A stretch of DNA of 40,138 nt. Source: Pseudomonadota bacterium. Lineage in GTDB: Bacteria; Pseudomonadota; Alphaproteobacteria; Rhizobiales; Rhizobiaceae. Under the pieces are notes generated by a model. The model made no database searches, was not told the origin of the DNA, and was given only the letters and a program-made list of their open reading frames with translations. Shown here one piece after another: positions 1 to 40,138 of the stretch. The DNA lies in contig JAEXMK010000175.1 of assembly GCA_023444445.1 (NCBI GenBank), positions 1-40,138 on the forward strand. The letters run 5' to 3'. Every line of letters starts with the position of its first letter. Position 1 is the stretch's first letter. The position numbers were made by a program, and so were the translations under genes.

Positions 1-51
1 GCCCAAAGACTTGGGCTGGCTGGATTCCGGCTCAAGGCCGGAATGACGGGG
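1..51. repeat. Right part of a palindromic intergenic repeat, cut by the window edge
   Basis: Positions 1-17 form a short palindrome (GCCCAAAGAC then TTGGGC), followed by GGCTGGATTCC, a small hairpin and GAATGACGGGG. The full element at 16629-16745 has the same order: a GCCCAAG..TTTGGGC hairpin, later GGCTGGATTCC, then GAATGAGGG. I therefore read this as the right half of a diverged member of the same family. It ends about 54 bases before the rhamnose isomerase start and separates that gene from whatever lies upstream. Confidence 0.6.
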
Positions 52-104
52 TGGTGGCGTCGCGGGCCGAAGCACCTGTTGTGTTCATTGCCTGGGAGGA
101 AGAG

Positions 105-1397
105 ATGACCGAGACAAAAATCGCTGCCGATGTCATCGCGGCGGAAAACGAAAAGCGTGCAGCCGCGCTGAAGGATGATTATCAGGCGCTGGGCAACCAG
201 CTAGCGCGCCGCAACATCGACATCGATGCCGTTACGGCCAAGGTGGCGGAATTTTTCGTTGCCGTGCCGTCCTGGGGCGTCGGCACGGGTGGTACACGTT
301 TCGCCCGTTTCCCGGGCACGGGTGAGCCGCGCGGCATTTTCGACAAGCTCGATGATTGCGCCGTCATCAACCAGCTGACGCGCGCTACACCGAATGTCTC
401 CCTGCATATTCCGTGGGACAAGGAAGACCCGAAGCGGCTGAAGGCCCATGCCGATGCGCTCGGCCTCGGCTTCGACGCCATGAACTCCAACACGTTTTCG
501 GATGCGCCCGGCCAAAGCCATTCCTACAAATACGGCTCCCTCAGCCATACGGATGCCGCCACGCGTCGGCAGGCCGTGGAACACAACATCGAATGTATCG
601 AAATCGGTAACGCCATCGGCTCAAAGGCGCTGACGGTGTGGGTGGGCGATGGCTCCAACTTCCCCGGCCAGAGCAATTTCACCAAAAGTTTCGAACGTTA
701 TCTCGCGGCCATGGCGGATATCTACAAGGCGCTGCCGGATGACTGGCGCATCTTTTCCGAACACAAGATGTATGAGCCGGCCTTCTATTCCACCGTGGTG
801 CAGGACTGGGGCACCAATTATCTCATCGCCAATACGCTGGGCGAAAAGGCCTTCTGCCTCGTCGATCTCGGCCATCATGCGCCGAACACCAATATCGAGA
901 TGATCGTCGCCCGGCTTATCCAGTTCGGAAAGCTCGGCGGGTTCCATTTCAACGACAGTAAATATGGCGACGATGATCTCGATGCCGGCTCGATCGAGCC
1001 CTACCGCCTGTTCCTCGTCTTTAACGAACTGGTGGACGCCGGACATCGCGGCGTGACGGGTTTCCATCCCGCCCATATGATCGACCAGTCGCATAATGTG
1101 ACGGACCCGATCGAAAGCCTGATCTCCAGCGCCAATGAAATCCGCCGTGCTTATGCGGAGGCATTGCTGGTGGATCGCGTGGCTCTCGATGGCTATCAAC
1201 AGGAGAATGACGCGCTGATGGCTTCAGATATGTTGAAGCGGGCCTACCGCACCGATGTCGAGCCGATCCTTGCGCAGGCCCGGCAATTGGCAGGCGGCGC
1301 GATCGATCCGATTGCGGCCTATCGGGCAAGCGGCTATCGCAAGCGGGTGGCGGCGCAACGGCCTGCTTCGGTCGGCGGCAGCGGCGGTATTGTGTAA
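105..1397 (+). CDS. rhaI: L-rhamnose isomerase, rhizobial RhaI type
   Basis: A 430-aa TIM-barrel sugar isomerase that converts L-rhamnose to L-rhamnulose in the cytoplasm, the first step of rhamnose catabolism. The length matches the Pseudomonas stutzeri/rhizobial family (about 430 aa), not E. coli RhaA. Visible metal-site and barrel segments include SEHKMYEPAFYSTVVQDW, CLVDLGHHAPNTNIEM and GFHFNDSKYGDDDLDAGS, whose acidic and His residues fit the family's two-metal centre. The ATG at 105 is chosen because GGGAGGA lies 4-5 bases upstream; an in-frame start at 51 would read through a repeat and lacks a ribosome site. The rest of a rha operon (aldolase/dehydrogenase, kinase, transporter) would have to lie left of the window. 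The next gene, panB, is convergent. Confidence 0.88.
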   Translation: MTETKIAADVIAAENEKRAAALKDDYQALGNQLARRNIDIDAVTAKVAEFFVAVPSWGVGTGGTRFARFPGTGEPRGIFDKLDDCAVINQLTRATPNVSLHIPWDKEDPKRLKAHADALGLGFDAMNSNTFSDAPGQSHSYKYGSLSHTDAATRRQAVEHNIECIEIGNAIGSKALTVWVGDGSNFPGQSNFTKSFERYLAAMADIYKALPDDWRIFSEHKMYEPAFYSTVVQDWGTNYLIANTLGEKAFCLVDLGHHAPNTNIEMIVARLIQFGKLGGFHFNDSKYGDDDLDAGSIEPYRLFLVFNELVDAGHRGVTGFHPAHMIDQSHNVTDPIESLISSANEIRRAYAEALLVDRVALDGYQQENDALMASDMLKRAYRTDVEPILAQARQLAGGAIDPIAAYRASGYRKRVAAQRPASVGGSGGIV

Positions 1398-1459
1398 GTT
1401 CGGTATCGCTGGAATGGGATAAAGCTGAGGCTGACTACACACCTTGCCTCTATCTCGAG

Positions 1460-1545
1460 GTCATCCTCGGCCTTGTGCCGATGATCTGCTAGCGTCGCAT
1501 AAAATCGATAGGCAGCAGATGCTCGGGACAGGCCGAGCATGATGA
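1460..1545. repeat. Palindromic intergenic repeat, intact copy
   Basis: An 86-bp element whose ends are inverted repeats of about 30 bp: it opens GTCATCCTCGG and closes CCGAGCATGATGA, and each arm contains its own small hairpin. A second, truncated copy sits at 39953-40027, sharing CCTTGT/GCTTGT, TAAAATC and AGCAGATGCTCGGG at matching places. It lies between convergent rhaI and panB and may also help end transcription in both directions. The architecture resembles rhizobial RIME-type elements; the family name is my inference. Confidence 0.7.
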
Positions 1546-1590
1546 AGGAAGGTGTTGGTGACGAACTCGCCGGCTCGCTGCGCGCCTTTA

Positions 1591-2430
1591 TTACGTTCCC
1601 GAAGGCGATTGCCGGCGCACCTGAAAAGTATGCTCCGGCCCGGGAAACGCCCCCGAGCGAACTTCATCGGCATAGGCCGCCGCTGCTTCGGAAACCATTG
1701 GGCTTAGATCAGCGAAGCGCTTGACGAATTTCGGTTTGAAATCGGAAAACAGGCCAAGCATGTCGTCGGAAACCAGCACCTGTCCGTCACAGGCCGGCGA
1801 TGCGCCGATGCCGACGGTTGGGGCGGAAAGTTTTTCGGTCAACTCGCGGGCAAGCGGTTCGACGGTGCCTTCCACGACGATGGCGAAGGCGCCGGCCTGA
1901 TCGACGGCAATTGCGTCGCGCCAGATTTTCTGGGTTTCCGCATCCGAATGTCCGAGCGAGCGGAAGCCGCCGGCAGTGTTGACGAGCTGCGGCATCAGCC
2001 CGACATGGCCGAAAACGGGAATGCCGCGCGCCACCAGAAAGGCGATGGTCTCGGCCATTTCCTCGCCGCCTTCCAGCTTCACGCCGTCGCAGCCGGTCTC
2101 CTGCATCAGCCGCACGGCGTTGCGGAAGGCCTGTTCTTTCGATTCTTGATAGGTGCCGAAGGGAAGGTCAACGATGACGCAGGCATGGTCGACGCCGCGC
2201 ATGACGGCGCGACCATGGGCGATCATCATGTCGAGCGTCACACCCACCGTCGTATCCATGCCGTAAAGCACCATGCCGAGCGAATCTCCGACCAGCAAGA
2301 GATCGCAATGCGGGTCGAGCAGCCGGGCAATCGGCGTCGTATAGGCAGTGAGGCAGACGATGCGCGCTTCGCCTTTCATCTGCCGGATGGACACCGTGGT
2401 CAGCCGCTTTTGTTTTGCATGGGCGCTCAT
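1591..2430 (-). CDS. panB: 3-methyl-2-oxobutanoate hydroxymethyltransferase (ketopantoate hydroxymethyltransferase)
   Basis: PanB, 279 aa, transfers a hydroxymethyl group from 5,10-methylene-tetrahydrofolate to alpha-ketoisovalerate to give ketopantoate, the committed step to pantothenate and CoA. Family signatures are clear: [13 protein letters not shown] (Mg-binding Asp), [10 protein letters not shown] (second Asp), VKLEGG (Glu) and [11 protein letters not shown] (catalytic Glu). The length is close to the usual 260-280 aa. Its ATG overlaps the panC stop as ATGA, so the two are translationally coupled, with panC first. The substrate is the keto acid that the nearby BCKDH genes oxidise. Confidence 0.96.
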
Positions 2431-3305
2431 TGGGCGGCCTCCTGTTTCCCGGTCTTGTCGCGGCCGATGACGCGGTTGTCGAGAAGCCGCGTGCTGCCGA
2501 CGCGTACGAACAGCGCGACCAGCACGGGGCCTGCCTGCAGGGAGGTAACCGGTGCCAGCGTATCGGGATCGCGCACTGCAACAACCTCCGGCGAAGCCAG
2601 CGGCTCGGCTGCGATGAACTTTTCTATCGCCGCTTCAAAGGCTGCCGGGTCATCAAGGCCTTCATCATAAAGCCGTTCGGCCTCATCCAGCGCGCGGGGC
2701 ACGATCACGGCGGCGGCGCGTTGCTCGGGCGTCAGATAGACATTGCGAGACGAGCAGGCGAGCCCGTCGGCCTCGCGCACCGTGGCGACGGGAACGACCC
2801 GCACCGGCTGGGCAAGGTCTTCCACCATGCGCCGGATCAGCGTCACCTGCTGATAGTCCTTTTCACCGAAATAGGCCGCGTCCGGCTGGACGAGATTAAA
2901 CAGCTTGGTCACGACGGTGGTAACGCCGGCGAAATGCCCCGGGCGCACCGCACCTTCCAGCTGGCTGCCCAGTTCCGGCACATCCACCACCGTTTGCATC
3001 GGGCGCGGATACATCTCCGTAACGTCAGGAGCGAACAGAATATCGACACCCGCCTCCTGCAAAAGCTGGCTGTCGCGCGCGAGATCGCGTGGATAACGCG
3101 CCAGATCTTCATTCGCGCCAAACTGCAACGGGTTAACGAAGATGGAGACCACCGTCACGTCGTTTTCCGCCCTGGCTCTGGCAACCAGTGTCAGATGGCC
3201 GACATGCAGAAAACCCATGGTCGGAACAAAGCCGATGGTTTTGCCTTCGCGGCGAAAGGCGGCGATTGCATCCCGCAATTCGGCGACGGTTTTGACAAGG
3301 CGCAT
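2427..3305 (-). CDS. panC: Pantoate--beta-alanine ligase (pantothenate synthetase)
   Basis: PanC, 292 aa, condenses pantoate and beta-alanine with ATP to form pantothenate. The nucleotidyl-transferase HIGH-type motif reads [10 protein letters not shown] near residue 30. [15 protein letters not shown] and [13 protein letters not shown] are further family signatures. I place the start at 3305 (MRLVKTV) because GGAGGAG lies just upstream and homologues begin here; the open frame runs on to 3650 but that extension has no family similarity and crosses the liuC end. It leads a two-gene operon with panB (4-bp overlap) and starts 139 bases after liuC ends, with a candidate promoter of its own between. 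Confidence 0.95.
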
Positions 3306-3350
3306 GGGGTCTCCTCCGGCTGCCCGATCGCCATCCGGCGAAAGGTGGTG

Positions 3351-3380
3351 GATAGAACGCGATTTGCTGAACGGGGTCAA
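3351..3380 (-). promoter_or_regulatory. Candidate sigma-70 promoter for panC-panB
   Basis: On the minus strand TTGACC (3375-3380) and TCTATC (3351-3356) are separated by 18 bases, close to the alphaproteobacterial CTTGAC/CTATAT pattern. Transcription would start near 3344, leaving a leader of about 40 bases ahead of the panC ATG. This is pattern matching only; read-through from the liu operon is also possible. Confidence 0.35.
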
Positions 3381-3444
3381 CGCGGCCGCGAGCATTATAT
3401 CGATTAACAGCTGAAGAGGCGCCGTCGCTTTGAAGTGCTGCGGT

Positions 3445-4221
3445 TCAGGATTTGCCGACCCATGCTGGCGGGCGCTTTTCGGCAAAAGCCTGCCGCCCTT
3501 CACGCGCTTCATCGCTGCCGCTAACGGCTGCGATGGCGTCTTCTGCAAAGGCAAGCCGTTTATCGGATGGCATGTCGCGCATTGCCAGCAAGGCTGCCTT
3601 TCCGGCCGCGATGGCACCCGGCGCGTTCTGCCGCAACTTTGTGAGAACATGCTCGATCAAACTATCGAGTTCGGCCAGGGGCGCGGTGCGATTGACGAGG
3701 CCGAGACGTGTGGCCTCCGCAGCGCTTACCGGCTGACCGAGATAGGCCATTTCCTGAAGCCGGCCCAAGGGTATCTTTGCCAGCAGTTTTGCCGCCACCA
3801 TGGCCGGGAAAAGCCCGATCCGCGCTTCCGGCAGGCCGAATTCGGCATGATCCGCGGCATAAGCAAGATCGCAGGCGGCGACAAGGCCGAGCCCGCCGGC
3901 CAGAACCCGACCATTGATGCGGGCAATGACGGGCTTGTTGCAGCTCTCTATGGCGCGCATCACGTCGGCAATCGGGTTTGTGCCATTGCGCGAAAGGAAC
4001 ATGCCGCCGGCACTTTCTTTCAGATCGGCTCCCGAGCAGAAACTGCGGTCTCCCGCTGCCGTTATCACCACGGCTCGCAGGCTGCCGTCGCCTGATGCCG
4101 CGCGGATCGCAGCGGTCAGCGCATCCGTCATCGCGGCATTGAGGGCGTTGTGAACCGCGGGCCGGTTGAGCGTCAGCCAGAGAACGTCCTTGTGTGTTTC
4201 CTGCAGCAATTCATCCGCCAT
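3445..4221 (-). CDS. liuC: Enoyl-CoA hydratase family protein, probable methylglutaconyl-CoA hydratase
   Basis: A 258-aa crotonase-fold protein. In this operon it most likely hydrates 3-methylglutaconyl-CoA to HMG-CoA, the step between methylcrotonyl-CoA carboxylase and HMG-CoA lyase. The crotonase oxyanion-hole segments are visible: [12 protein letters not shown] and [21 protein letters not shown], followed by the [12 protein letters not shown] segment. Start at 4221 ([11 protein letters not shown]) is supported by AGGAGGG eight bases upstream and overlaps the end of the lyase gene by 11 bp. Substrate assignment comes from context; crotonases cannot be told apart reliably by sequence alone. 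Confidence 0.85.
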
Positions 4222-5137
4222 GCAGGTCACCCTCCTGGTTTGCGGCAAGCAGCGCTTTTCCGGCGCGGGCCGCGTTCGGCCTGCCGAGAAGCCGGCTGAT
4301 CCACTCACCGGTTTTCGCGACCGCCATCAGGTCGATACCGGTTTTAATATCAAGTCCTTGCAGCAAATAAACGACATCTTCCGTTGCGACATTGCCGCTC
4401 GCCCCCGGCGCAAAGGGGCAGCCACCCAGCCCGGCAACGGAACTGTCGAAAACGACGATGCCTTCCTGAAGCGAGGCAAGCACATTGGCGACGCCCTGCC
4501 CATAGGTGTCATGAAAATGCATGGCGATTTTTTCCCGCGAAATGCCGGTCGCCACACGCTCAATGACCTTGCGGACCTGGCCAGCCGTACCGACGCCGAT
4601 CGTATCGCCGAGCGAGATTTCATAGCAGCCGAGGGCCAGAAGCGCCTCGGCCATCGCAGCCACTTCATCGGCCGCAACTGCCCCATCATAGGGGCAACCG
4701 GCAATGCAGGAAACGTAACCGCGCATCCTGATGTTGCGGCTGGCGGCCGCCTCCGCGACGTCGCGCAGGCGCTCAAGGCTGTCGGCGCGCGAGCAGCCAA
4801 TATTGTGCTGGCTGAAACCTTCCGAGGCGGAGACGAAAACGGCAATTTCCGCAACACCTGCCTCGATGGCCGCCTCGAAACCTTTCATATTGGGAACAAG
4901 CGCCGGATAGGCCGTTCCGGGCCGCCGTTCGATGCCCAGAAACACCTCCCTCGAAGCCGCCATTTGCGGCACTTTTTTGGGAGAAACGAAGGCGCCCGTT
5001 TCCACCGATTGCAGGCCGGCTGCTGCGAGCCGCTCGACAAGCTCGATCTTGATGGGAGTGGAAACCTCGGCGCTTTCGTTCTGCAGACCGTCACGCGCGC
5101 CCACCTCAACGATCTTCACCTTGTCAGGCCAGCCCAT
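4211..5137 (-). CDS. mvaB: Hydroxymethylglutaryl-CoA lyase
   Basis: A 308-aa TIM-barrel lyase that splits HMG-CoA into acetoacetate and acetyl-CoA, the last step of leucine breakdown. The N-terminal EVGARDGLQNE motif, the metal-binding HFHDTYGQG and the Cys loop GLGGCPFAPGASGN are all present, and the length matches bacterial enzymes (about 300 aa). The start at 5137 (MGWPDKVKI) lies one base beyond the mccA stop, with GGAGGG inside the mccA end acting as ribosome site. Also called liuE in Pseudomonas. Confidence 0.95.
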   Translation of the reverse strand: MGWPDKVKIVEVGARDGLQNESAEVSTPIKIELVERLAAAGLQSVETGAFVSPKKVPQMAASREVFLGIERRPGTAYPALVPNMKGFEAAIEAGVAEIAVFVSASEGFSQHNIGCSRADSLERLRDVAEAAASRNIRMRGYVSCIAGCPYDGAVAADEVAAMAEALLALGCYEISLGDTIGVGTAGQVRKVIERVATGISREKIAMHFHDTYGQGVANVLASLQEGIVVFDSSVAGLGGCPFAPGASGNVATEDVVYLLQGLDIKTGIDLMAVAKTGEWISRLLGRPNAARAGKALLAANQEGDLHGG

Positions 5138-5138
5138 C

Positions 5139-7133
5139 TCACACACCCTCCGGCTCGAAATCCACCAGCACCGCACCGGCGACGACCATGTCGCCTTCAG
5201 CGCAGTTGATGGCGGTGACGGTGCCTTTCGACGGGGCGCGGACCGTATGCTCCATCTTCATCGCCTCCATCACGACAAGCGCATCGCCGGTCTCGACGGC
5301 CGCGCCGCTCTGGCTGAGCACGGCACGGATAACGCCCGGCATGGGCGCCTCCAGACCGCCGGTATAGCCGGGAGAATCCGCAATATCGACCGGATCCGGC
5401 TGGCTGATGCGATAGTGTTCGCCCCGCAGAAAAAGGGCGTGGCCGTCACCCTCAGCTAAGAAATAGCCCTGCCACGTCCTCTCGTTGACCGTCGCGCGAA
5501 AGCGGCCGCTGTCTGAGAGGTTGCCCCGGACGCGGATTGTCTGTCCGCTGGTCTCCAGCAAAAAGCCGTCCTCTTCATGGGTAACACAAAGGTCGATTGG
5601 CTGGTTCTGAAGAGTGAAATGCAGCGTTTCCCGCGCGGGCGCATTCAGCCTGAAGGCATTGGTGGTGTTCCAGGGACTATAGGGGTCGGCCTTTGCTTGC
5701 GGGTTGGCGCTTTCGTTTTTACGGGTGAGAAGGAGGCCGAGCGCAGCCAGTGCGATCTCCTTTTCGCCCACGGCCTCCGGTGCAAAAAGGGCTGCGTCGT
5801 TGCGCGCGATGAAGCCGGTATCCAGATCGGCGGCGGCGAAAGCATCGAGCCCCGCAAGCCGGGTCAGAAAGGCGACGTTGCTGGTGACACCGCAGATCGC
5901 CAGCTTTTCGAGCGCCCCCTTTAGACGCCGTACGGCGGCGGAGCGGTCATGATCCCAGACGATCAGCTTGGCTATCATCGGATCGTAATGCACGGTGATG
6001 GCGTCACCTGTGCGGATGCCGCTGTCGATCCTGAGATGCGGGTCTTCGTCGGGAAAGACGAGATGGCTGATCATGCCAATCGACGGCAGAAAATCATGTG
6101 CCGGGTCTTCGGCATAAATCCGGGCCTCTATGGCGTGGCCATTGATGCGCAGACCGGTCCAGTCTTCCGGCAGGGCTTCTCCATTCGCGACGCGGATCTG
6201 CCATTCAACCAGATCGAGACCGGTAATATATTCCGTCACCGGATGCTCGACCTGAAGCCGCGTGTTCATTTCCATGAAATAGAAGTCGCCGGATCGATCG
6301 AGCAGGAACTCAACCGTTCCCGCACCTCGATAATCGATGGCGCGGGCGGCGGCGGTTGCCGCATCATACATCCGTTGCCGCAAGGCGTCGGACAAGCCGG
6401 GGGCGGGAGCTTCCTCTATCACTTTCTGGTGCCGGCGCTGGATCGAGCAGTCGCGTTCAAAAAGTGAGACGCAATTGCCGTGGCCATCGGCAAAGACCTG
6501 CACTTCCACATGGCGCGGTCGTTCGAGGTATTTTTCGATCAGCATGCGGTCATTGCCGAAGGCGGCAAGCGCTTCGCGTTTTGCGCCGGCAAGCTCCACC
6601 GCGAAGTCGCGCTTTTGCCTGACGACGCGCATGCCCTTGCCACCGCCGCCGGCCGAGGCCTTGAGCAGCACCGGATAACCGATTTTGTCTGCTTCGGCCG
6701 CCAGCCGTTTTTCGGCCTGCTCATCGCCGTGATAACCCGGAACGACGGGAACACCCGCCTCCGTCATCAGCGCCTTCGCCTCGCTCTTTCCACCCATGGC
6801 GCGGATTGCCTGTGGCGGTGGGCCGATGAAAATGAGGTCCGCGGCGGCACAGGCTTCGGCGAACGCGGCATTTTCGGAGAGAAAGCCGTAACCCGGATGG
6901 ATCGCCTCCGCGCCGGTTGTTTTTGCCGCTGCTATGATTTTTTCCGCATCGAGATAGGAGGCGCGCGCCGGTGCGGCGCCGATGGCGATGGCCTCGTCGG
7001 CCAGCACCACATGCATGGCGTTTCGGTCGGCATCCGAATAGACCGCCACGGTGCGGATGCCCATGCGGTTGGCGGTGCGGATGATACGGCAGGCGATTTC
7101 GCCCCTGTTGGCGATCAGTATTTTAGAGAACAT
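5139..7133 (-). CDS. mccA: Methylcrotonyl-CoA carboxylase, biotin-carrying alpha subunit
   Basis: A 664-aa biotin-dependent carboxylase subunit. It carboxylates its biotin using ATP and bicarbonate, for transfer by the beta subunit to 3-methylcrotonyl-CoA. The order is: biotin carboxylase N-domain (KILIANRGEIACRI at the start), ATP-grasp domain with the glycine-rich KASAGGGGKGMRVV loop, C-domain (EHPVTEYITGLDLVEWQ), a linker region and a C-terminal biotinyl domain. The biotinylated Lys is in EAMKMEHTV at about residue 626. Start at 7133 (MFSKIL) is the family start; the frame is open nine codons upstream. The gap to mccB is 7 bases. Propionyl- or geranyl-CoA carboxylase are alternatives, but the ivd/mvaB neighbours favour MCC. 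Confidence 0.93.
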   Translation of the reverse strand: MFSKILIANRGEIACRIIRTANRMGIRTVAVYSDADRNAMHVVLADEAIAIGAAPARASYLDAEKIIAAAKTTGAEAIHPGYGFLSENAAFAEACAAADLIFIGPPPQAIRAMGGKSEAKALMTEAGVPVVPGYHGDEQAEKRLAAEADKIGYPVLLKASAGGGGKGMRVVRQKRDFAVELAGAKREALAAFGNDRMLIEKYLERPRHVEVQVFADGHGNCVSLFERDCSIQRRHQKVIEEAPAPGLSDALRQRMYDAATAAARAIDYRGAGTVEFLLDRSGDFYFMEMNTRLQVEHPVTEYITGLDLVEWQIRVANGEALPEDWTGLRINGHAIEARIYAEDPAHDFLPSIGMISHLVFPDEDPHLRIDSGIRTGDAITVHYDPMIAKLIVWDHDRSAAVRRLKGALEKLAICGVTSNVAFLTRLAGLDAFAAADLDTGFIARNDAALFAPEAVGEKEIALAALGLLLTRKNESANPQAKADPYSPWNTTNAFRLNAPARETLHFTLQNQPIDLCVTHEEDGFLLETSGQTIRVRGNLSDSGRFRATVNERTWQGYFLAEGDGHALFLRGEHYRISQPDPVDIADSPGYTGGLEAPMPGVIRAVLSQSGAAVETGDALVVMEAMKMEHTVRAPSKGTVTAINCAEGDMVVAGAVLVDFEPEGV

Positions 7134-7140
7134 CGTCGCC

Positions 7141-8742
7141 TCACATCCTGAATATGCCAAAACGGGTGGGTTCTATGGGTGCGTTGAGCGCGGCGGAGAG
7201 GCCAAGTCCAAGCACGAGGCGTGTATCCTTCGGATCGATGATTCCGTCGTCCCACAGCCTTGCACTGGCATAATAGGGATGACCTTCCCGTTCGTATTTT
7301 TCCCGGATCGGCTGTTTGAATGCCTCTTCGCCTTCCTTCGACCAGTGGCGGCCATCGGCCTCGATGCCGTCGCGGCGGATTTGCGCCAGAACGGACGCCG
7401 CCTGCTCGCCGCCCATCACCGAAATGCGGGCATTCGGCCACATCCACAGGAAGCGTGGCGAATAGGCGCGGCCGCACATGCCGTAATTACCGGCCCCGAA
7501 GGAGCCGCCGATGATGACGGTAAATTTCGGCACTTTGGCTGACGCAACTGCGGTGACGAGCTTTGCGCCATCCTTAGCGATACCACCAGCCTCATAGGCC
7601 TTGCCGACCATGAAGCCGGTGATGTTTTGCAGGAAAACCAAGGGGATGCCGCGCTGGCCGCAGAGCTCGATGAAATGCGCTCCCTTCAGCGCCGATTCCG
7701 AAAAAAGGATACCGTTATTGGCGATGATGCCGACGGGATAGCCATGGATATGGGCGAAACCACAGACCAGCGTGGTACCGTAAAGCGCCTTGAACTCATC
7801 AAATTCGGAACCATCCACCAGACGGGCGATGATCTCACGCACCTCGAAGGGTTTGCGCGTGTCAGCCGGAACGATGCCGTAAAGCTCATCTGCTGGATAA
7901 AGTGGCTCTATCGGCTCGCGGATATCCAGCTCCACCTGCTTGCGGCGGTTGAGGGTGGAAACGATCCGCCGGGTCAGCGCCAGCGCATGGCGGTCGTTGT
8001 GGGCATAGTGATCGGTCACGCCGGATTGCCGCGAATGCACATCCGCACCACCCAGGTCCTCCGCACTCACCACCTCCCCGGTCGCCGCCTTCACCAGCGG
8101 CGGGCCGCCGAGGAAAATCGTACCCTGGTTTTTGACAATGACGGACTGGTCGCTCATGGCCGGCACATAGGCCCCGCCCGCCGTACAACTACCCATCACC
8201 ACGGCAATCTGGGCGATGCCTTCCGACGACATATTGGCTTGATTGTAGAAGATGCGGCCGAAATGATCGCGGTCGGGAAACACCTCGTCCTGATTGGGCA
8301 GGTTCGCGCCGCCGGAATCCACCAGATAGATGCAGGGCAGGCGGTTCTCCGTGGCGATTTCCTGCGCGCGCAGGTGTTTCTTCACGGTCAGCGGATAATA
8401 GGTGCCGCCCTTTACCGTCGCGTCATTGGCAACGATAACGCATTCGCGGCCAGAGACCCGGCCGATGCCGGTGACGATGCCGGCGGCGGGAACGGGTTCG
8501 TCATAGACCTCGTAAGCCGCGAATTGCGAGAATTCCAGGAATGGACTGCCGGGATCGAGAAGCGCTTCGATGCGGTCGCGCGCCAGCAATTTGCCGCGGG
8601 AAAGATGCCGTTCGCGAGCCTTGTCGCCGCCGCCTCTGGAGATTTTCTCGACGTGCTGCCGCAGGTCATCGACCAGACCCGACATGAAATCGACATTGGC
8701 GGCGAAGGTGGGGTCGCGGTTCAGGCTGGATGGTAGCTTCAT
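7141..8742 (-). CDS. mccB: Methylcrotonyl-CoA carboxylase, carboxyltransferase beta subunit
   Basis: A 533-aa carboxyltransferase, the usual MCC-beta length (about 535). It moves the carboxyl group from biotin to 3-methylcrotonyl-CoA, giving 3-methylglutaconyl-CoA. Two crotonase-like halves are visible: an N-terminal half with [21 protein letters not shown] and [16 protein letters not shown], and a C-terminal half with [23 protein letters not shown] and the [20 protein letters not shown] segment. The NITGFMVG and LPNQ features are typical of MCC rather than propionyl-CoA carboxylase. It lies 9 bases after ivd and 7 bases before mccA, clearly one operon. Confidence 0.95.
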
Positions 8743-8751
8743 CGCGTGTCC

Positions 8752-9924
8752 TCACCCGTTGCCCTTGACCAGTTCGCGGCCGATCAGCATCCGGCGGATT
8801 TCGCTGGTGCCGGCACCGATCTCGTAAAGCTTGGCGTCGCGCAGCAGCCGTCCGGCCGGGCTTTCGTTGACATAACCTGAACCGCCGAGAAGCTGGATCG
8901 CATCCAGCGCCACCTGCGTCGCCCGCTCGGCGGCAAAGAGGATTGCGCCAGCGGCGTCCTGCCTTGTGATGCGGCCATTGTCGCAGGCCCGCGCCACGGC
9001 ATAGACATAGGCGCGGGAGGCATTCATGGACGAGTAGATATCGGCGAGCTTTCCCTGCACCAGCTGGAATTCGCCGATCGGCTTGCCGAATTGCTTGCGC
9101 TCGCGGGCATAGGGCAGCACCAGATCGATGGCCGCCTGCATGATACCGACGGGGCCTGCGGCCAGCACGGCGCGCTCGTAGTCCAGCCCGCTCATCAGCA
9201 CCGTCACGCCGTCATTGAGGTGGCCGAGAATGTTTTCTTCCGGCACCTCGCAATCCTCGAACACCAATTCTGATGTGGGTGAGCCGCGCATGCCGAGCTT
9301 GTCGAGTTTCTGGGCCGGGCGAAACCCCTTGAAGCCCTTTTCGATCAGGAAGGCCGTGATGCCGCGTGGGCCGGCGGACATATCCGTCTTGGCGTAAACC
9401 ACCAGCGTATCGGCCTCGTGGCCATTGGTGATCCACATTTTCGCGCCGTTCAGCACATAGCGGTCGCCTCTGCGCTCCGCCTTCAGCCGCATCGACACGA
9501 CATCCGAACCGGCCTCAGTCTCGCTCATGGCGAGCGAGCCGACATATTCGCCCGAGACCAACTTCGGCAGATATCTGTGCTTCTGCTCATTCGTTCCCCA
9601 GCGGTGAATCTGGTTGATGCAGAGGTTGGAATGAGCGCCGTAGGAAAGGCCGATGGAAGCGGAAGCCCGGCTTATCTCCTCCATCGCCACGCAATGAGCG
9701 AGATAACCCATGTCAGCACCGCCGAACTCTTCCGAAACGGTGATGCCGTGCAGGCCGAGCTCACCCATCTCCGGCCAGAGCTGACGCGGGAAGCGGTCGT
9801 TCCTGTCGATCTCCGCCGCCAGCGGAGCGATTTTATCATCTGCGAATGCACTTGCGCTATCGCGCAATGCTGCGATTTCCGGGCCGAGATCGGCATCGAA
9901 AATGGCGGCGAGGTTCAAACTCAT
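8752..9924 (-). CDS. ivd: Isovaleryl-CoA dehydrogenase
   Basis: A 390-aa FAD acyl-CoA dehydrogenase oxidising isovaleryl-CoA to 3-methylcrotonyl-CoA, with electrons passing to ETF. The family pattern is clear: [34 protein letters not shown], and a C-terminal [23 protein letters not shown]. The end reads [12 protein letters not shown], without the Glu found at this place in short-chain dehydrogenases. A Glu in [12 protein letters not shown] instead fits the catalytic base of isovaleryl-CoA dehydrogenase. The start at 9924 (MSLNLAAIF) has a strong GGAGGAGGAG upstream. It is the first catabolic gene of the minus-strand operon, 75 bases after the Lrp-type regulator. Confidence 0.93.
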
Positions 9925-9999
9925 CGCGTCTCCTCCTCCGGACGGCATGCCGTCCCTCTTGTCAGCAGCCGGCACCTCCTCTGCGCCGGCAACCCTTGC

Positions 10000-10473
10000 T
10001 TATGGCGTGTCACCCCCGGTGAAGGCGGCGGAACGGCGCACGAATGTCTTGATGGCGAAATTGGACTGGATGCGCGACACGCCGGGAACCGTGGTCAGGA
10101 AATCCAGAAGCTCCTGATAATGTGGCAAATCCCGCACCATGGCGTGGATCAGATAGTCGGAACTGCCGCTGGTCTGATAACCGCCTACAACTTCGGGAAT
10201 GGAGGCGACATGGTGTTCGAAGGTCGTCAGCGCTTCCTTGATCTGCCGTTCCAGCGTGACGGAGATGAAGACACCCATATTGCCGAGCAGCCGGTTCTCA
10301 TCGAACACGGCGGTATAACCGCGAATGATGCCTTCCTCTTCCAGCTTGCGCACGCGCCGCAACGTCGGCGTGAAGGAAAGACCTATCCGCGCTGCCAGAT
10401 CGCGCCAGCTCACCCGCCCATCATCGCCGAGCACATGCAGAATCTTGCGGTCGAAACTGTCGAGCTCAATCAT
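10000..10473 (-). CDS. Lrp/AsnC family transcriptional regulator, probable BkdR-like
   Basis: A 157-aa feast/famine regulator. Residues 1-60 form the winged helix-turn-helix (FDRKILHVLGDDGRVSWRDLAARIGLSFTPTLRRVRKLEEEG). The rest is the RAM effector domain, including GGYQTSGSSDYLIHAMV. It lies between the leucine operon downstream on its own strand and the thiolase-acd-bkd operon running the other way. That placement suggests it senses a branched-chain amino or keto acid and controls both, as Lrp-like BkdR does for bkd in Pseudomonas putida. It could be cotranscribed with ivd across the 75-base gap. Function is inferred from family and position. Confidence 0.85.
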   Translation of the reverse strand: MIELDSFDRKILHVLGDDGRVSWRDLAARIGLSFTPTLRRVRKLEEEGIIRGYTAVFDENRLLGNMGVFISVTLERQIKEALTTFEHHVASIPEVVGGYQTSGSSDYLIHAMVRDLPHYQELLDFLTTVPGVSRIQSNFAIKTFVRRSAAFTGGDTP

Positions 10474-10510
10474 GGATCATTTGCTCTATGATATGACTAT
10501 TTATTGGATC

Positions 10511-10545
10511 AAAGATATCGCCAATCAAAAAACTGTCAATCAAAA
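10511..10545 (-). promoter_or_regulatory. Candidate promoter and direct repeats upstream of the Lrp-type regulator
   Basis: On the plus strand GCCAATCAAAA (10520-10530) and GTCAATCAAAA (10535-10545) are direct repeats spaced 15 bases apart. On the minus strand the second contains a perfect TTGACA (10534-10539), followed after 17 bases by ATCTTT (10511-10516). A -35 box inside a repeated element is a reasonable place for autoregulation by the Lrp-type protein. There is no experimental support. Confidence 0.35.
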
Positions 10546-10581
10546 TAGCTTTGAAATGAATTCGAGATAGTGATAGCGTTC

Positions 10582-10661
10582 ACCTAGAGCGATGGACCGC
10601 TCTAGGTTTTTGCTTGGCATCGGATTATCCGAAAACCGCGGCACACTTTTCGGTCCGATGC
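10582..10661. repeat. Composite of two inverted repeats in the bkd leader region
   Basis: The first hairpin has a 10-bp stem (ACCTAGAGCG at 10582-10591 with CGCTCTAGGT at 10598-10607) followed by TTTT, so it could stop plus-strand transcription. Ten bases later a second palindrome runs from GCATCGGA (10617) to TCCGATGC (10661), with internal CCGAAAA and TTTTCGG arms. The second part resembles a dispersed intergenic repeat widespread in Rhizobiaceae (from memory). The pair sits between the divergent regulator and the thiolase gene. Confidence 0.55.
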
Positions 10662-10688
10662 TTTTGTCGAGGTCTGGAGGAGATCGCG

Positions 10689-10748
10689 ATGATGGTCGTT
10701 CTCTCAAGCGGAGTGCGGCCAGAGGGAGGTGAATTTGGCTGCGCATGA
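10689..10748 (+). CDS. Possible 19-codon leader ORF ahead of the thiolase gene
   Basis: An ATG at 10689 has the best ribosome site in this region (GGAGGAG at about 10676, spacing 7) and opens a 19-codon frame ending with TGA at 10746. The frame passes through the thiolase start in another reading frame. The peptide begins MMVVLSSG and is not obviously rich in one regulatory amino acid. It could couple translation to the thiolase, whose own start is not ATG, or be chance. Confidence 0.3.
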   Translation: MMVVLSSGVRPEGGEFGCA

Positions 10749-11898
10749 CCCTGTCGTGATCGTCGGGGCCGCCCGTACTGCTATGGGTGGGTTCCAGGGC
10801 GAATTCAAATCGGTGGCTGCGCCCGATCTTGGGGCGGCTGCGATCCGTGCGGCCGTCGAACGGGCTGCTATTTCGGTTTCTGACATTGATGATGTCCTGA
10901 TGGGCTGTGTGCTCACGGCCGGGCAGGGACAGGCCCCTGCCAGACAGGCAGCCATTGCCGCCGGCATTCCCAACTCGGTTGGCGCGACGACCATCAACAA
11001 GATGTGCGGCTCGGGCATGAAGGCGATCATGTTGGGCCATGACCAGATCGCGGCGGGAAGCTCTTCCATCGTGATCGCGGGCGGCATGGAAAGCATGAGC
11101 AATGCGCCCTATCTGCTGGATCGCGCTCGAAATGGCTATCGTCTCGGTCATGGCAAGGTCATCGACCATATGTTTCTCGACGGTCTCGAGGATGCCTATG
11201 ACAAGGGCCGGCTGATGGGCACTTTCGCGGAAGATTGCGCTGAAACCTATCAATTCACCCGCGCCATGCAGGATGATTATGCGCTGACCTCGCTGGAGCG
11301 TGCCAGACATGCCATCGCTGAGGGGGCTTTCGAAGCGGAAGTAGTGCCCGTCAGGGATATCTCGGTGGACGAGCAGCCGGGCAAAGCAAGGCCGGAGAAA
11401 ATCCCGCAGCTGAAGCCCGCCTTTCGCGATGGCGGAACGGTGACGGCGGCCAATTCCAGCTCGATTTCCGATGGCGCGGCCGCTCTCGTTCTCATGCGTC
11501 GCTCCGAAGCGGAAAGGCGTGGCCTTTCACCGCTGGCGACCATTATCGGTCAAGCCTCCCATGCGGATGCCCCTGCCGGATATCCAACGGCTCCCATCGG
11601 CGCGATGAAAAAGCTGTTCGATAAAACTGGCTGGGCGGCGAAGGATGTCGATCTTTTCGAAATCAACGAGGCTTTTGCTGTGGTGGCGATGGCGGCAATG
11701 CGCGATCTCGATCTGCCGCATGAGAAGGTAAATGTGCATGGCGGCGCCTGTGCGCTCGGCCATCCCATCGGCGCTTCCGGCGCGAGGATCGTTGTCACCC
11801 TGCTGGCCGCCCTGCAGCGTCACGGGCTGAAGCGCGGCGTGGCCACCGTCTGTATCGGCGGCGGTGAAGCAACCGCGCTCGGCATCGAGCGGCATTAG
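10729..11898 (+). CDS. Acetyl-CoA C-acyltransferase (thiolase)
   Basis: A 389-aa type II thiolase. It condenses or cleaves acetoacetyl-CoA; in this context it may also act on 2-methylacetoacetyl-CoA from isoleucine. Signatures are the nucleophilic Cys in NKMCGSGMKA (about residue 91-93), GGMESMSNAPYLL, NVHGGACALGHPIGASGARI with the active His, and the second Cys in CIGGGEATAL. No ATG fits the N-terminus: either GTG at 10729, or TTG at 10735 with GGGAGG six bases upstream, starts the protein. The TTG looks better placed for the ribosome site and shortens the protein by two residues. It begins the plus-strand operon leading to bkdB; the next gene starts 12 bases on. Confidence 0.9.
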   Translation: MNLAAHDPVVIVGAARTAMGGFQGEFKSVAAPDLGAAAIRAAVERAAISVSDIDDVLMGCVLTAGQGQAPARQAAIAAGIPNSVGATTINKMCGSGMKAIMLGHDQIAAGSSSIVIAGGMESMSNAPYLLDRARNGYRLGHGKVIDHMFLDGLEDAYDKGRLMGTFAEDCAETYQFTRAMQDDYALTSLERARHAIAEGAFEAEVVPVRDISVDEQPGKARPEKIPQLKPAFRDGGTVTAANSSSISDGAAALVLMRRSEAERRGLSPLATIIGQASHADAPAGYPTAPIGAMKKLFDKTGWAAKDVDLFEINEAFAVVAMAAMRDLDLPHEKVNVHGGACALGHPIGASGARIVVTLLAALQRHGLKRGVATVCIGGGEATALGIERH

Positions 11899-11910
11899 GG
11901 GGAGGCGGTG

Positions 11911-14321
<2,411 letters not shown>

Positions 14322-14324
14322 GAC

Positions 14325-15338
14325 ATGGCAAGAATGACGATGATTGAAGCCGTCCGCAGCGCCATGGATGTGTCCATGGAGCGCAGCGACGATGTCGTGG
14401 TGTTCGGCGAAGATGTCGGCTATTTCGGTGGGGTTTTCCGCGCCACGCAGGGGCTGCAGGGAAAATACGGCAAGACCCGTTGTTTCGATGCGCCAATCAG
14501 TGAATCCGGCATTGTCGGCACGGCCATCGGCATGGCTGCTTATGGGTTGCGGCCCTGTGTCGAAATCCAGTTCGCCGATTACATGTATCCCGCCTATGAC
14601 CAGATCACCCAGGAGGCAGCGCGTATCCGTTATCGCTCCAATGGCGATTTCACCTGCCCCATCGTTCTTCGCATGCCGACCGGTGGCGGCATTTTCGGCG
14701 GGCAGACGCACAGCCAGAGCCCGGAAGCGCTTTTCACCCATGTCTGCGGGCTGAAGGTTGTCGTCCCTTCCAATCCCTATGACGCCAAGGGGCTGCTGAT
14801 CGCCTCCATCGAAGATCCCGACCCCGTGATGTTTCTGGAGCCAAAGCGGCTTTATAACGGTCCCTTCGACGGGCATCATGACCGGCCGGTAACGCCGTGG
14901 TCCAAACACGATATGGGGGAGGTGCCGGAAGGTCATTACACCGTTCCCATCGGCAAGGCCGAGATACGCCGTCCTGGAAACGCTGTCACCGTTATTGCTT
15001 ATGGCACCATGGTGCATGTGGCGCTGGCGGCGGCGGAAGAGACCGGTGTGGATGCCGAAATCATAGACCTTCGCAGCCTGCTGCCGCTTGATCTCGATAG
15101 TATCGTAAAATCGGTCTCCAAGACGGGCCGCTGTGTCATGGTGCATGAGGCGACGCTGACCTCCGGCTTTGGGGCCGAAGTCGTGTCTCTGGTGCAGGAA
15201 CATTGTTTTTATCACCTTGAGGCTCCTGTCGTCCGCGTCGCGGGCTGGGATACGCCTTACCCCCATGCGCAGGAATGGGACTATTTTCCGGGACCGGCCC
15301 GCGTTGGGCGCGCCCTTGTCGAAGTCATGGAGGCCTGA
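14325..15338 (+). CDS. bkdA2: Branched-chain 2-oxoacid dehydrogenase E1, beta subunit
   Basis: A 337-aa E1-beta subunit; it completes the ThDP site of the alpha2beta2 E1. FGEDVGYFGGVFRATQGL near the N-terminus carries the conserved Glu. EIQFADYMYPAYDQI and RMPTGGGIFGGQTHSQSPEA are family segments, and the C-terminal transketolase domain is seen in IDLRSLLPLD and VHEATLTSGFGAEV. It follows bkdA1 by three bases and precedes bkdB by two, so the three are one translated unit. Confidence 0.95.
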   Translation: MARMTMIEAVRSAMDVSMERSDDVVVFGEDVGYFGGVFRATQGLQGKYGKTRCFDAPISESGIVGTAIGMAAYGLRPCVEIQFADYMYPAYDQITQEAARIRYRSNGDFTCPIVLRMPTGGGIFGGQTHSQSPEALFTHVCGLKVVVPSNPYDAKGLLIASIEDPDPVMFLEPKRLYNGPFDGHHDRPVTPWSKHDMGEVPEGHYTVPIGKAEIRRPGNAVTVIAYGTMVHVALAAAEETGVDAEIIDLRSLLPLDLDSIVKSVSKTGRCVMVHEATLTSGFGAEVVSLVQEHCFYHLEAPVVRVAGWDTPYPHAQEWDYFPGPARVGRALVEVMEA

Positions 15339-15340
15339 TT

Positions 15341-16612
15341 ATGGCGGAATTCGTTCTCACAATGCCTGATGTCGGTGAAGGGGTGGCGGAAGCCGAACTG
15401 GTGGAATGGAACGTTAAACCGGGCGATATCGTCCATGAGGACATGGTGCTGGCCGCGGTGATGACGGACAAGGCGACGGTGGAAATCCCATCCCCTGTGG
15501 CGGGCGTCGTTACCTGGCTCGCCGTGACGGTCGGAAATACTGTGCCGGTGAAGGCACCGCTCCTGCGCATCGAAACCGATGCCGCCGCCGCCGCTCCCAA
15601 TGGCAGTGTACCGGAAGCGGAAGTACCGACCCAGATGAGGGAAGCGCCTGCCGACATGACGGACACGCCGCCACCCGTTGAAGCCCAGCCGATGGCGCGA
15701 GAGCCCGAGGAGGCGCCGCCGCCGCCCGCCGCCGAACCGCATCACAAGCCGCTCGCATCCCCCGCCGTTCGCCAGCGTGCCGATGATCTCGATATTGATC
15801 TCACCAAGATCAAGGGCACGGGGCCTGACGGGCATATCACCCATGCCGATCTCGATGGGTTTTTAACGGTGCGGGGTCGGCCGGAACGCCCTGAACCTGT
15901 AGCGCCGCACGATAGCGCCGTCGAGGAAGTGAAGATAACTGGACTGCGGCGCAAGATTGCCGAGAAGATGGTGCTCTCCGCTTCGCGTATTCCGCACATC
16001 ACCTATGTCGAGGAAGTCGACGTGACCGATCTGGAGGATCTTCGCGCTACCATGAACGGTAACCGTCGTTCCGGCCAGCCGAAACTGACGATCCTGCCGT
16101 TTCTGATGCGTGCGCTGGTGAAAGCCGTGGCCGATCATCCGGGCATGAATGCCACTTTCGACGATGAGAACGGTGTCGTCAGCCACTACGAGGCGGTTCA
16201 TATCGGCATCGCCACGCAGACACCGTCCGGTCTCACCGTTCCGGTCGTGCGCCACACGGAAACGCTTGGCCTTTGGGAATGCGCGGAAGAAGTCGCGCGC
16301 GTCGCTGAAGCCGCCCGCACCGGCACGGCGCATCGGGAAGAGCTGATGGGGTCCACCATCACCATCAGTTCGCTGGGGGCCTTGGGCGGTGTTGTTTCGA
16401 CGCCCATCATCAATCATCCCGAGGTGGCGATCATCGGCGTCAACAAGATCGTGACGCGGCCGGTCTGGGACGGGATCCGGTTTGTACCGCGCAAGATGAT
16501 GAACCTCTCCTCGAGCTTCGATCACCGTGTCGTCGACGGCTGGGATGCGGCAGTCTTCATCCAGGCCATCAAAGCATTGCTGGAGAAGCCCGCGCTTATT
16601 TTCATCGAGTGA
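15341..16612 (+). CDS. bkdB: Branched-chain 2-oxoacid dehydrogenase E2 (dihydrolipoyl transacylase)
   Basis: A 423-aa E2 core protein. The single lipoyl domain covers about residues 1-80, with the lipoylated Lys44 in MTDKATVEIP. An Ala/Pro/Glu-rich linker follows to about 135. The peripheral subunit-binding domain lies at about 140-178 (SPAVRQRADDLDIDLTKIKG). The C-terminal catalytic domain ends with SFDHRVVDGWDAA, where the His and Asp are catalytic. The ATG at 15341 has GGAGG 10 bases upstream, in the end of bkdA2. A longer open frame beginning at 15275 is not used. No lipoamide dehydrogenase gene follows; the operon ends at an inverted-repeat element. Confidence 0.95.
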   Translation: MAEFVLTMPDVGEGVAEAELVEWNVKPGDIVHEDMVLAAVMTDKATVEIPSPVAGVVTWLAVTVGNTVPVKAPLLRIETDAAAAAPNGSVPEAEVPTQMREAPADMTDTPPPVEAQPMAREPEEAPPPPAAEPHHKPLASPAVRQRADDLDIDLTKIKGTGPDGHITHADLDGFLTVRGRPERPEPVAPHDSAVEEVKITGLRRKIAEKMVLSASRIPHITYVEEVDVTDLEDLRATMNGNRRSGQPKLTILPFLMRALVKAVADHPGMNATFDDENGVVSHYEAVHIGIATQTPSGLTVPVVRHTETLGLWECAEEVARVAEAARTGTAHREELMGSTITISSLGALGGVVSTPIINHPEVAIIGVNKIVTRPVWDGIRFVPRKMMNLSSSFDHRVVDGWDAAVFIQAIKALLEKPALIFIE

Positions 16613-16628
16613 AGGCGATCGGTGCTCC

Positions 16629-16745
16629 CTCATCCCTGTGCTCGTCACAGGGATTCAGCCTGCCCAAGTCTTTGGGCTGAAAGGACTCTCTCCACCGCGC
16701 AGACGCGCGTCGGCTGGATTCCTGTGACGAGCAGAGGAATGAGGG
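16629..16745. repeat. 117-bp palindromic element with long terminal inverted repeats
   Basis: The ends are inverted repeats of about 32 bp with few mismatches. The left arm begins CTCATCCCTGTGCTCGTCAC and the right arm is its near reverse complement, ending GAATGAGGG. The middle holds a GCCCAAG..TTTGGGC hairpin and a CGCG-rich stretch. It lies 16 bases after the bkdB stop, so the RNA would fold strongly just past the operon and may act as terminator or 3' stabiliser. A partial copy opens the window. It has no coding capacity, like a miniature transposable element or rhizobial mosaic element. Confidence 0.75.
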
Positions 16746-16959
16746 TGTATGCGTGTCATGACCGCATTTCGTCGCTCGCGTTTTCGACCTTCATGGAACT
16801 GTTTCGCTGTCGGTATAGGCTTGCGTTCGTCATCTTCGGGTATAGAAGAGAAGAACGAGAAGCATGTTTTCTCATCATGATCATAGTGGCGGACGAGGGC
16901 GCTCCGGTGCCCGGCGGTCCGCTGTCCGCCGGCAACCGAATGAAGAAGAAGGTCCTCCC
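16746..16959. other. Intergenic region upstream of gpmI
   Basis: Together with the preceding repeat this makes about 350 bases without a gene. It should hold the gpmI promoter but I see no convincing -35/-10 pair. An imperfect hairpin (GGCGGAC at 16888 with GTCCGCC at 16924) lies just upstream of the gpmI ribosome site and may fold in the leader. An open frame entering gpmI from 16864 is not supported by a ribosome site. Confidence 0.4.
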
Positions 16960-18477
16960 ATGCGCACTCCCAAACCCGTTGTCCTGACTATTCTCGATGG
17001 CTGGGGGCTGAACGAGGACACATCCAGCAACGCGCCGGTTCTGGCGAATACGCCTACCATGGACCGGCTTTTCGCCACCTGCCCCAATGCAACGCTGACC
17101 ACCTTCGGCCCGAATGTCGGGCTGCCCACCGGGCAGATGGGCAATTCTGAAGTCGGCCACACCAATATTGGTGCGGGCCGCATCGTTGCCATGGATCTCG
17201 GACAGATCGATCTGGCTATCGAGGATGGCAGCTTTTTCCGCAATGCGGCGATGCTTGATTTCGCCGAAACGGTAAAGGCTGCGGGTGGCGTGGCGCATCT
17301 GATGTGCGTGGTTTCCGATGGTGGCGTCCATGGCCACATCCTTCACGGCCAGGCTGCGGTGAAGCTGATGATCAGTCATGGCCTGAAGGTCGTGGTGCAT
17401 GCCATCACCGATGGCCGCGATGTCGCGCCGCAATCGGCTGAAGATTTCGTGGCGGCGCTGGTGGCAAGCCTGCCGCAGGGGGCGAGCATTGGCACGGTGA
17501 TCGGCCGTTATTATGCGATGGATCGCGACAATCGCTGGGAGCGTGTCGAGAAAGCCTATGACGCGATGGTTCTCGGCAAAGGAGAACATGCGCGGGATGC
17601 GGTGAGCGCTGTTGCCCAGAGCTACAAAAACAACGTCACGGATGAGTTCATCCTGCCGACGGTGATCGATGGTTATGAAGGTTTCAAAGCCGGTGATGGC
17701 CTGTTCTGCCTGAATTTCCGCGCTGACCGCGCCCGTGAAATTCTCCTTGCCATCGGTGCGAATGATTTCGACGGTTTTGCGCGCGAAAAGCCTGTGCTTT
17801 CAGCACTGCTGGGGATGGTGGAATATTCTACCCACCATAATGAATTTATGACGACGGCTTACCCGAAGCGCGATATCGTCAACACGCTCGGCGCGTGGGT
17901 GGCAAAGCAGGGGCTGACGCAGTTCCGCCTCGCCGAAACGGAAAAATATCCGCATGTCACCTTCTTCCTGAACGGTGGCAAGGAAGAGCCCGAAGTGGGC
18001 GAAGACCGCTTCATGCCGAAATCCCCGAAAGTTGCGACCTACGATCTGCAGCCGGAAATGAGTGCGGCCGAGGTCACGGAAAAATTCGTCGAGGTGATCG
18101 GCAAGGGCTACGATCTGATCGTCACCAACTACGCCAATCCTGACATGGTCGGCCATACCGGTGATCTGCAGGCGGCGATCAAGGCGTGCGAAGCCGTGGA
18201 TCGCGGGCTTGGCGCCGTTGTTGCCGCTCTGGAAAAGGTGGGCGGTGCGATGCTTGTTATTGCCGACCATGGCAATTGCGAAACCATGGTTGACCCGGTG
18301 ACGGGTGGTCCGCACACGGCCCATACCACCAATCCGGTGCCGGTGATCCTGTTTGGCGGCCCGGAAGGCGCAAAGCTGCATGCTGGCATTCTTGCCGATG
18401 TCGCGCCGACGCTGCTGCAACTGATGAATGTGCCGCTGCCGCCGGAAATGACGGGTAGAAGCCTCATCGACCTCTAA
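16960..18477 (+). CDS. gpmI: 2,3-bisphosphoglycerate-independent phosphoglycerate mutase
   Basis: A 505-aa alkaline-phosphatase-superfamily mutase that interconverts 3- and 2-phosphoglycerate through a phosphoserine intermediate, with Mn ions. The start MRTPKPVVLTILDGWG carries the first metal Asp. The nucleophile is Ser63 in GQMGNSEVGH; VSDGGVHGH and AITDGRDVAP follow. The C-terminal metal site is seen in NYANPDMVGHTGD and IADHGNCETM. The length equals the usual 505-515 aa. The chosen ATG has AAGAAGG upstream; an in-frame start 32 codons earlier gives a non-conserved tail. It is monocistronic, with a terminator 8 bases after the stop. Confidence 0.96.
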   Translation: MRTPKPVVLTILDGWGLNEDTSSNAPVLANTPTMDRLFATCPNATLTTFGPNVGLPTGQMGNSEVGHTNIGAGRIVAMDLGQIDLAIEDGSFFRNAAMLDFAETVKAAGGVAHLMCVVSDGGVHGHILHGQAAVKLMISHGLKVVVHAITDGRDVAPQSAEDFVAALVASLPQGASIGTVIGRYYAMDRDNRWERVEKAYDAMVLGKGEHARDAVSAVAQSYKNNVTDEFILPTVIDGYEGFKAGDGLFCLNFRADRAREILLAIGANDFDGFAREKPVLSALLGMVEYSTHHNEFMTTAYPKRDIVNTLGAWVAKQGLTQFRLAETEKYPHVTFFLNGGKEEPEVGEDRFMPKSPKVATYDLQPEMSAAEVTEKFVEVIGKGYDLIVTNYANPDMVGHTGDLQAAIKACEAVDRGLGAVVAALEKVGGAMLVIADHGNCETMVDPVTGGPHTAHTTNPVPVILFGGPEGAKLHAGILADVAPTLLQLMNVPLPPEMTGRSLIDL

Positions 18478-18484
18478 TGAAACT

Positions 18485-18527
18485 CAGTCGCGCGGCAGCT
18501 CTCCAGCCCCGCGCGACTGTTCGTTTT
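18485..18527 (+). terminator. Rho-independent terminator of gpmI
   Basis: A perfect 11-bp stem (CAGTCGCGCGG at 18485-18495 with its complement at 18509-18519) has a 13-base loop and is followed by TTCGTTTT. It lies between the convergent gpmI and sulfur-transport genes. Confidence 0.8.
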
Positions 18528-18551
18528 CCGCGTTCGTGACGAGTGTTTGCG

Positions 18552-18989
18552 CTATGGCTGTTTTGCGTAGAGACGGTCGTGGACCAGCATGCCGGCAATC
18601 ATGGCGCAGACGAAAAGAACAACCGGCATCAGCCCGAGAGCGAGAGCCGATAGTGCCGGGCCGGGGCAAAAACCGGCAAGACCCCAACCAACGCCGAAAA
18701 TGGCCGAGCCTGTTATAAGCGGTCGGTCGATGCGGGTTTTTTCCGGAAGGCTGAAATCCTCGGTTAGGATGGGCTTGGCAAGACGTCGGCTGAGGAGCAC
18801 ACCCGGCACGGCAACCATCACTGCACCACCGAGAACGAATATCAGGCTCGGGTCCCAATGGCCGCTCGCCACATCGAGAAAACCGGAAACACGGGCCGGA
18901 TCAATCATGCCTGACAGCGATAGGCCGAAGCCGAACATTGCTCCTGCGATCAATGCCAGGGCAACACGCGCCACGCCGGGATTTTTCAT
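18552..18989 (-). CDS. YeeE/YedE family membrane protein, second half-size subunit
   Basis: A 145-aa hydrophobic protein with about four membrane segments. It carries the family motif GVGWGLAGFCPGPALSALA, whose Cys is the type used in thiosulfate/sulfur-compound permeases of the YeeE (TsuA) superfamily. Full-length YeeE proteins contain two such repeats; here each half has its own gene. The start at 18989 overlaps the stop of the upstream half as ATGA. It is the last gene of the blh-bigR operon. Likely role: moving thiosulfate, sulfite or another sulfur species across the inner membrane; direction is not evident. Confidence 0.82.
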   Translation of the reverse strand: MKNPGVARVALALIAGAMFGFGLSLSGMIDPARVSGFLDVASGHWDPSLIFVLGGAVMVAVPGVLLSRRLAKPILTEDFSLPEKTRIDRPLITGSAIFGVGWGLAGFCPGPALSALALGLMPVVLFVCAMIAGMLVHDRLYAKQP

Positions 18990-19393
18990 GATAGGGCTCC
19001 TGTTATCGTCGCGGCGCAGATGCCTGAAATCAGGAAAGTTGCGGTTGCGGCGATGGAGCGCCGGGAAAATCGCGCCAGCCCCATGATGCCGTGGCCTGAT
19101 GTGCAGCCGGAGCCCATGCGCGTGCCAAAACCAACCAGCAGGCCGGCAATCAGGATAAGCGGCCATGGTGCTGCGATGGTGAGGACAGGCAGTCGGCCGA
19201 ACGCTGCGGCATGGATGTAAGGCCCAGCCAACAATCCGGCAAGGAAGGCGAGATCTGCAAGGCGTCGTTCCTTGCCGAGCATTTTGCCTAGGATTCCGCT
19301 AATGCCGGCGATACGGCCATTGAAAACAAACAGCAGAATGCAGGCAAGACCGAGCATCATTCCGCCGAAAAGAGACGGCCAGTAGGGGCTCAC
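18986..19393 (-). CDS. YeeE/YedE family membrane protein, first half-size subunit
   Basis: A 135-aa protein with about four membrane segments and the paired motif GFGTRMGSGCTSGHGIMG, containing the conserved Cys of the YeeE/YedE sulfur-transport family. It starts with GTG at 19393, overlapping the bigR stop by four bases, and overlaps the next half-gene by four. The pair probably assembles into one transporter. Split YeeE/YedE pairs are common next to persulfide dioxygenase genes. Confidence 0.85.
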   Translation of the reverse strand: MSPYWPSLFGGMMLGLACILLFVFNGRIAGISGILGKMLGKERRLADLAFLAGLLAGPYIHAAAFGRLPVLTIAAPWPLILIAGLLVGFGTRMGSGCTSGHGIMGLARFSRRSIAATATFLISGICAATITGALS

Positions 19394-19746
19394 GGGGTCT
19401 CCTCCTCCGGCGCGCAGAATATGGTGTAAAGGGCTTCGATCAGCTGCGCCGCTTTCGCTTCGCTCAGCTGGTAGAATATCTGCTTGGCGTCGCGGCGGGT
19501 TTCGACCACGCCGGCTTCCCGCAAGACACCCAGCTGCTGGGACAGCGTCGGCTGGCGAATGTCCAGTTTGACTTCCAGCTCGCCGACGGAAAACTCCCCC
19601 TGCGCCAGCGTGCAGGCGAGCATCAGCCGCGCGGGATGGGCAAGCGTTTTCAGAAGCAGCGCGACCTCGACAGCCCGCTCTTCCATGGCGGGGAGGGGAA
19701 TTTCAGCAATGTGCCGGGGCTTTTCCAGCGCGTTTTTCTTCACCAT
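19390..19746 (-). CDS. bigR: ArsR-family sulfide/persulfide-responsive repressor BigR
   Basis: A 118-aa ArsR/SmtB winged-helix protein. The recognition helix region reads IRQPTLSQQLGVLREAGVVETRR. Two cysteines, Cys45 (MLACTLAQG) and Cys111 (TIFCAPEE), match the pair that in Xylella/Agrobacterium BigR forms a disulfide or polysulfide link and releases DNA. There is no ArsR metal-binding CxC motif. The start at 19746 overlaps the blh stop by 7 bases; a longer frame to 19971 is inside blh. It probably represses its own operon at the AT-rich site near 21069. Confidence 0.9.
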   Translation of the reverse strand: MVKKNALEKPRHIAEIPLPAMEERAVEVALLLKTLAHPARLMLACTLAQGEFSVGELEVKLDIRQPTLSQQLGVLREAGVVETRRDAKQIFYQLSEAKAAQLIEALYTIFCAPEEETP

Positions 19747-21035
19747 ATGCTGCCCTCCAGCACGTCGAGCGGGAATTTCAGATAACGCTTGCCATTCGCC
19801 TCCGGCTCCGGCAGGCGGCCGCCGCGAATATTGACCTGTAGGGCATGCAGAATGAGCTTCGGCATCGGCAATGTGCGATCCCGCGCTTCCCTCAAGCGAA
19901 TGAAGTCCTCCTGCGTCATGCCGGCCAGATGCGGATTGCTGCGCTTCTGTTCGCCCACCGTGCTTTCCCATTTCGGGGCACGGCCGCCGGGCTGATAATC
20001 ATGGCCCGTGAAAAGCCGCGTGTCGTCGGGAAGATCGAGGATATCCTGAATCGATGCCCACAGTTCTTTGGCGCTGCCGCCCGGAAAATCGGCGCGTGCC
20101 GTGCCGGAATCCGGCATGAAAAGCGTATCGTGCACGAAGGCCGCGTTACCCACCGCGTAGGTTACGGAAGCCAGCGTATGGCCGGGCGAAAACAGGACAC
20201 GGGCTTCCAGTGAGCCGATGCTGAACCGGTCGCCAGCCTCGAACAGCTGGTCCCACTGTGAACCATCGGTCTTGAGATCAGGCCAATTGTATTTCGCCTG
20301 CCAGAGCTTCTGTACGCCGGTGACTTTGGCGCCTATTGCCGTCTTGGCGCCGGTCTTCTCCTTTAGATAATGGGCGGCGGAAAAATGGTCGGCATGTGGA
20401 TGGGTATCGAGGATCCATTCCACCGAAAGCCCCTGGTTTTTTATATAGTCCAGAATGGCGTCGGCATTCATCGTTCCGGTGGCGCCGGATTTTTCATCGA
20501 AATCATAGACCGGATCAATGATGGCGCAGCCACCGGTCGCAGGGTCGGAAACGACATATTGCACGCTCGAGGTACGCGCGTCGAAGAACGCCTTGATGTG
20601 CGGCACCGCCTCCGACTGGCGCTCCAGCCAGCGTGTGGCGGCGGAAAGATCAAAGCCATGCATCTTGCCGAAAGCCTCGATGTCGCTCCGCTGCATGCGC
20701 CCGTCGAGGGCTTCACCGAGAACATGAAGCGTCAATGCCCGCGTGCCGCCCTTGCAATGGGCGAAAACAGGACCTTCGGCCTCTGCCATCTTTTGCTGGA
20801 AAGCGCGGATATCGGCTTCGGTAATGGTGGGACCGCTGACCGGGATGAAACCGTAATCCATGCCGGCTGCACCGGCGGCGCTTTTTTCCTGCGCATTGCC
20901 CGGTTGGCCGGGCTCTTCACCATCGGGCCGGACATTGATGATGCTTTTAAAGCCCTGGGCGGAGAGCGATGGGAAGTCGGCAATCATGGGCTGACCCGCG
21001 ACCGTCAGACGCTCGTTGATCTTTACGGCATTCAT
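19740..21035 (-). CDS. blh: Bifunctional sulfurtransferase / persulfide dioxygenase (Blh)
   Basis: A 431-aa fusion. Residues 1-110 form a DUF442 phosphatase-like domain with the active Cys94 in FAHCKGGTRAL, a sulfurtransferase. About residues 140-380 form an ETHE1-type metallo-beta-lactamase domain with ILDTHPHADHFSA (near residue 212) and FTGHDYQPGG. It oxidises glutathione persulfide to sulfite, detoxifying hydrogen sulfide. The ATG at 21035 has GGGAGA upstream. It is the first gene of the operon, followed by bigR and two YeeE/YedE genes with overlapping ends. In Agrobacterium and Xylella the homologous operon is tied to biofilm growth and sulfide detoxification. Confidence 0.92.
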   Translation of the reverse strand: MNAVKINERLTVAGQPMIADFPSLSAQGFKSIINVRPDGEEPGQPGNAQEKSAAGAAGMDYGFIPVSGPTITEADIRAFQQKMAEAEGPVFAHCKGGTRALTLHVLGEALDGRMQRSDIEAFGKMHGFDLSAATRWLERQSEAVPHIKAFFDARTSSVQYVVSDPATGGCAIIDPVYDFDEKSGATGTMNADAILDYIKNQGLSVEWILDTHPHADHFSAAHYLKEKTGAKTAIGAKVTGVQKLWQAKYNWPDLKTDGSQWDQLFEAGDRFSIGSLEARVLFSPGHTLASVTYAVGNAAFVHDTLFMPDSGTARADFPGGSAKELWASIQDILDLPDDTRLFTGHDYQPGGRAPKWESTVGEQKRSNPHLAGMTQEDFIRLREARDRTLPMPKLILHALQVNIRGGRLPEPEANGKRYLKFPLDVLEGSIW

Positions 21036-21053
21036 CGCTTTCTCCCGTCGACT

Positions 21054-21090
21054 AGATTGATATATATTATTATATAATGTATAATGTTAA
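21054..21090. promoter_or_regulatory. AT-rich BigR operator and promoter region
   Basis: A run of almost pure A/T lies 20-55 bases upstream of blh. At its core is a perfect 10-bp palindrome ATTATATAAT (21069-21078), flanked by near-symmetrical TAT/ATA repeats. BigR is known to bind an AT-rich palindrome overlapping its promoter. The contrast with the surrounding GC-rich sequence is strong. Confidence 0.65.
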
Positions 21091-21233
21091 TTTGCAAGGT
21101 GGAAATTGCTGCCTTTCCGAATGCCTTGCTGGGATTCTTTCAGGAAGATTCGAAATTGAATTCTAGAAGCGGGATTTCTTCGTTTTGTGACGCAAGGATG
21201 GAGCTCGGGCCGCATCTGGCCCATAAAACACTG

Positions 21234-21257
21234 TGTGTCCGAAACTATTCGGACACA
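21234..21257 (-). terminator. Hairpin downstream of the LysE gene
   Basis: A perfect 10-bp stem (TGTGTCCGAA with TTCGGACACA, loop of four). On the minus strand it is followed, after CAGTG, by TTTT and it lies 76 bases beyond the LysE stop. On the plus strand it is followed by GGATTTTT, but no plus-strand gene ends here. Confidence 0.6.
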
Positions 21258-21332
21258 GGATTTTTGCATTAAAGCAGGTGCGGATTTCCGCCCGCCTCAG
21301 GTGGCGAGCCTGCGGCGCGTCGCCTCTGGGTT

Positions 21333-21968
21333 TTATGCGCTGGCCCGCCGGTAAAGGGCAAGGGAAGCGGCGAGCGTCAGCAGCGCGCCGCCGCAGATGC
21401 GGTCAAGCCACAGCGCGCCGGACTTGCGCAATAGTCTGACCGCCTGCGCGCCGAACAGGGCGTATCCGAACATCACGATGAAATCGATGCCAGCGAAGAC
21501 CAGTGCAAGCATGGCATATTGCTGGATTTGCGGCGCGGCGGGATCGATGAACTGCGGCAGAAAGGCCGAAAAGAAGAGGTATCCCTTGGGATTGGTCACG
21601 GCGACGAGAAAGCTTTTCAAAAAGATCGAGCGCGCCGATGTCGACCCGTTTACCTCCCCAGATCCAAGAGCGCCATCAAGCGTGCCCCTTGAGCGCAAAA
21701 GCATGATGCCGAGAAAAACGAGGTAACAGACACCCACCCATTTGACGACGCCGAACCAGAATTCCGAGGCGGCCAGGAGGGCACCCAATCCCAGCGCGAC
21801 TGCGCCGATCAGGACGAAATCCGAAAGGACGGCACCGGACATGCCGATCATGGCACGACGAACGCCGAACTTCGAGCCATTGGCTAGCACCAGCAAAACG
21901 GTGGGTCCGGGCGTCGCTATGCCGATAAAGGCGACCATGGCAAAGGCCAGAAGCGTCACGTCGATCAT
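21333..21968 (-). CDS. LysE/RhtB family amino-acid exporter
   Basis: A 211-aa inner-membrane protein with about six hydrophobic segments. The typical family opening is seen: FIGIATPGPTVLLVLANGSKFG. The length matches LysE/RhtB exporters (200-215 aa), which export amino acids or related metabolites such as lysine, homoserine, threonine or cysteine pathway intermediates. The start at 21968 has GGAGAGG upstream; an extension to 22058 is not conserved. It diverges from the alpha/beta hydrolase gene. The substrate cannot be told from sequence. Confidence 0.88.
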   Translation of the reverse strand: MIDVTLLAFAMVAFIGIATPGPTVLLVLANGSKFGVRRAMIGMSGAVLSDFVLIGAVALGLGALLAASEFWFGVVKWVGVCYLVFLGIMLLRSRGTLDGALGSGEVNGSTSARSIFLKSFLVAVTNPKGYLFFSAFLPQFIDPAAPQIQQYAMLALVFAGIDFIVMFGYALFGAQAVRLLRKSGALWLDRICGGALLTLAASLALYRRASA

Positions 21969-22205
21969 GTTTTCCTCTCCTGCGGATCGTAGCACCAGCC
22001 GCACATATTTTCCATGTAGAAAATTGAGATAAAAGATTTCGTTTTTTGGGCGGCGCAAGCCTGCGTGAGAACCCGTTTTCTACGCTTCTATTAATACATG
22101 GTCTTATTTTCCCCGTCGCTCGCGAAGGAGAGCAAGGCAATAGTCGACGGGAATCGTCGGATTCGCCATTCTTGTAACACATCGCCCGCAAACCACGGAG
22201 TAGGC

Positions 22206-22823
22206 ATGTGTACCACCTTGATTGTCCCCGGTCTGAACGGTTCAGATGAGGGGCATTGGCAGCGGCACTGGTTGCTGGATGACCCTCAGGCTAAGCTGGT
22301 CGATCAGGACAATTGGCAATGCCCGGTTCTCGAAGACTGGATTGACCGTCTTGAGGCCGCGCTGACCGCGGTTGAAAGTGCCTATATCGTTGCCCACAGC
22401 CTTGGTTGCCTGCTTGTGGCGAATATGGGGTCGCGACTTTCGACTGCCAAAATCAAGGGCGCACTTCTGGTCGCTCCCGCCCATCTCGACCGGGTGGAGG
22501 CGATTCACCCCTGTATCGTCCAGTTCGGCGCGTTTCCAAGGCAGCCGCTTGCTTTTCCCAGTCTCGTGGTGGGCAGCATGAACGACCCCTATATGAGCGC
22601 TGAAGAGCTGGCGCGCACCGCCACCAGCTGGGGAAGCGATCTCGTCAATCTTGGCGCCGTCGGGCACATCAACATTGCCGCAGGTTTTGGCCGGTGGCCG
22701 ACAGGTTACGCGCTTTTCGACCGTCTGAAATCGACCGCTGAAAAGGCCACCACAGGATCGAGACTGCACGGATTGCCGGCGATACAGGGTCTGCATCTTC
22801 AGAGCGACGCTGGTGCGCTCTGA
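22206..22823 (+). CDS. RBBP9/YdeN family alpha/beta hydrolase
   Basis: A 205-aa small serine hydrolase. The RBBP9/YdeN opening reads TLIVPGLNGSDEGHWQRHW. The nucleophile is Ser65 in VAHSLGC, the acid is probably Asp in GSMNDPYMS, and the His is in AVGHINIAAGFG. The final 25 residues after FDRLKSTAE look like an unstructured tail. The start at 22206 has GGAG nearby; the open frame from 22098 is not conserved in character. Natural substrates of the family are unknown. It stands alone, divergent from lysE and about 140 bases before the next ORF. Confidence 0.8.
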   Translation: MCTTLIVPGLNGSDEGHWQRHWLLDDPQAKLVDQDNWQCPVLEDWIDRLEAALTAVESAYIVAHSLGCLLVANMGSRLSTAKIKGALLVAPAHLDRVEAIHPCIVQFGAFPRQPLAFPSLVVGSMNDPYMSAEELARTATSWGSDLVNLGAVGHINIAAGFGRWPTGYALFDRLKSTAEKATTGSRLHGLPAIQGLHLQSDAGAL

Positions 22824-22880
22824 AACGGAATGTTTCCCACAGCGACATCCTTGGTCCACCTTTGCCGGCGAAGCATCAAT

Positions 22881-22905
22881 TATAGAATAGTAATTTTATG
22901 GAAAA
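22881..22905 (+). promoter_or_regulatory. Copy 1 of a shared upstream motif (sulfur genes)
   Basis: TATAGAATA, eight variable bases, then ATGGAAAA. The same 25-bp arrangement, with 17 fixed positions identical and some of the inner eight shared, occurs at 24555-24579. It lies 59 bases before the 65-aa ORF and about 420 before ssuD. Likely an activator site or an unusual promoter common to the two units. Confidence 0.55.
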
Positions 22906-22964
22906 TATTGACGATTTTCGCCGGCCGCCGGAGGATAAGGCGGAGTTGAGCAAAGGAGGCGCAC

Positions 22965-23162
22965 ATGCCGCAGGGACTTCATGTGTTTACTTTCGATCTG
23001 TTCGGTTTGACCCGGCGTCAGCCCCGCGAAGAAGAACCGGTTCATCTTAACCCGCTGGAGCACTCCGGCCGCATCCGGCAGGGGAAAAGCGATCTCGAAC
23101 TTGAGCGGGAAGAGATCTGCGAAATGAACTTTGCGTTGCTGGGCTTTTACCCGGTCTTGTGA
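22965..23162 (+). CDS. Small hypothetical protein ahead of ssuD
   Basis: A 65-aa frame with a near-perfect ribosome site (AAAGGAGG, six bases before the ATG). It has 59 bases of spacing from the shared upstream motif, which suggests it is the first gene of the ssuD transcript. The sequence is charged (a stretch of Glu/Arg in the middle) and ends hydrophobic (LLGFYPVL). It has no signal peptide, membrane segment or family I recognise. It could be a small regulatory or leader protein. SsuD starts 161 bases after its stop. Confidence 0.45.
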   Translation: MPQGLHVFTFDLFGLTRRQPREEEPVHLNPLEHSGRIRQGKSDLELEREEICEMNFALLGFYPVL

Positions 23163-23323
23163 GCACGAGCGCTCCTTATCCTTTCGACTCCATTCAACCC
23201 GGAGAGAAACTCCCTGTGATGGATGGAAATTGGAACAAAATTTCTTAAACGCGCTGGGGAACCGGTTACCCTTTCATCATCACACCCGCATCGCCCGAGG
23301 GGCGGATTGCAAAGGACCTGCCG

Positions 23324-24493
23324 ATGAGCAAACACGACAAGCCACTCGATTTCCTGTGGTTCATACCCACCTCCGGCGATGGCAGTTACCTCGGTTCGGA
23401 CGATCTGTCGCGCCCTTCCGATCCGGGCTATTTCCGTGAAATCGCACAAGCCGCCGATCGGCTGGGTTATTCGGGCGTGCTCATTCCAACCGGCGTCGCC
23501 TGCGAAGAATCTTTCATCCTCGCGGCCAATCTTGCTGCATATACCGAAAAACTGAAGTTCCTCGTTGCCATCCGGCCGGGTGTCGCATCACCCGCTTATT
23601 ATGCGCGTCTCGCCTCCACGCTCGATCGCGTTTCCCACGGCCGGCTGCTGCTCAACATCGTCGTCGGTGGCAGCGCGCAGGAACTGGCCGGTGACGGCAT
23701 CTTCCTGCCGCATGACGAGCGTTACGACCACGCCGACGAGTTCTTCCAGGTGTTCAATTCGCTTATCGAGACTGGCAAGGGAGATCTCGACGGCAAATAT
23801 ATCAAGGCGCAGGGTGCCAGGCTCGGGCTGCCGCCGGTGCAAGAGCCGCGCCCGCCGCTTTATTTCGGCGGTTCCTCCGATGCCGGCATCGAGTTTTCGG
23901 CCGGGATTACCGACAAATATCTCACCTGGGGCGAACCGCCCGCACAGGTGGCGGAAAAAATCGCCAAGGTTCGCGCGGCCGCCGCGAAAAAGGGCCGTGA
24001 GGTGACCTTCGGCATCCGTCTGCATTTCATCGTGCGTGAAACCGATGAGGAGGCGTGGGCCGATGCGGATAGGCTGATCTCTAAGCTTTCCGACGAGACC
24101 ATCGCCTCTGCTCAGGAGGTTTTCTCCAAGGCATCGGATTCTGTCGGGCAGGCCAGAATGCAGGCGCTGCATAATGGCCGCCGCGACAAGCTGGAGGTCT
24201 CCCCGAACCTGTGGGCGGGTATCGGTCTCGTGCGGTCTGGCGCGGGCACCGCGCTGGTCGGTTCGCCAAAGACGGTTGCAGCACGGCTCAGGGAATATCA
24301 GGAGCTCGGTATCGATACCGTTATCGCCTCCGGTTATCCGCATCTCGAGGAAGCCTATCGCCTGTCCGAACTGCTGTTCCCGGAAATCGGCCTTGGCGGG
24401 CCGCGAAACGAGATCCGCTCATCGTTCGGCGCCAAGCAGGTTTTCGGCGGTGGCGGGCATGGCGGGAACGTCAAGCTGGTGTCGGGATCCTGA
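23324..24493 (+). CDS. ssuD: SsuD-type FMNH2-dependent alkanesulfonate monooxygenase
   Basis: A 389-aa bacterial-luciferase-family monooxygenase that uses reduced FMN and oxygen to split C-S bonds of alkanesulfonates, releasing sulfite for sulfur nutrition. It matches E. coli SsuD throughout: [75 protein letters not shown] and [11 protein letters not shown]. Cys60 corresponds to Cys54. The usual PTHGDG near the N-terminus reads PTSGDG (Ser17), so one proposed active-site His is replaced. The C-terminus is a Gly-rich tail. AAAGGA lies 7-8 bases before the ATG. No ssuABC transporter is adjacent; the flavin reductase is the next gene. Confidence 0.9.
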
Positions 24494-24554
24494 TCCATCC
24501 AACAAAAGCTTGCAGCGGGATATGAGGCGGCGGCATCATATAAAACATTATTTC

Positions 24555-24579
24555 TATAGAATATTACGATTATGGAAAA
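24555..24579 (+). promoter_or_regulatory. Copy 2 of a shared upstream motif (flavin reductase gene)
   Basis: TATAGAATA, eight bases, then ATGGAAAA, as at 22881-22905. It lies 69 bases before the flavin reductase ATG, nearly the same distance as copy 1 from its ORF. Because ssuD ends at 24493, this gives the reductase and following gene their own controlled start. Confidence 0.55.
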
Positions 24580-24648
24580 CGATATCTATTTCAGCCCCCG
24601 CCACCGCTGCTAGCTATTGAACAATTCAGCTGTTTCAGGAGCCACGCG

Positions 24649-25194
24649 ATGACATTGCAATATGCGGCCAAGGACCAACAATTCATCAATCTGCGCGACC
24701 CGGTCGCCGGCAGGGCGGCGGATGCCGATAGCCTCAAGGCGGCGCTGCGGACGCTCGGCGGCGGCGTCAGCGTCATTACCGCTGGCGAAGGGGATGAGCG
24801 AACGGGTGCAACCGTAACATCGGCCACCGCTTTGTCGATCGATCCACCGCGAATCCTTGTCGCGCTCAACCGTTCCTCGTCCACATGGCCGGTGGTACAG
24901 CGTTTTGGTCATTTCGCCGTCAACATCATCGGTTCGAACCATCAGTTCGTTGCCAACCAGTTTGCTGGTATCGGCGGCCTCAAGGGTGCGGACCGGTATC
25001 GCGGTGCGGAGTGGACAAGGCTGGCGAGCGGCGCACCCATTCTCGAAGATGCCGTAGCCGCGATCGATTGCACCATAGAAGAGGCGATCGAGCGTCACAG
25101 CCACGTCATCGTCATTGGTAAGGTGGAAGCGATCCGTGTCGGCTCCGGCCATTCGCTGCTCTACCAGAACGGACGCTATCATTCACTGGACTGA
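24649..25194 (+). CDS. HpaC-like NAD(P)H:flavin reductase
   Basis: A 181-aa flavin reductase of the HpaC/flavin-reductase-like fold. It supplies free reduced FMN or FAD to two-component monooxygenases. Family features are LRTLGGGVSVITAG, GATVTSATALSIDPPRILVALNRSSSTW, FAVNIIGSNHQFVANQFAG and the C-terminal LLYQNGRYHSL. The ATG at 24649 has CAGGAG upstream. Coming right after ssuD with the same upstream motif, it is the probable partner of SsuD, replacing the unrelated SsuE of E. coli. The next gene starts 51 bases on. Confidence 0.88.
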   Translation: MTLQYAAKDQQFINLRDPVAGRAADADSLKAALRTLGGGVSVITAGEGDERTGATVTSATALSIDPPRILVALNRSSSTWPVVQRFGHFAVNIIGSNHQFVANQFAGIGGLKGADRYRGAEWTRLASGAPILEDAVAAIDCTIEEAIERHSHVIVIGKVEAIRVGSGHSLLYQNGRYHSLD

Positions 25195-25245
25195 GCGTCG
25201 GTCATTTTGGCGCTTTCATTTTGTCATTGTATGAGGGAGTTGAGC

Positions 25246-26190
25246 ATGGGATCCGTCACGCCTCTTGGCGAAAGACTTCGTTTCGTTCCTCCACGCCTCG
25301 GTGCGGATTTTGACGTGCTGACCGTCGCCCGGACGATCGCTGAAAACTGCGCCATCGAAAATCCGGGGCAAATCCACGCACGGATCGCCCGCTCCGGTCT
25401 TCTCGCTCTTTCTGTTCCAACTGACATCGGCGGGGCGGATATAACCAATGACGTCCTCTCGCAGGCGCTTTCGATTATTGCGGCGGCCAATGCCGAGGCG
25501 GCACATGATCTTGTCGAGCATTTCACTGCGCTTGAATTCCTTCGGAATGCGGGCAGTGAAGAGCAGCGCAAAGCTCTTTTCGCCCGCCTCGATCTTGGTG
25601 AGACCTTCGCGCTGGTGACATCCGATGGCGGGCTGGAGCAAGCGATCCCGGTGACGGCTGACGATTACGCCGTGCGCCTTCCCGATGATATTGCCCGGGC
25701 GGCGAGGGCCAATGCCGACTGGATCGTCGTGCCGGCCGTCAACACATCCGGTCAGCCCCTGCTAATCGTTCTGCGCAATCGGCCGAATAGCTCATGGGAA
25801 GGTCTGTTGCGCGCCGATCAGGTGGTGTTTCTCGCGCAGGGCGCAGAGAATCTTGCTGCTTCCGTGTCCACCCTGTTGAAGGCTGCTGTGGCTCTTGGAC
25901 AAAAGCAGCGCGAGCTTTCGGGGTTGCTGGTCGGCAGGCTTTCCGTTGATGGCGCGGCGAAACCAGTGATTGGTGAGATATTTCTCGCCGTCGAACTGCT
26001 GAAGGCGCAGATATCAAGTCTGGCGGCCCATATCGATGCGGCGCAGGTCGGAGCGGAAAACGTCACATGTCGTTCGGTTCGCAACACTGCCATCACCCTT
26101 GAAATTTTGATGGCGCGCCTTGGTCTTATCGAGGGCGTCAGCGAATCCGGGCTCATCGCATCGCTGGCGGATGATCTGCGCCGGCAATAA
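25246..26190 (+). CDS. Shortened acyl-CoA-dehydrogenase-like protein (SfnB/DszC-like), function unknown
   Basis: A 314-aa protein. Its N-terminal 110 residues resemble the helical domain of acyl-CoA dehydrogenases and SfnB/DszC-type flavin monooxygenases: RIARSGLLALSVPTDIGGAD, then IAAANAEAAHDLVEHFTALEF. The family is usually 380-410 aa. Here the middle beta domain is reduced to about 65-80 residues. The standard flavin motifs (T/S-EP-x-AGSD, W-I-T-N) and the C-terminal GGxGY segment are missing. A helical C-terminus remains. Start at 25246 follows GAGGGAG; an upstream frame to 25207 is unlikely. It probably shares a transcript with the flavin reductase. It may be a regulatory or structural partner, or an enzyme with altered flavin binding. 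Confidence 0.7.
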   Translation: MGSVTPLGERLRFVPPRLGADFDVLTVARTIAENCAIENPGQIHARIARSGLLALSVPTDIGGADITNDVLSQALSIIAAANAEAAHDLVEHFTALEFLRNAGSEEQRKALFARLDLGETFALVTSDGGLEQAIPVTADDYAVRLPDDIARAARANADWIVVPAVNTSGQPLLIVLRNRPNSSWEGLLRADQVVFLAQGAENLAASVSTLLKAAVALGQKQRELSGLLVGRLSVDGAAKPVIGEIFLAVELLKAQISSLAAHIDAAQVGAENVTCRSVRNTAITLEILMARLGLIEGVSESGLIASLADDLRRQ

Positions 26191-26217
26191 AGAGGACGCT
26201 GCCAGCTCTGCGAATTC

Positions 26218-26667
26218 CTATTCGCTGGCCGTGATGGACCGCTGGTCTTGGCCGTCCTTTGCGACGAATTGCGCGAGCGTCATATTGTCCAGAATGGTTG
26301 CGATGGCGTCACGTACGTCCGTCATCGAAACCCTGACCTGACAGGTCTCGGGATCATCGCAGTCGTCACAGGCTTCAAAGGCCGTGCGGCTTGCGCAGCG
26401 AATGGGTGCCAGCGGGCCATCCAGCGTGCGGATGACCTGTCCGATCATGATTTCGGATGGCATTTTAGAAAGCGAATAACCGCCGTTCGGGCCCTTCTTG
26501 GAGCGCAGAATGCCGCTGTTGCGCAGTTCCAGAAGAATGGTGTCGAGGAATTTTTTCGGGATGTTGTTACGGGTCGCAATCTCGGTCACGAAGGCGGTCT
26601 CGCCCTGGGGCAACCGCGCCAGATCGACAAGCGCCTTTAATCCGTATTTGCCTTTTTTGGTCAACAT
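26218..26667 (-). CDS. Rrf2-family transcriptional regulator, probable Fe-S type
   Basis: A 149-aa Rrf2 protein. The N-terminal winged helix opens MLTKKGKYGLKALVDLA; the wing reads SKKGPNGGYSLSK. Four cysteines cluster at residues 91, 100, 103 and 109 (RCASRTAFEACDDCDDPETC), an arrangement like the three cluster-ligating cysteines of IscR/NsrR-type regulators. It is convergent with the shortened dehydrogenase gene, 27 bases away. It may control the neighbouring sulfur genes, possibly sensing sulfur or cluster status like CymR/IscR; that link is inferred from position. Start 26667 is the family start. Confidence 0.87.
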   Translation of the reverse strand: MLTKKGKYGLKALVDLARLPQGETAFVTEIATRNNIPKKFLDTILLELRNSGILRSKKGPNGGYSLSKMPSEIMIGQVIRTLDGPLAPIRCASRTAFEACDDCDDPETCQVRVSMTDVRDAIATILDNMTLAQFVAKDGQDQRSITASE

Positions 26668-26722
26668 CGCCTGATCCGAAAAGAGAACCGGCACATTCAC
26701 AATGCCGGACCACGTTATTCTT

Positions 26723-26738
26723 AACTTACTTAGTAGTT
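26723..26738. promoter_or_regulatory. Candidate operator upstream of the Rrf2 gene
   Basis: AACTTACTTAGTAGTT is an imperfect palindrome (AACT..AGTT ends, ACT/AGT inside) in an A/T-rich run 56 bases before the Rrf2 ATG. Rrf2 proteins commonly bind such short inverted repeats and repress themselves. The assignment is only by position and symmetry. Confidence 0.3.
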
Positions 26739-27053
26739 TTTAGCGAATTCCGGTGCAAGCCGTTTCATTTAGATTTCCAGCGAAAGCGGCTTGTTGCCGC
26801 GCTTTGGAGCAAGGTTTTCGTTAGTTTCGAGAGCGTTGACCAGGGCTACTTTCGAAAACCTGACTGAAAACAATATTTTCTCTGATCTCCTCACAGCATG
26901 GAACAAACAGGCAGCAAGCCAGAAGAAGACCGAACTCGTCGGCACCTTCGCCGGCGGGTGGCCTGGAATCTCGGCTCCGAAGTCATGACGCAATCACGCA
27001 CCAATCCGCCCGGCCTGCCGAAAAGCTGATTGCTCGAATAAATGCGGTGGACG

Positions 27054-27085
27054 ACAATATCCGCGGGCCGGCCTGCGGATATTGT
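27054..27085. repeat. Inverted repeat after the FAD oxidoreductase gene
   Basis: A perfect 11-bp stem, ACAATATCCGC (27054) with GCGGATATTGT (27075), with a GC-rich loop. It begins 14 bases beyond the stop of the minus-strand oxidoreductase gene. No T-run follows on the minus strand, so it may be a weak terminator or a 3' stabiliser. Confidence 0.45.
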
Positions 27086-27098
27086 ATTGTAAGAACCT

Positions 27099-28424
27099 TC
27101 AGAAATCCGCGACTTTGCCCCAGGCCGAGCCCTTGAAACGGCTGGGGTGATAAGGCGCGGGATCAACGATCGGGTTTGCACCCGTCACGATATCGGCGAT
27201 CAGATGGCCAGCCCCCGGCCCGATGCCGAAACCATGGCCACTGAAGCCGGCAGCGAGAATAAACCCCGGCAATTCGCTTGTCTCACCGATGGCGGGAACC
27301 CCATCCGGCGTGCTGTCGATGAAACCGGCCCAGGTGGCGGCAATCCGCGTTTTGTTCAGCGCCGGCAGAAGTTCCAGCGCCCTCTTGTGGGTTTCCTGTA
27401 TGGCGGCAGCGTTGGGTTTCGGGTCGAGAATACGCACCCGCTCCATCGGTGTCGGCGCATCGAGGCGCCAGTGCTTCAGGGTCTCGTGGCCACCGCGAAT
27501 GCCCTCCAGCCCGCCCGGACGGAGGCTGCGCCAGCGCTTCAGGAACATCGGAACGAATTCGCGGGAAAACCGCACCTGTTGCGCCGTCGGGTCAATGCGC
27601 CCCAGCCCACTGATGGCAAGGGTGTAGCCGCCATTGTGCCGCTTCGTTACCGAAACGGCGGCGGTGTGCAGCGCATCCGGCAGGCCTTCCGCGCCTGGCG
27701 TGACGGACAGAATGGAAGAGCGAACCGAAGCCTGTGGAAAACGGATGCCGAGCTGGCGGCAAAAGGAGGAGGCCCAGGCCCCGCCGGACATGATGGCGGT
27801 TTTGGTGCGGATGGTGCCTTTTTCGGTAACGACGGCGCTGACGCGTCCGCCCTCCGTTTCCAGCCCGCGCGCGGCGCAATTCTGGTGTACGGTACCGCCC
27901 AGTTTGATGATGGCGCGCGCAACGGCGGGTGCCGCCATGGAAGGATCCGCCGTGCCGTCTGTCGGCGAAAAGACACCGCCCCTCCAGCGTTTTCCCGTAG
28001 TGCTGCCGCGTTCGCTCGCCTCGTCGGCGCTTAGCATATGGGTCGTTACGCCGGCTGTGATGGCGAAGTCGCGCCAGCGCGCCCAGCCGGCAAGCTCCGC
28101 TTCATTGTCGCTGAGATAAAACAGCCCGCAGCGGCGAAAACCGGTGTCTTCGCCGCTCTCGGCGGCAAATCGCTCCCAAAGTGCCAGGCTCTCAGTGGAG
28201 ATCGGCAATTCACGGGCATCGCGGTTCTGCTGTCGGCACCAGCCCCAGTTGCGGCTGGATTGCTCGGCGCCAATGAGGCCTTTTTCGACCAGCGCCACTT
28301 TCAGGCCGCGCCGGGCGAGGTAATAGGCCGTAAAGACACCGACAATGCCGCCGCCGATAATGACGGCGTCCGCGGATTTCGGCAGTTCCAGCGATGTCGT
28401 GATCTGTTGCAGCGGGGCGGGCAT
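27099..28424 (-). CDS. FAD-dependent oxidoreductase of the DadA/DAO family
   Basis: A 441-aa flavoprotein of the D-amino acid / sarcosine / opine oxidase group (DAO fold). The FAD-binding Rossmann motif is near residue 22 (AVIIGGGIVGVFTAYYLARRGLKVALVEK). The C-terminal FAD segment reads AAGFSGHGFGIGPGAGHLIADIV. FIDSTPDGVPAIGE is a typical DAO-family element. No membrane segment or signal is evident, so it acts in the cytoplasm. AAGGAG precedes the ATG at 28424. It diverges from an Lrp-type gene, which suggests an amino acid or opine-like amine as substrate and inducer. Substrate unknown. Confidence 0.85.
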   Translation of the reverse strand: MPAPLQQITTSLELPKSADAVIIGGGIVGVFTAYYLARRGLKVALVEKGLIGAEQSSRNWGWCRQQNRDARELPISTESLALWERFAAESGEDTGFRRCGLFYLSDNEAELAGWARWRDFAITAGVTTHMLSADEASERGSTTGKRWRGGVFSPTDGTADPSMAAPAVARAIIKLGGTVHQNCAARGLETEGGRVSAVVTEKGTIRTKTAIMSGGAWASSFCRQLGIRFPQASVRSSILSVTPGAEGLPDALHTAAVSVTKRHNGGYTLAISGLGRIDPTAQQVRFSREFVPMFLKRWRSLRPGGLEGIRGGHETLKHWRLDAPTPMERVRILDPKPNAAAIQETHKRALELLPALNKTRIAATWAGFIDSTPDGVPAIGETSELPGFILAAGFSGHGFGIGPGAGHLIADIVTGANPIVDPAPYHPSRFKGSAWGKVADF

Positions 28425-28532
28425 AATCGGACTCCTTATATTCGTCCTAATTTACCTCAGCCGATGTGTAAACGCTGCCAGACTGGGCGTCTCACCGGAA
28501 TCTCCTGCTGTTCGGTGATGCTTCTGCAACTC

Positions 28533-28633
28533 TTTATGCTGCATCAAAAAAATATCCCCACGTCGACAGGCCTCGCCCGTGTGATAAGATTTCCGTCCAC
28601 GCGCCAGAATTTTATGCTGCGCATACAAAAAAC
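28533..28633. promoter_or_regulatory. Two direct repeats in the divergent oxidoreductase/Lrp control region
   Basis: TTTATGCTGC followed by ATCAAAAAAA occurs at 28533-28552. TTTATGCTGC followed by GCATACAAAAAA occurs at 28611-28632. The copies are 78 bases apart. The second ends about 20 bases before the regulator's ATG. Paired sites are expected for Lrp-type proteins, which wrap DNA; I take these as binding sites of the adjacent regulator. Confidence 0.45.
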
Positions 28634-28651
28634 AAAAAAGGGGTTCCGCAC

Positions 28652-29131
28652 ATGATGAAACTTGACCGGATCGACATCAAGATCCTCTACGAGCTGCAGA
28701 AAAACGGTCGTATCACCAATGTCGAACTGGCGGAGCTTGTCAATCTGTCGCCAAGCCCCTGCCTGATGCGGGTGAAGAAGCTGCAGGCTGAAGGTTATAT
28801 CGAAGGTTATTCGGCGCAGATCAACATCAACAAGCTCGGCCAGACGCTGACGGTCTTCACGGAGATTACGCTCAAGAACCACCGACAGATCGATTTCGCC
28901 CGCTTCCTCGGCGTTGTTGAAAAGATCGACCAGGTGGTGGAATGCCACCTGGTTTCCGGCGGATACGATTATCTGCTGAAATTCGTCACGTCAGGCATCG
29001 TTGAATATCAGTCGATCATGGAGCGGCTTACGGATATGGATGTCGGCATCGACAAATATTTCAGCTTCGTGGTGCTGAAATCACCGATCATCAAATCGCA
29101 TATGCCGCTGACCAGCCTGTTTCCGCTGTAA
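28652..29131 (+). CDS. Lrp/AsnC family transcriptional regulator
   Basis: A 159-aa feast/famine regulator. It has an N-terminal helix-turn-helix (LDRIDIKILYELQKNGRITNVELAELVNLSPSPCLMRVKKLQAEG) and a C-terminal RAM domain (HLVSGGYDYLLKFVT). It diverges from the DAO-type oxidoreductase gene and is the likely activator of it. It could also control the ABC operon that converges from the right. Two consecutive ATGs (28652, 28655) are possible starts, with AAGGGG upstream. A terminator follows the stop. Confidence 0.9.
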   Translation: MMKLDRIDIKILYELQKNGRITNVELAELVNLSPSPCLMRVKKLQAEGYIEGYSAQININKLGQTLTVFTEITLKNHRQIDFARFLGVVEKIDQVVECHLVSGGYDYLLKFVTSGIVEYQSIMERLTDMDVGIDKYFSFVVLKSPIIKSHMPLTSLFPL

Positions 29132-29138
29132 GGTGTGA

Positions 29139-29162
29139 GAAAACGGCCCGTTGCCGGGCCGT
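29139..29162 (-). terminator. Terminator of the ABC transporter operon
   Basis: An 8-bp GC-rich stem (ACGGCCCG at 29143-29150 with CGGGCCGT at 29155-29162) and a TTGC loop. On the minus strand it is followed by TTTTC. It is 6 bases past the ATPase stop and also lies after the convergent Lrp gene, for which there is no T-run. Confidence 0.7.
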
Positions 29163-29168
29163 ATCATC

Positions 29169-30830
29169 TCATTCTAACCTCTTCGAAAACGCCCGCACCA
29201 GCTCCGCATCCTGCTGAAGATTGTCGAGCCATGTCGGGTCAAGTTTTGGCACGGAGGAAAAGAGCAGTTTCGAGTAGGGATGGGTGGGCGCTTTGATCGC
29301 TTCCGTTTCCAGATGCTCCACCTTCTGCCCGCCATACATCACAACGATTTCGTCACAGATGGTCTCCACAACAGAAAGATCGTGGCTGATGAAGATATAG
29401 GAGAGGCCAAGCTCGCGCTGGAGTTCCCCCAGAAGGCTGATGATTGCGGCTGCGACGACGGTATCGAGCGCTGAGGTGATTTCATCGCAGATGATGAGCG
29501 ATGGTTCGGCCGCAAGTGCCCGGGCGAAATTGACACGCTGTTTCTGTCCACCCGAAAGGCCGGAGGGGTGGCGATGGCGCACCGAACGCGGCAACTTCAC
29601 CATATCGAGCAGCTGATCGATCCGCGCATCGCGCGCCTTGCCCTTCATGCCGTGATAAAAGGTCAGCGGTCTGCCGAGAATATCCTCGATGGGTTTTGAC
29701 GGGTTGAGGGCAGTATCCGCATACTGAAAAACGATCTGCATGCGGCGCAGCTGGTCGCTGGTCCGATGTCTGGCGTCGGGATCCAGTTCGCGGCCTTCGA
29801 AGATGACATGGCCGCTCGCCGCCGGCAGAATGCCGGCAATTGCCCGAGCAAGTGTTGACTTTCCGCAGCCGGATTCGCCGATGATCCCAAGGTTGCGGCC
29901 GGGATAGACTGCAAGGTTGACGGAATCCACCGCCCGCACCAGCGGCAACTTGTCGTCACCCTTGGTGCCATAACCGGCGATTAGATTTTCAATGTCCAGC
30001 AACGGTGTTGCCCGTTCCCGCTTGGTTGGTTCGACGACGCGGACCTTGTCATGAAAGGCCGTCAGCAATTCCTTCGTATAAGGATGTTGCGCATTTTCGA
30101 GAATATCCCTGGTGGTGCCGGTTTCCTGCACCTCGCCGCCTTTCAGCACGACGATGCGGTCGGCGATCTGGGCAACGACCGCAAGATCGTGCGACACGTA
30201 AACGCCGCTAATGCCGCCCTTGCGCATGGCGGATTTGAAGGCGCGCAGAACCTCGATCTGGGTCGTCACGTCAAGGGCGGTGGTCGGTTCGTCGAAAATC
30301 ACCAGCTGCGGGTTGCCAATCAGCGCCATGGCGGCGGAGAGACGCTGCAACTGGCCACCGGAAACCTGATGCGGGTAACGCTCGCCGATGGTCTCCGGGT
30401 TTGGCAGCGACAGCGCCTTGAAAAGTTCAACCGCCCGGGTGCGCGCTTCCTTCGGCGGCATCAGATGGTGGATGCGCGTGACTTCGATGACCTGGTCAAT
30501 AATCTTCTGCGCCGGGTTGAAGGCGGCTGCGGCACTTTGCGGCACATAGGTCACTTTCGTGCCGCGCACCTTGGCGCGCTCGGCTTCCGAAAGCTGCACC
30601 ATGTCGCGGCCCGCGACCTTTACGCTGCCGCCGGAAATGCGGCAGCCCGGCCTGGCGTGCCCCATCAGCGTCAAGGCGATGGTGGTCTTGCCCGAGCCGC
30701 TCTCGCCGATCAGCGCGACGATCTCGCCATCGGCGATGTCGATGTCGACACCCTTGATGATATCGATGCGGCGGCCGGAATCGGTGGTCGCCTCGACCTT
30801 CAGTCCGCGGATTTCAACGAGATTGTTCAT
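29169..30830 (-). CDS. Oligopeptide/amine-type ABC transporter, fused double ATP-binding protein
   Basis: A 553-aa fusion of two ABC ATPases, equivalent to DppD plus DppF. The first half has Walker A GESGSGKTT at residues 42-50, signature VSGGQLQRLS and Walker B LVIFDEPTTALD. The second half has GESGCGKST near 320, LSGGQKQRVN and LIICDEITSALD. Both halves carry the H-loop (YVSHDLAVV and FISHDLSVV) and the oligopeptide-type C-terminal QHPYTKELL/THPYSKLL. It energises uptake through the two permeases upstream. Its ATG overlaps the permease stop as ATGA. Substrate is unknown; dipeptides, opines or polyamine-like compounds are possible. Confidence 0.93.
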   Translation of the reverse strand: MNNLVEIRGLKVEATTDSGRRIDIIKGVDIDIADGEIVALIGESGSGKTTIALTLMGHARPGCRISGGSVKVAGRDMVQLSEAERAKVRGTKVTYVPQSAAAAFNPAQKIIDQVIEVTRIHHLMPPKEARTRAVELFKALSLPNPETIGERYPHQVSGGQLQRLSAAMALIGNPQLVIFDEPTTALDVTTQIEVLRAFKSAMRKGGISGVYVSHDLAVVAQIADRIVVLKGGEVQETGTTRDILENAQHPYTKELLTAFHDKVRVVEPTKRERATPLLDIENLIAGYGTKGDDKLPLVRAVDSVNLAVYPGRNLGIIGESGCGKSTLARAIAGILPAASGHVIFEGRELDPDARHRTSDQLRRMQIVFQYADTALNPSKPIEDILGRPLTFYHGMKGKARDARIDQLLDMVKLPRSVRHRHPSGLSGGQKQRVNFARALAAEPSLIICDEITSALDTVVAAAIISLLGELQRELGLSYIFISHDLSVVETICDEIVVMYGGQKVEHLETEAIKAPTHPYSKLLFSSVPKLDPTWLDNLQQDAELVRAFSKRLE

Positions 30831-31681
30831 GCTTCGCTCCTGTCGCGGATTTTCTGCGGCAGATTGTCGATCAGCAGGTTGACGCTGATCGTCAGGCTGG
30901 CGATGGCCAGCGACGGGAAGATGACGGCGGGTGCCGCAAAAGGCAGGCCGCCGATATTTTCACGCACCAGCGCGCCCCAGTCCGCATTTGGCGGCTGCAG
31001 GCCAAGGCCGAGGAAGGAGAGGCCCGACAACAGCAGAACGATGAAGACGAAGCGCACGCCGAGATCGGCAAGTACCGGACGGATGATATTCGGCAGGATT
31101 TCCGAGCCGATGAGGTAGAACAGGCTTTCACCGCGCACGCGGGCGACCGTGACGAAATCCATGGTGTTGACATTCACTGCCAGCGCTCGCGCGAAACGAT
31201 AGGCGCCCGGCGTGTAGATGACCGAGAGCGTGATGATCAGCACCGGAATGGACGAACCGACGGCGGCGACGACCACGAGGCCGAACAGTTTGCTCGGAAT
31301 GGAATTCACCGCATCGAGAAATCGGCTCAGCGCCGCATCGAACCAGCCGCCGATGGCGGCGGCGCACATGCCGAGGACGACGCCGCCGGTGCAGGCGATG
31401 GTGACGGCCGCAAGCGAGATGCCGACCGTGAAACGTGCGCCCATGAGGATGCGGGAGAACATGTCACGGCCGAGATAATCCGAACCGAGCCAGAGATCTG
31501 AGGTCATCGGCCCGAAATAATCGAGATCGACAATTTCACCGACCGGATGCGGAATGAGATAGGGCGCGAAGATTGCGACCATGGCCCAGAGGAAAATGAC
31601 GAGAAAGCCGAAAACGCCGACTGCGTTGATCTTGTAACCCAAACGCGAAGTCCCCTGATATGTCTTGATATGATCGGCCAT
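30827..31681 (-). CDS. ABC transporter permease, DppC-like
   Basis: A 284-aa inner-membrane permease of the oligopeptide family. It has the usual cytoplasmic start, a first helix (FGFLVIFLWAMVAIFAPYLI), the DppC-type WLGSDYLGRDMFSRIL stretch and about five further helices. The EAA-like coupling loop reads RVRGESLFYLIGSEILPNIIRPV. The start shares one base with the upstream permease stop (TGATG), so the two are coupled. Works with the 31681-32631 permease and the fused ATPase. Confidence 0.93.
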   Translation of the reverse strand: MADHIKTYQGTSRLGYKINAVGVFGFLVIFLWAMVAIFAPYLIPHPVGEIVDLDYFGPMTSDLWLGSDYLGRDMFSRILMGARFTVGISLAAVTIACTGGVVLGMCAAAIGGWFDAALSRFLDAVNSIPSKLFGLVVVAAVGSSIPVLIITLSVIYTPGAYRFARALAVNVNTMDFVTVARVRGESLFYLIGSEILPNIIRPVLADLGVRFVFIVLLLSGLSFLGLGLQPPNADWGALVRENIGGLPFAAPAVIFPSLAIASLTISVNLLIDNLPQKIRDRSEA

Positions 31682-32631
31682 CAGCGCAGCCTCGGATTGG
31701 ACATGATGGCGATGATGTCAGCCGTCGTGATGAGGAGGAGATAACCGACGCAGAAGATCATCGCGCAGGTCTGGATCAGCGGCAGGTCGCGGGTGGCGAC
31801 ACCATCGACCATCAATTTGGCGATGCCGGGATAATTGAAGATCGTCTCGACGATAATGACGCCGCCGACGAGGTAAGAGAGCGACAGCGCCACCGCATTG
31901 ACGATGGGGCCGAGCGCATTGGGAAGCGCATGGCGCAGCACGATGCGCATGCGCGGCGCGCCCTTCAAAAGCGCCATTTCCACATAGGGGGTATCGAGCG
32001 TTTCGATAACGGCGGCGCGGCTCATGCGGATCATCTGGGCCGAGACGACGAAGGTGAGCGTGATGACCGGCATGGCGTAAACGCGCAGCACATCGAAGAC
32101 GGAGTGGATTTCGCTCACCAGCGACAAGGCTGGAAGCCATTTGAGATAAACGGCGAAAAGCAGGACTGCGAGCGTAGCGATCATGAATTCCGGCACCGAG
32201 ATGACGCCGATGGTCAAGATCGTGACGGCCCGGTCATAGAGCGTTCCGCGCAGCATGGCGGAGCTGATGCCGAGTGTGAGCGCCAGCGGCACGGCGATGA
32301 TGGTTGTGATGCCGGCAAGTTTCATGGAGTTGACGAAACGCGGACCGATGAGATCGGCAATCGCCATGTTGTTGGCGTAGGAGGTGCCGAGTTCGCCGTG
32401 CAGCAGGCCGAAAAGCCAGCGCACGAACCTCAGAAGCGCAGGATCGTCGAGATGCATGGCGGTGCGCAGGCCGGCCACGGCCTCCGGTGTCGCCGCCTGG
32501 CCGAGAAGGATCGTCGCCGTGTCGCCCGGCAGCAGGCTGGTGGCGGAAAAGACGATAAAAGACACGATCAGCAGGGTCGTCAGCATGACGACCAGCCGCC
32601 TGGCGACAAGGGACAATATACGGCTGTTCAT
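31681..32631 (-). CDS. ABC transporter permease, DppB-like
   Basis: A 316-aa permease of the oligopeptide family, with six predicted helices and the long periplasmic loop after the first (LLPGDTATILLGQAATPEAVAGLRT), the DppB hallmark. The coupling loop is seen in LKGAPRMRIVLRHALPNALGPI. AGGAG lies seven bases before the ATG at 32631. It is separated from the binding-protein gene by 93 bases that contain two strong hairpins. Confidence 0.93.
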   Translation of the reverse strand: MNSRILSLVARRLVVMLTTLLIVSFIVFSATSLLPGDTATILLGQAATPEAVAGLRTAMHLDDPALLRFVRWLFGLLHGELGTSYANNMAIADLIGPRFVNSMKLAGITTIIAVPLALTLGISSAMLRGTLYDRAVTILTIGVISVPEFMIATLAVLLFAVYLKWLPALSLVSEIHSVFDVLRVYAMPVITLTFVVSAQMIRMSRAAVIETLDTPYVEMALLKGAPRMRIVLRHALPNALGPIVNAVALSLSYLVGGVIIVETIFNYPGIAKLMVDGVATRDLPLIQTCAMIFCVGYLLLITTADIIAIMSNPRLR

Positions 32632-32664
32632 TCACAAGCTCCTGCGACCTGCCTGATGGTGGAG

Positions 32665-32713
32665 GCTTTCCGCATCCTGCGGAAAGCTTGCCGGGCGCTG
32701 TTTCACGCCCGGC
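32665..32713. repeat. Double hairpin between binding-protein and permease genes
   Basis: Two adjacent perfect stems. The first is GCTTTCCGC (32665-32673) with GCGGAAAGC (32679-32687). The second is GCCGGGCG (32690-32697) with CGCCCGGC (32706-32713). They directly follow the binding-protein stop on the minus strand. In many importer operons such structures protect or truncate the mRNA so that the binding protein is made in excess over the membrane parts. Confidence 0.65.
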
Positions 32714-32724
32714 ACCATGGTTTA

Positions 32725-34335
32725 TCAGGCTTCGAGCCAGACGTATTCCGCAAAGGCGTAACCCATCATGCCGCCGAGCGGGTTAACTTGCAGCCCCTTC
32801 AGCTTGGAGCTGATGGCATCCACATTGGTAAGATAGGCGGGAATGATGGTGCCGGCTTCGTCGGCGATCATCGTCTGCATTTCAAAATAGATCTGCTTGC
32901 GCTTTTCCATATCGAGCAGGCCGCGGGCCTCAAGCATCATCTTGTCGAACTTCTCCGACTTGTATTGGCTTTCATTCCACGGCGCATCGGAGGCGTAGAG
33001 CAGCGAGAACAGGATATCCGGTGTCGGACGCGGGTTGATGTTGCCGAAATGGATCGGCGCTTTCAGCCAGTAATTGCTCCAGTAACCGTCGGCAGGCACC
33101 CGCTGCACATCCAGCTTGACGCCGATTTCCGCCGCCGAGGCCTGGATGATCATCGCCATGTCGATGGCCGAATTCGCCGCATCAGAGGTGATGACCGGAA
33201 TGGACTGGCCGATGACGCCGGCCTTTTCGAAGTGGAACTTCGCCTTGTCGGGGTCGAAGGCCTTCGGCTTGAGGTCGGGATTGTGGTAGGGGCTCATCGG
33301 CGGAATAGGCTGGTCGTTGCCGACTTCGCCGAGACCACGAAGGGCCGCCTTGACGATCTGTTCGCGATTGACGATCGACTTCATGCCGGCAATGAAATCA
33401 GCCTTGTTGCCGGGCGCCTGGTCGAGACGCATGTTAAGATTGGTGTAGTTGCCGGACGTGCCCTTCGACAGGGTCACGCCTTCCTGCTTGTCGAGCAGGC
33501 GGAGCGCGCGCGGGTTGATGGCGGCCGCGAGCTGGATGTCGCCGGAAAGAAGCGCATTGACGCGGGCATTATCGTCCGAGATCGCGAAGAACTCGAAGCT
33601 GTCGACGTGCGCGCCGCCCGATTTCCAGTAATTGGTGTTCTTGGCCATGATCGAGCGCACACCCGGCTCGAATTTTTCGAGCTTGAAGGCGCCGGTGCCG
33701 TTACCCTTGGAAAAATCGGTCGTGCCGTCGGCAACGATCATGAAATGGTGCATGGCAAGGATGGTCGGCAGGTCGGCATTGGCGGTGGCGAGCGTGATCT
33801 CGACCGTGCTCTTGTCGACCGCCTTGAAACCGGTCATCTGGGCGGCGATCTTGGCGACCTTGGAGCCAACGGCGGGATCAAGGTGGCGCTTCAGCGAATA
33901 GACCACGTCGTCTGCCGTCAAGGACTTGCCGTCATGGAAAGTGACGCCGGAACGCAGCTTCACCGTCCAGGTCTTGGCGTCCTTGGATTCGATGGATTCA
34001 GCCAGTTCCATCTGCGGCGTGCCGGACGTATCGAGGAAGCTCAGGCGGTTGTAAAGCGCGCAGCAACGGACGTAGTCGGTCGACAGCGAGGCCTTCGCCG
34101 GGTCGAGCGTGTCTGCGGTGGAGGCGGACCAGCCGGCCGCCTTCAATGTGCCGCCCGAGACTGGCGTTGCGGCAACGGCATTGGAGGCGCGGCCAAGGAT
34201 GGCCGTGCCGGCGGAAAGGGCGACGCCACCCGCCAGCATCATGTGCAGCAGCTCACGCCGCGTCGCGCCGCGGCGGATCGCCTGTTCGACGGCGGCATCG
34301 TCAGAGCGGGTCCAGTTTGTAATTCTGTCACTCAT
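32725..34335 (-). CDS. Periplasmic substrate-binding protein, oligopeptide family 5, with Tat signal
   Basis: A 536-aa family 5 extracellular solute-binding protein. The N-terminus has a twin-arginine signal: TRRELLHMM at residues 25-33, a hydrophobic stretch to 48 and AVAA ending at about 56. The family segment WTVKLRSGVTFHDGKSLTADDVVYSLKRH is seen near residue 125-150. Tat export implies it folds in the cytoplasm first. It is the first gene of the transport set. AGGGGAA precedes the ATG at 34335, and the HAD gene ends 87 bases upstream. The ligand cannot be read from sequence. Confidence 0.93.
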   Translation of the reverse strand: MSDRITNWTRSDDAAVEQAIRRGATRRELLHMMLAGGVALSAGTAILGRASNAVAATPVSGGTLKAAGWSASTADTLDPAKASLSTDYVRCCALYNRLSFLDTSGTPQMELAESIESKDAKTWTVKLRSGVTFHDGKSLTADDVVYSLKRHLDPAVGSKVAKIAAQMTGFKAVDKSTVEITLATANADLPTILAMHHFMIVADGTTDFSKGNGTGAFKLEKFEPGVRSIMAKNTNYWKSGGAHVDSFEFFAISDDNARVNALLSGDIQLAAAINPRALRLLDKQEGVTLSKGTSGNYTNLNMRLDQAPGNKADFIAGMKSIVNREQIVKAALRGLGEVGNDQPIPPMSPYHNPDLKPKAFDPDKAKFHFEKAGVIGQSIPVITSDAANSAIDMAMIIQASAAEIGVKLDVQRVPADGYWSNYWLKAPIHFGNINPRPTPDILFSLLYASDAPWNESQYKSEKFDKMMLEARGLLDMEKRKQIYFEMQTMIADEAGTIIPAYLTNVDAISSKLKGLQVNPLGGMMGYAFAEYVWLEA

Positions 34336-34422
34336 GGTATTCCCCTTTTGTATTTGTTGAAATGCGATTGAAAAATGCTCGACGCCACAAGCCGGTTTGT
34401 GCTGCGTTTCTTGGAGTGCGGC

Positions 34423-35136
34423 TTAACCGGCCGCTTGTCTCGTCGCTTCGGCGAGGCCAGCCATCGACGTAAAGTGATAGTCCGGCTCCGTAAAATTCTC
34501 TGGCTCGATCGTGCCGCCATAGCCCTTCTGGGCGTGGCGACGCTCGATCCAGCAATTGGTCATGCCCAGTTTCCGGGAAATGCCGATATCGTGGTACTGG
34601 CTTTGCGCGACGTGCAGAATGTCGTCCTTCGATGCGCCCTCGCTTTCGACGAAAGCAAAAACCTTTTCGAAGAAGGCCGGATCCGGTTTTTCCGTCCCTG
34701 TATCATCCGCCGTGAAGGCCGCATGAAAGGGATTGCCAAGTTCCTTCGAGAAATATTCGAAGGCCCAGCGCTGAGCGTTGGTCATGGCGATGAGGCGGTG
34801 CGTCTTTGCAAGTTCGGCCATGGCCGCGCGGCTATCCGCAAAGCCTTTCCAGCTTTTTGCCGCGTCCCGCAGGCGCTCGCCGAGCGCACGTTCCGCCGGC
34901 AGGCCGAGTTCAGGAGCAATGATCACGTAGACGCGGACGAGATCGTCTGGAAACAGGTCGGTCGCGTCTGAGTAACGGGCCGCGCGGTAGAGCGCGAGCG
35001 CCTTTTCACCATCGACCTCCACACCGTGTTCGGTGCCGATTTCAGCCAGCGTCGCTTTCAGACCACCTTCGAAATCGATGAGCGTACCCACCACGTCGAA
35101 GCTCATATATTTGAAGTCGCTCAATTTTTTGGGCAA
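34423..35136 (-). CDS. HAD type II (haloacid-dehalogenase-like) hydrolase
   Basis: A 237-aa HAD hydrolase of the L-2-haloacid-dehalogenase group. The nucleophile Asp14 is in SFDVVGTLID, where DxYGT is more usual. The Thr/Ser motif is IAMTNAQR and the Lys is in TGTEKPDPAFFEKV. The last motif reads HVAQSQYHDIG instead of the SSN..D seen in true L-haloacid dehalogenases, so dehalogenation is doubtful. The start is TTG at 35136, supported by GGAG seven bases upstream and by alignment with the paralogue at 37938. An ATG ten codons in would cut the first strand. It precedes the binding-protein gene by 87 bases. Confidence 0.83.
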   Translation of the reverse strand: MPKKLSDFKYMSFDVVGTLIDFEGGLKATLAEIGTEHGVEVDGEKALALYRAARYSDATDLFPDDLVRVYVIIAPELGLPAERALGERLRDAAKSWKGFADSRAAMAELAKTHRLIAMTNAQRWAFEYFSKELGNPFHAAFTADDTGTEKPDPAFFEKVFAFVESEGASKDDILHVAQSQYHDIGISRKLGMTNCWIERRHAQKGYGGTIEPENFTEPDYHFTSMAGLAEATRQAAG

Positions 35137-35390
35137 TGTCGGTCTCCGCTTCGCCGTCTGGCTTCTTGGCAGCCTGCGGCAGATTATTCTGTTCCCGGAC
35201 GGGAGCCTTGTCCCGTTCCTTTATGCAATTACGCCCTTTTTCATGGCGTTTGGTGCCGTTTGCATTGATAGTTTGGCACTTCCAGCACGCTGGATACGCC
35301 GAATTGGATCGGCTGTTCGGCAGAATATTGCGAATATATGGCGCGTTGCGACATATCGAGAGGGTGCCGCAACGCTGTCCGCTATTCCGC
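35137..35390. other. 254-base gap between the aminotransferase and HAD genes
   Basis: No gene is evident. It contains a short hairpin (ACGGGA at 35199 with TCCCGT at 35211) and a longer-range inverted repeat (CGTTGCG at 35344 with CGCAACG at 35368). The gap is large enough for a separate promoter driving the HAD-transporter genes. CATTGATAG at 35263 recurs at 37642, upstream of the GNAT gene. Confidence 0.35.
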
Positions 35391-36764
35391 TCAGGCCATA
35401 GCCGCCCGTACCGCCGGGTCCTCAAGCGTCTGGTCGAGCGTCGTGAGTGTCCGCTCGATGATCGCATCGATTTCGCTATCGGTGCAGCAGAGCGGCGGCG
35501 CATAGCCGAGGATGCCATTCGCAAAGGCCCGCACGATGAGGCCGTTGTCCCAAGCGCGGTCGAAAACTTTTCGCGCGGGGGCTGCTGCGGCCGGCAAGGG
35601 CGTCTTCCTGTCCTTGTCGGTCACGAGTTCGATCGCGGCAAGCATGCCCCGGCCGCGCACATCGCCCACCAGCGGGTGGCTTCTCAAGCTCTCAAGTCCG
35701 GCCATCAGTCGCGCACCGGCGCGGCGGCCATTTTCCAGCAGCCCGCCTTCGTAAAGTTTCAGCACTTCGAGACCGACAGCCGCGCTGACGGGGTGGGCGG
35801 AATAGGTATATCCGTGCCCGATGGCAGCTTCGCCGGCAAAGTCCGCTATTGTATCGTAAACGTGGTCGGCCATGAAGACGGCGCCCATAGGCACATAGCC
35901 TGACGTGAGGCCTTTGGCGGTCGTGATGAAATCAGGCACGATGTCCTCGTCGGCACAGGCAAAGAGCGGTCCCGTGCGGCCAAAGCCGGTGATGACTTCA
36001 TCGGCGACGAAAAGAATGCCATAGGAGCGGCAGAGTTCGCGCATGGCGTTGATCCAGCCAGGCGGCGGCACCAGAACGCCGCCCGAGCCCTGAATGGGTT
36101 CTGCATAAAAGGCGGCGACACGGTCCGGGCCGATGGCCTCGATCTTGTCTTTGAGAATTTGCAGCGAGGATGCGATGATGGCTGCCGGATCGCTGCCCGC
36201 CGGATTGCGATAGGCATAATGAGACGGAATTTTGTGCTGCCAGTCATAGGGCACACCGAAACCCGCGTGGAAAGCGGGCAGGGCGGTGAGGCCTGAGCCG
36301 GCGGTAGTGGAGCCGTGATACCCCTGTTCGATGGAAATGAACTGGTCACGCTGCGGCTGGCCCTTGGCATGCCAGTAATAACGGATGAACCTGATGGTGC
36401 TGTCCACCGCATCGGAACCGCCAAGCGTGAAATAGACGTGGTTGAGATCGCCCGGCGCGCGGTCGGCAAGCTCGGAGGCCAGCCGGATCGCCGGTTCGCT
36501 GCCAATGTCGAAATAGGCGGTGGCATAGGGCAATTCACGCATCTGCTTTGCCGCTGCTTCAACAATGCTGTCGTGCCCGTAGCCGGCATTGACGCACCAG
36601 AGGCCGGCAAACCCGTCGATCAGCTGATGGCCGGTCATATCGGTGACGGTGGCGCCTCTTGCCGATTTCAGCACCCGCACGCCGAGCTTTTCATGGCCGC
36701 GGAAGGAGGAGACGGGATGCACCAGATGGGCGCGGTCCAGTTCGATCAGTGAATTGCTTAACAT
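35391..36764 (-). CDS. Class III pyridoxal-phosphate aminotransferase (omega-amino acid/amine type)
   Basis: A 457-aa fold-type I class III transaminase. Substrate-binding and PLP elements are HVYFTLGGSDAVDSTIR, the EQGYHGSTTAG stretch, AAFYAEPIQGSGGVLVPPPGW, LFVADEVITGFGRTG and the Schiff-base Lys in DFITTAKGLTSGYVPMGAV. It is of the omega-amino-acid:pyruvate or putrescine/taurine:pyruvate transaminase type, moving a terminal amino group. GGGAGAG precedes the ATG. It lies 14 bases after the GNAT gene on the same strand, so the two are cotranscribed. The substrate is likely an amine or beta/omega-amino acid. Confidence 0.9.
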   Translation of the reverse strand: MLSNSLIELDRAHLVHPVSSFRGHEKLGVRVLKSARGATVTDMTGHQLIDGFAGLWCVNAGYGHDSIVEAAAKQMRELPYATAYFDIGSEPAIRLASELADRAPGDLNHVYFTLGGSDAVDSTIRFIRYYWHAKGQPQRDQFISIEQGYHGSTTAGSGLTALPAFHAGFGVPYDWQHKIPSHYAYRNPAGSDPAAIIASSLQILKDKIEAIGPDRVAAFYAEPIQGSGGVLVPPPGWINAMRELCRSYGILFVADEVITGFGRTGPLFACADEDIVPDFITTAKGLTSGYVPMGAVFMADHVYDTIADFAGEAAIGHGYTYSAHPVSAAVGLEVLKLYEGGLLENGRRAGARLMAGLESLRSHPLVGDVRGRGMLAAIELVTDKDRKTPLPAAAAPARKVFDRAWDNGLIVRAFANGILGYAPPLCCTDSEIDAIIERTLTTLDQTLEDPAVRAAMA

Positions 36765-36778
36765 GGGTCTCTCCCGGT

Positions 36779-37615
36779 TCAGCCGAGTGCCTGGCTGGTC
36801 AATACGAATGTCTTCAATCTCTTTTCAGCGGGTAATTCGGTCGTTGACCGGCGCATGGCGATGCCGCCGCCAACATGGGCGAGGCCCAGCTCAGCAAGCC
36901 ACGGACCGAGGCCTGCTTTGACGGTGGTGTCCACGCGCAGGAATGCGCCGGGACGTTCGGAAATCATGAACGCGATCAAATCCCTTGCGATTTCAACGCC
37001 TTCAGCCACGACAGGGCCAATAACTTCACCACGACCGAAGGTGCGAATTGCCGCAAAACCCTTGATGATGCCCTGATCACTTACCGTCGCGAAACGTGCC
37101 CTTTGCGCAAGTGCGGCAAAAAGCGCCGTCCGATCGGCACCGAAAGCCTCAGCGTCAAGTGCGGCGAGTTCGGCCGGGTCGATGTCTTGCGCCCATGCCA
37201 CATTCTCGGGCTTCACGGCTGTGACCGGAATTCCCTGATGCTGAACCACCTCGCCCCAGGCGATGAACCCGAGTTTTTCATAGAGCGGCAGCCCATCGGC
37301 AGTGGCGACCAGACGGCACTCACGATTTTCTGCGGCGTCAAGCGCCGCCCCCATCAGCTGGCGTCCAATGCCGCGGCCGCGCATGCTCTCATCGACGATC
37401 ACCATGTTGACGGTGGCGCAGCTTTCTCCGAGAAGCGTTGCCATGGCCGTTCCGACGACGCGGCCGTTCTCAACGGCGACGAAACCTTTGCTGATGGAGA
37501 GGACCATGGCCCAGTCCTCTTTCCGGTGCGGCCATCCGGCCTGCCGGGAAAGTTCAACGGCCGCGTCGAGGTGGTCCGGTTGAAACGTTTGGATATCTGT
37601 CAGGCTCGACTGCAT
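36779..37615 (-). CDS. GNAT N-acetyltransferase with C-terminal extension
   Basis: A 278-aa protein. The N-terminal half is a GNAT domain with acetyl-CoA motif A in MVIVDESMRGRGIGRQLMGAAL and the later LPLYEKLGFIAWGEV. The C-terminal 130 residues form a second GNAT-like region (GFAAIRTFGRGEVIGPVVAEG) of the kind found in two-domain acetyltransferases. Probably acetylates an amine or amino acid, perhaps the aminotransferase substrate or a toxic intermediate. CGGAG precedes the ATG. It is the first gene of the aminotransferase unit, divergent from the second HAD gene. Confidence 0.85.
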   Translation of the reverse strand: MQSSLTDIQTFQPDHLDAAVELSRQAGWPHRKEDWAMVLSISKGFVAVENGRVVGTAMATLLGESCATVNMVIVDESMRGRGIGRQLMGAALDAAENRECRLVATADGLPLYEKLGFIAWGEVVQHQGIPVTAVKPENVAWAQDIDPAELAALDAEAFGADRTALFAALAQRARFATVSDQGIIKGFAAIRTFGRGEVIGPVVAEGVEIARDLIAFMISERPGAFLRVDTTVKAGLGPWLAELGLAHVGGGIAMRRSTTELPAEKRLKTFVLTSQALG

Positions 37616-37937
37616 GCCGGAACTCCGTTTTTTTGCTTATTCATTGATAGACTGATGCCGGAAGAAGATTGTCCCGACAAATGGGAAGGTTCGATATGTT
37701 TCGCTGTTGCTTTTATCCGCCGCCGCATCTTATGCCGCGTCCTGTTTGCATCGGTCGGTAAAGCTTGGGCGGGGGAAGGCTATCTGTTTGCCCCAGCGCA
37801 ACTCTCTGCCAAACTGGCGGCTGGATACGCAACAATCTGCTTCCGTGACCGGCAATTGCGGTGCGCCGATCAGCCAAAGGCCTCTATGATCTGATTATTG
37901 CAGCCACCACCAATCCCCAAGCAAGGATGACGACGAC
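37616..37937. other. 322-base divergent control region
   Basis: It separates the minus-strand GNAT-aminotransferase unit from the plus-strand HAD-oxidoreductase unit and should hold both promoters. CATTGATAG (37642-37650) recurs at 35263. CTTATGCCGCGT at 37729 weakly resembles the TTTATGCTGC repeats near 28533. A 21-codon frame at 37696-37761 has GGAAGG upstream but no other support. Confidence 0.35.
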
Positions 37938-38606
37938 ATGACCATCTTCCGCCCGAAATATATCTCCTTCGATTGCTACGGCACGCTGATCAATTTCCAG
38001 ATGGCTGAAGCCGCGCGTGATCTCTACGGTGAGCGCTTGAGTGAGGCTCAGATGCAGGAGTTCATCAAGAATTTTGCGGCCTACCGGCTGGATGAGATCA
38101 TGGGCGACTGGAAGCCCTACGCAGAGGTGGTGCATAATTCACTGGTGCGCAGCTGCAAGCGCAACGGTGTGGCGTTCAAGGATGAAGATGCGACCTTCGT
38201 TTACGAGCGCGTCCCGACATGGGGCCCGCATGCCGATGTCCCGGCTGGCCTTGCGAAAGTGGCGAAGGAAATTCCCCTCGTCATCCTGTCCAACGCCATG
38301 AACTCTCAGATCATGTCGAATGTCGAAAAGCTTGGTGCACCTTTCCACAAGGTTTACACGGCGGAGCAGGCGCAGGCCTACAAGCCGCGGTTCAAGGCCT
38401 TCGAATATATGTTCGACATGCTGGGCTGCGGACCGGAAGATATGCTGCACGTTTCCTCCTCCTTCCGTTATGACCTGATGTCCGCCCATGATCTCGGTAT
38501 CAAGAACAAGGTCTGGGTCAACCGTGGCCATGAACCTGCAAACCCCTATTACGGTTACACGGAAATTTCAGACATTTCCGGTCTTGCGGGCGTTGTCGGA
38601 CTGTAA
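37938..38606 (+). CDS. HAD type II (haloacid-dehalogenase-like) hydrolase, second copy
   Basis: A 222-aa HAD hydrolase, paralogous to the protein at 34423. Nucleophile Asp12 is in SFDCYGTLIN. The second motif is VILSNAMNSQ. The Lys is in AYKPRFKAFEYM and the acidic end of the site in HVSSSFRYDLMSAHDLG. As in the other copy, the SSN motif of true L-2-haloacid dehalogenases is replaced (SSS). It may hydrolyse a C-N bond, a phosphate ester or another substrate. AAGGATGA precedes the ATG at some distance. It is followed by the oxidoreductase gene 15 bases later. Confidence 0.88.
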   Translation: MTIFRPKYISFDCYGTLINFQMAEAARDLYGERLSEAQMQEFIKNFAAYRLDEIMGDWKPYAEVVHNSLVRSCKRNGVAFKDEDATFVYERVPTWGPHADVPAGLAKVAKEIPLVILSNAMNSQIMSNVEKLGAPFHKVYTAEQAQAYKPRFKAFEYMFDMLGCGPEDMLHVSSSFRYDLMSAHDLGIKNKVWVNRGHEPANPYYGYTEISDISGLAGVVGL

Positions 38607-38621
38607 GAAAGGACATCGATC

Positions 38622-39896
38622 ATGAAGCTCGTCTCCTATTGGCACGACACGGCGCCCCAGTTTTCCGGGGCAACGCAAGGTCCTGTCGAAGGCCATTATG
38701 ATGTGGCCGTCATCGGTGGCGGCTTCACGGGTCTCGGTGCCGCGCTCCAGCTTGCGAAAGCCGGTGCGCGTGTCGTCGTTCTGGAAGGGCAGCGCGTGGG
38801 CTGGGGCGCTTCGGGCCGTAACGGTGGCCATCTCAACAATGGCCTTGCCCATTCCTATCTCTCCGCCAAGGCGGAACTCGGCAAGGAGCGGGCCATCGCG
38901 CTCTACAAGGCGCTCGATTCCTCCATCGATACGCTGGAGGCGCTGATTGCGGAGGAGGGGATCGAGTGCAATTTTCGGCGCGCCGGGAAGCTGAAAATGG
39001 CGTCGAAACCGCAGCATTTCGAAGGTCTGGCGAAGAATTTCGAAGCGGTTCACGCCGAGGTCGATCCCGATACGGCGCTTTTGTCCGAGACGGATCTTAA
39101 GGCGGAAATCGGCTCGCCCTTTTACGGCGCAATGCTCTCGAAGAAGAGCGCCATGATGCATATGGGCCGTTATGTCGCGGGCCTTGCAGAAGCCGCCAGC
39201 CGTCATGGCGCGGTGATCTTCGAAAATGCGGCCGTGACGAAACACATCCAGAACGGCAAGACCCATGAACTGGAAACCCCGCGCGGCAAGGTGACGGCCG
39301 ACAATGTTCTGGTCGTCACCGGCGCCTACACGCCCTCCGGCTTCGGTTATTTCCGTCGGCGCATCATCGCCGTCGGCAGTTTCATCATTGCCACGCGGCC
39401 GCTGACGGAAGCCGAGATCAAGGCCTCGGTTCCCGGCAACCGCACCTATGTCAACTCCATGAATATCGGCAATTATTTTCGTCTGGCGCCGGACAATCGC
39501 TTGATCTTCGGCGGTCGCGCCCGCTTTTCCGCGACATCCGACCAGCGTTCCGATGCCAAGAGCGGCGCGATCCTGACGGAAAGCCTGCATCGCATCTTCC
39601 CGCAGCTTTCCCATGTGCCGATCGATTATTGCTGGGGCGGCCTGGTCGACATGACCAAGGACCGCTATCCGCGCGCTGGTTTCCATGACGGTGTGTGGTA
39701 CGCGATGGGTTATTCCGGCCACGGTGCCCAGCTCTCGACGCATCTCGGCATGATCATGGCTGACGCCATTCTGGGACGGCCGGACAAGAACCCGCTGAAG
39801 GGGCTCGATTGGCCGGCGGTTCCCGGTCATTTCGGCAAACCCTGGTTCCTGCCGCTGGTGGGCTTTTATTACAAGATGCTGGATAAGTTTCAGTAG
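38622..39896 (+). CDS. FAD-dependent amine oxidoreductase, PuuB-like
   Basis: A 424-aa flavoprotein of the DAO family, resembling gamma-glutamylputrescine oxidase (PuuB) and related amine oxidases. The FAD motif is YDVAVIGGGFTGLGAALQLAKAG at about residue 27. Then comes GWGASGRNGGHLNNGLAHSY, the ATG/ARNGG-type isoalloxazine contact. The C-terminus has YAMGYSGHGAQLSTHLG. AAAGGA lies upstream of the ATG at 38622. It is cotranscribed with the second HAD gene. It oxidises a primary or secondary amine with oxygen as acceptor, so the likely product is an aldehyde or keto compound plus amine and hydrogen peroxide. Confidence 0.88.
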   Translation: MKLVSYWHDTAPQFSGATQGPVEGHYDVAVIGGGFTGLGAALQLAKAGARVVVLEGQRVGWGASGRNGGHLNNGLAHSYLSAKAELGKERAIALYKALDSSIDTLEALIAEEGIECNFRRAGKLKMASKPQHFEGLAKNFEAVHAEVDPDTALLSETDLKAEIGSPFYGAMLSKKSAMMHMGRYVAGLAEAASRHGAVIFENAAVTKHIQNGKTHELETPRGKVTADNVLVVTGAYTPSGFGYFRRRIIAVGSFIIATRPLTEAEIKASVPGNRTYVNSMNIGNYFRLAPDNRLIFGGRARFSATSDQRSDAKSGAILTESLHRIFPQLSHVPIDYCWGGLVDMTKDRYPRAGFHDGVWYAMGYSGHGAQLSTHLGMIMADAILGRPDKNPLKGLDWPAVPGHFGKPWFLPLVGFYYKMLDKFQ

Positions 39897-39952
39897 AGTG
39901 CAGCCGCTTTTCTGTCGCTCAGGCTTCTTATCAACCATCCTCCACACTCGAC

Positions 39953-40027
39953 GTCGTCCTCGGGCTTGTCCCGAGGATCTTCCCACCTATCGTAAAATCA
40001 ATCGGTAGCAGATGCTCGGGCCTGTCC
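39953..40027. repeat. Truncated copy of the 1460-1545 palindromic repeat
   Basis: It opens GTCGTCCTCGGGCTTGTCCC and follows the 1460 copy through TAAAATC and AGCAGATGCTCGGG, then departs. The intact copy continues with a closing hairpin arm ending GAGCATGATGA, which is absent here. It begins 57 bases after the oxidoreductase stop. Confidence 0.65.
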
Positions 40028-40138
40028 CACTGCTGTCCGGTTTAAATTTGCGGCCATTGGAAGGCCATCTGGTTTTGGTTTGTGGGTTTGTCTGGTGGCG
40101 GCTTGAGAAGCCGATCGGTGCGTCGCCGGTGCATGAGA
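40028..40138. mobile_element. Possible end of an insertion sequence, cut by the window edge
   Basis: From about 40021 the repeat is replaced by unrelated sequence that begins CCTGTCCCACTGCTGTCCGG and then TTTAAATTTGCGG, different in composition from the preceding repeat. A sharp break inside a palindromic element is what an IS insertion looks like. No transposase frame is visible in the remaining 110 bases, and I do not recognise the family. Confidence 0.3.

Follow-up and report, generated by a model that had tools for sequence, protein, structure and literature searches.

Introduction

The closest described systems are the CysB/Cbl (SsuR) regulons of enterobacteria, in which sites precede the ssu and tau operons. 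CysB sites take an activator-type position before sulfonate genes, and a site just upstream of the -35 hexamer together with a weak -10 is typical of LysR activators. SutR (YdcN), an XRE-cupin protein, is likewise a regulator of sulfur utilisation. A further comparison is offered by the Rrf2 regulators CymR, IscR, RirA and NsrR. According to PMC9338935, Rrf2 dimers bind operators that have been studied as fragments of 23-39 bp, and CymR is a cysteine regulator that, in the presence of cysteine, binds DNA together with a thiol-lyase. Most of the sulfur in soil is organic, as stated in the abstract of PMC4267179. Many of the bacteria considered here are plant-associated.

The locus analysed lies in a 40,138-nucleotide stretch of Rhizobiaceae DNA (contig JAEXMK010000175.1), referred to as the window. 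Like the CysB/Cbl systems it has an element in an activator-type position before sulfonate genes, but the genomes searched here contain no CysB-family protein over the cut-off. Its likeness to the Rrf2 systems is that the module has beside it a gene for an Rrf2 protein whose cysteines are conserved, and the element is about the size of the operator fragments given in PMC9338935. Whereas CymR, by the same source, binds when cysteine is present, the position of the present element suggests activation. How sulfonate use is switched on in these bacteria, which in the genomes searched have no recognisable CysB, can be approached through the element, as it brings together a putative operator of small size, few targets, an adjoining candidate regulator and an associated small-protein family.

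Results and discussion

A preliminary description of this DNA had reported one 25-base motif upstream of two adjacent sulfur units, and both copies were found exactly where it had placed them, site 1 (TATAGAATA-N8-ATGGAAAA) at 22,881-22,905 and site 2, of the same pattern, at 24,555-24,579, both on the plus strand. The distances given there, 59 bases from site 1 to the start codon at 22,965 and 69 bases from site 2 to that at 24,649, were correct by sequence. It had counted 17 identical positions; the identity was borne out, but the count on the alignment is 21 of 25, four more. With up to three mismatches allowed, sites 1 and 2 are the sole matches to the pattern in the 40-kb window, where 0.01 matches are expected from dinucleotide shuffles. 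As the pattern was derived from the two sites themselves, the whole upstream regions of both units were also compared. The best ungapped local alignment started at 22,881 and 24,555 with a score of 18, which was reached by none of 2000 dinucleotide shuffles (mean 8.6, maximum 15). By eye, the clearest regularity is a direct repeat TAT(A/G)GAA(T/A)A at 16 bp. A possible third site, degenerate and weak (ACATATTTTCCATGTAGAAAATTG, 22,003-22,026, plus strand), stands before the serine-hydrolase gene at 22,098; its centre is two bases longer than that of ATTTTCCATAGAAAAT, found at the corresponding place in the related genome G002 (locus L134).

Genome-wide checks of the 25-base pattern were made in relatives of the window's organism. 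The window resembles Agrobacterium DNA, its SsuD protein being 96-98% identical to those of nine Agrobacterium/Rhizobium loci (L006-L014). In eight Agrobacterium genomes all 14 matches with up to one mismatch, and 16 of the 20 with up to two, lie at the orthologues of the two units, both sites being present in each genome (two per genome). Three of the four remaining matches lie between another Rrf2-family gene, assigned by Pfam for one of them, and a membrane-protein gene recognised by eye. At up to three mismatches there were 54 matches against 17 for the reversed pattern, the class with exactly three being mostly noise. Of the Agrobacterium matches with two or three mismatches that were inspected outside the two units, one in a LysR/sugar-binding-protein intergenic region and those at the membrane-protein gene by an Rrf2-family gene, none was seen to adjoin a sulfur gene.

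Site 1 is exact in seven of the eight aligned relatives L006-L013 and has two changes in L012. When nine upstream regions were aligned, the block was nearly invariant and the sequence 5' of it diverged. No copy precedes ssuD in L014, which comes from a metagenome-assembled genome and differs in its gene context. The relatives share descent and synteny, and the locus counts are therefore not independent. The genome search and the alignment of orthologous upstream regions that the preliminary description had proposed both came out in its favour, and the shared cis-regulatory site that it had suggested is supported by conservation together with high genome-wide specificity. Judged on sequence evidence, the two sites represent a genuine regulatory element of Rhizobiaceae organosulfur genes that is both conserved and specific.

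Site 1 opens a longer element, ATAGAATA-N4-TTTTRTRGA-N2-AYATTGAC (22,882-22,912, plus strand), which occurs across genera of the Rhizobiaceae, with 35 copies at up to three mismatches in the loci examined. It runs into a putative -35 hexamer, TTGACG (22,908-22,913, plus strand), which is followed after 17 bases by a -10-like hexamer, GAGGAT (22,931-22,936, plus strand). There are 34 distinct copies at this threshold, ten of them Agrobacterium-type and sharing descent. TTGAC is present in 33 of these and TTGAT in one, partly by construction, TTGAC being the last part of the search pattern. In 32 of the 34, TTGACN is followed after exactly 17 bases by a hexamer whose second base is A and whose sixth is T, against 0, 0, 1, 3, 9, 2 and 0 at spacings of 14, 15, 16, 18, 19, 20 and 21; the -10-like hexamer lies outside the search pattern. 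A putative operator just 5' of the -35-like hexamer, a feature of CysB/Cbl regulons, is found at unit 1, with the TTGAC-N17-hexamer arrangement in 32 of 34 copies. Site 1 would then be part of a promoter-like region.

When 247 genomes of the family were scanned with the extended pattern, ten matches were found in eight genomes, compared with one for the reversed pattern. One of the ten (G004) had also been used in building the pattern, and the other nine differ in sequence from the copies so used. Nine of the ten precede a small open reading frame, sORF1, whose start codon lies 81-114 bases from the first base of the element, and the tenth (L128) directly precedes a gene for a FAD/NAD(P)-binding protein. 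Over all 35 copies, 33 stand before sORF1; the other two, that of L128 and the second one of L018, are followed directly by the FAD/NAD(P)-binding gene, a gene of the same module. A pattern with accidentally wrong spacing gave two matches in 151 genomes, with sORF1 after neither.

In the window sORF1 (22,965-23,162, plus strand) encodes 65 amino acids, is preceded by a ribosome-site-like AAGGAGG and represents an undescribed Rhizobiaceae family. By its dN/dS, which averages 0.18 in 36 pairwise comparisons and does not exceed 0.37, it behaves as a gene. In the aligned family both ends are conserved, the start as MP.G...FSFDLFG..RR and the end as FWG.FPVL; the proteins of L020 and L022 have the end and lack the start. 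A profile search returned 47 homologues, hypothetical or uncharacterised where named and without a Pfam domain among them, and the window's own copy has no match in Pfam or NCBIfam. In several relatives sORF1 is followed by a second reading frame of about 45-47 codons with a hydrophobic tail (sORF2); in the window, the interval between sORF1 and ssuD contains no ATG-started frame of 35 or more codons. The 65-residue frame belongs to a conserved small-protein family that accompanies the element. Neither motif nor small protein is described in the papers found, as far as titles and the openings of abstracts go, supplements and subscription journals being outside this scope.

The gene that follows, ssuD (23,324-24,493, plus strand), encodes an FMNH2-dependent alkanesulfonate monooxygenase (TIGR03565, 590 bits, cut-off 518). 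A further stretch, GGAAATTGGAACAAAATTTCTTAAA at 23,225-23,249, lies 75 bases before ssuD and hardly varies among L006-L013 and L015. In L025 ssuD is preceded by a sequence like it, GGAAGAAAATTCCTTATAAAAACTATAG, and comparable stretches occur in Shinella (L003, L047) and in L005. The stretch in the window may perhaps be a second ssuD promoter or an operator.

Unit 2 consists of a flavin reductase (24,649-25,194, plus strand, PF01613) and a shortened SfnB-like, acyl-CoA dehydrogenase-like protein (25,207-26,190, plus strand). Its promoter region carries an extended form of site 2 (24,551-24,588, plus strand), of the TTTCTATARAATAT-N4-ATTATGGAAAACGATGTCTA type. Taking the first flavin-reductase match in each of 33 loci, 23 loci have the 34-position consensus at a distance of 97-120 bases 5' of the gene, with no more than 11 mismatches and in each case below the best of 50 shuffles. 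Nine of the 23 belong to Agrobacterium and were the main source of the consensus. The consensus had no fit in the other ten. By eye, no convincing -10 hexamer was found for unit 2. The SfnB-like protein has the PF02771 N-terminal domain only and scores far below the cut-off of TIGR04022. It is short in the relatives too, and is possibly non-catalytic as a dehydrogenase.

For the sites, presence, conservation, gene association and, at unit 1, position relative to the promoter-like pair are established. We infer that the site is bound by a protein, as we do the identity of the binder and the sign of regulation. Taken as a whole, the scheme in which a single DNA-binding protein of the organosulfur (sulfonate) response uses both sites as its operators is probably correct. 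The TTGAC-N17-hexamer geometry would place the element of unit 1 at about -62 to -36, a region bound by activators. As the -35 that immediately follows the operator there is good (TTGAC) and the -10 is poor, the bound protein would most likely activate transcription, presumably when reduced sulfur is short. The transcript of unit 1 would open with the conserved small protein and continue towards ssuD. Unit 2 is presumed to work like unit 1, its site driving the flavin reductase and the SfnB-like gene.

The same position is also that of an UP element, and the block is AT-rich and lies at about -62 to -36, so that it might be read as nothing but a contact for the alpha subunit of RNA polymerase, with no regulator involved. 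We regard this as unlikely: the block has G positions conserved across genera (in ATAGAA and RGA), which are unexpected in an UP element, and the range of genes that it precedes is much too restricted for a general part of promoters. Still less can be said for the idea that ATGGAAAA begins a cysteine-sensing leader peptide. Both copies do contain an ATG, and that of copy 2 opens, by eye, a frame of 13 codons ending in Cys-stop, but the window's two frames show no relation to each other, neither is preceded by a ribosome site as judged by eye, and the relatives L012, L016, L021, L042 and L048 have ATC or GTA in place of the ATG. The leader peptide was rejected on account of this replacement, and we give it almost no weight.

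If a protein binds both sites, the most likely candidate is the linked Rrf2 protein, a choice that we put forward tentatively. After it would come an unlinked protein, LysR-type or other, from outside the CysB family, and then something else. The Rrf2-family regulator (PF02082), which had been among the binders first suggested, is encoded at 26,218-26,700 on the minus strand. CymR is its nearest named family, at 87.6 bits against a cut-off of 195 for the curated model NF047409; it is below the cut-off of every named subfamily and has the conserved cysteines. Of the 22 motif loci that are at least 12.8 kb long, 21 have the gene linked to the motif; it is also present in 8 of 50 ssuD loci without the element. 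All eight element-bearing genomes of the 247-genome scan have the protein at 76-97% identity. In a survey of 55 hand-picked genomes, from which seven that had not been scanned for the pattern were left out, it was present at 70% or more over its length in 13 of the 14 genomes with the element and in 16 of the 34 scanned without a match (Fisher p 0.003, which ignores kinship). In two genomes (G187 and G247) the element, sORF1, sORF2 and rrf2 follow in order on one strand.

Other observations count against the Rrf2 protein. Among the loci listed for Agrobacterium and Sinorhizobium, none has the motif directly before rrf2, where another palindrome, of the TTACTTAGTAA type, is conserved. In the window this corresponds to a palindromic stretch at 26,716-26,743, 5' of rrf2 and reading AAAAACTACTAAGTAAGTTAAG on the minus strand, which is likely to be an autoregulatory site of the gene. 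Shinella pollutisoli, with ATAGAA cores and no Rrf2 (see below), also speaks against it, as does Agrobacterium cavarae (L040, genome G263), in which the element and sORF1 are present and the Rrf2 match covers only 74 residues (84-157). The latter species is a natural experiment on the need for Rrf2.

The preliminary description had also named a CysB/Cbl-type LysR protein as a possible binder, as in enterobacteria. The site just 5' of the -35 with a weak -10 would suit such a regulator, but the proposal found no support in the genomes: 0 of 14 Rhizobiaceae genomes were over the cut-off of the CysB-family model NF009327 (best 106 bits, cut-off 402), with one of 14 control genomes over it, and an E. 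coli CysB query, in a search without a positive control, gave no match at E 1e-25 in 11 genomes. Queries with CysB, Cbl and Nac at E 1e-6 gave a single LysR match among the ssuD loci, a Nac-like one in L047. A binder of the CysB/Cbl family was rejected on the absence of any member over the cut-off in 14 genomes, and is very improbable. LysR proteins outside that family are abundant, with 36 to 81 weak matches per genome, and one of these or another unlinked non-CysB regulator might bind a global organosulfur operator with ATAGAA half-sites. In favour of this are ATTTTCTATAGAAAAT-type palindromes adjoining genes for LLM monooxygenases, a rhodanese, a homocysteine S-methyltransferase, a sulfonate ABC binding protein and msuE, as well as Shinella pollutisoli, in which ATAGAA cores precede ssuD and a search at E 1e-15 gave no homologue of Rrf2. 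Yet the palindrome search is near background at three mismatches in Agrobacterium (G004, G002 and G001), and no regulator gene with a copy of its own was found, except an XRE-cupin gene beside Shinella sites. Such an unlinked binder is a possibility to be taken seriously, if a less probable one than the linked Rrf2 protein.

Returning to the linked Rrf2 protein, a fuller proposal would be an undescribed organosulfur regulon of Rhizobiaceae, with an operator of ATAGAA half-sites, a new activating Rrf2 subfamily acting from -62 to -36 and, as the signature target, the family of about 65 residues with a C-terminal FPVL, often followed by a hydrophobic-tailed partner of about 46 residues. In all its parts together this proposal is speculative and rather doubtful.

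With the ATTTTCTATAGAAAAT palindrome at up to three mismatches, sites against those of the reversed control numbered 13 and 9 in G004, 10 and 6 in G002, 7 and 8 in G001, 5 and 4 in G010, 4 and 2 in G015, and 4 and 0 on a Shinella plasmid. At up to two mismatches there were 11 sites in five genomes, and eight of the ten examined adjoin genes of an organosulfur kind by Pfam or homology, two of the eight being the flavin-reductase promoter sites themselves. The genes concerned encode LLM monooxygenases, a rhodanese with a serine hydrolase, an NMT1-type binding protein, a homocysteine S-methyltransferase and a flavin reductase; the LLM and NMT1-type proteins presumably serve sulfur metabolism. Related palindromes, at up to two or three mismatches, were also found beside the sulfonate ABC binding protein and msuE. 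That the regulon may be wider than the two units is the weaker claim.

On the Shinella plasmid an XRE-cupin regulator gene (L149:11039-11831), with a small reading frame and a TTCTTATAGACAAT stretch 5' of it, lies between the sulfonate ABC genes and msuE. It recalls the SutR (YdcN)-like regulators in being an XRE-cupin gene among the sites, and is possibly a local sulfur regulator. The difference is that only relatives of 29-31% are present in four Agrobacterium genomes, and for this reason the protein was rejected as the common binder.

In the window itself, a gene at 19,740-21,100 encodes a BLH-phosphatase/metallo-beta-lactamase fusion and has an AT-rich palindromic stretch at about 21,058-21,085; we take this unit to resemble the BigR-BLH sulfide-detoxification unit.
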